The notes below the pieces were generated by a model, which did not search any database, had not been told where the DNA came from, and saw only the letters and a list, made by a program, of their open reading frames with translations. DNA of 64,000 nt from Isoetes taiwanensis (taxonomy: Eukaryota; Streptophyta; Lycopodiopsida; Isoetales; Isoetaceae), in assembly GCA_021234155.1 (NCBI GenBank), contig JAJEKV010000237.1:558001-622000 (forward strand). The letters run 5' to 3'. The position numbers were made by a program, and so were the translations under genes. Position 1 is the stretch's first letter, and each line of letters opens with the position of its first letter. This document shows positions 1-64,000 of the stretch, piece by piece.

Positions 1-514
1 CTTTTCCATTCCTTCGGTTGAGTCTTTCTTTGCTTTGATCTTGGAGATATACTCCTCTGCTGATGCATACTCCTTTAACTTGGCAGTAAAAATAGTTGCG
101 TACAAGTTAGCTTGCTGAGAAAAATGTTTTCTCTTGTAGATTGCAACCAGCTGATCCCAGGCAACCTTAGCACTTTCCGCTGATTCTACCCGAGCAATCA
201 TTGTGTCATCAAGGTACCGCATCATGCGGCTCCTTGCTTCCCGATCTTTTACGCAACCACTTGAGCGAGCTTGCCTTTCGGCATCATTCTCCCTCGTCTA
301 ATGCTTCAACCTTGTCTTCAGCCTTAGCGGTTCCTTTTGAGACTGAGACGGCAGTGGGAGATGGTACCTTTGGTCGTGGTTCATCACCAGACACGATGTG
401 CCATAGCCCTTTTGCTGAGAGCTTCCCCCGAACTTTTATGAACCAATAGAACTTCGTTGGAGTGTGATAACTTTTCGATCCTTCCCATTTCCTCTCGAAG
501 TTTGATCGATGCAC
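1..514 (-). pseudogene. Copia-type gag (UBN2-like), partial and frameshifted
   Basis: N-terminal half of a Ty1/Copia gag, the capsid-like protein that packages element RNA. Reading leftward from 514, the frame carries KFYWFIKVRGKLSAKG and LWHIVSGDEP, matching the usual start of plant Copia gag. It stops after EALDEGE near 292. A one-base shift then resumes with NDAERQA, MMRYLDDTMIARV, AKVAWDQLVAIYKRKH and LYATIFTAKLKEYASAEEYI, the UBN2-type core. The window edge cuts it there, so protease, integrase and reverse transcriptase are not visible. A primer binding site and an LTR lie immediately upstream, so this is the 5' end of an element lying on the minus strand. The frameshift makes this copy non-functional. 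Confidence 0.85.
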
Positions 515-534
515 TTACTCACAAGAATCGTTAC

Positions 535-545
535 GCTCGATACCA
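535..545 (-). other. Copia primer binding site (initiator tRNA-Met type)
   Basis: On the minus strand the sequence reads TGGTATCGAGC, one base short of the plant Copia primer site TGGTATCAGAGC. It lies between the LTR end and gag, where minus-strand DNA synthesis is primed. Confidence 0.7.
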
Positions 546-548
546 TAA

Positions 549-788
549 TGATAAACGTAAAGCCCGAACACGAAAAAGCTATCTTTCATTGAGAATAATT
601 TCGATCTTATACATCCGTGGCGGTGCTACAAATAGCAGCCTCACCGCCATGCCTAAATTCGGGAGCACTCAATGGAAGTCCCTAAATCTATGGAACTAAA
701 ACCCCGTAAAACCTAGTGTCCACCAAACCGTTACCACGCGAAAAGACAAACGTCATTCTTGTCAATGGTTAATACAATATAACCAACA
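549..788 (-). repeat. 5' LTR of the Copia element
   Basis: On the minus strand this 240-bp segment starts TGTTGGTTATATTG and ends TTATCA, so it has the TG...CA ends of an LTR and abuts the primer site. The TGTTGG start is typical of plant Copia LTRs. A TATA-like ATGTATAAGATC lies in its downstream part. The partner LTR is outside the window, so the borders rest on the termini and the primer site. Confidence 0.65.
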
Positions 789-3723
789 TGCTCGGGACTT
801 TTTTTTGGGTTGCCCGGGGGGCAAACCCTCGCTTATGTGGGTATGTGGGCATATCCAGTATATATGCCAAGATATGCCCAAAGATATACCGGTGATGCTA
901 AAAACCGGCCGGTGTGCCCGTAAGTGTTAGGTCGCCGCCGTTGTCGGGTGGATCTTTGGCAAACCGCTAACCGGCTGGAAAAACAGCAAGATCCACAAGC
1001 AAGAAGCAGTCCATGCCATATTCTAAGCATGAAGATTTTGTGGATTCTAAGCATGGGATTTTGTGTGTGTAGGTGGATGCCCTAAGCCTTCTCATGGTCG
1101 TGTTGGTTGTGCAACCGGAAAAATCCGGTCGGCTTTGGTCGGCGGTGGCTTCCTTTATCTCCGACCAAAGCAAAGGCGGCTATGGGAAAGCATCGGGTCT
1201 CTAGGATTGCAGAGCTTGAACAGCTATGAAGCATGATCATATTCTTCCGAAGGATGGCAAAACGTGGAGTCCCTAATTGATCTTTCAAGCTGCGCAGCAG
1301 ACAATCGGCTGTGTACTTTGAATTCCGTTTTGAATTGATGTAATGTTTGCTTTTAAATGATTCTTCTATCATGAAAACGTCCATTACATGCCTTTAATTT
1401 CTACTCTTGGCCATTTCTTGAAGAAGTCTCTTGGCATGCTAGTCATGGGCAAATTTGGATGTAATAATGCAGTGGCGAGATGTAATTGCACATGTTTGAG
1501 ATTTTTTGTTTGTAATTGTTCTTCCAGATGCTTCCACACGCACTTAGTATGTCTAGCCTAGAGAGTTTACAAGTGCTTGAGCCAGTTCACATCATACACT
1601 TATTGGTATTTCAATGCCATCTTCGGATGATGTAATGCTTACATTTCAAACGGACCTCTTAAGAAGTCGGTTCAAGAAGTGCGAGTTGCGGCCGACCCCT
1701 TAAGAAGTTGATTGAGAAACCCTTGTACCGCCAAGTGGGAAGTTCCTCTTTGCTTACTAAAACCCAGTTCTTGATGCGGGTAATTTGATGCAAGGAATTC
1801 TAGATTTGAACTAAAGATATTTCTCTTATCCGCTTGTAGTTCACATTATGGCTTCAATGAGCATTTTCATTTGCAGATTCGATGTTGCAGAAGTTCTCAA
1901 TTTTGTGGTCTTATATTTCATCAAGGATTTAACTAAAGCGGCTGTTCTACGCAAGGTCGGTTTACGCACGCACCAGCTTAGAGTAGGCGGACCAGATATT
2001 GTTTGTATCTATTTTTTTCAACTTCGAAATTGTACCTATGCTAGGTAAATGCAGATACAAACAATTCGAGAGATGTTTGTATTCATATGCGGTACCGCAA
2101 GATCTAGAAGAAGGAAACGAGCCATAGGTTTTCCATCAGCTATTTAGTCTCTCTGTTTCTTTTCCCCGTGTATGCAACATCCAATATATAGCATCCAATA
2201 TCTTTGTAACGTTGACTACTGTTCCTAAGATTTGTCCCCGGTTTATCTTATAGTTTTGTGGAATCCTTGATGTGCTACTGGGGCATTTGGAACTTATGGA
2301 CCTGATTTGTTTACAATGCTATGATGCATAATCATGCAAAATGGGGAGAGGTTCTGTTGCAATGGATTGCTATCAAGAAATGCAAAATCTGAATGTACCA
2401 TTTTCCACAGTCACCTATGCAACTTAATAAATCTGTTTGCCAAGAATGGAAAATAGACAAGCAATGGAGCTCTATAATGAGTATCTTACCCCGGCCTAAA
2501 TCCATTTGCTTGTTTATAATATTGCACTTCACGGTTCTCCATAAATTGGAGCACATTGAAAAGTTGAGTGGGTGTTTCAAGATATCTCTATTGCAGGCCT
2601 TTCACTAGATACAACATCATATTACGCTATGATAAACTTATGGGCTAAGTTGGAAAATGTGGCAAAAGTCAAAATATGGATGTTAGCCTCATGAATTGAA
2701 CCAAATCATGGCATTTTAAATGCAAAGTGATTTAGAGAGCATAGACAAGGCAATGTTGGCTCGTCCAATTGACTTCAAATTATCGATTTAATAATTGGAT
2801 CTTTGGATCATATGGTGACTCACCGAAGCATTTGCAGCAGATGTACGCCCGGTAACTTTGGAATTCTCATTGTTATCAACGAAATTACATGGACCGAAGT
2901 TGCAAATTTTCCTAGTACAATTTCTCGTATCTTCGTTAATCATATATCGTTAGTTATTGCATCCGAAAGACCCATGAGAGTTTTGAAATGCAAGCAATGG
3001 ACTTTGTATGCCAAGAATCATCATGGATCTTTTGGGTTCCATTAGATGTTGGATTAGGAGATTTATACCTTCCATATTTTGCGGATCTTCAACATTATTT
3101 TATGTCCAAATTTTGTGGAGTCCCTCTCGCAGCTTGTTCGAGAAGCTATATGATGAGCGTGCACGTTTTAAATATCGCATTCTATTCAAGTGGTATTTCT
3201 CATATATGCTAATTATATTTCTTTTAGCATATACATCCGGATAGTCGCTATCTTCTTCCCTCGCATTACGACTACTGGATATTTGTTGGTTTTGGCAAAA
3301 CAATAGGAAGGACTTTCTTGCAATGCACTCGTTTACCACGAGAAACCGTGAGTAAACATCTTATGAAACATACATGTGAGCAGATCCGGATGTACAAATA
3401 GGTTGCAATGCTAAATTGCAATGCTAAATTGCCTGTAAAATTGCCCCTTAACGTATGATGCTTTTGTATTAATTTATATTAACATGACTAATATACGCAC
3501 TATTTAAGACATGTAAATTAGCACCGTGTAAGCCAACCGTGCCATTTTGCAGGTCCGTAACAAAACAAAGTGAGAGCCATAAAGAGTCCCGCAAAGCAAT
3601 TCAACAATAAGCACAACGCAGATTATTAGATTTGTATAACCAAGAAATGGAGTTCAAGAATCAAATATAGAAAACGCCCACTAAAATCGAAGCATAGCCA
3701 TTCCAAGCTAATCTATTAGCCTA

Positions 3724-3815
3724 CTCGGAAATGTTAAAAGGAGAAGGAAAATTGAAAACCCAAGAAATTACTCTCGAAATGTTAAAAGGAGAAGGAAAAT
3801 TGAAACCCAAGAAAA
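3724..3815. repeat. tandem duplication, 49-bp period
   Basis: Two neighbouring copies of a purine-rich unit containing GAAATGTTAAAAGGAGAAGG, starting at 3724 and 3773. Confidence 0.85.
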
Positions 3816-4990
3816 AAAAGGGGAAAAGGGTGGATTGTCTGATTTATATCTCATGAGATTGAAGCATATGCTTTATCCTGCTATGTATTCATCTAAACTC
3901 TTGAGACCATGTATTCAGAACCAATGTAGTACAAGAAATTCTTCTTGGTTGCTAACATATAATATCAGCCAATTTGCACCTACATTCATTTATGACTTTA
4001 TGAATGCTTGTATTTACATTCTTTCTGTTTGTTTTGTGAATCTCATATGCTTCACATAATCTAGTTTCTGATATTCTGTTTGGTCTAAAGAAGTGTAAAT
4101 ATAGGAGCAATGTGACATTTTCTATTCTCCTATTACATACAATTGTAGGAGGACTGTTGCGCAATGCTAGCTAAAGAGCATTTTCTTTTCCAGTCATTTT
4201 GGGGAAGTATTTTATTGTGCGCAGAACTGCAGACCATGTAAGCTATAGTTACCAGTGAGAGGTGTATCCCATTCTCCCTTTCTCTGCAGGATCTTTCTGC
4301 CTACATGACAGTATTCGCTTCTGCACTTGATATCTATATAATTCTGCTAGAAGAGTGTTTAGAAAGAAGGGGTAGAGCATTTGACTTGGTAACTTGACTC
4401 AAAAGATGAGAGCATTCTAGAAGCTTAAGGACAATGCAGAATAAGGCCTATAAGTGCAATTTGGCATAGATCTAAGTTGATGTATATGTTGAAAAAGATC
4501 GTGCCACAGTCAGATAAATTAGATTACTGCTGTGTTTTAGTGAGGTTTGTATTTGGTTTTGTATATTTCTTATGCTATAATGATGTGTTCAGTCGTTCTC
4601 ATCTTCTTTATGTTTGATGTCCAGGATCATGATGCTTATCATGATGCAAATGCTCCATAATCGTTGCCCATAAGCTTAACAGTAAGAAGTTGACTTGCAC
4701 CTGGTTAGCAGTATTCCTGCTGGCATTTGCTAAATGCCAGCTGCCTATTCCTACCAACATTGCCAACAACCTTTGCAGTGGTAGCCATCATTTGCTCCCA
4801 AAACGAAGTGTTTTGATGTTTTCAGTTGTATGTCAAGCATCTTAATTGTGCTTTGAAGTTGTGTTTTGATTATATCCATTTTTTTACTTTCTAGGTACTA
4901 GCTTGAATACAATGGTTCAAATGACACCTCATGTTTCACTTCACAAACATCCAATAAGCAAATTTCTTTAAGATCTTTTGATAGGTGCAA

Positions 4991-5088
4991 AATAAAGGAG
5001 AAGTAGTTAAATGCATAATAAGACAAGATATCAAGAAAAATAAAGGACAAGCAGTCAAATGCATAACAACAGACAAGATATCAAGGAA
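4991..5088. repeat. tandem duplication, 48-bp period
   Basis: Two imperfect copies of an A-rich unit containing ACAAGATATCAAG, starting at 4991 and 5039. Confidence 0.8.
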
Positions 5089-6157
5089 GCAAGAAATGGC
5101 CAGAATCTAGTCTATGAAGTGGACAAGTATTTCTATGAAGCATTAAAACAAGGTGTCTATAAGATAGTTAAACTAACAGTCATCAAAGTCTTCTCCATTT
5201 ATCTTCGATTAACCCTTACCTATTATGCAAAATATGGATAAGTTCTCTATAAAATGTCTTGAATTACTTTGCAAATTATGGGGTAACTTTATGGTTCATG
5301 TGGCTTAATATCCAATGACTTTACATTCGGCTTAAAATGCTTATCTAAGTACTAAACCCTAGACTCCGGACCATTGAGCACTAAAAACTCGAACCCCTTG
5401 TTGGTACTTGGTCTACTAGTATGATGTTCCATTAAACCATTAGAAGATATGCAAGACTTCTTAGTGATTGACATAACTAGTTGTTAGCATCAAGCTAGGA
5501 AATTGAGATATTAACGCGGGGCGGTTGGTATGGAAGATGACTTCATGATGTTGCCTTTAAATGTCGACGGCTTGTGCTACTAACTACTTTTGGATCTCAC
5601 CGCTAAGTTTTCTTTTATGTTTGAAATCCTTATTGATAGCACACCAAAATAAGGCTACCTTCACATGTGAAGAGGCTTCTCACCCTAAAAATTTGAACGA
5701 GGTTGAGATCGTCATCTACAACAAGCTTCGATTTGGTCCCTTGTTTTTTTCTTTTTTGAGGTCAGGTTGGGGGCACCTGAGAAGAGTGTTCTAAGAGTCT
5801 CTTTTTATTTTTGACTAGAAACGGTGCCACTGTTGTTGGGCATAAGTTAAACTGGTAAATCATACATAGTAGTAATGAGAGAAAAGAACATTAATAATTT
5901 AAATGTACTCCACTGTTAAAACGTTTGAGCTTTTCCCCCTTCCCATTTTTCCTAGTTGGTCGGATGTTAAATGTTCTATACCTTTCCCCTTCCTTTTTTT
6001 TTCTAATCAGTCGGATGTTAAATATTCTATCTATTTATTTATAATATTCTATTCTATCTATTTATTTATCTTTTGTCTTTCTCCGCTTTCCCATTCTTTT
6101 GTATCCCCCTTCCTTTTTTTTTTTCTAACCCAAGAAGTCCAACAAGTCAAAGCCGCC

Positions 6158-6220
6158 ATGCGCTCCGCGACGCCGCTCGACCACATCTGGACAGACTTCA
6201 AGCCCGCTCTTTGCGACATG
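6158..6220 (+). CDS. candidate first coding exon, unrecognised
   Basis: A 21-codon open stretch, MRSATPLDHIWTDFKPALCD then M, starts at an ATG in a GCCGCCATG context and ends exactly at a possible splice donor ATG|GTATAGG. It follows a long pyrimidine-rich leader (about 5930-6130) and is GC-rich compared with its AT-rich surroundings, as plant first exons often are. No following exon was found within several kilobases, so it may be a captured or orphan exon with its leader. I do not recognise the protein. Confidence 0.3.
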
Positions 6221-7796
6221 GTATAGGTATGATTGTGCAAAAATACCCTCTGGCCATGGAGGGCAACCCTCCGTGCGCAGCACCTTGTTTTGCTTGCAAT
6301 ATAAACCAATAAAAAACTATGGTGTAGCATAAAGCAAAACCATTGTTGTAACCAAAACCAGAATAAAAACCATTACCTACAATATCTTCCTGTCATCAAG
6401 AATCCTGCCCGCCAGCAACACAAGAATCTAGAGGGTAAAAGTTACTGGGGCTTGATACATATGCATGCAGTGACAGTATCAACCGCTGGATTATTTCAGC
6501 GAACCCAAATCAACGACCCAAAAAGGGCGCACTCTAGAAATATTATTTAGTATGTCTTCACGAATACAACGCCGAAATCATAGAAAAACCATGTGAAAAA
6601 GCGTATAAAACTATAAAAATGACCCCCTGTTATAATGCTAGATATTAAATATCCATATTCAAAATCATTTATTCTAGGGACCTTTGTATTTGTTTCATGG
6701 AAAATCTAAACCAGCTAAGTTTTGTTGATGAGTAATCACTATAAACTATTATAACTATGCACTAAAATTTATAATATGATTAATTATTATGAAACATCTT
6801 ACTAATTGTGCACTCAAAATTCTATATCAGTTTAGTCAATTCAGATTATCAAGTTCATTACATTGCCTTACAATTCACCTTATACATTACAAGATATTTG
6901 GAGTCAGATCAGGGTCCAACCTCGATGGCATCATGGAAAACACGCGATCAAGGGGGAGGCAAACTTGTACATGCTTTTTCACCTCCAGAATTTTTCACCT
7001 CCAAGCCTAATTTCCCTTACCCAGGAGTTTCGGCGAGATGGAAACAATTATTAAAACCTGCTCTTGCCTTGATTTGCCGCCCAAATTTTGAGCTTTTTCC
7101 TATAATTATCTCTTTTCATGTTCCTCTTCTTGTTGTCCCCTCCATGCAATATGCTCTTGGTTCTGCTCCATTTCCCAGTTGATTTCGTTAAAAGTTCTTT
7201 TAATTCTGCTCCATTGATTTGTTATGTTTATCCTCTTCGAATATCTAACGTTATTATTCTAATCGGCTTTGGATATGTTCATAGTTCATTTCCCTGCTTT
7301 TCAAATGACGTCTATAGAGTTGAAAACGATTTGGGTTGCTTCAATATTTTTATCGGTAGCTTCGTTATTCATTGTCGTGGCAAACAAGACCGACAATTCT
7401 ATTTCGTATGTTAAGTAGATTCACTGATTCAATGATTAATTTTTATGCATTTATAGATGGAAGCACAATGTATTCAACAATATTTAGTTCGGATCCTGTC
7501 CTTATGTATTTTGTTTTTGGTTTTGAATAGACTTGCAAATGTCTCTGTGCTACCGTTTAATTGCATAGACAAAACAATATAAGGGTGAGGTTTTGGAGCT
7601 CCGGCTATTATTTCATACGTAATTTTATTATGAACATTTAAGCATCTTTCACGCTTCTAATTATGTGCACTTTATAGTTGTAGGAATATGTTCTCCATTC
7701 TAAGCTATCTATGCTTTATAGCATTACTTTTCTTTATTTTACATAGTTACTTGTTCATCGTTCAAATAAAATTGAGATCAACAAAAATATTAAGAG
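6221..7796. other. intergenic DNA without a recognised gene
   Basis: AT-rich sequence with only short open frames of no recognised content. I see no clear repeat structure or RNA gene. Confidence 0.55.
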
Positions 7797-7860
7797 GACT
7801 AGTGGTTTGTTGGTAAGACCCTAGGTTTATAATGGATGGGTTGCGAGTTCAAATTTGTAT
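7797..7860 (+). mobile_element. possible tRNA-derived SINE head
   Basis: TAGTGGTTTGTTGGTAAG resembles a Pol III A box, and GAGTTCAAATTTG about 40 bp downstream resembles a B box, with tRNA-like spacing. The segment runs straight into the 31-bp palindrome. No poly(A) tail or flanking duplication was found, so this may be a SINE remnant or coincidence. Confidence 0.3.
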
Positions 7861-7966
7861 AGGGGAATGGAGGTTGGGGCCTCCATTCCGGATTTTCGTG
7901 GGTGGTCCGCGACCGGCCGGAGTTGGTCCGGAAAACCGGAATGGAGGCCCCAACCTCCATTCCCCT
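7861..7966. repeat. perfect 31-bp inverted repeat (foldback)
   Basis: The arms at 7861-7891 and 7936-7966 are exact reverse complements, beginning AGGGGAATGGAGGTTGGGGC, and enclose a 44-base GC-rich spacer. The perfection suggests a recent origin. It could be the end of a foldback or MITE-type element or a source of hairpin RNA. The 1-kb element that follows begins two bases after the right arm. Confidence 0.9.
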
Positions 7967-7967
7967 A

Positions 7968-8962
7968 CAATATAGAAACAGGGGAGATTTTTTTCTCCCC
8001 CTTTCTTCTTTCGCACGCCAGGGCTTCGTCGAGGCGCCAAGAGCGACCGCCTCTTCTCTGGCGAGCCCAACCGCTTGACCTGAAGGCGCTTCCTGCATTT
8101 TGAAGGCATTTGTGTCTCGTTTCTTACTGTTGATGGAGATTTTGCAAACGGTACAAGTTACGCCCGATTCTTGATGCTTAGCTTTATAAATGTCCGCTAT
8201 AACTTGGAGTTGGAGCGTAAAACATCAAATGCCACATGTTGTCTTCGATTTTTAACTACTTCTTGGATTTTTGTGATGATTTCACGGTTTTTTCTTGTTT
8301 TACGCCTTTAGGATGGGGAGACATTGTCTATTCCGGTGACTTTTGCTTCAATTCGTGTTTGCTTTTGTCGGTATGCCTAAGTTTCTAGGTAGGTTTTTGC
8401 ATGCAAACTTGTCGGATTTCGTGTATGCAAAGATTTTTATGTTATAATCTTGTTTTCTCGTGGTTGTAGATGGTTCCGGAGGCCCAAGCCCCGCCTCAAA
8501 TGCTTCTTTTACTATGTCATTCGATTGAAACGATAAATAATGTTCTATATGTACGAAAAATAGAAAGAGAGCGACTGGAAAGATTTGCAAAACAGAAGGT
8601 AGATTATATGCTTCAACCTCACTGCACTTTCCATCTTGTTTCGGTGTTGGCAGGCCCAGAAGCCTTGATGTACCCATTTCGGCCTTGATGTAGGTCTAAA
8701 GACAGATTCACAAGGTCTGTTGTATTGTTGAGGTCTAAGATTCACAGGCTTTTGAGCTTTGAATGTGAAACCATGGATTTTGTGTCTGAGCTTCGAATGT
8801 AACGGATCTATGTAATGAAAGCTGTTGAAAAAAATAAATGTGACCGGTTGAAGCTGTTACTCGGAATGAGGGTACCCAACTTCCATTCTGGGTTATTGGC
8901 AATGCCACGTGTCAACACAGAAATACACCATGGACAAAAAAATCGACCCTGTTTCTATATTG
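7968..8962. mobile_element. 995-bp TIR transposon, TA target duplication
   Basis: The left end reads CAATATAGAAACAGGG and continues, after two mismatches, with GATTTTTTT. The right end, reverse complemented, shows the same 27-bp pattern. Both ends are flanked by TA, the duplication expected for Tc1/mariner- or pogo-type elements. The interior has no convincing transposase; its longest frames are around 100 codons and unrecognised. It is therefore probably a non-autonomous derivative. The superfamily call rests only on the TA duplication. Confidence 0.6.
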
Positions 8963-9010
8963 TACTTTATTAACAACGTCAAAGTGGTGGCATGGTAGTT
9001 ACAGTTTCAA

Positions 9011-9240
9011 ATTAATTGTCATTTCTATTTTAAATGGATACATGCATTTCACACTATGGCGATCCGCAAACTTGAAAGTAGTTGTGAGGGAAATAGAGAC
9101 GATCATATTCATGATTACCTGCAACATTAATTGTCATTTCTATTTTAAATGGATACATGCATTGCACACTATGGCGATCTGCAAACTTGAAAGTAGTTGT
9201 GAGGGAAATAGAGACGATCATATTCATGATTACCTGCAAC
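9011..9240. repeat. tandem duplication, 115-bp period
   Basis: Two almost identical units (9011-9125 and 9126-9240), each starting ATTAATTGTCATTTC, differ at only a few bases. The open frames inside are by-products of the duplication. Confidence 0.95.
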
Positions 9241-9914
9241 AGCCTGTCACCTATCATAATTAGATCTAGCAGCTTCGCGGGAGGGTTTTTTACCCAAGAC
9301 TGGAGGTTCAAAAATAGGATTGGAATGAAAATAGGCCCTTAGCTGATCCCACGAAACCTTTAATGACAAAAGACTTGATTACAAATCCATTGTGACTTTT
9401 GGTAGATGTTCTTTACAAGCATGGATAAGCACGTCAACATAAAATAGAAAGTATATAAAAATAGTAATTTTTTAACAAAGTTGCTAAAAATAATAAGTTT
9501 TTGCAAGATGTTAGAGTCAATTAGCATGAATACGCACCTCAAGCTAGAATAGGAAGGTACTAAAGATAGTGACATACAAGAATCCTAAAATGAAAGTCCT
9601 AAAATTTAGAACTTTTGTCAAATGATCTAGGATGCTTTGGAAGTTGAGTAATAGACATTGATTGAGCAATTCAAGATGGTTGAGTGAAAACTTTGAAAAA
9701 TAGAAGTATTAGCAATTTTTGCACCATAGGAATGTAATAATTCTAAATCTTAAATACCTTGCTACTCATCTGCTCCCCTTTGCACCATCCCAATCGTGCA
9801 TAGATTGTATATATATGTATACAAGAAATTTGCATGTCTTCTTGTGTATGCTCCAATCTTAGTATGTTTCTACATAGCAAGTTCTTACTTCTCTATTTAC
9901 TCTCTGCTCCTATG

Positions 9915-10490
9915 ACATCAAGAGTATTCTAGAACTCTTTATTTTAGCACCTTGAACACTCTAGAACACTCTCCAACATTCTATTGCAACATTTTTGAAA
10001 GCTTTTTATTTTTGAGTTGATGTTTTATCCATTAACATCTAAAACATTCTACAACTCTCTTTTGATTGGAGCACACCTTTTGCAATACTTTTGAAAACTT
10101 TGTGTTTAACCTTGAGCATCTAGAATATTCTAGATCACTTTATAACACTCTATTTTGGTTAGAATCTATCTTTGCAACAATTTTAAAAGCCTTCTTTTTT
10201 TAGACTGAGGTGCTTATCCACGAGCATCTAGAATATTTTAGAACATTATAGAACACTACAACATTCTAATTTGCTTGAAGCAACCTCTTGCGACATCTTT
10301 AGAACCTTTATATTTTTAGATTAAGATGCTTATCCATGAGCATATAGAACATTCTAGAACACTCCTTAATATTCTATTCTTCAGATTGGAGCACACTCTT
10401 TGTATCATTTTAAAGAAATATTCTATTTTCAGACTGAGTGCTTATCCGTCCACATCTAGAATGTTTTAGAACATTCTAGAACCATAGGTG
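9915..10490. repeat. degenerate satellite of about 105-118 bp with HSE-like motifs
   Basis: At least five diverged units carry a core like GCTTATCCATGAGCATCTAG followed by one or two copies of ATTCTAGAAC. Cores are near 10020, 10105, 10207, 10325 and 10435. The repeated TTCnnGAA matches the heat-shock element pattern. A shorter duplication, sharing CATAAATG and RGGYGCACC-like blocks, continues at about 10490-10640. Confidence 0.75.
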
Positions 10491-10654
10491 CTTCCAGTCA
10501 TAAATGAATATAATCGAAACAAGAGGCACCCGGAAGCTCCAACATACAATCTGGGACGATAGATCCGATGATTCGGGCACAATAATAGGGTGTTCCTCAG
10601 AGGCGCCCCTAGTCATAAATGGCCATAATTCTAAACGAGGTGCACCCTGGATTA

Positions 10655-11311
10655 TCACCGTTCTGCTTCTTGCTGCGTGGCGTATGCAGCTGCCATGCGC
10701 TCTTCCATCTCGGCGAGGCGATGGACGTTCACTCTCCTCAGCAGCTTAGTCTTATATTTGTCCGGCTTAGCCTGCATATCTAGCTGGATGGCTATCATAT
10801 AGTCCGGTTCAAGATACTCTGGAATGTCACTCCAAATAAAACTTTGGGTCGCCTCATCATAGTGATAGGAGGAAAGGTTAAATGGGTTCCCTCGATTATG
10901 GATTGCCCGTCTCCCAAGTAGACATACTCCCTGCCCTGGACTTTTGAGTCTCCCCTCTTTGTCTCGCACACATCGTCGCCTCGGGCTAGCCCCATAATTC
11001 TTTCAGCCTCTGCCCGGATTGCTTCGCCTTCACTCACCTCCATACACGATAGAACTTGACTAGCATCAGGACTTAGTCGGGCTGCTCCACCAATGTGTAA
11101 GGCTTCCCTAAGGCATTCAACTTTAGCCAGAAGCGCTCGAACATATGGAAAATAGGGTAGGGCACCCTATGTCTGGCGGCGAACTGCTGAACAAGCTCAG
11201 CTAAAAGGAGCTCAACATTGTCGGAGTCGTCGACGAGCTGCTCGCCAAGCTTAGCAAAATCTAATGGACACTGAGGTTACAGTAGCTAACGTAATCTTGG
11301 GTGCGAGCCAT
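10655..11311 (-). pseudogene. broken gene of unrecognised family
   Basis: Minus-strand coding remnant in at least three frames. It begins MARTQDYVSY at an ATG at 11311, then meets a stop. It resumes in another frame with LAKLGEQLVDDSDNVELLLA and ARHRVPYPIFHMFERFWLKL, then with EYVYLGDGQSIIEGTHLTFP, and ends in a charged helix, RLAEMEERMAAAYATQQEAE. Base composition is clearly coding-like. A TATA-like element lies about 210 bp upstream and a GC-richer leader lies between. I do not recognise the family; gag of an unfamiliar LTR element or a host gene are both possible. Several shifts and stops make it non-functional. Confidence 0.45.
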
Positions 11312-11518
11312 GTTCATTTGTGTAGGGAAAGGTACGAAAGGGATGTGTTGGTACGGTGACAGTGGCGGCAGCTAAGGTCACAGCTATGGCAAAGCAAGGC
11401 TCTCTCTGGCAGCTAACGGACGAGCAAGGCGGCGGGCAGAAAAGAAACGAAAATAAAAAATAACCGTTTTAAATTTCAAAAAGTTTTTTTTGAATTTTTT
11501 ATACGGTGGAAATATATG

Positions 11519-11534
11519 CGTTTTTATAGTGGGC
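11519..11534 (-). promoter_or_regulatory. possible TATA box for the 10.7-11.3 kb gene
   Basis: CCCACTATAAAAACGC on the minus strand lies about 210 bp upstream of the ATG at 11311, with a GC-richer leader between. Position and match only; no other promoter evidence. Confidence 0.3.
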
Positions 11535-11688
11535 GTGATAGGAAAAATGTGTGTTTCTTTTTGAATTCTGAGTCGATGTTTTGCTGATCACACCCCTTTG
11601 ATGCTGTTTTGACGCCAGTTACCTATGTCCTTTCGTCGATTAAACTGTCCCTGACGCGTTGGTCAAAAATTGCCTCTATTCGAGTTAC

Positions 11689-11710
11689 GGGTAAAAGCAT
11701 GAAAGGGTGT
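11689..11710 (+). repeat. left terminal inverted repeat of the Sola-like element
   Basis: Begins GGGTAAAAGCATGAAAGGGT and is preceded by TTAC at 11685-11688. It pairs with 20935-20956, with one mismatch in 22 bp. The sequence just inside contains TGTACATATACATATGTACA-like palindromes. Confidence 0.85.
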
Positions 11711-11936
11711 CTATAAATGTAGCCCTTTTTGTACATATACATATGTACAAAATGCACATTTTTGGAATAACTGTCATCATGATCCGCTAGTAACTGCCAT
11801 GATTAATGGCTATCCACTACTCTGAACCCGCAATTATCGGATTTTGAAATTCTTTCCCAAATTCTTTCTTGGTTTGCCTCTCGTTCACTATCCCTTTGCC
11901 TTCTCGCTTGAATTCGATCGAATTCTTCATCTAGCT

Positions 11937-14900
11937 ATGGCCCCAAAACGCGCCCCCGGATGAGTGCTTGCTCATCACCACGCCAAGCAAGAAGCCGGTG
12001 CTTCCCGTGGGTGGATTTTTACCTCCAAGGAGTTTACGTTTGGGTTCCGAGGTGATCCAAGCCAAAGACCTCCGTGATAAACATGTAGAGGCCCACATAC
12101 CCAACCTAGAGATGGTTATGAAGCGAGGTATGGGGTGACGCCTCCAAAAAACAGACGAGGATTCAAGGAAGGGAGAATCTAGAACGCATGGAAAGATGAT
12201 TTTTTTAAATATTATGAATTGGTTTATGGCAAGAAACAGGTTACAAACCATTATATTTCTACCTATTTTGCCAGAGCATTTGCTCTTCACTTGAAGGGAC
12301 GGCTTGTTGATTGGATGGACGTGGCTAGGACCGCCAAAGATCTTGCCAAAACCCTCATTTTCGGGCGTTAAGGAGGACCCTACAGGTAAATCCTCAACTA
12401 TCAAACAGGGACATCGATTGCGGTAATATTAGAGCCCTGGGTTATTCTAGATCAGATGTTGACACAATAAAGCAGTTACTTAAGCATGGGTTGGAGGAGA
12501 AAACTAACCTATTGAATGAAGTAGAAGCATTGGAAGAAAGAAGGAGGGATGCATTGAAGGTCATCAGCCGGATTGAGGGTAGAAAGGATATGCTATCCGA
12601 AGATCTGCAGCAGATCCGCCGAGAAAATAGATGAGACAAAAGCAGAATTTGACAAATTGTCCCGGGATCCTGGCTGGAAATCAAGTTATGTTGGAGTATT
12701 GAAGTACAAGTTGGAAGACTTGGTTATGAGTAGACATGATAAAGAGCAAAGACTCTTCTAAGCTAGACATTGGTTTGCGGGGAAGCAACTAAAGAAATTG
12801 AAAGGCATGAAATCTTAATTGAACAAGCAAAGGAAAAACTTAATTGCATTGAATTGGTTCAGCAAAGGCATTCACAGATTTTGGATTTCATGGGGAGAGC
12901 AGGACCTATTGTTCTGCACCCGAGGCCCTACCCTGTAGGAGCTACTTCTATAGAGCAGTTCATCACATTCAGTTCATGTACCTGTTGTGGCCAAGGCTTT
13001 GGCAAAACTGGTTTGTTGCTGCTAGCTCCATGCAGAGATGCTTATTGCCTCTTCTGCTTGTGTTATCTGGTCCATGAAAGACAGAATTGCATAAAAGGTT
13101 GCATCTGGGATGAGGGCATTCGAATTCAGCTTGGTTTCCCTGCTGTGAAAGGTATGCATTGCTCTCAACTAATTTAAACTTATATTTCACTTAATTCATA
13201 TTTGTTATTGTAATCTGCATAGTTCTACATGTATGGCTTTCAGTGCATTGCTATTCCTTGTACATGTATAACTTTTAGTGTACATACATGTAGAAAGCAG
13301 GTACATATGCATATATTTGCTTGTTTATTGATGCTTTTATTTTTGAGCTTGGACTGCAGTTGTATCAGTTGTACATGTCTCTAATGGAGTCTACATCTGC
13401 AAATAGATGTACATGCATTTATTTTTAGAGTGCATCTGTAGATGGATTCATAAGTATGTGCATTTTTTACATATATGTGCTTTTTTTTGGGCATAGATCT
13501 ACATTCCCTAACTGGATACCTGGGTACATCTGGATACATCAGTGTACATCTGGGTACACTGATGTACCTTTATGTACATTGAGGAACATGTACATGTACA
13601 TTTGGCTATAGTTAAATGTAGTTACTTACATTTGGTACATTTTATGTACATTTTATGTACATGCTTGGCAGAATGTACCAGATATTTCTCATTAGTTCTG
13701 TTTTCATGTTCTTTTATGTCTATTGAAATTTAGATCATTTGTTTGTTTGCAGATGAGGCTGTTCCTATCCCAGAAGCAGCTTTAATGGCTGATGTTCTTG
13801 AGCCATCTGCATCGACTCTCTTCTGATTTTTCGAGCATAATAAGCGCATCGAATCAGAGACCCTCTACCTTCCAGCTCCAGATCACCAATGACATTTACG
13901 ATTACGATAATAGAACAATCTGCAACAGTGCCTCCTCGAACATGGCAAAGTGAAGTTGAGGAAATTGAGAGGATGGCACTTGAGAAAGCTAAAGCAGTTG
14001 CAGGTGCAGATGCTTCAATGACTGCTGCAACAGAAACTCCTTCATCACCAAGTGCTAAATTAGTAATTGGAGAAGCTAAGAAAGATTCAGCTTCTGTCTC
14101 AGCATCATCTGCAGGTCCCAGTTCTGGACCTATTACAGAAGAAGCTACAAAGGAATCAGATCCAGATTTTATCCCAGGAGATACCAGGGAAGAGGAAGCT
14201 GAGTTGGTAGTTGAGTCCACTCCAAAGAGGAGGCAAAAGAATGCTGGTGATGGCACTCCAAGAGGAAAAAAACAGGCAAAATCTCCAAAGAAAAAAAAAA
14301 TGTCCTCCTAAAAAGAAAAATCTCCAGGCAAAAAAGTGCCACCACCACCTAGAAAGAGGTATGTCCAAGATGAACTAATTTTGTTAAACATCTCAGATTT
14401 ATGATAATTAACCACATTTTTTTTGTACATAGGACACGATCACAGGCCGTGAAGGAAGCTGATCCTGATCCTTCTGAGTCGGAACCGGAAGAGGAAGAGG
14501 ATGAAGATCTACATGTGATAACAAATAAGGTGCAAAGAATCCACGTAAGATGCTTTGAAGCAGGTGATGAATTTACAAGGTGAGTAATATACAATTGATT
14601 ACAATAGATATATTCTTTTGCTAATGCGTTGTTGTTTCCTTGTACAGTTTAGTGAACCGACTGAAAAGGTTGGTTCCATTCACTCCTTATAGGGATTGTC
14701 CTCCTAAGCTGCACCCTCTATCTTTCAAAGTGATGTTGACGAAGTTCTGCTTGGAAGGCTGGACTTGACCTCTAAGATGGTAGATGTGTGCGTGGGAGGT
14801 AGGCTAGCATTTCAACATATTTATTTTATTTCATTCCCTAAGTCACTCATCTTATGTATTAATATGTATTACGGATTTGTGTGCGTGTACCTTTGTAGCG

Positions 14901-15710
14901 ATCTTCCATCGATTGGAAACACAAGTTTTTACTGGTTCGTAGGACACCTTCCGAATTTTGTGAATTCCCTCAAGAACATGGGGGGCGGATGCACGTAACA
15001 CTAACATAAAGGAAGGGCTGGATGGCATTTTCATTGCAAGATGCCAATACATATTTGTTCCAATTCTGCAAGGCCCAAATGTGGCATTGGCAATACTTGT
15101 GCTTGCTGGTCCGATGAAAAGCTCTTGTCCATCTATAGCTAGCCCAAGTATACAGATCCTCTCTCCTGTCAAAGGCTATGTACCCGATGCTAAAGTGGTC
15201 CAGAAGTAAGTATGAGTTTCTGTTTTAGTTTTATGATTTGATTATTCTCATATTGCAATTTCTTATGCTTGATTTATTCTCACATTGCAATTTTTGCGGG
15301 TTTCATAAGCTTGTGATCAATAACATGATGCTCGGATCCAACAGCTTAAACCATGGTAGGAAGAACTTTGATGCTCATGTGTTCTGTCCTAAAATGCCAG
15401 AAACTAGTACCAGCAACCCTTGCATGTACATTGTGGCTTACATGCACAAATTCATAGATGCCGTGGTTGATGCGACCCAAGCTCCATTTTGTAAGTAGAA
15501 CATGTTATTTTCCTATTAGTTATTTGTTGGTATAGTCCTCTAATACTTGTGCACCATCAGATGACACCCGGTTGGTTCATCGATGCCTATGCCAAGTCAC
15601 GGAGGGATCATCTAATGGAGGCATTAATTGTAGAAGGCTTAGATGAATATACAAGCGCTTGTTCCTACACTGGGGTAGATAGTCCCTTTGACTTGTTTGT
15701 GAATTACTGA
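11937..15710 (+). pseudogene. Ulp1-like (C48) cysteine protease gene of the transposon, multi-exon, decayed
   Basis: Starts MAPKRAP at 11937. A coiled-coil stretch (12424-12760) precedes a Cys-rich finger (CTCCGQGFGK ... CLFCLCYL ... CIKGC, 12975-13110). GT-AG introns fit at 13151-13752, 14358-14431, 14581-14647 and probably at 14792-14897, 15207 to about 15315 and 15492-15561. Acidic and Lys-rich linkers (13889-14580) lead to the protease: IFIARCQYIFVPILQG, then ALAILVLAG, later SNPCMYIVAYMHKFIDA, where Ulp1 proteases have HW and a D-C-G box. The catalytic Cys is kept, but HW reads NV and the Asp and Gly flanking the Cys are changed or lost. It ends FDLFVNY-stop. Several frameshifts and a stop near 12190 disable it. 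Ulp1 enzymes cut SUMO-like proteins, and plant MULE and CACTA elements can carry them. Confidence 0.7.
13225..13690. repeat. TGTACAT cluster inside an intron of the protease gene
   Basis: Dense run of TGTACAT, GTACATCT and GGTACAT variants, about a dozen in under 500 bp, within the intron 13151-13752. The same motif fills two other spacers of the element and its subterminal regions. It could be a transposase-binding array, and UGUACAUA also matches the Pumilio RNA site. Confidence 0.75.
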
Positions 15711-16240
15711 GTTTTGTATGAGCCATGCTCAGAGCTTCTTTGTACTCAATAAGTAATGAAAAAAAATTAATTTATTTGGCTCACTTACACCTATGCAAAT
15801 AACAATTGTGTAATTATCAATGTGTTTTCTCAATTGTGTAATCTGAAATGTAATTATAAATTGTGAATAGACTCTCAAGTGTTTTGTTGCCGACAGTGAA
15901 TCATCTAATTCAGGGGAGAAAGCTCATTATCTTTGACTTAAATTACGTGGTTGGGCAAGAGTGTGCACAAGAATGAAAATATTAACTCAAGATACCAAAA
16001 GATCGAAGAAAGATGAGCTTCAATTCAATATAGGAAACAGGTTTTTTTTATCCGCAGCCGGGGTTAGCATCCTTTGTTTGCATTTGTAAGAGAAGGGTTT
16101 GATGTTGCCATCGGTCTTCACTCACTTCTAAAAATCTTCTACCAATTGTGGATCAAATTTGTGATGCTTTTTCCATAAATTTGAAGTTTGTTTACAGCCG
16201 GGGGCGGTGTTGGACTCTGTCACACAAACACCCCACTTGA

Positions 16241-17151
16241 ACCTCAAAGGGGTTGTTTGTGAAGCCATTAGCTGTGGTATGGAAAGAGTACCCCAGTACT
16301 ATGGAAATACGAGTTTTGATCGATGACGAGAGATACAAATCCACGAATCGTAGGAAGCTACATATGTCCTTTCTCTTGGACACCAATATTAGGGGCAGCG
16401 GTTTGTTTGTCATGGAGCTCATTCCATGGCTTAATGGATTGAAAATGGCTGAAGATGGTATAGTGTATGTAAAAGAGCATCCAATGACTAATGCAGCCAG
16501 ATAGCATATCGAAAGCGGTGGAAAATATTTTCTCGGGCAAACTATGGCAAAGAACTTGGGTGCTCTGCTGCCTAAATTTAGTCAATATATGGAGCAAGCA
16601 ATGGAGAAACTGCCGTCATGTTATTGGCCTCTCGAGTGGCCCATTGTTGGTACAGACTAAAACTGATGTACAAATTCAAATGTTATGAATATATGTATGA
16701 AAGTTTTTGTTCATTGCACTTGAGTACTGCTTTTACTTGTCTTTCTTATTGGTACAATTATGAGTGTGTATACATAATTAAGTCAATCTTCATTTGCTTT
16801 GTAGATGAATGGACTGAAACACAAAAGACTATTATGAAACTAAGAGATAGAGTTCTGCTGCACCCAGAGGTAATAGAAACCAACACAAGCTGCAAGCACA
16901 TAGGGTTGGGGACCGATTATCGCCTCTATACTGCTGTTCCTGGACTGTGGGAAAAGGTTGACCAAATTGAAAACTATGAGGAACGAGCAACCACAAAATG
17001 TATATTGGCAGCAACTCACTTGTTGCACAACCCTTGGGGGAAGGCACGTGTCCGGGAAGATGAAGGCCATGTAGGATGGAAAGGTTTGCCGGCGGCACGA
17101 GCTATAGAAACCGCATGGACTACTGCGTTAGAGGAAGACATGATGCAATAG
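16241..17151 (+). pseudogene. unrecognised two-exon gene of the transposon
   Basis: Exon 1 is open from 16241 to about 16648 except for one in-frame TAG at 16502. It reads GLFVKPLAVVWKEYPSTMEI, LLDTNIRGSGLFVMELIPWL and, after the stop, GGKYFLGQTMAKNLGALLPK. A GT at about 16649 and an AG at 16804 join it in phase to exon 2 (DEWTETQKTIMKLRDRVLLH ... YRLYTAVPGLWEKVDQIENY ... TAWTTALEEDMMQ-stop). Only one stop interrupts roughly 250 codons, so it is the best preserved gene of the element. I recognise no domain. It lies tail to tail with the transposase and may be an accessory protein. Confidence 0.5.
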
Positions 17152-17384
17152 TCATAAGATATCAGGCTCCTACTGACATTTTGAAGCTAGGCCATGAATT
17201 ATGAGCCACGCTCACTTTCAGGTGTGTTGTATTTATGTCCACAATATAAATATATGAACCATTTGTACATGAAAACCTGTCCATTTCTTATCTTTGCCAT
17301 GACTGAAACTATTTTTAATGTTTATGTAATTCAACTTTCTTATGTTCAATTCTAATCAACTTACACTTAACAAATATCTCTGGA

Positions 17385-17480
17385 ATGTACAACAGATGTA
17401 CATAAGATGTACATAGGATGTATATATTATGTACATTGATGTACCTAATGCACTATTGAAGTAGTCCTTGTCATGTACAA
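17385..17480. repeat. TGTACAT cluster between the convergent genes
   Basis: About seven TGTACAT or ATGTACA copies in 100 bp, in the short gap between the 3' ends of the plus-strand gene (17151) and the transposase (17558). Confidence 0.7.
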
Positions 17481-17557
17481 TGAAAATTTGTTCAGTTCTT
17501 ATCTCTTATATGAACAAAGTATTACAATATTTTGGACGAAAGTACCACAGATCTGAC

Positions 17558-20500
17558 TTAGTCCAAGTCATCTACAATTGCTGGAAGTTGTGATAACAAT
17601 GTCTCATGGACTTCATATGGCAAGTGAAATGCTGTGCTTGCCCCCTTCAGCTTGTGTTTTACTTTCTTGAATGGGATTCGAACCCCAATCACAGATTCTG
17701 CAGGTACCAAAACATTCTTAGTAGGAAGCAGTTTATACTTATTGTGGCAGCCTGGGATTAGTTCATAATATTGTCCTTCAATGACACTAGTGCCAGCAGA
17801 GTAATCATTTCCATAGTCATCAATTGAATCTTCTTCCAATGCATGCTTTTCCCTCGGTGCACATGATAACATAGTATGAAACACCTTCCACATTGTCGGT
17901 GTCGCAAAAGACACAAATACATCTGAAACTCCTCTGGTGTCATCTAAACCGACCTCGTCTTACGATACAAAACATCCACATCATTTTCAGCTTCACCACA
18001 AGAGGCAATATGATCGTGGGCTCCAAACTTTTAGAGACCATTCTCCACAATGTTTAATGTTCTCACAATTCAACCAATTGAAGTTAATGCAAGCATCACA
18101 AAAGCACGAGAGTGGTCTCAGATAGCAACTTTGTTGGATCTCGCTGGGTTTATAGTTGACACGTAGAATGTATCTGCACGAGTACCGGTAAAGTCTTGCA
18201 ATTGAATGCTTGCTGCCTGTTCACATCTGTTTTCCAACCTCCCAAAACACCCTTTCACAATCCAGATTCCTTGGCCCTTAAAACCGCACAAATTTGTTTT
18301 ACTTTTGATCCACGGCATGCCATTTTGTTTTCTCTCGCTTTCGCTCTCAAGCCACAACTTTGCTATACCAGCCCTCGCCATCATGTGTGCCTTTCCCATG
18401 GCGGATCCAAAGAAATTCCATATCACTCGAATTTTATTTTCAACATGGTATCTACAGATTCCATACCATGCCCGTGCAGATTTGAATTGAGATGCACAAC
18501 CATCCGACCACACATAATGAAAGTTTATGTATCCACCTCCATTATTCTTAAGCCACCCCAAATGTAATTTAAAACCATGTTGCACAAAATGAGTGTCATG
18601 CTTTCTGTCACTGTTTTTTTAAGCTTACCTTCTATTTTCATCATTGAAATATGGACCAAAATACTAATTTGATCAGGATTCCAATGCTCGGATTGCACTT
18701 CTGTCCATGGTTTCAATGTGTAGTTCTCTGCAAAGTCAACAACAGACAACACACTATTATCCGGGAGTTTCTCAACACATCTTTTAAACTGTTTGCTCTG
18801 CCAGTGTGCTGTAAAGTTATGATCTGTAAACTTAGCAAGCTGATTTTTCATGTTCTTTAACAAAGCAGATGCTTTGTCATTCGATCAACTAATCTAAGCC
18901 GGATGTACCTTTTTGGATGGCTCATTGACATATGCATATACTTGCCGATCCACATTAAATTCCATCTTCCTCGTTTTGGGCCGGATGTCGAATTTCTTCA
19001 CTCCACATTCATCACATTCGCCTTTGATGCATTTTAGTTTATGCCATTCATCCAGTCACAAATTCTCGCAAAACTGTTGACCTCCACAAGATACTAACAT
19101 TATCAAAAGTCTTCTTGTTTGCTTGACATACTCCATTGTTTTTCTTTGGGATGCAACCATTGCAGCAGCAAGTGCAATTAACATGTAGGGATCTCCTCAT
19201 ATCATTGAAGGCCTTTAAATACGGATCCGCTTGCTCATGTTTGACACAACAACATGTGTTTCTCTCCTTCAATTTCCTTATGCAATCGGGTTTTGAGATA
19301 CTGAACTGTCAAGGCGAATTTTGGTATCAGGATTCTGATATACAAACTGTTGATAAAGCTCAGACTGCAATAACAAAACCATTAAAGACCATGTTAGCAA
19401 AATGATGTCGGCAACCAGATGCCAAAAGAGTATTGAACTATACTATTGTACAATTAATGTATGGTCTATGTACATAAAATGTCCATCCAACAGTTCCATC
19501 GACTGTTATCAGACATCTAATGTACATCTAATGTAATGACCAACAGTTCCATCGACTCATTCTTGTACATCCAATGTACATCCAATGTACATCCAGTGTA
19601 CATCTAATTAATGTTCCAATATTAGTACATCACATTAATGTTACAATATTAGTACAACTAATGTACATATGTCAGATTTGTTTGGCTTCATTACCTGAAA
19701 GTACACTAAAATGTAAAATGATGTAATTTTGATATTCAAGTACATGTAAATGCAGCTGCATGGACATGTAAGTGTTAATGGATGTACATCTAAAAAGTAC
19801 CTAATAGCACATCACTGCAAGATTTTTACGCCATTGTGTAAACAATGTATAAATGTAAACAATGTAAAATGCAATACATTTCATGAAAACCATGTGTATT
19901 CATTAACGAGGTCACTTTCGGAATGTAACTAGAATGTCTGAGGAAGAAAGTCATGAAAGAATTTTGGAAGAAAACATAATCTCCAAAACTGAATTGATTC
20001 AATTACAAGAGCAAACTGTGAGATATCAAGGTATTGTATTGCTTGTGTTCTCCTCTTCATGACATCTCTAACCTTTGGTGAAACTTTGGTATTGTCAAGC
20101 CAAAATTCACGAACGACATTTGATTGAATCATCGATTCTATTTGATCTTGGCATCCTTCTGCCAAAGCCCATACATTTGCTCCACTTAATGACATTATCT
20201 TCCTTCTTCTTGCTGCAGCTTTGGATAAATTTCTTGGTTGTATCTTTAGCAATTTTGAAGAAACATTCTTGTTTATATCTCCTTTTTTTCCAACAATCAT
20301 TGATAATGATGAATGTTTTGCAGCCAATTTATCTTTGCTATTAGCGGAATTTTACTTCTTGAAGCCCATCTTTCAAGTTTCGATCATTGATTTCATAACA
20401 ATAACTTCGGAAGGATTTCCAATTATGTGTTCGAAAACAGGGAAAAAGTCGTCATCTTGCAACAAACGATCACAAAAACTAATCTTTGATCCGACGGACG

Positions 20501-20639
20501 GCGTTTGCAAAGAATCGAGGATGCAATCCACCGACTGTCAACACTTATTTGCTTTATTTGTTTTGTGGCATAACACCGGCCAATGTCGGCATACTTACTT
20601 TTTAGAACCATCACTTCCATTGGAATTCTCACCCTCCAT
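17558..20639 (-). pseudogene. Sola-like DDD-type transposase, intron-containing, decayed
   Basis: Exon 1 may be MEGENSNGSDGSKK (20639-20599), ending at a GTAAGT donor. Downstream, in several frames: ISFCDRLLQDDDFFPVFEHI; then RRKIMSLSGANVWALAEGC and VVREFWLDNTKVSPKVRDV; a Cys cluster KERNTCCCVKHEQ with HVNCTCCCNGC; VVDFAENYTLKPWTEVQSEH (first Asp near 18736); YVWSDGCASQFKSARAWY (second Asp near 18503); NFFGSAMGK, with the expected HGKG...D region frameshifted (a GTHDG reading near 18380); CDACINFNWLNCENIKHCGE; and a C-terminal tail ending DDLD. This order matches a recurrent eukaryotic family that I associate with Sola transposases. Stops and shifts are present and the HGK His reads Met, so it is inactive. 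Confidence 0.65.
19440..19810. repeat. TGTACAT cluster within the transposase gene
   Basis: More than ten TGTACAT(C) copies, several in near-tandem (CCAATGTACAT repeated around 19570-19600), between the Cys-cluster part and the N-terminal part of the transposase, probably in an intron. A local duplication of CCAACAGTTCCATCGACT also lies here (19487 and 19543). Confidence 0.75.
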
Positions 20640-20934
20640 GAACAGAATGAAATTGATTTGTATTTCTTGTAGATTCAATTGGCATGTGTTTGCTTCTGGA
20701 ATTCGTTCGGTGTTCGTCCTGTGAAAGGGGGGAATTTCGGAAAGGGAGGGACGGATCCATTCGAATTGGTTCGGTGGTTCGGTGGTTAACCAAGAATTTC
20801 GGGGGGAATGTCAGGGATGATCTTGCAATCATTGCATATCTGACACAAAATGACAAACCATAGTATCTTGATGTACATCTAAAATGTACCCCAAAAAAGC
20901 ACAAATTCGTCCTTCAATTCAGTACGATGTACGT

Positions 20935-20956
20935 ACACCCTTTCGTGCTTTTACCC
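20935..20956 (-). repeat. right terminal inverted repeat of the Sola-like element
   Basis: Reverse complement reads GGGTAAAAGCACGAAAGGGT, differing from the left end at one base, and is followed by TTAC at 20957-20960, identical to the tetranucleotide before the left end. Confidence 0.85.
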
Positions 20957-21190
20957 TTACCTTTAAAAAACCTTGGAAACAAGAGATCTCCTTCTCTCCA
21001 AGAACTTAACATACCTAATCCTAAGAACCTATATATTGGTTCCTAACTAGCTTAATCCTCCCACAAATAGGCCAACTTACATACTAGCTATGGAATTGGA
21101 ATAGTTCAACTGAAGTTAAAGTACCCTATAACTAACCAATCTAACTAGTTAGACCATGGCCAGTCCAATGATTTGGTCTACCAAAGTTAT

Positions 21191-21202
21191 GCTCTGATAC
21201 CA
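21191..21202 (-). other. LTR-retrotransposon primer binding site
   Basis: On the minus strand this reads exactly TGGTATCAGAGC, the primer site complementary to plant initiator tRNA-Met. The sequence upstream of it ends GCATGGCA then G, as expected for the 3' end of an LTR. No gag or pol follows; the leader runs leftward into the right end of the Sola-like transposon. Confidence 0.65.
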
Positions 21203-21203
21203 C

Positions 21204-22750
21204 TGCCATGCTCCCAGAATCTATACGATGCTCCCATCGTACAAATACGGGGAATTCCCCTCCCGTGGCGACTACATCACGATGGAAAGGCCCTCCGTCC
21301 AACTCGGACCACTTAGGATGGCCAAGTATCTGGGTGAGGAACACGGAGATGTCATTCGTCCCACGTCCTCTATGGGAATCCTATACATCGGAAGCGTACG
21401 TACATGTTAGCACATAGCAATCATACACAAAATAATATACCACCACGAAGGGTGGTCCGTCCATCATCTCATACACATAGGAATACAAGTACAAGATAAT
21501 ATATGTAATATACCATAATTAAGGGCTCTACCCTGGGCTCAGACTCTAGCGAGTCGACTGACGGTTAAGGCCTCAACATAACAGCAGACACAGATATAAC
21601 ATGGCATTAGCTGGCATAGAACAATGGCTAGGGTAGTCCACTCCATCCGCCCCTTTTGTGCACACTTTGCAGATAGGTTGAGACATGCTATGACATGATT
21701 GTAGCCTTCTCGAGACGCAATCCCATGGAATCACCCTATGAGACCACTCCGGGTTACATCTCCCCGGTCCGATGAGGCAGGTCAGGGAGGCGTTCCCTCC
21801 CCTGGCATGACGGGTCCATGGGTGTGCTAGAGAACACGTGCCACATCAGCAGCCCCCGCATCCGTACCCGACTTACTCCCCTAAATCTAAACGCCGGCTC
21901 ACCGTGCCCGTTTGAGCCAGGATGTCCCTATAGGCATGTATCCTGCCACCCAGAGAGTGTCAGACCCATACCCGGCCCCTTCAATGATCGACTATAAGCC
22001 TAGCACACTATAGGAATGTTGTAGCCACGCTAGGCAGGATCCCAACCCCGTTTCACCCTCATACCCATTATCTGATGTTGAATCACAACATAGCATCCAC
22101 AACCAGGTGGGCTCTTGTGCACAGGCCGCATTTACGGGGTCTTAAAGGTTCTAGCCTGAGACATGTCTACTACTAGGACGCTTTCAAGTCTCTACCCACC
22201 CTTAACCCCAGACACACATGAGGAACAGAAAGAGAGAACATAATCATAAAACAAAGTATCCATCCTTATCTTAACAGTACATATTAGAGAATTTAACCAT
22301 CCATTTAATCATACAAGGGTTAGCTGAAGCATAACTATCTAGAGATTAACCGGTCTCTTGGCTAGAACCATTTTCACGAAAGGCTTCCATTCTTCTAATC
22401 TGGTTGCAGTGGTTGGTGGCTCCTCCTTCTTCCAACTCTTCCCAAATCGATTTGGGCCAGAATTGGGAATAGGGACTCAATTTGGATCCTATTCTTAGCA
22501 AGTTTCTCTTGGCCAATCGATTTGGGCCAGATGGCACTCCCTAATTAGCCGACTTTTACTAAATAATACGTTAACTAGCCTAATTAGGTTATTTAGCTTG
22601 CTAACAATTTAGCATAGCTAATAAAAGCCCCTTTTAGGTTAACCCCTAATGACCCATAAGGTCTACTTATACCCTGGTGATGTGTCATAATATATATACA
22701 TATACCGTATAAATACATGGAACGTCATACCATAAAGGTAAAAACCACTT
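21204..22750 (-). repeat. LTR-like sequence (right border approximate)
   Basis: About 1.5 kb of non-coding, relatively GC-rich DNA lies directly upstream (minus strand) of the primer site and ends in CA, as an LTR would. GGTATAAGTAGACC on the minus strand near 22665 could be its TATA box, placing the U3 region to the right. No second LTR is seen in the window, so it is either a solo-like remnant or an element cut by later events. The outer TG end could not be fixed. Confidence 0.4.
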
Positions 22751-22923
22751 CTAGTATTGGAATCTTAGAGCGATTTCAAAATTCAGGATTTGGATGTTTA
22801 TGCATATTCACACTTGTTTGAAAGTAAGTTGTATGCTGGATTAAAAAATGCATTGGTTGTTCATGCCCTTACTTCCACACTTTTAATTCCTAAATCCATC
22901 CTCATAGCCTTTTCTAACAAAAT

Positions 22924-22943
22924 AAAGAAGAAGAAGAAGAAGA
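22924..22943. repeat. (AAG)n microsatellite
   Basis: About six AAG units, directly next to the palindrome at 22946. Confidence 0.9.
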
Positions 22944-22945
22944 GA

Positions 22946-22979
22946 TTTTAACGTCACGCCACAAGGCGTGACGTTAAAA
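22946..22979. repeat. perfect 15-bp palindrome with 4-base loop
   Basis: TTTTAACGTCACGCC at 22946-22960 and its exact reverse complement at 22965-22979 enclose ACAA. It contains two facing ACGTCAC blocks resembling bZIP (TGACG) sites. It could be a small foldback or a terminator-like hairpin. Confidence 0.9.
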
Positions 22980-23403
22980 CAACCATCCTTCAATTCAACC
23001 ATTGAACCATAAAATCCATTGAACACAACGACCTAGCCGAGAAGAAGCAGCAAATAACTTAGCTTATAAAAATCACCCTCTTCAGAAAGCAAAGAAGAAA
23101 ATCAAAGAAGAAAAAGGCAAAACCCTCAAAAAAAACGGATTGCATAGCCGGCCCTCACTGATTTCTTAAATTTTGAGCAGAACAAGCAGAAAAAGTAGTG
23201 ACAAGACATAAAACAGGAAGCTCGTGAAAGCATAAATTTTCTGAGAATCAGCAGAACATGGAGAAAACAAGCTCCAGAAACTAAGATAGCTATAGGACAT
23301 AAAAGCAGAGACTGGAGAAGCATAAATTTTTTGAAAATCAAAGCAGCGAGAAAAGAAGCCTCGGGGCAAAGCCAAACCCATTGAAGGAAGCACAAATCTA
23401 TGG

Positions 23404-23582
23404 GCAGAAGATGTGTGTCCATTTTGTATCCTATATGTGTCTAACCTAGCTTGCTGCTCACAAATTTTGTTCCTTAATGGCATCATGTACTCTCGGGCAT
23501 TCTAAAGTAGTGCTTAACATGTTTGTATGCAGGGGCTTTCAATAATTATTTGTTCGCATTCATTTTTTTCATGGACTTTAAA
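23404..23582 (+). repeat. direct repeat, copy 1 (about 170 bp)
   Basis: Shares GTAACCTAGCTTGCT-like, TTGACATGTTTGTATGCAG-like and TTATTTGTTCGCATTCATTT segments with 24211-24382. Divergence is moderate with a small indel. Unidentified sequence of about 630 bp lies between the copies. Confidence 0.8.
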
Positions 23583-23775
23583 GACCCACATCTTGGAATC
23601 AGATGTTGAAGCTCTTGGTGGATCTGCAATATATATATTTCTAATGATTTGGATTATATTGGAGTCAAAATAAATATACTAGCTAAAGTCGGACATGATT
23701 TTGCTTACTCTTCTACCATTAAGCACAAATCTAAATCGATTCTAGGGCAAACCGCAACTTATTTCTTTGTAGATT

Positions 23776-24210
23776 ATGTTTGCTGAAGTTGGGATGTCTG
23801 TGAGTCGATATTTCCTTTCGATCTTCCTTCAACTGCTTAAACTTGGGTTGGCAGTTGGAGTGGCAGGAGAGATTTCACCCGAGACTCTAGAGAAAATGTT
23901 GGCTATTTCTACAAAGGTGATTGTGGACTTGCAGGCTTTGATCCTTGTTGTTGATTCCGATAGTTGTATGGTTTATCATATATGTTGTGCATGCAACGGG
24001 CACTTTTATTATCTGCATCTTGCTGCAATCATTCAATATTCACATATTTCTTTAGCAAGAACTCAGACAGATATATAGTATTCCACATGGGTGTTTAATG
24101 CTCAAAGGAGTCGTTAATTTTATGCTGGAATGGAAAGATGTAACAACTTATGAGGTAAAGTACCAGCAGTTAGATCCTATTTATGAAATGGGCACTGCTA
24201 TTCATCTCTT
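23776..24210 (+). other. unrecognised coding-like stretch between direct repeats
   Basis: After an acceptor-like TTTCTTTGTAG at 23762-23772 an open frame reads MFAEVGMSVSRYFLSIFLQL, LKLGLAVGVAGEISPETLEK and MLAISTKVIVDLQALILVVD. A second frame from 24098 reads GVVNFMLEWKDVTTYEVKYQ. Composition is coding-like, but I recognise no family. It may be two exons of a captured gene fragment. Low confidence. Confidence 0.25.
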
Positions 24211-24382
24211 GCAGCAGATGGACGTCCATTTTGTGTCCCATGTGTGTAACCTAGCTTGCTACTCACAAATTTCGTTCCTTCACCATGTAGTCTCGGGTAT
24301 TCTGGAGTAGTGCTTGACATGTTTGTATGCAGAGGCTTTCAATGATTATTTGTTCGCATTCATTTTTTTCATGGACTTTAGA
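24211..24382 (+). repeat. direct repeat, copy 2
   Basis: Second copy of the sequence at 23404-23582, about 810 bp downstream in the same orientation. Confidence 0.8.
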
Positions 24383-24755
24383 TAAGCGTGTTAGTAGTAC
24401 CATCATTCCTACCAATTCCAACCAACTCTTTCGCTGCGCAAGCTATGATGCATCGGAGTGTAGAGCAAAACACATGGTTATTAGCCGGACATTCTACTTG
24501 CTCATGATGTACTCTAGATTTTTCTGCATATTGTTTTATTATTGAAATGTTTTAAGACAGGACATGTGGATGAATGGTGCGGGTATTGGATCTGTAAGAT
24601 GGACATAGTGCCCTAGCACTTATTTTGAAAGGGAGGGAAATATTTTTTGATGTAAAGACAATCAATCAACATGACTTTGCTTTGGTTACATTGCAAACAA
24701 GAGCAAACAATATAAAGCGATTAAATACGGATTTAGTTTACGTATGCATGGCAAT

Positions 24756-24862
24756 CTACTTGCCATTCCTGGGATGGAAACAGGGCAAAACGCGAAGCGA
24801 GGAGCCCTGTTGACATCCCAGATTCGCACGTCGCCCTGTTGACATTCCAGAATGGCAAGTAG
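24756..24862. repeat. imperfect 30-bp foldback
   Basis: CTACTTGCCATTC...ACAGGGC at 24756 and its reverse complement ending at 24862 enclose about 45 bp, with four mismatches in the arms. The arm core CTTGCCATTCTGG(N)2TGTCAA is shared with the perfect hairpin at 61575-61658. Both are followed by degenerate short units resembling AATGCAGGGTAAAT (24925-24990 here), so the two loci look like members of one small element family. Confidence 0.7.
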
Positions 24863-25144
24863 ACAGCCACTCCTGTAACATTGATACACTTAGGAAGCAT
24901 TCTGGAGCAAGTAAAAGCCTTTGGAATGCAGGGTAAATTCTTGGAATGCTAGATAAACAGGCCACAATGCGGGGTAAATCATCACAATGCAGGTAGAATC
25001 AGGATTTTATTCATTTCATATTTCTATGTTTTTCGTAAGCAATTTTAGTATCTCACCATATTTATGTTTAGTTAGCACATATATTCATTTTTGGGTTGCC
25101 CCTAAAGCACATCAAAAATCAGGTTTTTATTCATTCTACATTCT

Positions 25145-26330
25145 ATGGTTGAGGATCACACCACTCAGATCTCACACCTGGCAGAAGAGCAACAAGCCTC
25201 CATCCCCCAAGTGCTTAAGAAGCAACTGGCTATAGTAAAGCAACAATTTGCAGGCATTGAGACCCAAGTGCAACAATTGCTTGACAGTATTCGCTTGTTG
25301 CAGTTTGAAAGGGAGCAGGATAGCCAGACTCTTGCTGGCCTCCGAGCACAAATAGACACCATGTCTATCAGAGATGAAGTTATAGTGAAGGACAAGGAGA
25401 GAATTGAGCAGGAGATGGTCACTGATATCTCCCGTCTTCGATCAGACATTGCAGACGTTATTGCCACTCAGGGGGCATTTCAGATAGCAACTAACGAAAG
25501 TCAGTTGCTACAGCAGGCCCTTCAGAACAGGATCGGCACAATGGAGATCACCTTCACATCGACAGATGATGTAATTGCCTCTAGGATACAGAAGTTGGAA
25601 CAGCGTTCCCTTGTTCAAGAGCAAGAGGCACACGAGCTACGAGAAGCTACAATCCAACAGGGGAAAGGACTCCATGCCAATGCACACGAGGCCTTGCAAA
25701 ATTGTGTATCCGAGTTGGAGCGGCAGAAACAATTCCAACAGAGCCGAGCCTTGGCGGGTATAGGAGAGGCAATCTCAGCGCCACCGCCACCCATGCTCAA
25801 GCACCCATGCGAAGTCAGTCTAGGCAGGCACCACGACGCCCTACTTCACCATTCCCTCCACGCCAACAGGACCCTCCTGTTCATGGACATCGGACAATGC
25901 CTTCAACTCACTGCATAACAACGGTACATGCCGCCCCAAAGAAACGTTGATCCACGTGAGCTTAGTGAACGCAGACGGAGAGGTCATAATTTGGTGATCC
26001 ATGGCCTGCCGGAAGAAGAGGGAGAGAATCTCATTCACCGACTCCAGATGCAGATCATCAATCGTATGACATTGCCTCGGCTCTGACATTATTGCTCGAG
26101 CCAATAGCCATGTTGCTTTCGACGTTACGCCTACAACCGTATTGTCATATTCACAAGAGCAGATATGCAAGTATCTGGGGATGCCATACTGGCGCGTCGG
26201 GCAAGCAATTGAAGGGAACATCCTTGTATGTGGACCCAGACCTCACCCCAAATAAGAACAAGAGTCCCTCCAGCTGAGCTCACCAAGGTTCGAGGCATCC
26301 TGCCGCCAAGGAGGAGCCAAGGGACTAGTT
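25145..26330 (+). pseudogene. LINE ORF1: coiled coil plus RRM-like RNA-binding protein
   Basis: LINE ORF1 proteins coat element RNA and act as nucleic-acid chaperones. From the ATG at 25145 about 250 codons form a long heptad-rich coiled coil (for example LRAQIDTMSIRDEVIVKDKE and ASRIQKLEQRSLVQEQEAHE). After a shift near 25905 the frame continues RELSERRRRGHNLVIHGLPE, the typical entry to the RRM-like domain of trimeric L1-type ORF1 proteins. Then, with more shifts, it gives VAFDVTPTTVVIFTRAD and a VDPDLTP motif that usually marks the C-terminal domain. This ORF1 class differs from the zinc-knuckle ORF1 of the other LINEs here. Pseudogene. Confidence 0.6.
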
Positions 26331-26599
26331 CGAGGCAAGATGCACATTTTCCGGCCACCGGGACAAAGTTGCTGCAGACCCTCCGGCCATTCAGCTGCAG
26401 CCCCCACCTCCCTCCGGGATCATGCTCCTCCACCGCCCGCTCCAGCCCCATGCCCCGGCTGCCATCGCCACTACTCCTCACCATATGCCACCCCAACTCC
26501 CATCGCTTCTCACCGGCCCCAACCCCTACCGCTTCTCACTGGTCCACATGACTGGCCTCCACCGCTTCCCACTCTTCCCCACAACTCAATCACAAGCAT

Positions 26600-26990
26600 G
26601 CCTCTGGCGCCGCTAACAAATAGGGAATGTGCCTTGGTGGTCTCCTGGAATTGTCGAGGTTTCCCATGGCAGAAGGGGGATAGTCTCAACTCTGTTGCTG
26701 CAGGTATGGATCTCATCTTCCTCATGGAGACATGGGAGCACGCAGGACACAGGCTACCTGATCTTTTAGGCTATCAACATTTCTCAGTCTTCAATAGCTG
26801 CACAGGCAAGAGGGGACATGGAGGGGTTGCCTGTTATTACCGGGAGTCTTTGGCACAGTCGGTCTTCCTGCACAAGATTGACAGACACAACAAATCGGTG
26901 CGCTCACTCGGATCATACATTCAGGAAGTACTGGACTTGAGGGCTCAGATATGCCCCCAGTCAACCATTTAATTGATGTCAGCAGTCTTA
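26600..26990 (+). pseudogene. LINE ORF2 fragment: start of AP-endonuclease domain
   Basis: ALVVSWNCRGFPW, then MDLIFLMETWEHAG, and GKRGHGGVACYYRESLAQSV are the N-terminal motifs of LINE endonuclease/exonuclease/phosphatase domains (SWNxRG, the metal-binding Glu region, and GGVA). The reading ends near 26990 and passes directly into the LINE 3' end. The rest of the endonuclease and all of the reverse transcriptase are missing. Confidence 0.65.
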
Positions 26991-27146
26991 TTGCTGCCAC
27001 GGTTTTTCCCTCGAAAACCCTTCGGGGCGGGGGTTTTTTAATCCGGGCAGTAATGTGACTTCTGCGCTTTTTGTATTGGGTCCCATAGGCCGATTGGTCT
27101 CCGTGGACGATAAAAACAATTCTATTCTATTCTATGTTTTTTGTAA

Positions 27147-27316
27147 TACATGCACATGCCAATACTTCATTATTATGCCAAGACCTATAATGTACAGATT
27201 ATAACAAAGGCATTGCAATGCCAAAATCAACATACAATTGTTCCTTGATTCATCCATATTTCCACCACTTGCAGACATTTACCATTGTTTGACATCGTAC
27301 ATGCACATGCCAATTA
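27147..27316. repeat. about 155-bp direct repeat flanking the L1 (left copy)
   Basis: ACATGCACATGCCAATACTT ... TTGTTTGACATCG; its first 16 bases recur at its end next to the L1 tail. It matches 34624-34815 with roughly 12 percent divergence by eye. The copies probably formed a tandem pair into which the L1 inserted at GCCAATATT. Confidence 0.75.
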
Positions 27317-28134
27317 TTTTTTTTTTTTTTTTTTTTTTGAGTGAATGGGGTTATTTTCATTAATTATAGAAAAAGGTACAACATAGTGAGTGAACCTTTA
27401 TAGATAGGCTACTCATAATAATAAAAACTACCAAATGAACACAAGAGAAATAGGTGCTGCTGTAAGCACATAATAATAGCAATGTAATGTGCAGCATAGT
27501 AACAAAAACAGTAGTGAACTGAAATAGAAGATGAGAAATATGATGTGCTGCCTCTAGGTGTGTAAGCAGCATAAGTGAACAATTCCTGCAGAGAAAAAGT
27601 AAATGTTAATAAGCTTTAGAAGTTATATGCAAGTCTGTTTCAAGCCAGGTGGGTGCTGGTCACTGATTTGGAAGGGTAGGGTGGTTTGTGTGAAAGTGAT
27701 ATGTGTGTAGGAAGTCATAGTGAGCTCAAAAGTTTGGTTGAAGTATAAGGGTTCTGCCATTTCCCCAGTTTAGCTCAGTGATCAGCCTGTCAGCATTGGT
27801 AGTTGACATCAGAATTATTAGAGTGCCATATGCATCTGCCAGTCCCCTATGATGGTAGTAGCATTCCCTGTAATACTCAAACTGCTGATTTGTCATTCTT
27901 CTACTGTTACTCTCCGATCTCGTGCATAAGGTATGTGCTTCTGCAGAACTCCATAGTCCAATCTAATTCTTCATCAGGTATGCTAATTATGTCTATATTT
28001 GTGATGCCTCTAATCAGGCGGCCCACATATCATATGTGTATTGTATGTCATGTACCAGCCTCGCCTGAAAAGTCTCAGATTCTCGCAGGCTCCAATGAAG
28101 TGCCAAAGTCTCTCGCTAAGGCTCCCCATGTAAT

Positions 28135-31100
28135 CTAGGAGAAGTACAATGAGTGTCGGGTAAGTAAATCATGACAATTTAGTTTGAACAGTCTATGAGC
28201 TCCTATGAATTGACCTATATTTAACCATTTTGTATCCAAGTCATCTTTGTGCAAGTGTTTTTGACTGGTGGCAACCATCTCAATGTCATATATGACTTGT
28301 GATTTGATCCAGAACATAGATATTTGTTTACCTCCATACTGGCATCTGTTTCTATGCTTCCAAACATTCCATAATGCAATGCAACACAAAGTATTCTTAT
28401 AAGCATCATCATTCATCAAAAATTCCAAGAAAGTAGGTGACAATTTATATGAAAGGTATCTTCAAACCATGCCCAAAAAGTAGTAAGCTTTACACAGCCA
28501 AATATATGCTCCATAGATTCAACATATCTGCATCCAAGAGGGCAATAGGGATGAACTGAATTGGTTGCAGAATTGGAGTGCCTTGAGCTAGTCTCCAGAC
28601 ATGGCACACTCTTATTTGCAATTAACCACGCAAAATAAGAAATTTTGGGGGGCAAGTAGGAAAGCCAAATATTTTTGAATAATCTTAATTCAGTGTCATC
28701 TGAAAGATCCCAATAGAGCTTAGATGGAAGGAATGTTAGGCTTATTTAAACAAGTATAAACCTTGGATACCTTGTAATTGGATTTACCACACAGAGTCCA
28801 TTGGGCAGTGATAGGATTGTGTTGGATGTTGACATTGCCAACTCTTTGCATGATGAATCTGTACATAGTTTTGTCTGAAGAACTGCCTCTGATTCGATTT
28901 TTCAGATTGGTCCATGATATCCACCTTGTGTGATCCCAGAGATCACCGAGATGTAATATTCCATAGGACATCCACTTTTTATATATCTTTGGGTGGTTTA
29001 TGGCCAAAGGAGTGGAATTATCCCCGGAGAAATTGGGATTCCGTAATAAACTTGTGTTAGAGTGGATCATTCTCAATAGCAGAATTATCAAAGGCTTTTG
29101 TGAACCCCTGCTCCAAGCCGTAATGAAACTTCTCATTAGAGGGAAGTATTAGGGGCAGGTTTCAAAGTTGTGAAAGCTGAGAAAGGTAAACTATGGCTGA
29201 TCGAAGGATGCCCTTTAGGGTGACTGCAAGATAACCAATATTTGATAAAGACCATGGCTGGGTTGTTATGATTGAATAAAGATTTCCAAATGTATTTTCC
29301 AGCTAATGCAAAACCCTGAAGGGTCAAATTTTTGCAGCCAAGGCCACCATGTATCTTGCTTCTGGTGATAGTGTTCCAGTTAACCATGTGATGATTCTTC
29401 CAGATAAAATTTCTCACAATTCTCTCAATTTGCTGATAGATGCCTTTGGGAGCCAAGAGAGCTGAGGAATAATAAATGTGAGAAGCAGCAATGACTGAAT
29501 TAGCAATTATTGTTCTCCCTGCCAAAGAGAGACAATTGCCATAGTTGCCTAATTTCTTTCTAATTTTTGCAACTATAGGAGACCATAACTCTTTTAAACT
29601 GGGATTGAGAGACAGAGGCATACCTAAAAGGCTAGTTGTCTCAGTTGATCTAATGCATTTGATACCAAGCAATGCTATCGTTGTTCATGTCTCCAATGAT
29701 AGTACATTTATTTAGATTCATTTTGTATGCGAGGCAGCTCCAAAGATGTGAATGATGTGGAGAAAATTGGCAATGATGCTAGAATCATTTTTGAGAAAGT
29801 TGAACGAGTCATCCGTGATATTGAAGAATAGACAGATTGGTTGTATTGTTCCGGAAGATTAAGTCCAACAATATTCCCCATAGATTGATGGTAATTGATC
29901 ACTCTAGTTAACATCTCAATGCTGCCTTAAAGAGATAAGGTGCTAGGGGACATCCCCGGTCTCACCCCCGAGCAAGAGGGAAAAAATAGCCCTGGGAACC
30001 ATTGACAAGGACATTTGATTGAGATCTGGAATTTAGGGCCCAAAATAAGCTTAATAATCTTTTTCAATCGAAGCCAAGCTTTTGAAGAGAAAATTCTAAA
30101 AAAGTTCCACCTAACAAAGTGTCAAAAGCTTTGGAGAAATCTAGCTTGAGCGTAATGCAGTTTTGCTTAGTAAGATTATTCCAAAGGCATTCCCTCCATG
30201 GCTGCAATGTAGTTATCCAGGATGAATCTGTTGGGGAGGAAGGCAGATTGATTCAAGCTAATAACATCTTGGAGATGAGATTTGATCCTGTTGGCTATGA
30301 TTTTGGCACAAACCTTATAGGTGGAGTTTGTCAGAGAGATAGGCCTTCAGTCAGAGAAGGATTGAGGATTGTCAACCTTGGGAATTAGAGTAATAAGGCC
30401 AGATGAAAGAGAAGGATGAAGGTGATTCGAGTTCCGAAGCCTTTAATCATATGCACAAAGTCATCTTTAAGAATTTCCCCAAAATCTAATAAAAATTCAG
30501 GGGGTAACCCATCGGGACCTGGACTTTTACCTTTTGCAAGGCTTTTAAGGGTGGAGAAAATCTCTTCAACATTTGGAATTGCCTCCATTGCAGGGGTCAT
30601 GGCAATGTTACTTTGTAAACCATTAGTTTCAATCAAATCAGTGAAAGATTTAGCTTCTGCAGTCTGGACATGATTGTCCGAGGGTTGGGAAAAAAATATT
30701 AGCATAGTTCGAAAGGTAAGAAGTTGGAAATTTCTTTTTTGATCTCAGAATGGTGTTATCATTTCCATCATTGACCGAGATAAGTTGACTTTTCATAAGC
30801 CTAGACTTAGCAACTTTGTAGAAGAACCTTGAGTTTCCATGATCCATGTTAGATAAGTATTTTAGTTTACACCTGATAGATGCCCCTTTAGCTTCTATCT
30901 CTTCAATGGTTTTAATTACCATTTCTAGACTTCCTTCTTTTCTATGAAGCTCAATATTGAAGGGGTCATTTTGCAGATTGATTCTAACCTCCTTCATTTT
31001 CCACAGATATAAGATTTCTTTTTCGCCGCTGATATCATGAAAATTCTTTGACCATTGTTTAATCCAGGCCTTTGAATTTTTAATATTGGCATAGAAGGTT

Positions 31101-31966
31101 CTCATAGAATTTGTAGATCTGACCTTGGGAAGAGTGGCATAGTATGCAATGTAATCTTTACAGAAGGATTCAGAATCTAGAGGTCTGTAGCTCAATTTGA
31201 AAGGTGTATTACCATGCCTTTTGATGGAGAGCATAAGATTGGTTGTAAAGAATCGAGGCCGGGGTGATCGATATTGAAGTACACTCATCATCGTAAAACC
31301 GCATAATTATTCCATATCTCATTATAAGTGTTGTTTATATAAAACCCATCAAGTGCACAATATACTCTGTTACTCCCTTCTTGCTTATTAGACCATGTGT
31401 AGACTGAGGTGGAAGATGGATGTGTCAAGAAAATGGTCGTCAAGCATTTGATCCCATTGAGTTCTTTCAACAGAGGACATGTTGAGATTTTTCCCAATTT
31501 TCAAATCCCACGTAGGGGTGTTATTAAAATCCCCTGCCATAATCCAGGTATCACAATCCTGAGATGCAATATAATTGTTTACATTGAGCCAAGTGTTAGC
31601 TCTAGATCTCGACTCAATAGAGGCATAAACATTTATCACACCAAATTTGGAGTCATTATGTTTAAAGATTACTGATTGCCATGTTCTGCAAGGGCTAGTG
31701 TAGACAAAGATATGAGTTAGGTGTCTCCAAATAATGCAGAGCCCTCCTGAGGTTCCAGTTGCTTCAATCCATGTGGAGGAAAAACCTGGACCAATCCAAT
31801 CTGAAAGATTGGAGCACTCAAAGCTGGGGAGCCTTAGCTCCTGAAGCAGAATGATGTCTGCATCATAACTCCTAATTTGGAAAATGGCTCTTCTCCTTTT
31901 CAGTGGACCCTTTATGCCTCTTAGATTCCAACTAAGAATCTTCATGGATAAATTAGGCAAAGGCAA
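28135..31966 (-). pseudogene. L1 ORF2: endonuclease, reverse transcriptase, zf-RVT (broken)
   Basis: Starts MKILSWNLRGIKG at 31945. Endonuclease motifs: IILLQELRLPSF, GTSGGLCIIW and WIMAGDFNNTP. A linker with FFYKVAKSRLMK follows (about 30800). The reverse transcriptase begins LKSLAKGKSPGPDGLPPEF. Its catalytic box is destroyed: near 29815 the sequence that should give QYADDSF carries an extra base (reading QYHG-stop). Thumb-like LAGRTIIANSVIAASHIYYS and VRNFIWK follow. The zf-RVT tail reads PPKISYFAWLIANKSVPC, CPLGCRYVESMEHIFGC. A late segment reads CCIALWNVWKHRNR. At least seven shifts. Confidence 0.85.
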
Positions 31967-31978
31967 CCTTGGGGGGAA

Positions 31979-34620
31979 TCAATGAAGTCTGGCAGCTTTT
32001 TTGGATTTAAGCCGAGTATTAGCTGCAGGGGTATTGTAGAGCAATTTGTAATTATGTTTGCCTTTTTTCTTTTTGATCTTTTTAGCAGTAGAGTGATCAA
32101 CAGAAGTCTTATCCTGATGAGCATTCAGGTAGATATCATTATCCCAGAGGCTATCAGTGTTTGATAAGTGGTGTGAGAGGGCATTCTCTTTGTCAGGGTC
32201 TAAATCTTCAGAGTCCATGTCTACAAACAATTTCTCATAGTGAGAGCATTGCCAGAATTTTGATTTGCAACAATCAGGTTGTGTAGTCTTCATAGAAGTA
32301 TTGTTAATGGAATCAGGTATAATATTATCTCTATTAGGATTATTGACCATCAAATTAACTTCAGAATTTATAATGGAAAGATCTTGCCTGGGATTAACTT
32401 GCTGAAGGTGTGTTGAATCTGGAGATGCATGTTGAGTAGAGTCTGCTTGTTTCTCCTTGTCATGTTGGCATTGTACTCCTATTATCTCGGTTTGCTCTTG
32501 GGAATCTGCACACCATAAATTTTGTTCCCAAACATTTGATATATCCTTAGCCTTTTCATATCTGTCCTTCAAGTCAACTGACATATTTTCAGGGGATTCT
32601 GGCACCTTGTCTGTTACCTTTTCCAACAATATGTCTGCCACTATAACTGACTCTAATTCCTGTAGCTGCTGAGCTATCTCAGGGGAAATGGCTGAAGTTT
32701 TAGATGAGTGAGGAGTTGAGTGTGAGGTATCATCATAGTCAACATGCGAGGGGGGGCCGCAGATTCTATTTCGTGAGAGTGTAGTGGTGGGGGGATAGAG
32801 TGAATGATTGATGTAATAGGGGCCAGAGTGTGATGGGGAGTTGGCAAGTTGAGACCTTTGCATATAACATCTGCATAACTATTAACATCTGGATCATCTG
32901 ATATATCTGCAAGAATGGCAAAAGAGTTTGACACTTCTATGTCACCGAGGTCACCGGTCAATATCTGCAAAGATGTTCATTGTCCCGATATCCATATTTT
33001 GTGAGGAGACATATGCATTTGTGGAACCATGTTTGTATTTTTCTTCAAGATATGTTCAATACCTTTTTCATTAATTAATGAAACTCCATTCAAACCTTCT
33101 GTCTCAGTTATGTTTTTTGATGTAGTTGAGACCGAGACCCTTTTGTTTCCAGCAGGGAATATCCCCAGAAGTTTTGCTTGATAAATGTTGATGGCTGGTG
33201 TTGCTCTTAGAATCCTTTTAGGATATTTGATAGGGTCCCTGTGGAGATCAATTCTTGGAGGCGTATGGTGGTGCCTTGCCTTTGCCATTGAGCATGTTTC
33301 GTTGTGCTCAATGTTTGCCTTGTTTATTTGTGAAACACCTTGAGATGATACTTTTGTCGACTCAATTTTTGCCCGGTTTTCGTTTTGAGTTGGCTTTTCC
33401 ATATCTTCAACTAGTCGATTTTCCTTGATGGAAATTCCTTTGTTTAGAACCTTAATTCCCATATGCTTGTCAGAAGTTGATGTTCTGAAAGGTGGTTGGG
33501 AATTATTAGGGAGATCATTATTTTTCTGTTGTGCCAAGTTCCTGACTTCCCTTTGTTTCTGAATTCTTCTAGCACTGCCATTTACTTTGCTCCATTCTTT
33601 TTGAGAAGGTGGAACATTTTGAACTGGTATGTTAATGCCTGTTTGTTTGGATTGCTCAGAGATAGCAATTCCTTTTTCCTGAAGATCATTATGATTTGTT
33701 TCCTTGTCATGAAGGAAACATTCAATGCCAATCTTATGTCTAGAGTTACAACTCTGGCAATGATTTGGTAAACCTACCCATCTAAGTTGTAAGGTAGATG
33801 TCTTTCCAAAGAAGTCCAAGAATGATATGGCAGTAGGGATGACTTTGGTGATGTCCAGCTGTATGAAGCATTTGGGAGGTTTGAATGAGGAATATTCAGT
33901 GGTAAGGTAGGTGCCAATGGAGTTAAAAATGGAGGAAAAGCAATCCTCATTCCAGTAAATGGGACTTAATTCTCTCATAGTGACAGAAGCAATATGATAT
34001 TTTCTGAATTCGTTCAGAGGCAGGGTGGCATTCCATTTTAGGAAAGAAACTTGGAATGTATCACGTGTAGTGAAGCCAAGCTTGATGAGATAATTTGAAG
34101 TCCCTGGAGCAGCCACATTCCACCATAATGTAAGGGAAATTTAACCCATAAATAGAGTTTATGACAATACCCTTGTGTAGCCTCAAGAGATGGTCCCAAA
34201 GCTTTTCTATTTTTAACCCAACGTAATCCACTTTGACAACAACAAAGAACCTTGGATAAAGATTCAATTTTGGAAGCAATCAAAGGTGAGTTCAGGTGAA
34301 TACCTCTGAAAAGCTGGATATTTGTAGGGGCTCTTGATTGTTGGTATTTAAACTCGGAGGCAAGTTGTTCATCTGAGATGATTGGTTGTGCTGGTCGTGG
34401 AAATAAAGGTAAAGGTACCCCATTTGCATCCAATCTTGGTAAAGTTTGGGATCCCCTTTGGTCCAGAGCTAGAGTGTCCCAGTTCGGAGCAAAATGGCTG
34501 AAATGATGCATTTCTTTTGACAGAGGTTCTTGGTTAGCAAAATTCCCAAATTTAATAATTTTTGATGGATCAAGGTGGTAGCCACTTAACTGAGAGAGAA
34601 GAGCGTCCCTTTGAGCCAAT
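31979..34620 (-). pseudogene. L1 ORF1: DUF4283-like RNA-binding domain plus zinc knuckle (broken)
   Basis: Plant L1 ORF1, the RNA-binding partner of ORF2. The N-terminal part reads AQRDALLSQLSGYHLDPSKI. After a frame change, FTTRDTFQVSFLKWNATLPL and ITKVIPTAISFLDFFGKTST precede the knuckle CQSCNSRHKIGIEC, a CCHC variant. A long polar C-terminal region follows (for example SKKAARLH at the end), crossing several frames from 33600 to 31979. It ends 34 bases before the ORF2 start. The 5' end lies at the element border, so the true start codon is lost. Confidence 0.75.
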
Positions 34621-34623
34621 ATT

Positions 34624-34815
34624 TCATTATCATGCCAAGACTCATAATGCACAGATGATAACAAAGCATTTCAATATCAAAATCAACATATATCGTTCCT
34701 TGATTCATCACGTATTTTCACCACTTGCACACATTTACCATTGTTTGACATCGTTCCTTGATTCATGACATATTTCCACCACGTGCACATATTTGCTATT
34801 GTTTGACATCGTACG
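34624..34815. repeat. about 155-bp direct repeat flanking the L1 (right copy)
   Basis: TTTCATTATCATGCCAAGAC ... TTGTTTGACATCG; second copy of 27147-27316, with an internal partial re-duplication of the ATTGTTTGACATCG block. Confidence 0.75.
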
Positions 34816-34827
34816 CAACATTTTTAA

Positions 34828-34902
34828 TCTATCTATCCATCTATCCATCAATCCATCCATCCATCCATCCATCCATCCATCCATCCATCCATCTATCTAT
34901 AC
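34828..34902. repeat. (ATCC/ATCT)n microsatellite
   Basis: Tetranucleotide run of roughly eighteen units, mostly CATC with CTAT interruptions at both ends. Confidence 0.95.
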
Positions 34903-35000
34903 ATAAGCCAAAATAAGAGGATAGTCTATGCACGATTTTAGCCGTTCATTTGTTTATATTATTTTGATTCATCTGATTTACCATTTTGTTTTACGTGTAG

Positions 35001-35291
35001 TGTCGAATAGGATTCCACTCAAAGCTGAAGCATTGAAGCATTGCAATTCAGTTCATGAGAGAAGTTCACGCTGTAGTGATGCTTCACTTTTGCTGGAAGA
35101 AATATACTACCAGATAGCCAAGGAATCAATGTCAGGCAATGTTGCAAATTTTCTTTAATGTTATTCGTGTTTTTCATATGTAATACCTGCAGCTTCATGA
35201 TTTGGACATGTCCATTAGCAAAAATAAAGAAGCAATTCGTATTGACCCACAATTTGCAGAATGCTATGGAGACATGGCAAATGCGTATAAA
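35001..35291 (+). pseudogene. fragment of SECRET AGENT-like O-GlcNAc transferase (TPR exons)
   Basis: Two exon-like pieces. 35001-35113 reads ALKHCNSVHERSSRCSDASL then LLEEIYYQ. 35193-35291 reads LHDLDMSISKNKEAIRIDPQ then FAECYGDMANAYK. Together they match consecutive tetratricopeptide repeats of plant SECRET AGENT/SPINDLY-type O-linked sugar transferases (EALEHCN, IYYQ, FAECYGNMANAWK). The exon boundary after IYYQ is preserved with a good acceptor (TACCTGCAG), but the donor reads CAG|AT instead of GT. Nothing of the catalytic domain follows. It is therefore a genomic, intron-containing gene fragment, captured or left from a duplication, lying between two LINEs. Confidence 0.7.
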
Positions 35292-35547
35292 CTATGCTTT
35301 TCTAGTGTCCATGTTATCATAAAGATACTTTTGCTTAATGCAGGTTTTCGGTAGATTGGGCTAAAATAGACAATGTTATGCTCTTGATCTAAGACAATAT
35401 CTACTCTTGAATATGTAGTTTGCAACATACCTTTTGTTTTTATCTTTATATTAAAGAGGTGAGCTGGGACAAGAATAGGAGCATCAATGCAAAAATTTGT
35501 TGTTCAAAGCCAACCCAATGTAAAAAGCCACATGTTAATATTTATCT

Positions 35548-35686
35548 ACTTATTTTGAATGGAATGTAAGAAAACAAATAAAAGTTGCATGGTAGTTTTC
35601 AACTTTAGCCCACTTATTTTGAATGGAATGTAAGAAAACAAATAAAAGTTGCATGGTAACTTTACATAGTTTTCAACTTTAGCCCA
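35548..35686. repeat. tandem duplication, 64-bp period
   Basis: Two units starting ACTTATTTTGAATGG at 35548 and 35612; the second carries a small insertion (AACTTTACAT). Confidence 0.9.
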
Positions 35687-35806
35687 CACCATGGGGTTTT
35701 GTTTTCTCTGGTCTATAACATATATATACATGTCATTCAAAGATATTGCAGAGGGGCTGAGGGGCAGTGGCATTCCGATTTTTTCTAAGCGCTCAGAAAT
35801 GACGCC

Positions 35807-36085
35807 ATGGTGAAAGTCTTTGCAATTCTGATACAAGGCGATTGGCACTCATGTGAATGGCTTGAAGGAGAGCCTGATGTGCTATGGAACTCCCTGGTGA
35901 TGCAACAATTCTTCCCTAATCAACTTTTTACTCCAATTTTTTCAACCATTCTTGAAAACACGGTTCTTGCTGAAGAGTTTTGGTTAGGGGAGTTTATTGG
36001 AGATAGAAATGTTGCTGCCAATAGTGTATTCCATGTTTTCTGTGATTGGCATGATGGAAAAAACTTAGTTAAGGTCTATTCTTAA
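35807..36085 (+). other. 92-codon open frame, unrecognised
   Basis: Reads MVKVFAILIQGDWHSCEWLE, TPIFSTILENTVLAEEFWLG and FHVFCDWHDGKNLVKVYS-stop. It is aromatic-rich and coding-like but matches nothing I know. It sits upstream of the LINE ORF1 start at 36179 and could be the 5' region of that LINE or a captured exon. Confidence 0.3.
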
Positions 36086-36178
36086 GATTAAGGGGGGAAA
36101 CAAAACACAAAACAATCAAAACCAACAATTTTCTTAAGAGATAACAGATTTGGTGCATAGTTTTTTGGAAAGCTAGAT

Positions 36179-38032
36179 ATGGAAAATGATAAGGACAAAG
36201 TAGAAAATAAGAACATCAGCCAAGTATTGGATTCTGAACCTGATGAGTTAAAAATGATTGCAAAAAGAATGTCTGTCATGTCAGATATCGAAAAGAGGAA
36301 ATTGGTACAAATTCTGAAGGATTGGGACCTACAAAAAGACAGAATGCAGCGGGCAGTAATGATGAAACTAATGGGGAGAGAATAGAATAGAATAGAATAG
36401 AATTGTTTTTATCGTCCACGGAGAGAAAGGGAAAGGAAGTTGAAAGGGACGCAGATAATCTGGTGGCTTTTGGTGACTTCTTCATGTACCTGTCGGACTT
36501 AGAGCCGGAGAAGACAAGTGCAATTCCTATAGACATGGTGGCGACGAGACAACAGATGGGGATATGAGCTGTTCAAAGGCAGCAAAATATTGTCAAGCCA
36601 ACTTTGGAGAACCTGAACAATCTGCAAGAGGAGGAGGACGGGATTGATGTGCAAAAAACCAAGCATGCATTTCACGGTAAAATTCTGAAAAACCCGTTTG
36701 TGGAAGCAAGATTAAAATAGATGGTGAGTCGAGCAGTGATTGGCTGTGTTAGGCATGAGGGAGTGAAACTCCCAAAGCTAATTGAAAATATCTCTATTTC
36801 TAAGATTTATTGGCTTGATTTCCCTTTCTTCATTGTGGAATGTGGGAACGAGATCTCTGTTAAAATGCTCCTCAAGCAAGACACGATTACGAGAGTCAAT
36901 ATCCAAATCTTTTTTCAAAGATGGTACCCGGCCTTTGATCCTCAGGATATTAAGCAGCTCTTCCATCCTGCATGGACCTCAGTCCAAGGCCTCAGTCCAA
37001 TCTATTGAAGTGAGGAAATTTTGAGGAATATCTTCTAGGAATTGGGGGACTTCATTGGTGTGGAGGCCATGCCGGATCAACCCCCGCGTGTTTGGGTCCA
37101 ATTAGATCTCCTCAAGCCAATTCCTGAGAGAATTGATTACTGTGATTACTTTGGCCTTCAGAAATGCCTCCCTCTGCAGTGGAGAGGAATCCCTACTCCT
37201 TGTAGTACCTGTGGAATTCGGCTGCAGGTAGCGGGGTCTGTAAAGGCTTCATTGAAAAAATGCCAAATTGGATCCTCCAAATCCATGGATTACTCCATAT
37301 AAGAAACCTTCTCCTACCTTTAGGAAGCAAAATGTTAATGGTAGTGTGAAGAGAAAGGCCCGTAAGCAGAGGATTAGGGAAGAGCGTGAAAGGGCAGAAC
37401 AGGCACAATTGACTCAGAAAAAAGGAAAGATGACTTGGATCCGGAAGTCAGATGAACTTCCCGGGAGTGTAAAAGTCCTAAATCGTGGAATTATAATTAA
37501 GGAGACAACATTGAGGAGTGAAGCTTTGTCTGCTACCCCCTCTCCTGTTCTGGAGAAAGGTGAATGCTCTCATGCATCTAAAGTAAAAGCCACTGATTTT
37601 CCTATTCAGAACCTTTTTCCTGGTCCTGACAACAAACCACAATTGGAAGGCATTGGTGAGCTTCACAATCAACAGCCAATGCCTTTGATCCGTAATCCTC
37701 AGGTTGGAAATCATGGTGATGCTGGTGAGCTTATAAAGCAACAGCCAAAATCTCCCAATCATGTTGAGCCTTCTGTCATTAGAGAGAGCTCAAAAATCCA
37801 GGCTGCTGATCTTCAGTCTGTTCAAGATACTCATGTTGATCAAAGTATAGAATCTACTGTGGATGACACTCTGGAAGGGGTGTACCCAACTAATGACCTA
37901 GTCATGTCATCCCCTGCACAATCTGGACTTGATGAATTTTATACTCCACAAACATCTAAGAAAAAGCACAAGAAAATGGTCCTCTTCAATTTGGATGGGT
38001 CTGCCTCCAATACTAGAAACAAATCTTCATGA
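36179..38032 (+). pseudogene. L1 ORF1: DUF4283-like domain plus degenerate zinc knuckle
   Basis: Begins MENDKDKVENKNISQVLDSE; the helix QILKDWDLQKDRMQRAVMMK is cut by a 37-bp insertion at 36383. It resumes ERDADNLVAFGDFFMYLSDL. The RNA-binding core reads ISKIYWLDFPFFIVECGNEI and RVNIQIFFQRWYPAFDP, then WVQLDLLKPIPERIDYCDYF. The knuckle CSTCGIRLQ has lost its later ligands. The polar C-terminal third (37268-38032) is a 250-codon open frame ending in a TGA that overlaps the ORF2 ATG. Stops near 36566, 36718 and 37006 and a shift near 37270 make it non-functional. Confidence 0.7.
36383..36419 (-). mobile_element. 37-bp LINE/SINE 3'-end insertion with 8-bp duplication
   Basis: On the minus strand it reads GTGGACGATAAAAACA followed by repeated ATTCT units, the same 3' end as the LINE at 27.1 kb. 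GGAGAGAA flanks it at 36375-36382 and 36420-36427. Removing insert plus one duplication (45 bp) restores a continuous ORF1 reading, ...KLMGRERKGKEVERD, with no stop. It looks like an extremely 5'-truncated retrotransposition. Confidence 0.7.
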
Positions 38033-41000
38033 AGATTGTTTGTTGGAATCTTAGAGGCATAAAGGGTTTTTTAAAAAGAAAAAGGGCTCTAATAGCCATT
38101 CAAGAAATGAAAGCAGACATCATTCTATTGCAGGAGCATAGGCTTCCTTCTTTTGAATCCTCTAAACTAGGGGAATGGATCTGTCCAAGGAGTGGCTCTA
38201 TCTGGGCTACTGCTAATGGCACAAAAGGAGGTATTTGCACGATTTGGAAAGGATTTTCATCCTCTGGCTCTTATATAGCTCCTCGGATAGGTGGTCTGTC
38301 AGTTTTTTGGACATTAAAGGTCATCTTCTTGGCATCATTAATGTCTATGCTTCAACAGAGCCTCATGAAAGGGAAATGCAGTGGAGTGAAATGAGAAATT
38401 GGATTGGAAAACAAAAAGAGGTTCGTAATTGGCTCTTAGCAGGGGATTTCAATAATACCCCTCTTTGGGATCAGAAGCTGGAAAAGAAATTAAATATGAC
38501 CAAAAATGAAAGGAGTGAATGGGACAAACTTATTAGAACTTTTGTTTATCATCCTCCTTCCTCTTCAGCCACTTATTCTTGGAGCAATAAAAGAAAAGGA
38601 CCTGAGAGAATCTTTTGTTTGTTGGGCAGATTTTAACCTCATCAACTGATCTGGATATTTGGGATCAAGTTCTCATCAAGTCAGACTGTAGCATCCATTT
38701 CCGACCATTTTTCACAGGTTTTGGAGTCCCTATCATATGCCTCACGTGCTGCCAAGATGAGTACTCCTTTCAAATTCAATGTTTAGCTCTTGCATATTGA
38801 GCAATTCTGCTCACAATTGAGGGAATATTATTTGTCCCTTCCTAAGCTTGGTAATAGCAGATCAATGGCAGGTTTTGTGCAGAAACTGAAAAAGCTGAAA
38901 GACTGGATCAAGAAGTGGGGAAAAAATTGTGCAGAAAAGGAAAAACAACAAAGAAATGAAGTTTATGCTCAAATAAAAAAGGCGAGGGAACTTTTATTTC
39001 TTGATAAAGATAACCAGTCCCTGCAGGAACAAGACGAAAGGCTAGAAATCAATGTCAAGCACATAAAGGAGCTACAGACTCAATCTTTGGCCATCAGGAG
39101 TAAATGTCAGTATGTCAGCTCAATGGATAAAAGTAGCTCCTCTTTCTTCTTTCGAGCTGCAAAAAGTAAAGTTATTAATAACAGTATCATATCAGTCTAG
39201 GATGAGCAAAATAATCTTATCCAGGGTCAGCAAGGGATTCAATTCTTCTTTGCTCAGAAATACCAAGAGTTGTTTGATATTTGATATTGAAGATTTTTTC
39301 AACTCTATTGATTCCGATTCCATGTCAATTAACAATAAGCTTCTTATAGCTGTTCCAAAGAAGCAGGAAATTTTCCTCACTTTGAATCCTATGGCTTCAG
39401 GTAAAAGCCCAGGACCTGATGGCTTTTCCCCTGAATTTTTCAGGGAATTTTGGGATGTTATGCAAGATGACATCACAACCTTTATCCAAGGGGCTTGGAC
39501 GGCTGATAGTTTACACCTTGCAATAAATGCTGGGCTTATAGTTGGTTCCAACGGTAGATCAACCTATTGGTTTCTCTGATTGGAGACCTATTTCTTTGAC
39601 TAATACTAGCTAAAAAATTTTGGCTAAATTGTTAGCAAACAGGCCCAAGCCTATGTTGAAAAGATCTATCAGTTCCCTACAAACTGCTTTCCTTCCTTTC
39701 AGGAGTATTCTTGATAATTTCATTGGAGCATATGAAGGTCTGCATTGGAACAAACTTTCCAAGCAAAATTGCATGATATTAAAGCTTGACTTCAAAAGGG
39801 CTTTTGATACCATTAACTGGGACTTTTTATATAGGGCAATGGAGTTCCTTGGCTTCTCACACCAGGTAATTAATTTGGTCTATGCTTTCAATAAAGAAGC
39901 TAGATCTGCAGTTTTGGTCAATGGCTGTCGTTCCTCTTTTTTTCCCTGCAAAAGAGGAGTCATGCAAGGATGCCCTCTTGCCCCATACCTGTTTCACATT
40001 GTGGCTGAAATGGTGACCAAAATTACCATCAAACTCTAGCAAACTGGGCAAATTAAGTGTCTTCAAATGCCTAATGACTGTAAGTCTCTCTCTTTGATGC
40101 AATATGCAGATGACATATTTATATCCTTAGAGGATGATGGGAAAAGTATTTTTACTTTTCTGACTGCCATGGAGCTGTTTTGCCTCGGAAGTACACTTGA
40201 ACATGTCTAAATGTGTGATCCTTTTAGACACCCCAGAGATTTTTGCAAGTATCCCCATTCTAGAGAAAAATATGGCCACCAAATTTTTGGGACTTCCTCT
40301 TGCTTTTGATATGAGTTTGCATGGTCTTTAGGCTTCAATCACAAATAAAATTAAGAGGAAATTCATGATGTATCCTGCTTCTCTTTCTTTGGCCGGTAGA
40401 GTGGAGATTGCTAATACAGTGATAGCCAGTACACACATTTAATTTTTATCTGTAACAGTGGCTGATAAAGCAACATATGGGGAAATTGAGGCTGCTATAA
40501 GAAAATTCATTTGGCATGGTGATTATAAAATTGCTTGGCAAAATCTTACCACCCCAAAGGACTCTGGTGGTCTCGGCTATAAGAGTCTCTTCAAGCAAGC
40601 TCAAGCTCTAGCTGCAAAGCTAGTTTGGCGTGCCCTTTGCTCCTCCCATAACTCTCCTGCTATATGTTTTATCAAATATTGGATAGAGCAGTCCAAACTA
40701 GTTGGAAGCAAATCAATACACCATCAGCTTCCAGACTCGGCTTTCTATCAGCTCTCAGCAGGTCCTTATACATCTCCCATCATGAAGCATCTGTTGGAGG
40801 CTTGGAATGAAGGTTCCCACTGTTTTCATGCAGATGACCTCAAATGTGTAAGTTCGGGATTTCATTTCTTTTGGCATCACAATTTACATCCTGCCGAGAC
40901 ATGCTGCTTGGCTCTTAAGCACCCAAGGAATATAAGGAATGGAGTGATGGTGGTCCTAAAACCATTGCTGATCTCAGATGCAATGGGAGGTGGCTTACCT

Positions 41001-41783
41001 GGCAGCAAATGGTAACAAAGGTTAGTGATTCCCAGACAAACAAGAAGATCTTCGCCTCACTTTCTCAGGCTAGCAATTGGGAGGAATCATCCGACTCCAT
41101 CTCATGGGGCTATGAAGGTAAAAAAAACACTACAATGTGTCAAGAATATATCGAATGATCATTCTTCTTCTGAACTTAAAGTCACTACAAAGTGGGGATG
41201 TTCAGAACAGGAGGCAGTCAGGCTAATTGTTGATGGATGGCAAGCTTACTGTGCTAAGAAGATCCTCTTGTTCAGATGGCTACTCCTGAATCAAAGTTTG
41301 TCCACCAATGACAGGTTGGCCAAATACAAGACAACATTTTCTAATGCTTGTCCATTGGGTTGTCAGTGCCCTGAGTCGAACCTGCATGTTTTCCAGTGTC
41401 CTAGGCTTCTTCCTTTTTGGTCTTGGGCTAAAAATATTTGTGCTGCCACTATAGGTTCTACATCTCAGGAGTTTTTTGCTTTCTTGAGTTTCCCAAATGC
41501 CTTCTGTGGCACTTTGAGAACTTTGGGCACTTTGGTCTATTTGGAAACATCGAAATAGAATTCTACACGATCAAAAATCTTTCAGCCTTAATTGGCTCAA
41601 AGCTTGTTTCCAATCCTTGCTAGTCACAGAAGATACAAGAGTTCAGCTTATGATAGAAATTGGGATTCCTTGGGGAATTATTATGGTTTCTATGCCTTTT
41701 TTAAATTGTCTCTTACTGATGCTGATGTTGATAATGGTAATTGGACAAACTGTCTAGAACTTTTAGCTCAAAACTTTTGCTAG
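38029..41783 (+). pseudogene. L1 ORF2: endonuclease, reverse transcriptase, zf-RVT (several shifts)
   Basis: Starts MKIVCWNLRGIKGFLKRKRA at an ATG overlapping the ORF1 stop. Endonuclease: IILLQEHRLPSF, TKGGICTIW, WLLAGDFNNTPLWDQ, and ISDHFSQV with the final Asp-His pair (38696, shifted frame). Reverse transcriptase: SGKSPGPDGFSPEFFREF, ILKLDFKRAFDTINWDFLYR (motif A Asp), MQGCPLAPYLF, and an intact MQYADDIFIS box at 40098. Then IRKFIWHGDYKIAWQNL and GGLGYKSLFKQAQALAAKL. The zf-RVT tail reads KKILLFRWLLLNQSLSTNDR with CPLGCQCPESNLHVFQC. All catalytic motifs survive, but frameshifts and stops separate them. Younger-looking than the minus-strand copy. Confidence 0.85.
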
Positions 41784-42637
41784 AAATCGTGGCTAATATT
41801 TCCAGAAACTCTGCACCTCTTTGGCCTTGGATAGATATTTTGAAACCGCCATAGTTCTTTTAATCTGCATCTCATCCCATCATTCCGGCTTTGCCACTGT
41901 GGCCGATTGTGGCAGATTGGCTGCTACATCTAGAATGCTTCCTCTTTTTCTAACTCTGCACCTCTTTGGCCTTGGATAGATATTTTGAAACCGCCATAGT
42001 TCTTTTAATCTGCATCTCATCCCATCATTCCGGCTTTGCCACTGTGGCCGATTGTGGCAGATTGGCTGCTACATCTAGAATGCTTCCTCTTTTTTTCTCG
42101 ATTCGTCTTTGTGGCAACAAGGATCTATCTTAAACCTGTCTCAAAGCGCATCTCCAGCGCATGCATAGGCCGCAGGCAGCCATAAATATGAAAAAACGTA
42201 ACCCAAAAATGAATTTTGCCCATATTTTTGTTAACCTAACATTTAGAGCATTATTATTGATGGCTCTAATTTTTATTTTGTCTATGTATTACCATATTTA
42301 GGTGGTCTTTCTCTTTTGACCTATTTTGCCTTATCTTAAAGGCTTTTTCCACTATATTGACCAAGTTTTCTGCCTTAGGCCATTCATAGATTCTTTCCAA
42401 ATAGATTGAAAATGCCTTATGTAGGCACTTGCAGAAGCCCAAGGTTCAAGTTGTTTTTCAAACTATTGGCTAACCCAACAAGCAGCATGGGCATGCCCTA
42501 TGCTTTATTATAAAGCTAGGCATCTGTTTACCATTTCTTAACTCATAGGCATATAGTGCCCTGCTAAATTGATTTGAAGATCATTCCCAATAGGTTATTC
42601 AAGGCACATTTCTGTTCTACATTTTTTAACACTCGTT
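41738..42637 (+). repeat. LINE-3'-associated duplicated block, copy 1
   Basis: Matches 44418-45184 from GGACAAACTGTC to AACACTCGTTA, nearly identical except for an internal tandem duplication here and a 19-bp segment (TTGGATTTGCTTCATGCAG) present only in copy 2. It starts within the ORF2 tail, so the second locus is probably a 5'-truncated LINE or a local duplication. Confidence 0.85.
41808..42097 (+). repeat. tandem duplication, 145-bp period
   Basis: Two near-identical units starting ACTCTGCACCTCTTTGG at 41808 and 41953. The 44.4-kb copy has only one, so the duplication arose after the two blocks separated. Confidence 0.9.
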
Positions 42638-42692
42638 AGGATTATTTTAGACCCCTATTTTTCTTTCTTAAGAAAAATTGTCTGTTTACTGT

Positions 42693-42749
42693 AACTATAG
42701 GGTGGCTCCCCACTTGTTACAGTGGGGGATCTGCCATAACCCTATAGTT
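42693..42749. repeat. stem-loop with 11-bp perfect outer stem
   Basis: AACTATAGGGT and its reverse complement ACCCTATAGTT close a second, imperfect inner stem (TCCCCAC with GTGGGGGA). It could be a small foldback element. Confidence 0.7.
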
Positions 42750-43923
42750 TCTTTTTAAGCCAAAATCATATATATACTACAATATTTCAGAGATTTGAGA
42801 TCGTATCTTTAGTATTCAGTTTCAACATAGGAAAGCATGGTCAAATGGCATGCTATCATAATTTTTCGGATTCTCATCGCATAGCATGGTCAAATGGCAT
42901 GCCAGCATAATTTATTTGTAGTGACTTTCAATTTTGAAAAGTTCACACTATAATCATCGATTATCTCCTTCAATTTGTAATCAATTCAGCATAGAATAGA
43001 ATACATATACCAAATATCACTTGTCATGCAAAACGTATTTTTTATACCTTTTGCACAAGTCTGTCATGCAATTTTGTTGGCACCACATCTAATTGGACCA
43101 AGATCCTTGTTCCAGATAGGTGGCAAAAACTCCAGGTTGTACTCAACTTGAGCATCATCATTATCCTGAAATCATATCATCATTATCATAAAATCGTAGG
43201 ATCATTCCCATTAATCTTTTCCCAAAGTGTCAAGTTTTGCTCAATTTACTACCAACAGATAAGATGCATCACTGGTAAGACCAATGAAATGAAATTTCTA
43301 AAAAAAACCCTGGAACAACTAGCCTAGGCAACAACCAACTAGCAGTCTAAGCTACATCGGTCAATCCCTCAGTAGCCTTATCATTCTGTACAATTAATCG
43401 AGCAGACTAAAAGACAGTGCATCAAACTGTGGTCCAAAGTCTATTGACTTTAAATCCCTTAAGGTCATTTTTCCATTGTAAATATACCAGTCAAAGCTCA
43501 TATACATTATATCATGCATATTGACAATCTGTAATAGAAAACTATTGTATTACATATTTATGAAGTCACCTTACATCCTTTCATATACTTTGCAGTCAAA
43601 GCACATCGCAAAATTTAATGTACAGACCTGGATGCAATACTTTCCTTTTGCATTTGGTATTTTCAGTTACCAAACCATATCTAATGCTTGAAAGTAGCAG
43701 CATCATAACAGCTAGTCTTTGCCCTAGTAATTTGCAACTCAAAGTCTTGGAAAACTTGTGATCAACTAGCCAGTATTGGCAGTTACATCCACGCGCTTTT
43801 TTCTTTATCCAACATACGTTTTAGCTAGAACACACCATAACAGCAAAGGAGCACAATGAGAGAAGAAATACCACGTACCTGCAGCCAACCATGCAAACAT
43901 TAGCGATAGTCTCGGTAATGATG

Positions 43924-43992
43924 CAAGGGCCAAAAGGTACTTTGGGTATTTCTTGGCTTTTCGCCTCTCACCCATTGTACCTTTTGCCCTTG
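43924..43992 (+). ncRNA. candidate miRNA-like hairpin 1
   Basis: CAAGGGCCAAAAGGTAC at the left pairs with GTACCTTTTGCCCTTG at the right: about 23 pairs with one bulge and one small mismatch patch around a loop of roughly 25 bases. A homologous hairpin with a different loop lies at 49935-50000, and both follow ACCTGCAGCCAA(C/T)CAT. The stem is maintained despite sequence change, which hints at structural constraint, but a shared foldback element is an alternative. Confidence 0.4.
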
Positions 43993-44417
43993 ATTAGTAA
44001 CAGCTTAATAAGAATGAATGAATAAAAGAAAAAAAGCAAACCAGAACATTTCACATATGTTAACCTTTTTTAGATGTGCGCTTTGGCATCATTAAGGTCT
44101 ATTTATTCACTAAAAAGTCTGCCTTACTGCTTAAAAACATGTCAAACAGACTATTTCGTATCATATACAACCTTGAGAGTTAGGTAACTCTTATCAAGAT
44201 CCTTATTTTAACTCACTTGTACTCTGTTTATATCATCAGAGATGCTAGATGCATATACATCATGGTATAAATATAGGCATCGAAAATAACTTAATGCCAG
44301 CATGTAGTAAGAGGCTTTTCCTAAGCTCATGTATCATGTATTAATCTGCAACTAGAAACACAAAGAAATACCTGAAGTTTCCCTTCATCGGCAATCAAGT
44401 GTCCATCTAAATGTGTC

Positions 44418-45184
44418 TTGGACAAACTGTCGAGAACTTTTAGCTCAAAACTTTTGCTAGAAATCGTGGCTAATATTTCCAGAAACTCTGCACCTCTTTG
44501 GCCTTGGATAGATATTTTGAAACCGCCATAGTTCTTTTAATCTGCATCTCATCCCATCATTCCGGCTTTGCCACTGTGGCCGATTGTGGCAGATTGGCTG
44601 CTACATCTGGAATGCTTCCTCTTTTTCTCAGTTACGTGTTGTGGCAACAAGGATCTTGCCGAAACTGTCTCCAAGCGCATCTCCGGGCGCATGCATAGGC
44701 CGCAGGCAGCCGTAAATATGAAAAAACGTAACCCAAAAACGAATTTTGCCCATATTTTTGTTAACCTAACATTTAGAGCATTATTATTGATGGCTCTAAT
44801 TTTTATTTTGTCTATGTATTACCATATTTAGGTGGTCTTTCTCTTTTGACCTATTTTGCCTTATCTTAAATTTTTCCACTATATTGACCAAGTTTTCTGC
44901 CTTAGGCCATTCATAGATTCTTTCCAAACAGATTGAAAATGCCTTATGTAGGCACTTGCAGAAGCCCAAGGTTCAAGTTGTTTTTCAAACTATTGGCTAA
45001 CCCAACAAGCAGCATGGGCATGCCCTATGCTTTATTACAAAGCTAGGCATCTGTTTACCATTTCTTAACTCATAGGCATATAGTGCCCTACTAAATTGAT
45101 TTGAAGATCATTCCCAATAAGTTGGATTTGCTTCATGCAGGTTATTCAAGGCACATTTCTGTTCTGCATTTTTTAACACTCGTT
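44418..45184 (+). repeat. LINE-3'-associated duplicated block, copy 2
   Basis: Second copy of 41738-42637, lacking the 145-bp internal duplication and containing an extra 19 bp. Confidence 0.85.
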
Positions 45185-46237
45185 AATACATGCACAAGTA
45201 CTTGCTGCCATAAAATTACAGCTCTTAGAAAAAATGGCATAACTCTCTGTAGGAAGCTCTGTTTTTCTATTAATTATATGTTTCGGAAACGGCAACATAT
45301 GCTCTACCATTTCAAGTAAAAACAGTCTGATTTTAAAAAAAAATGCTGCATCAAGAATTGATTTCCGGAATCAGACCTAAATGCCCTTACCGCTTTCAAA
45401 TGAAAGTTTGTGATCCAAAAGTTTATTCCTAAGATCTGTAGCCACATAACAGGATGATTTAGGGAACAAAAGGCCACACCTGAGAAGTGTTCTTGATGTG
45501 GGCTTTGTCCAAAAAAAAGGCTGGCTTATATCGATCCATAGCGCCTCATCATGCTACGCCTCATCATGCTAAAGCTGCCGCTTTTGCTATGCATCGGCAA
45601 GGTTTGTGCCATCCTGATCATAGTGCTTATGAAATGAAGCAGCAAGAAGGCGCTCTCCTTGTCTGCCGTTGAAGAGAAGAAAGGATGCCACAATGGTGAT
45701 AACTACCTCCATTATCAGCCATAAAATAGACATGTCTTTTTTATAATATAAATATAAAATTTCAAACCTACATGGTCCATTTTTGCAAATGACATTTGAG
45801 TCCCATAAAATATTCTAATTTGTATAATTGAACGTGCTTTCTCTTGTGAAAATGAATGCATGCAACCATTTTTTAAAAATGAGACACTTGGCAAACATGC
45901 CATGCCATCCCATAATTAAAAAGTAAGTGCTTTTCTATAAATTTGACATACCTTGTTCTAAGGTCTCATAAGATCAAACTGATGCGATCTATTAAGCAAT
46001 AGGGTCAACATACAATGTTTTCAAATAGTAGTATCTATGTATTCCAATATTATTCCCAAACATAAGAGAAATAAGAAAAGAATAACATTTTGGAGCCAAA
46101 CGTGCACAACAAGTTTTGAAAATGTGCACAACAAGTTTTGTGAATATGGCACATGCTCCACCACGTACCTGCTTGCACATGCATGTAGCCATCTTGGAAT
46201 ATCATTTAATCACAATAAAAAAAAAAAAAAAAACGAA
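45185..46237. other. intergenic DNA, no recognised gene
   Basis: AT-rich sequence with short frames only. One frame near 45535-45670 (HAKAAAFAMHRQGLCHPDHS, then AYEMKQQEGALLVCR-stop) is more coding-like than the rest and might be an exon remnant. A poly(A) run ends at 46233, directly before the triplicated segment. Confidence 0.5.
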
Positions 46238-46622
46238 GCTACAACTAATTATCTATAGAACATTCGGAACTAGGGAATCTCGACCCCGTTCAAAAAGTTT
46301 ACAGCAACTGATAGATGAAGAAAAAAGATGGGCAGAAGTTTAGACAGTCTCGACTCTACCAAGTTATACGAGCAAATTTCCGCAGAAGACGTGGATATGT
46401 AAAGAGCAAATTACATGTTCTCTTTTAGATGCAGTTCATGGAAGCTACTTAGGATCAATCAGATTTTTGTGGGGACCATAGTCGATCTCAAAGCTACATG
46501 ATTCTGCATTGATTAATGATAAGCTTCAATGGATCAAATTTGGCCATGAGTAGTACAAATTCCTATAACTGTCTTTTGGTCATTATGGAGTGGAAGCTGA
46601 ACATGAACCAGAAAAGAAAAGT
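46238..46622 (+). repeat. triplicated segment, copy A
   Basis: 385 bp beginning GCTACAACTAATTATC directly after a poly(A) run. It recurs at 47760-48144 and 51457-51834, each time also after poly(A). On the minus strand its end holds the C-terminus of an open frame (LVHVQLPLHNDQKTVIGICT-THGQI-stop). In this copy only, that frame continues rightward to 46797. Confidence 0.9.
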
Positions 46623-46797
46623 GATTTGTGAAACGACTTTTGTGAAATGCATGACCCATTCCTTTCTCTATAAAGAAGGAGTCGTTCTTTAAAACAATTC
46701 TCTGAGATTCATCCTTGAAAAGAGATGCTTTCTTGAATGTAAGCTTATGATCCTTCAAATCTGCAGAGACAATGTCCAAACTGGTCAAAAAAACCAA
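46534..46797 (-). other. 87-codon open frame, unrecognised
   Basis: Reads SLDIVSADLKDHKLTFKKAS, FKDESQRIVLKNDSFFIEKG and ends HVQLPLHNDQ, TVIGICTTHGQI-stop. The last third lies in the triplicated segment and stays open in all three copies. Composition is protein-like but unrecognised; it may be an exon remnant of a captured gene. Confidence 0.3.
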
Positions 46798-47094
46798 CTT
46801 CTACAAAGTCCAAAATGGTGATGATAGTTTATTCTTATTGAGTATATGCCCAAAAGATTCTCTTTATCCCAATATGTAATTACACTCGATCATCAAAACA
46901 ACATTCACATTACCCATTTTGTTTGTTGAAGGGCACAGCATATGGTGAGACATCAGTCATCTACTTCTCCTATCCAATGGTAATTAATAAGCGGGCGAAA
47001 GCCAAACTAGAGAGCTAACCATAGGCTACACCATGATGGGCATATGGCAACAAGTTTAAGCCATCCATTTTTCTTCTACAACTTTGATTGCATA
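46798..47094. other. unannotated sequence left of the third LINE
   Basis: Short AT-rich segment without open frames or repeats that I can identify. It ends in the target duplication of the LINE. Confidence 0.5.
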
Positions 47095-47207
47095 CCAGGT
47101 TCTTTATTCATTTTTTTTTTTGATGAACGTGGACCTTTATTACTCAAAAGAATACAAAGAGTACATGGGGGACTCCCTTGATCCTTTAACCTTTTGTTTA
47201 AACCTTT

Positions 47208-47726
47208 AACCTTCAAATTATGTATTTATTTTTTTGCCATTGTATCTATACAATGGACTTTCAATGTTTTAAGAACAACTTCTAAGGTTTAATGCCATTT
47301 ATTGCTGCACTCATGCCATGTACGCCTTGAGGAAAGAACCTAAGAAAAACATAGTATTTCTCAACATGTAAACATAAATGTATTGGTCGAAATTTCCATT
47401 GCTGCCTTGGCAAAGGGTTTTGGTTTGGCTCCACAAAGGTTTTTACCCAATGCTGCTTAAAGCCAACATGTTTGTCACACTATAGCAATTGAAGTTTCTC
47501 AAGGTAGACCTTTATTTTCAATTGAACCAACCGTTAAATAAACATACTGCTCATTTCGTTTCAATTTTTCATTTGGGCTCAAATAATTCTCACTTGCTTT
47601 TTTTGGGGGTTGGCGATCATATTGCATTTTGGCCTTTTATGGCTATTACAAAATTCATTTCCTTAGCCCTTATTTGCTAAGTCTAACAATCCTTTTTCAC
47701 TTGCTGCAATGCATGGCATTTACTTA

Positions 47727-47763
<37 letters not shown>

Positions 47764-49432
47764 CAACTAATTATCTATAGAACATTCGGAACTAGGGAAT
47801 CTCGACCCCGTTCAAAAAGTTTACAGCAACTGATAGATGAAGAAAAAAGATGGGCAGAAGTTTAGACAGTCTCGACTCTACCAAGTTATACGAGCAAATT
47901 TCCGCAGAAGACGTGGATATGTAAAGAGCAAATTACATGTTCTCTTTTAGATGCAGTTCATGGAAGCTACTTAGGATCAATCAGATTTTTGTGGGGACCA
48001 TAGTCGATCTCAAAGCTACATGATTCTGCATTGATTAATGATAAGCTTCAATGGATCAAATTTGGCCATGAGTAGTACAAATTCCTATAACTGCCTTTTG
48101 GTCATTATGGAGTGGAAGCTGAACATGAACCAGAAAAGAAAAGTTATACCAAGGAGTTGAAGTGTCTAAAAAAAAACCCAGTCGAACCTAGCATCCTAGG
48201 TCTGACATCAATCCTCGGTCAATCCCAAGGATTGTATTATCAACCCAGATTCAAACTTACGTAAGAATTATCTGGTACTTATTGTCCTTTAGCCACAAGA
48301 ACCTTTAGAAAATTTATCAAAACAAGTTACAACGTATCACTTTTCCTTCAACAAACAACAATCACGTAGTTACATGGTCCAAAGCCTGTTTTACATAAAA
48401 CATATTGAACAATTGTAGTCCTAAGCCATCGAATACCATTTTTCCTCAAACCCAGCGTCATTTTCAGAGTGCAGCATGATAAATATACTTTCATATAAGA
48501 AATAAAAGCCTTACAAGCCCTATGATCCAAGCTCCATGGTCCAAATCTTTTCTTGCACAAATGCAAAGTCACATGTCCTTTAGTCTCTTATAGTTCAATG
48601 GTCTCCATGTCTATCTGACACTTCTACAAATATGTACCAGACAGTATCACATATGCATTTTTGCAAATGCTATATGCCAATTGCCCTTAGCATGACTAAT
48701 TAAAGATTTAGTTTCCATATTTGGGGCAGAAAATAGTCTAAGAATAGTTGTTAGTTTCAAATAGAGCACGGAATCAAGTATATTGCATGGTACGTTTGCA
48801 TGCAGGCGTAGGCCTTGCATGTCGAAACATGAACTTCTCCTATTCCTAGTTTGAACTTTTAGAAATCTTTACCTTTCTTGTTGAAAGGCAGTTGTTTAAA
48901 CCTTTAACCTCTTGATCTAGTTTTCATATCCTCAGCATTTAGCCCTACTGGATAGTTACCTCGATCTATGATGTAGCATGCGCCATGCACCAGCTAAAAC
49001 CATTCTTTGACAGTCTGCATGTCAAGTGTGCAGTTTATTTAAAAGAAACCTTTTGCTCTTTTGTATTCTAAACCTGCATAGTACACAATTTTTGCATGCA
49101 ACTTTCTTTCATTCTGTCCTTTTCTTTTTCAGCATACATCGTACCCTTTTATGTTATATCCACTCTTTATTAGATTTCAACTGTTATGCATGCCTTTTCC
49201 CACAGCAAGACTATTATTTATGTAGTTTTGTATTTACATTTTTAAGCTGTTACACTTTACAAGTTCGAGACATTTCTGTGGCTATTTTTGACATAATACA
49301 TGTAAAACGTGTTTAAACAGGAGTCACTGCATGCACACATTACTTAACATTTTTCCTTACTGCTCCAGACGGCCATGTATTGAACTTTATAGCACAATCA
49401 TATTAACAGCCATTTATTCTCATTTCTAATCC
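47208..49432 (+). repeat. 2.2-kb direct repeat, copy 1
   Basis: Starts AACCTTCAAATTATG and ends CTCATTTCTAATCC. It matches 50917-53124 at roughly 98 percent by eye over the right part, with more differences around the poly(A) tract and at 51480-51600. It contains triplicated segment copy B (47760-48144) after an A tract of about 30. Open frames inside (48348-48572 minus, 49026-49316 plus) recur unchanged or nearly so in copy 2 only because of the duplication. Confidence 0.95.
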
Positions 49433-49742
49433 ACGGATGTCTGTTTAACAACAGTGGTTTATAATATCCTATGGCCAGCCCGTGCCTTATAGATCTCTTA
49501 ACTTTTTATGCAGACTATTTCCTAGATATTATGAGTCATCATACAAGAAAATTCAATTTTCCACACTTGTATTAGTCTTGTACAAACAGTCACAAAGCCA
49601 TTAATTTTTGTATCACCGTTTTACCACTATGGATGCAAGCAAAAATTCTTCATTTAAACAAAAGGAAGGCAGTAGTTACCTCTATCTCAGATAGAGTTTT
49701 ACTTACATATGCTAATCCACAGTCAATCTAAATTAATATAAC

Positions 49743-49889
49743 CTGTTGGGAGGATCTTGAGATATTTTTTTAACACAAAAGCGTCTTCATCTTGTATATC
49801 TTCAAAAATTTGCTCCAATCCAGGTTCAGATCTACCACATCCAACCAACAAAAAGCAAGAAAAAGACAAGGGCAGGAGAGGTCCGGTAC
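49743..49889 (-). CDS. candidate internal exon, unrecognised
   Basis: Minus strand, bounded by an acceptor CTGCAG|GTACC and a donor CCAACAG|GTTAT. One frame is open throughout and ends GLEQIFEDIQDEDAFVLKKY then LKILPT, an acidic, protein-like stretch. It would follow the exon at 50159-50355, although the phases do not join cleanly. No family recognised. Confidence 0.3.
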
Positions 49890-49934
49890 CTGCAGCCAAT
49901 CATCAAAACTTTAGCATGATAATGGTAAAGAATG

Positions 49935-50000
49935 AAGGGCCAAAAGGTACAATGGAGCCTCTCGGTTTATAACCGATCAGCCCTTGTATCCTTCTGCCCT
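49935..50000 (+). ncRNA. candidate miRNA-like hairpin 2
   Basis: AGGGCCAAAAGGTACAATGG pairs with CCTTGTATCCTTCTGCCCT across about 28 positions with several mismatches, and CGG/CCG closes a short loop (TTTATAA). It is homologous to 43924-43992, with paired changes in the stem. It lies between two candidate exons and so would be intronic if they are real. Confidence 0.4.
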
Positions 50001-50158
50001 GTTAGTAGAACATGACAGATCTGCATTTTTCTTTAACAAATGTAAATTTAGAAAGTGAATGTTCAAACAGAGGGTATAAAGTGAATGTAAAAAGCACTAT
50101 CAGCACAATTTTATATCCTTCTTGCTGTCTGGCCCAACTTTTTATAACCAAATGTTAC

Positions 50159-50355
50159 CTGGATTCGTTCTGGTCTGAAGCACAATCTTCGGGCATTTGT
50201 GTTTCAGGATTAGTAAGGTCTCCTTTATCCTTGTTCCAAGAACCATTAATGTGCAAGTCTTTGGCTCCAAAATTGCCCTTCTTGTTGCTATAGTCACCCT
50301 TGAATGCATTTGCTTCCCTCTTTGATTTTGCATCATTATTCTGCATTTTCCCATT
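50159..50355 (-). CDS. candidate internal exon, unrecognised
   Basis: Minus strand, bounded by an acceptor CTTACAG|AATGG and a donor TCCAG|GTAACA, open throughout. It reads NGKMQNNDAKSKREANAFKG, DYSNKKGNFGAKDLHINGSW and NKDKGDLTNPETQMPEDCAS-DQNES. The hydrophilic, low-complexity character suits a nuclear or linker region. It is probably part of a captured host gene, but no family is recognised. Confidence 0.35.
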
Positions 50356-50916
50356 CTGTAAGCGCCCCCAGGGCCTTCGGATCAAGGGAGTCCTCCTCCT
50401 TACCTTTGCTCACTTAATGCCTTATATTCAGACTTAAAGCTAGAAGGTCTGCCGTCTGATTTTAATTACCATTCCATGCTTCAAAAAGAGCAGGTTATAA
50501 ATCGTGTAAGCTTTCTATAAGTGAATAACCTATTCCTGCAATTTTGTAGGCTGTAGGCTTTGACCCGAAATATTCAGAGTAAATCTACCATGGATTCAGT
50601 TACCTTGTGACTGGCAGTCTTTTCCATGCTTGAAACAGATGTACTGCCTGTGATTTTTGGATAGCTCCTTCGTGTTTAACTGCTAGATGTTCCATGCCAT
50701 CACTGTCGACTAGGGTTAGGTAAGCTTTTCGGCCAGAAGACTTAGCGTATTTATTGTTCCCATATACCACTTATGATGAAACATTAGAAAATACAGAAAG
50801 ATATACATTTCTAGAAGTTATATGGTCATAGAATTTCACCTGGTTTATCTCATCATTGTTATTCCATTGCATTACGCTCAGCATTTACCGAATCCTATCA
50901 ACATGTGTCATATTCA

Positions 50917-53124
50917 ACCTTCAAATTATGTATTTATTTTTTTGCCATTGTATCTATACAATGGACTTTCAATGTTTTAAGAACAACTTCTAAGGTTTAA
51001 TGCCATTTATTGCTGCACTCATGCCATGTACGCCTTGAGGAAAGAACCTAAGAAAAACATAGTATTTCTCAACATGTAAACATAAATGTATTGGTCGAAA
51101 TTTCCATTGCTGCCTTGGCAAAGGGTTTTGGTTTGGCTCCACAAAGGTTTTTACCCAATGCTGCTTAAAGCCAACATGTTTGTCACACTATAGCAATTGA
51201 AGTTTCTCAAGGTAGACCTTTATTTTCAATTGAACCAACCGTTAAATAAACATACTGCTCATTTCGTTTCAATTTTTCATTTGGGCTCAAATAATTCTCA
51301 CTTGCTTTTTTTTAGAGGTTGGCGATCATATTGCCATTTTGGCCTTTTATGGCTATCACAAAATTCATTTCCTTAGCCCTTATTTGCTAAGTCTAACAAT
51401 CCTTTTTCACTTGGTGCAATGCATGGCATTTACTTAATTAAAAAAAAAAAAAAACGGCTACAACTAATTATCTATAGAACATTGAACTAGGGAATCTCGA
51501 CCCGTTCAAAAGTTTACAAAGAATGATAGATGAAGAAAAACGATGGGCGAAGTTTAGAGCGGTCGACTCTACCAAGTTATCTGAGCAAATTTCCATGAAG
51601 GCGTGGATATGTAAAGAGCAAATTACATGTTCTCTTTTAGATGCAGTTCATGGAAGCTACTTAGGATCAATCAGATTTTTGTGGGGACCATAGTCGATCT
51701 CAAAGCTACATGATTCTGCATTGATTAATGATAAGCTTCAATGGATCAAATTTGGCCATGAGTAGTACAAATTCCTATAACTGCCTTTTGGTCATTATGG
51801 AGTGGAAGCTGAACATGAACCAGAAAAGAAAAGTTATACCAAGGAGTTGAAGTGTCTAAAAAAAAACCCAGTCGAACCTAGCATCCTAGGTCTGACATCA
51901 ATCCTCGGTCAATCCCAAGGATTGTATTATCAACCCAGATTCAAACTTACGTAAGAATTATCTGGTACTTATTGTCCTTTAGCCACAAGAACCTTTAGAA
52001 AATTTATCAAAACAAGTTACAACGTATCACTTTTCCTTCAACAAACAACAATCACGTAGTTACATGGTCCAAAGCCTGTTTTACATAAAACATATTGAAC
52101 AATTGTAGTCCTAAGCCATCGAATACCATTTTTCCTCAAACCCAGCGTCATTTTCAGAGTGCAGCATGATAAATATACTTTCATATAAGAAATAAAAGCC
52201 TTACAAGCCCTATGATCCAAGCTCCATGGTCCAAATCTTTTCTTGCACAAATGCAAAGTCACATGTCCTTTAGTCTCTTATAGTTCAATGGTCTCCATGT
52301 CTATCTGACACTTCTACAAATATGTACCAGACAGTATCACATATGCATTTTTGCAAATGCTATATGCCAATTGCCCTTAGCATGACTAATTAAAGATTTA
52401 GTTTCCATATTTGGGGCAGAAAATAGTCTAAGAATAGTTGTTAGTTTCAAATAGAGCACGGAATCAAGTATATTGCATGAATGCGTTTGCATGCGGTATT
52501 AGGGCCTTGCATGTCGAAACATGAACTTCTCCTATTCCTAGTTTGAACTTTTAGAAATCTTTACCTTTCTTGTTGAAAGGCAGTTGTTTAAACCTTTAAC
52601 CTCTTGATCTAGTTTTCATATCCTCAGCATTTAGCCCTACTGGATAGTTACCTCGATCTATGATGTAGCATGCGCCATGCACCAGCTAAAACCATTCTTT
52701 GACAGTCTGCATGTCAAGTGTGCAGTTTATTTAAAAGAAACCTTTTGCTCTTTTGTATTCTAAACCTGCATAGTACACAATTTTTGCATGCAACTTTCTT
52801 TCATTCTGTCCTTTTCTTTTTCAGCATACATCGTACCCTTTTATGTTATATCCACTCTTTATTAGATTTCAACTGTTATGCATGCCTTTTCCCACAGCAA
52901 GACTATTATTTATGTAATTTTGTATTTACATTTTTAAGCTGTTACACTTTACAAGTTCGAGACATTTCTGTGGCTATTTTTGGCATAATGCATGTAAAAC
53001 GTGTTTAAACAAGAGTCACTGCATGCACACATTACTTAACATTTTTCCTTACTGCTCCAGACGGCCATGTATTGAACTTTATAGCACAGTCATATTAACA
53101 GCCATTTATTCTCATTTCTAATCC
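50917..53124 (+). repeat. 2.2-kb direct repeat, copy 2
   Basis: Second copy of 47208-49432. It contains triplicated segment copy C (51457-51834), whose first 150 bp show many small deletions compared with A and B. Its right end coincides with the end of the whole insertion. Confidence 0.95.
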
Positions 53125-53129
53125 TTTAA

Positions 53130-56100
53130 GGAAGAACACTTGTACGCCTTCACAATGCGACTACGGACATCGCTAAGCACTTGCGTATCTGAAAAGAGCT
53201 GTCCCTTGAAGATGAGGAGATTTCATCTCTTCCAGATGGACCAGATGATCCAAGCAGATGCTAAGTGGAAAGCCCTCTTTGCCAACTTGTCCCAAGAGCT
53301 AGGATAGACTGACAATAGGACCTGTTGACTATTCAAGTCACAATGGAAAAGACTCAGAAGCCACTGCCAAGCAAGTCGAACATGGTGACACAAGAAAAAG
53401 CAGTGCCAATTGTCTCATCCCTCTGCCGGCAAAGAGGGCAAATCTCAGAGACTCCTGGACGAAATCGATGAACAATAGTGTTTACCCGCACGCATCTATG
53501 AGTGATCTGCCACCATAAAATGGATAGCTTAGGATGAAGCAATTTATCCCATACCCATCGCCAGACTGCTTTACGATGAGGCTCGGGGATAACTAAAGGT
53601 CACTTTGGCGATGGAGGCAACACCTCAGGATGAAGCAGGACCACATACATCAAGTGCACCAGGTGCTCCTCCTTAACACTGCCATGAACCACCCAGAGCT
53701 GGGGAGCCACGTCTTGTGGGTGTGGAGGAAGCGTAGCAGCTACTTTTTCCCAAATGCCCCGGACCCAACGAAGGAGAAGGAACTTCAATCACGTGAACTA
53801 TCTTGTCTCATTATACCATGCAGATACCGTGAGCACACCTGCTGCTCGCCACCGACGTTGCGTCAATGGATGGACAGAAGAGACCAGGGGACAATCTGCC
53901 TGGCCGTCACCCAAAGGGATCCACCAACAACGGGCTGTAGGATCTGTGTGGGCCATTGGATGGAACTGAAACAAAGTGCGCACAGTCTCCCAAGCAGCTA
54001 GCAACCCCTTGAGGAAAGGAGCTGCATTAGGATATGGAGAAAGTGGATAGAATAATGCCCATGGGAGGAGAGGCTTAATGGATGGAGAGCCAAAGGAAAT
54101 GCACATCTGTAAAGACTGGTGAATGAGACGCAGACCTGGAGAATTATCAGCATTATTGAGAATCCGCCATATGAACTTAGAAATCAACACCTTGCTCTGG
54201 AGAAGAAAGTGAATCATCCCCAGCCCCCACAAAGTTTAGGCATAATGCACTTCGCCCAACTAACTTTAACATCAGCTCCTTCTTCAATGCCACCCCAGAT
54301 GAAGTTCCTGACAGTACGAACAATGAGCTGCATCTTTGTCTGCGGTGTCAGCAAGATGGATGCCATGTAGACATGTGTACCACTCAAAACTGACTTTGCC
54401 ACAGTTACACGACCAGCCATGGATAACTTAGCCGTGGACCACCAGAACAAATGTCTTTTCAACCCCTTAATAATGACATTCAGCGTCTCGGATGAGAGGT
54501 GTATACCAAGCTGGAATGCCTAGAAGTTTAGTTGCCTTCCCATGAGGAAGAGCCTTCTATGGAAATGCAACCCACGGAAGGCGGCCTTTGGAGAGTCTAG
54601 GGCCTGAGGCGATACACTTTTGCCATCCCACAAAGATACCGAAGCCAAAGAGAAGGCGTCCAACAAGGAAATGGCATTCTCGCAAATTACGCTCATCGCC
54701 ATTAAGAACAAGAAAGTGTCATCGCATGCCGATTCTGGATCTCTTGTGAACCATTATTCATGGGAAGACCATGCGGGATGCCTTCACGCACCTTGCATGA
54801 AGAATACGAGAAAGAATCTCCGCCACAATTGTAAAAGCGGTGGTGCCAAGGACAGACCCTAGCGAATGCCACGTCCCACGAAAAAATGTTGATGGTTCTC
54901 TTTGAAAAGAACTGAAGAACAGCGAGAATAATGAAGTTTCATAACATTTGTTGTGGCTGGGCACCAAAACCAAGCGTAAAGGCCTTTGCTCCAGGGAAAC
55001 TCCGATCAACAACTTGTCATATGCTTTTGCAAAATCCAGCTTCAAGTATACAATGGGGTAACCATGCATTCTAGCCCAATAGAGATCCTCATATGCTGCT
55101 GCCACATTATTCAAGATACATCGGCGAGGTAAGAAACCTGACTGCGTGGAAGAGATGGACTCGGTAAGCATGCCACAAAGCTTCTGAGCAAAAGCTTTAG
55201 CAAAGATCTTGTACACTGAGGACAACAAAGTAATGGGGCGCCAATCTGAAATGGAAGAGGGATCCTTATATTTTGGAATAAGGGAGATGCAACCAGAGTT
55301 GAAGATTTTGTCCAGAAGCTCAGCTGGATCTGAAATAATACGCCCATCCTGAATCTGCAGAGACTGAAGAGATGCAGCTAGCTTTCTTGTTTTGGCAGCT
55401 CTGAAGAAAAAACCTGTGCACCGGTCTCCCTTCTTGAACCATTGCAACCCAACCTTAATGTGAGCAAAGTGCACCTATTCAGATTCCATCTGCCGAATGG
55501 TATACAAAATTTGCTTCTCCACATGACCATCTGATGGGGCAACAGACTTGCATGCCTCAAGTTGTCGATAAAAGCCGTGAGAAGGCTCTCCGGTTAGCGA
55601 AGCCCGTTCCCGACCCCAACCTTTAGCAAAAGACTTCCGGCGCAGCGAAGCGAGCATCAACAATACACGCCATGCTTGTGTGTCGAGAGAAAAAGTGAAC
55701 CGCGTCGTCTCTGACCCGCCAAAAAAATCATCATCCTTCAAGAAAAATTCTAAGGCGGTAGTGCACAAAAAAGAGTGTCATGAATCTTGTCATCACTTAA
55801 GTAAAATGAATTTTCTTCAATAGCTTTCGATCCCGAGCTTTTGTCTATCCTATCGTAATATGGCGAGAGAATTGTTATCGGTCATTGTGCGGTCGGCTCG
55901 AACCTCCCTTTGTATTTTTATGTTGTAATTCTCTGCAAAATCAATTACAAAAATAATGGTGCCATCTTTGATATTGTCCAGGCAACTCTTGAATTGCAGG
56001 GCCTGCCATCTAGACCTGTAATTATGTGGCACAAATATCTTCAATGTGGAATACAGGTAGGAAATAAAAAACCTTCACTGTCGTTCTTTTGTAAGACAGT

Positions 56101-57045
56101 CTAAGAACTAGCTTTGGTTCTTTCATTTTTTTTCCCCTTGCCAGTTCAAGTCTCGTCTTATGTTGCAGTTTCAGACTATATCCCACCAGCTGCCTTAGCT
56201 TTCTTACTTTTGTTTCCCTTCTTGGTGGCATTGGATCTTTTCTTTCTGCTGCCACCTGGTACTTTCTTGGTAACCACGATGTCGCAACTCCACCCGGCAT
56301 CTTCTGTCTCCACTGGAATCTATAACAAGGTCCGCAGCATAAAACATAAGATTACTGCAAGTTGAAAGCAGAAAAGCAGAAGTCAGTGGATGTCAGCACA
56401 TCTCAGCTCGTTGCAGTATGCATTAAAGAGAGTTTTACCTTTTCAAACATTTTCCATTCAAGCAAGAACTCATGATCCTCTCTTTCGCTTGGACATATAG
56501 GAAGACTTTGTATGCCACAACTCTGACATTTTTGCATCAAGCAGCCATGTTTATACCATTCTTCAACCTCGACCCTCGAACTTCATTTGTTTGAGTCATA
56601 TGTGTGTTGGCTGACTAGACACTTCTTGCCAGGTCCACAAACCTCACAACAACAACACTTGCACTCTTCCCCATGAAATCCAGTTTTCGCTGATTTTAAA
56701 GCATTCAGACCTACTCTGGCATACTCCAACTTCATATAGTATATGCAACAACAGGTTTTCCTTTCTGATACTTTCTTTACATAAAGAGGTTTCAACTTCT
56801 CGAAAGCCTTTAAGCAAACAGGGTATTCAGGGTGTGCCTTTTTGTATTGTACCAGCCTTTGCCGAGTCTGCGGCCGCCACCAGAACATTGTACTGCCTAT
56901 TGATTACTGCAGCAGCTTTGTAGGCATCCTCTTTCTTGCATTTATGCGCTTGCAAACAAATGAAATCTGAGTCCCACCTAGTCAGGGCCATGGACAACCT
57001 GCTCCTTTTAGTAGGGGAGGAGGCAACCCCCCGCACATTCTAGGA
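53130..57045 (-). pseudogene. L1 ORF2 of the third LINE (endonuclease cut by a Sola-like fragment)
   Basis: The start region reads VRGVASSPTKRSRLSMALTR and WDSDFICLQAHKCKKEDAY, the endonuclease N-terminus with the catalytic Glu apparently replaced (LQEHK expected, LQAHK seen). After about 50 codons it meets Sola-like sequence (56888-55850). The LINE resumes at 55768: FFGGSETTRFTFSLDTQAWR, then VGLQWFKKGDRCTGFFFRAA. Reverse transcriptase: GCISLIPKYKDPSSISDWRP, SGFLPRRCILNNVAAAYEDL and VYLKLDFAKAYDK (motif A). The YADD box is degraded to CDDTFLF near 54690. Then KLSMAGRVTVAKSVLSGTH and VRNFIWGG. The zf-RVT tail reads LHPKLSILWWQITHRCVRVN and CPLCRQRDETIG. Many shifts. Confidence 0.8.
55850..56888 (-). 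pseudogene. second Sola-like transposase fragment
   Basis: Same protein family as 17558-20639 but a different, diverged copy. In order: AHPEYPVCLKAFEKLKPLYV, KKVSERKTCCCIYYMKLEYA, ECKCCCCEVCGPGKKC; then HGCLMQKCQSCGIQSLPICP and EDHEFLLEWKMFEK, followed by an intron-like GTAAAAC at about 56440; a Lys-rich linker; and WQALQFKSCLDNIKDGTIIF with VIDFAENYNIKIQREV, the first catalytic Asp. It ends just after that motif, so the WSDGC and HGK parts are absent. It replaces roughly 200 codons of LINE endonuclease. No terminal repeats or target duplication were found, so it arrived by rearrangement or by an insertion whose ends are lost. Confidence 0.6.
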
Positions 57046-57053
57046 GATTAACT

Positions 57054-58657
57054 TCATTGATCAGGCGGATGTGGAGGATGTTCTAAGCCCATATCAACTT
57101 GTATATGAGACTGATTCTCCACTTGATCAGCCCAATGTGGCTGCGATGCTATTGGACGCGTAGTGACAGTGGTGGGAAGAGTTGGCTCAACAGGGTTAGG
57201 GGAAGCAGATGCAGAAAGCTGTAGTGTCCGGGCGGCTTTTTTCATGCGGGCAATGGACCATTCTTCTTCAATGCGCTCTTGCTTGCGTGCAATCATGTCC
57301 AGCCTCTCTTGCTGGTCAGAAGAAAGACAATTATGGGCTACAAGGAGTGTGCCAATGGCTAGGGTAGACGACGAAGAAGGGGTGATGGCAAGGACAGGTG
57401 CAGGAGTGGTTGGAGTAGGGATGGCAGCAGGGGAAGTAGAAGTAGGGGAGACAGAAGCAGGAGGAGGGATGGGAATGGAGGGTCTGCGCACACGATAAGC
57501 AGAGAAGGCCTCAACATCAGGAAACATATTGGCAAGCTCTAGGCCGTTAAACAAAGATAATTTATATTTAAAAAAGAGTAACAACCACAGACTTGGGGAG
57601 GGAAGCCTCATCAGGAAGGGAAATACAAATATGAGGACCATTGGTAATCGAATGAGCAAGGTGCAACCCTAATCCATTGGCAATGGAGACCAAGAAGTCC
57701 GGAACACGCAACTCAATTGGGAAGTCCTCCAATGCAAAACCCGGGGCATGCGACGACTGCACCGGACTTATTAGGAAGAAATCGAGGGGTGTATACGATA
57801 CAAGAGATAATGTCCCCACAAAGGATCCACTCCACGCTCCACTAGTTTATCAAGCGGCAATAGGCGAACGAACATCACTAAGAAATAACTGTTTTTGCCT
57901 ATCCAAAACTTTCGAGGGGACTCATGCGGAGGCAATCCCAACTTTTGAGATGTTGTTTCAACCAAAATCCCATCCTCTTGAGATCAAGGAACTGACCCGG
58001 TGAAATGACATACCACCGCATGGGACATTAGATTCTGAGACTTTGCAAGTGGGCCTTAATGATCTATCTCCACAACCGAGATACCAGCTGAGTGAAGGCA
58101 CTAGAAACACACCTCCGCTTCATAGAACACGTTATCGGGGAGCGGTTGAACATCCATTCTATCTTCAAGACCCGCAGCTCTTTCATATATTGAGACACCT
58201 CTCTTTTGTTATTCTCCATCATAAGAGACACCGCCCAAGAACACGAGCGTAACGCACACGGATGTCATGTCTCGCTTAATCCAATCACCGAAGCGGCGTT
58301 TGTGATACTCGAGCAACGGTGTTAGAGGCGAACCAAGGAGCAGAGGGAAGAGGAGGAGGCGATAAGAGGCCCTGAAGAGGATGGGGGCAAGAGAGGAAGG
58401 AGTTGGGGCAGTGGAGGTGGAGGGAGGAGGAAGAGAGGCGAAGCGATTACATGGCAAAGAGAGGGAGGGAATTGCAAATCCATAGAGGCAGGGGCATATG
58501 CGAGTGGATTGAGACGAGAATTAGGAGGTAGCACTGGAGAGGCCAAAGAGGCAGAAAATTGCGAGCAAGAATGCATACCGGCGGAGGCGACCATGGAGGC
58601 CGAAATAGAGGATCCCAATTCCGGGACTGAAGCAGCACGAAAACCACCTGATGCCAT
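57054..58657 (-). pseudogene. L1 ORF1 of the third LINE
   Basis: Starts MASGGFRAASVPELGSSISA at 58657, 48 bases inside the element. A Pro/Ser-rich N-terminus is followed, after shifts, by a DUF4283-like core: ELRVPDFLVSIANGLGLHLA, HSITNGPHICISLPDEASLP and LPKSVVVTL. No clear CCHC knuckle is visible. The C-terminus is Pro/Thr-rich with a basic helix (LDMIARKQERIEEEWSIARM) and ends HPPHPPDQ-stop, 9 bases before the ORF2 region. Frames break near 57580, 57800 and 58220. Confidence 0.65.
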
Positions 58658-58661
58658 ACAC

Positions 58662-58694
58662 CGTTGGAAAGCTCACTACACAGGCTTTCCAACG
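58662..58694. repeat. 11-bp stem-loop in the LINE 5' leader
   Basis: CGTTGGAAAGC and GCTTTCCAACG, exact reverse complements, enclose 11 bases, within the 5' UTR just upstream of the ORF1 start. Confidence 0.8.
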
Positions 58695-58722
58695 CACCAA
58701 GAATCCCAGGTTCTTTATTCAT

Positions 58723-59739
58723 AACCAATTAATAATTAACTGTTCAAAACTAGATAGTTGTCCTTATATTAAAAAGAAGAAAAAAATTTATTCTTAACAT
58801 CTATTGGAGACCAAAATGCATGTAACATGATGGCATTGCTCTATGGGTACTGTTCTTATTCATCCATTATTGCATGTCATTATGAGGGGACTCACACTAT
58901 GATCGATAAATTGATCGGACAACCAAACCTTGACACAGGATTGAGGTTAGGTCTCTTGTAGTGGAGCTGCTCTAAGGGAAGGTGCTCTAATTCAGCGTAG
59001 GGGCCCCAACAAGCCATCAGATGAAAACATGAATGGCTCACGTGGCAGCCATGGTGGACTTTTTGGTTCACGTCTACGGTTTAGGGTTAGTCTAGTTTTA
59101 ACTCCATTCTGTTTATCTGCTGGTGCGCTATATGTCCTCAACAATCTGCAAGGGCACTCCAATGATCTCCAAAAGCACTCCAACGATTGCACGACCACTC
59201 CAATGGTTCAAGGGAGACCCAACAGACGCAAATGTTAACCCACAGATTTGGCAATCATGTGGAGATTTTGTGTCCAAATTTTCTTTTTCACTTTTGCATG
59301 CCTGATGCATATACCTCTAGACTTTAGATTTAGGCAATTAATATGGCCCCAATGTCTCGTAGATCAGAAGAAAAAGCTTCTCAAATGGTTTTCAGTTAAA
59401 CAACTGGAGCTTCCCATGGCGCCAAGGTAACCATTCACAACCTTTATTCCCTCCATTTTCTTATGATTCTAATGTTCCCTCCATAGCATTTTCGTGTAGA
59501 TTGCGTACCTGTCTGCATATTATCCAGTCTTTTTAGCGCCTTGGAGGGGATCACCAGCTAGATATGAATATGGCCATCTTATTTCTTTCCCGCCTTTTCA
59601 ATGTGCAAGATATTTAAGGTAATGTTAAGGTGAGATCAATCATTGTTATTTCTTCTCTAGATTGGATCTATTCGTCATTTCTTCTCTTGGTTGAATCTGT
59701 TCTGTGAGTACACCTTCATTGCTTGCTACTCTTATTTGT
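58723..59739. other. intergenic DNA, no recognised gene
   Basis: AT-rich near the LINE, then a GC-richer patch (58980-59230) with a single TTTAGGGTTAG and three loosely repeated CACTCCAAYGAT units (59156-59200). It may include the 5' part of the pogo-like element, but I could not identify a terminal inverted repeat. Confidence 0.5.
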
Positions 59740-61188
59740 TATATGCAATGCAATTAAGAGGGAGAACCATCTGCTCTGTTGCATCATCAGCACCTCCTCC
59801 TCCTCTTCCAAGAGCCAGGTCTAAGTCCAAAGGCCCCATTATCCATAGCCAGCCAGAAAATACTTCTTTGGGAGGCAAACATGTCAGATCTATGGAGGGA
59901 GGTTCATGGATCATGGAACAATTAAATCAGGCCATAGATGCTATAGATTCTTAGCATTAGAAAGCCTTCTTTACATTATGCCATACCTCTGACCACTCTT
60001 AGAAGGTGGTTGAATGGCCAAACTAAAGAGAAATTTGGGGCAAAATCAAAGGGATTGACAAAGGAAGAAGAGGAAATCCTTGTGAGTTGGTGTATGCCTC
60101 TCATTCTACCTGGATCTGTTAAGGATTTTGAAGGTAGAGGTGTAACTTTGGATCTGTTAAGAGAACGAGTTGGCGACATGTGTATTCATAGAGAAACTAG
60201 TTTTAAAGATGGCCTACCAGGTAACAAGTGGTGGAGAGGTTTTAAAAGTAGACACCCTAAAGTTGCTTTAAGGTCTGTTGAGTGTGTGGAAGTGCAAAGA
60301 GTAAAGGCTATGAATTCTACTAACCCGGATAAATTTTACTCCACTTTCAAAGCCTTGTACAATGACTTCCATTTTGAGGCATCTTTCATTTTGAGGCATC
60401 TACCATTTCGAACTGTGATGAAATTGGAATTCAGGATGGCCATAGGTCTAGTATGAGGATATTGACAAGGAAAGGGATTAGAAATGCCAATTTGACCATT
60501 CCCAAAAATAAAGAATGGCTAACTGTTTAAGCTGTATGAGTGCATCTGGTTTTAGAATGCCTGGTTTGTATGTATTTAAGGGAATAAAACTTAAAGATAG
60601 AGATTTGATGGTGGATGTGGCATGCTTGGTAGCGTTTTAAACAACATTCAAGAATTTGAGAGCTAGGTACATGCATAAAGGTAAGGTTGGTGAGCCATCA
60701 AAAGAGGATTTGGCTACCCTCGTATCTAGTGCAATTGTGGAATCTTTGACAAGGCCTAACATTGTTGCAGGTTTTGCAAAAACAAGAATATGGCCCTTCA
60801 ATGACAAGGTTGTACTTCTTGACCCTTATGCTTATAATGTAGTGACTTCGAAGATGAATTAGAAGATCTTGGTAACAATGATGATGTCGTTGCTCAAATT
60901 ACGCAAAAGTTAGTTGAAAATATGATGGCTCATGATGGTGTGGGTGTTGCAGCAGAAATTGCGCATATGCTTCCTCGTGAACATATTGTGGATATTCCAA
61001 ATGCTGTCCCTAACGAAGAACGGGTCAGAAGTATGCTTGTTCCTAATGCTGCCCCTGAACAAGTGCAAAATGTTGTTGCAGGTGTGCAAAACCGTGTGCA
61101 AAATGTTCTTGCTGGTGGGCTAGCAAAAGCTAAGAGATCTAAGTTGTTGGATGCCCTTCAAGGTAGGTTGTTTATCACTTCAGATTAG
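59740..61188 (+). pseudogene. pogo-like (Tc1/mariner) transposase, internally deleted
   Basis: N-terminal psq-type helix-turn-helix: WIMEQLNQAIDAIDS, then after a stop and shift IRKPSLHYAIPLTTLRRWLN. CENPB-type helix-turn-helix: LTKEEEEILVSWCMPLILPG and GNKWWRGFKSRHPKVALRS. The DDE core keeps its first Asp region (ISNCDEIGIQDGHRS near 60405), then RILTRKGIRNANLTIPKNKE and ASGFRMPGLYVFKGIKLKDR. The segment that should hold the second and third acidic residues is missing; the frame passes to FKNLRARYMHKGKVGEPSKE and the C-terminal signature VAGFAKTRIWPFND. A tail with VQNVVAGVQNRVQNVLAG repeats ends at 61188. Stops and deletion make it inactive. Confidence 0.75.
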
Positions 61189-61228
61189 ATGTTGGTTGTT
61201 AGAATAGAGCAGGACAGTTTGAACAAAG

Positions 61229-61299
61229 AGGCATTTGTGCATACCATAAACGTCTGCCCCTCCTTGTAAATTAGGCATTTGTGCATACCATAAACGTCT
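61229..61299. repeat. tandem duplication, 44-bp period
   Basis: AGGCATTTGTGCATACCATA occurs at 61229 and 61273, separated by CCCTCCTTGTAAATT-like sequence. It lies just downstream of the pogo-like gene. Confidence 0.9.
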
Positions 61300-61423
61300 A
61301 CATTTGTTCACAATAGGTTGAGGGTGTGTGCCACTAATATTTACAAGGTGAGATATTTAATTTGTGTCTTGAGCACTTGATATGCTTGCAGGTGTGCCAT
61401 CAGAGTCTTTACGTGTGCCAATA

Positions 61424-61540
61424 AAAATAAATGTATTTTTATCGTCCACGGAGACAACGTGAGAAGTGGAATTTGAACCCACGCCCTCTTTCAAAGACCA
61501 GAACTTAGTGCCAAGATCCATTGAGCCATAATGGAACCCT
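61424..61540 (-). mobile_element. tRNA-derived SINE, 117 bp
   Basis: Minus strand: A box TGGCTCAATGG (61518-61528) and B box GGGTTCAAATTCC (61468-61480) at tRNA spacing, then the 3' end GTCTCCGTGGACGATAAAAA and an A/T-rich tail. Target duplications are TGTGCCAATA (61414-61423) and TGTGCCATTA (61541-61550), one mismatch in 10. The 20-base 3' end is identical to that of the LINE at 25.0-27.1 kb, the classical sign of a SINE mobilised by a partner LINE. Confidence 0.8.
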
Positions 61541-61574
61541 TGTGCCATTAGTAAGCTGTCTACTTTGTATAAGA

Positions 61575-61658
61575 GAAAGACCTTTTGCTTGCCATTCTGG
61601 GCTGTCAAGTATGCCTCCGCACCGTTGACAGCCCAGAATGGCAAGCAAAAGGTCTTTC
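61575..61658. repeat. perfect 34-bp hairpin
   Basis: Arms 61575-61608 and 61625-61658 are exact reverse complements (starting GAAAGACCTTTTGCTTGCCA) with a 16-base loop. The core CTTGCCATTCTGG..TGTCAA is shared with the foldback at 24756-24862. Degenerate units such as GAATTGCAAGTAAAATAC and AATTGCAGGGTAAGAATC follow at 61710-61795, as they do at the other locus. It may be a small foldback transposon or a very young hairpin-RNA source. Confidence 0.9.
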
Positions 61659-62465
61659 ACTCAACGTGAAGACAGGTTAAAAAAAAAAAGAGAATCGTGA
61701 GTAAGAACAACAGAATTGCAAGTAAAATACAGCAGAATCGCGAGTGAAACTCAAAATTGCAGGGTAAGAATCGCAGAACAGCAGGTAAAATACAGAGAGG
61801 AGACTTTTGAGTCCGTTCAACAAATTTAATTAACATTCTTTAAAAGAAATGTTGCCATGTGGCGCAATATAGTTGGCTCCATGGCCTGAATTTCTTCTAA
61901 CCTGCCTTTACTAGATATAAAATGAGCCTTCGCCAAGTTTTTGTCTGATTTTTTTTGTTCCAGAGATTGTAGCATTTCAGCTAGCTTCTGGTTGGTGTAA
62001 TTTCAGGGAATTGGGAGCTAAGGAAGATGTACAATTACTGATTTGCTCATATGTGAGCCAAAGTAGGGCACCTTCCTTTATACGCGGCTGCAAGCTCCAC
62101 CTCTTATGCCCAGCTGAAAAATGGGCGAGGAAAAAAAAAGGGCCAACCCAAGGGGCTATTTGCCCAGAACAAATTTAAGCAACAATTGCGCAAGCTGCCA
62201 AGATGACAAACAAAAAACTGAATGCATTTGGAAGCGTTCGTTCTGACGTCAAGCAAATTCATGAAATTCTACAGGAGGCTATACAAGTGGCGTTTGCCAT
62301 ATGAATCTGATACGGGGGGAGGGATTGCCAATTATAACCGGAATCCAAACAGGAAAGGTGGAGCAACATCACATGGGGAGGGGCAGGTGGAGGAAAACGG
62401 GCCCAGATAAATGGGGCTGAAGGAGGGAACGAGCGAGATGACAGACAGGGCTAAGTTAGAGTTTG
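61659..62465. other. upstream region of the AGP-like gene
   Basis: Degenerate short repeats (61690-61800), then sequence without open frames. TATA-like TAGATATAAAATGAG (about 61912), CCTTTATACGC (about 62077) and AATTATAACC (about 62330) are candidate promoter elements; none is decisive. The last 150 bp are GC-richer, as expected for a leader. Confidence 0.4.
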
Positions 62466-62729
62466 ATGGCGAAGGGTGCATGGGCATGGAAGGTTATGGC
62501 GATGGCGCTGCTGCTGCTGCTGCTGCTCATATGTGCAGCGCCCAGGGCTGAGGCTGCTCGATCTTACGATGAGACTCCTCCTTGGCCTGCATCTGGGTCT
62601 GATGCCGAAGCACCTGGACCAGCCTCTGAAGCACCTGCTGAAGCACCTGGACCAGCTTCTGATGCTGCAGCACCTGAACCAGCCTCTGAGGCACCTGAAC
62701 CAGCCTCTGATGCTGGAGCGCCTGCTTGA
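62466..62729 (+). CDS. small arabinogalactan-protein-like secreted protein
   Basis: 87-codon uninterrupted frame starting MAKGAWAWKVMAMALLLLLL at ATG 62466, a textbook signal peptide with likely cleavage after ICAAPRAEA. The mature part is acidic and dominated by Ala, Pro, Ser and Glu: repeated APGPASEAPAEAPGPASD and APEPASEAPEPASD units, rich in the AP, PA and SP dipeptides that direct Pro hydroxylation and arabinogalactan addition. It ends GAPA-stop with no clear hydrophobic GPI tail, so secretion to the cell wall rather than anchoring is likely. No intron is needed. An in-frame TTG just upstream is not a sensible start. AT-rich 3' sequence with AATAAT follows near 62850. This is the only intact-looking gene of the window. 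Confidence 0.6.
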   Translation: MAKGAWAWKVMAMALLLLLLLICAAPRAEAARSYDETPPWPASGSDAEAPGPASEAPAEAPGPASDAAAPEPASEAPEPASDAGAPA

Positions 62730-64000
62730 CACCCCCTCCTATCACTACTACACCTGCAAATCCAACCTTCCCTGCTCCCTTTCGCACTGCGCTTGTTGTT
62801 TTGTTCCTGATTGTATACTACAGTGACTTATTGTATGCCCTCATAGTAAAATAATCCATAGTCATACTCGTACTGATAGTTTTGCTTGTATATTATGTAT
62901 CCCCAGCAACTCATATCCTCTCCTCGTATTCATAGTATGTATCTCATTGTTATTATCATAATATAATGATGCTATCTCTGCCAGATCCTTAAGAAGGTGT
63001 GTTGTAATTTGTTACAGCATCTTTGAAATTGATATATAAGTACGTTATGATATCTAGAAACTTTATTAATGTAGTTAGAGAAGTCGAACTCACATTAGTT
63101 AGAGAAGTCGAACTCACATTCCCATTCCCATTGGTGTTCTAAAATCAAGTCACACGTGATATAAACATTCCCATTCCGATTCCGAGTATGTATAGTAGCA
63201 GCATTAGCAGCAATATTAGCATTTGAATAAACAACAGGCCCAAGGAGAGATGCTCTATAGCTCACAAGGTTGCAGCAGTAGTATTAGCACTTGCAGCAGT
63301 AGCAACATTAGCATTTGCATCCTCAGCAGGTCCAACAGGAGATAGTCTAGTTGTACTTTTCTACAGAGGTTATGGTTAGGTGGACGGAAGTAGTTGTTGA
63401 ATAGCAACAAATTCTACATTATGATAGACAAGCATCATGTATCCTGGTTTTAATGTCATTATTATAAACCTGTAGCTACTGATTTTCTTTCGGAATATCA
63501 TCAACATCATCTAATTGAATATTCTCCTGCAAATCATGTAGTTGAAGATTACGTTGTCCTATTCATGAGGGCAACCTTTTGTGTGTCAGCACCTTTAATA
63601 TTCAATGGTTGAATCAGCACCTTTAATATTCAATGGTTGAATCGACGACAGTTACTTTTTATTTTTGTTAAAAAGGTGATTAGAGTTGAATGAGAATGAT
63701 CAGAGTTGAAATAAGCTGTGAGGACGTTTACAAAAATAGGTTACTTATCATTGTCTTGCCATGAGAAGCTTTTGAACCTTGCAGATAAAAACCAACATAA
63801 TTAGCTCCATGACAAAACAACCACAATGCATTTTCATTATGCAGTAAATCATACCTAAATCATACCTTGAGCGAGGAAGTTCCTAGTTCATCTCCAAACA
63901 TAACCTCCTTTTCTTTGAGAGCAAAACCACCCGCTCATCTTTCAACCTCCACCCTTTTTGATACCATGATGTATTCTTTGAGAGCAAAACCACCCCATGC
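62730..64000. other. downstream intergenic DNA with small tandem repeats
   Basis: No gene recognised. Short duplications: TTAGTTAGAGAAGTCGAACT twice at about 63070-63115 (25-bp period), CAGCACCTTTAATATTCAAT twice at about 63588-63640 (29-bp period), and CTTTGAGAGCAAAACCACCC at about 63914 and 63976. GCAGCAGTAG-like triplets recur at 63230-63330. Confidence 0.6.

Follow-up and report, generated by a model that had tools for sequence, protein, structure and literature searches.

The window, a 64,000-nucleotide stretch of Isoetes taiwanensis DNA, contains a 9.27-kb element (11689..20956) that is a real but decayed transposon copy, without an intact protein from any gene. We consider it probable that the element is a single Sola-like cut-and-paste DNA transposon, which inserted with a 4-bp duplication and later decayed. 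The element carries two genes in addition to the transposase gene, and one of them ends in a Ulp1-like stretch. Its features are as follows.

11685..11688, no strand: left target-site duplication TTAC, read from the sequence
11689..11710, plus strand: left terminal inverted repeat, 22 bp, one mismatch against the right end
~11937..15710, plus strand: gene A, broken and multi-exon, ATG at 11937 and stop at 15708-15710, from a three-frame reading
12977..13102, plus strand: RING-like Cys-rich finger of gene A, identified by eye from the translation
13259..13661, no strand: TGTACA array 1, in a gene A intron
14760..15500, plus strand: Ulp1/SENP-like part of gene A, with its catalytic motifs decayed in this copy, PDB match SENP7
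~16060..17151, plus strand: gene B, broken, start approximate, no family assigned, from a three-frame reading
17264..17479, no strand: TGTACA array 2, partly with an 11-bp period, in the spacer between the convergent genes
17558..20660, minus strand: DDD transposase gene, broken, 5′ end approximate, from 42 homologues and tblastn pieces
19447..19788, no strand: TGTACA array 3, partly with an 11-bp period, within the transposase gene, presumably in an intron
20935..20956, minus strand: right terminal inverted repeat, 22 bp, paired with the left end
20957..20960, no strand: right target-site duplication TTAC, read from the sequence

The terminal inverted repeats, with the end sequence GGGTA, match at all but one of their 22 positions, with TTAC adjoining the element directly on both sides in the one copy examined, exactly as the sequence-only reading had described them. 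When up to three mismatches are allowed, the end pattern occurs at two sites in 64 kb, both of which are the element ends, while 100 shuffles gave a mean of 0.00, ruling out a chance origin of the ends. The same pattern had 0 matches in a scan of viral contigs, and an Rfam scan of the sequence returned 0 matches. Together, the unique end pattern, the TTAC duplication and the homologue alignment described below support the earlier proposal that this is a DNA transposon which encodes a DDD transposase and duplicated 4 bp on insertion.

Of the three gene bodies inside the element, genes A and B lie on the plus strand and the transposase gene lies on the minus strand (running from ~20660 to 17558), and their 3′ ends converge across a spacer at ~17152-17557; the convergent layout that had been proposed is thus confirmed, with every gene broken. 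Specifically, all three genes are interrupted by frameshifts or stops and are readable only across them, so none of the three is intact in the present copy. Poor sequence quality could in principle produce such frame changes, but elsewhere the window has four stop-to-stop open reading frames of 258-387 codons, which argues against this explanation.

The minus-strand gene has 42 homologues, one of them from Taxus, and the three catalytic aspartates (DDD) are present in 14 of the 15 relatives that were aligned. In the window copy, the corresponding codons are at 18737-18735, 18504-18502 and 18382-18380, each in a different frame, and the tblastn pieces fall in frames -2, -3, -2 and -1. No Pfam family above the cut-off was found in any of ten relatives scanned (of the 42), suggesting, on the basis of those ten, that Pfam has no family for this transposase and that Pfam-only annotation would miss such transposases. 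In a predicted model of one relative, integrases give the best alignments among Foldseek's best 1000 listed, showing an integrase-like fold for that relative. Foldseek returned no match at E<=0.001 against the PDB and one at E<=0.001 against BFVD, with a TM-score of 0.08 that is not meaningful. No transposase relative was confirmed in the viral contigs and genome contigs searched.

Several other putative mobile-element remnants are found in the window. A second transposase relative at 55768-56855 on the minus strand is truncated and more distant (33-48% identity in short tblastx pieces), and has neither these ends within the window nor relatives of gene A or B. It adjoins what by eye resembles a LINE reverse-transcriptase remnant at ~53200-55700 (minus strand). 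A 387-codon open reading frame at 32980-34140 on the minus strand, with a sub-threshold DUF4283 match (E 0.0015) and a zinc-knuckle-like stretch, is perhaps a plant LINE ORF1; this match and the Taxus homologue of the transposase both fit a plant origin. At ~59900-60900 on the plus strand, the sequence resembles, by eye, a broken pogo/CENP-B-type transposase.

The element probably belongs to Sola, an assignment made against the published description of that superfamily. The description available in PMC10741241 takes in the size of the element, the length of its ends, the 4-bp duplication and the DDD transposase; Sola has also been recorded in Physcomitrella and Capsicum (PMC9033089) and in Ceratopteris (PMC6890710). 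In PMC3985635, Sola is grouped in one clade with RNases H1, whereas integrases stand out in the alignments of the relative's model; those alignments, being Foldseek's best 1000 listed, do not decide between the two. An unlikely alternative, in our estimate, is that the element represents an unnamed DDD superfamily with a 4-bp duplication and accessory genes of its own, including the protease-like one, rather than captured cargo. The ten relatives without a Pfam family fit that alternative, as does the fact that the likeness to Sola is to a description, not to a reference sequence, and TTAC does not appear among the AT-rich Sola2 duplications given in PMC3627910 (AWWT, ATAT, AAAT, ATTT), but size, end length, duplication and DDD all lie inside the published Sola description.

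Other superfamilies are rejected. The hAT, P, MuDR, Kolobok and Dada transposases have a C/DxxH motif between the second and last acidic residue (PMC9587614), and this motif is absent from all 14 relatives in which the three aspartates could be located (15 examined), a count made on the relatives. Ginger elements end in TGTNR, and Ginger1 duplicates CCGG or CCGT (PMC2836005); here the ends are GGGTA, the duplication is TTAC, and no integrase family was among the Pfam matches of the ten scanned transposase relatives.

A further line of evidence bears on whether the element is one unit. The element holds 32 copies of the hexamer TGTACA (3.45 per kb), against ten (0.18 per kb) in the remainder of the window, while a first-order model of the element predicts 3.15 occurrences, and the largest count in 200 runs was 9. 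The boxes are spread over the element: the gene A/B side has 16, the spacer 6 and the transposase side 10, and distances of 11 or 22 bp between boxes are frequent. The best 6-mer score of the element is 98.0, compared with 7.1-12.5 in 10 of 13 non-overlapping segments of equal length taken at 3-kb steps outside the element, and 33.6-40.8, from poly-A, in the other three. Furthermore, none of the 32 boxes falls in the 1742 bp of homologue-covered transposase sequence (chance ~0.001), a count that is independent of hand-drawn intervals; 31 of 32 lie in non-coding sequence making up 33% of the element, where the intervals were drawn after the positions were known and a p-value would not be independent.

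This signature is an argument that all 9.27 kb share one history, and, judged from the sequence, the element is most likely one unit; the earlier claim of a single mobile unit is therefore upheld at that strength by the matched ends and by TGTACA boxes on both gene sides. Two nested or fused insertions would be an alternative, but the boxes lie on both sides and the end pattern has no internal copy, which argues against it. We regard as quite unlikely a chance capture in this copy alone, in which pieces of host genes were taken up by transduplication and genes A and B are passengers with no role in transposition. Transduplication is common in plant transposons (PMC2528002), both genes are broken, and blastn and tblastx found no relatives of either gene elsewhere in the window; nevertheless, TGTACA in gene A introns, in the spacer and on the transposase side, and its rarity outside, suggest a longer shared history. 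The boxes may be bound by the transposase or by a factor of the host, and their density makes them a concrete cis-element for testing.

Gene A, whose introns have GT..AG-like borders, reads in the order coiled coil, Cys-rich RING-like finger, acidic linker and Ulp1-like C-terminus. Pfam coiled-coil families match the first of these below threshold only, and 0 Pfam families match the finger. At the C-terminus, the Pfam check for Peptidase_C48 (PF02902) gave no match in gene A; a sub-threshold match to DUF6831 covers 14708-14998 (E 0.0034), and no homologues of the Ulp1-like end were found at E<=0.001. SENP7 is the best PDB match of a 222-residue stitched reading (E 0.085), and with the His-Trp supplied by the adjacent frame, the PDB gives just two matches, both SENP7 entries (best E 0.0069), aligned over stretches around the His-Trp and the catalytic Cys region. 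A shorter query loses the match, and a hand-typed near-exact reversal of the query reached E 0.0014 to an unrelated chain, so the SENP7 E-values alone are no proof. Of the catalytic triad, the Cys is in frame, the His-Trp is found in the neighbouring frame alone, and the Asp is not recognised.

Two motif profiles each ranked the Ulp1-like site second among 2094 ORF fragments, with single-motif scores that were equalled in 26/30 and 18/30 shuffled windows. The best two-motif pair of the window on both strands is the Ulp1-like stretch, with the motifs in the expected order; its score was equalled in 41 of 300 shuffled windows. On this motif reading, which is not a proof, the C-terminus of gene A is likely a Ulp1 protease. 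The Ulp1-like stretch that had been placed at 15000-15710 is present but weak, and the weaker part of that claim is the protease identity, for which the SENP7 matches are suggestive. It is somewhat unlikely, by comparison, that gene A encodes a different C-terminal domain and that the likeness at 15.0-15.5 kb arose by chance, a reading compatible with the transposon part of our explanation. The missing C48 match, the lack of homologues and the unconvincing controls speak for it, but the window's best motif pair sits here in the expected order, SENP7 is the best PDB match with and without the frame change, and the frame-changed match includes the catalytic Cys region. Gene B has no Pfam family, and its last exon is predicted to be helical at low confidence (single-sequence model, pLDDT 66.5).

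In the mechanism that we propose, the transposase would have bound the short ends, and perhaps nearby TGTACA boxes too, excised the full 9.27 kb and integrated it again. By analogy with what has been suggested for the Ulp1 domains of other transposons, gene A could be a Ulp1-type (SUMO/ubiquitin-like) protease that aids transposition; alternatively, it could shield the element from host control. Gene B may encode an accessory protein. More tentatively, and with considerable doubt, the element could represent a stable plant Sola-like lineage with a RING-finger/Ulp1-type protease gene, a third gene, and TGTACA boxes in its introns and spacer, often about one helical turn apart, that would form a built-in code read by a factor of its own or of the host.

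No paper on a Sola-Ulp1 pairing was found among the open-licence papers listed in the searches, and the pairing of a Sola-like transposase with a Ulp1-like gene may be unreported. The 'new structural class' announced by the sequence-only reading is an overstatement, because published examples already include Sola2 elements that captured Fanzor1 genes (PMC3627910) as well as ULP-bearing MULEs and CACTAs (PMC2528002). The Sola2-Fanzor1 elements described in PMC3627910, whose hosts are amoebozoa, resemble the present element in having a 4-bp duplication, a length of several kb, an additional gene and short ends (12-21 bp, compared with 22 bp here), and a DDD transposase is common to Sola (PMC10741241) and this element. 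They differ in the extra gene, which is Fanzor1 there and a protease-like gene plus the family-less gene B here, and in the duplications, which by description are AT-rich there and TTAC here.

ULP genes are found in MULEs (KAONASHI, melon, rice, grapevine) and CACTA-ULPs (PMC2528002), which, like this element, are plant cut-and-paste transposons carrying a ULP or ULP-like gene; in KI-MULEs, ULP is on the strand opposite the transposase, as is gene A here. Their transposases, as described in the same source, are of MuDR/Jittery or CACTA type, whereas the relatives of this transposase lack the MuDR C/DxxH signature, and the 4-bp duplication also sets this element apart. Several families of Ginger1 transposases contain Ulp1 domains (PMC2836005) and share with this element an integrase-like transposase fold and a 4-bp duplication, their Ulp1 domain being the counterpart of the Ulp1-like stretch here, but in Ginger1 Ulp1 is fused to a DDE integrase of Gypsy type, in contrast to a DDD transposase and a separate gene here. 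ULP-type proteases thus accompany MuDR-type, CACTA and Ginger1 transposases, and a Sola-like DDD transposase would add to this list; if true, the association would strengthen the idea that removal of SUMO or a ubiquitin-like tag helps transposition.
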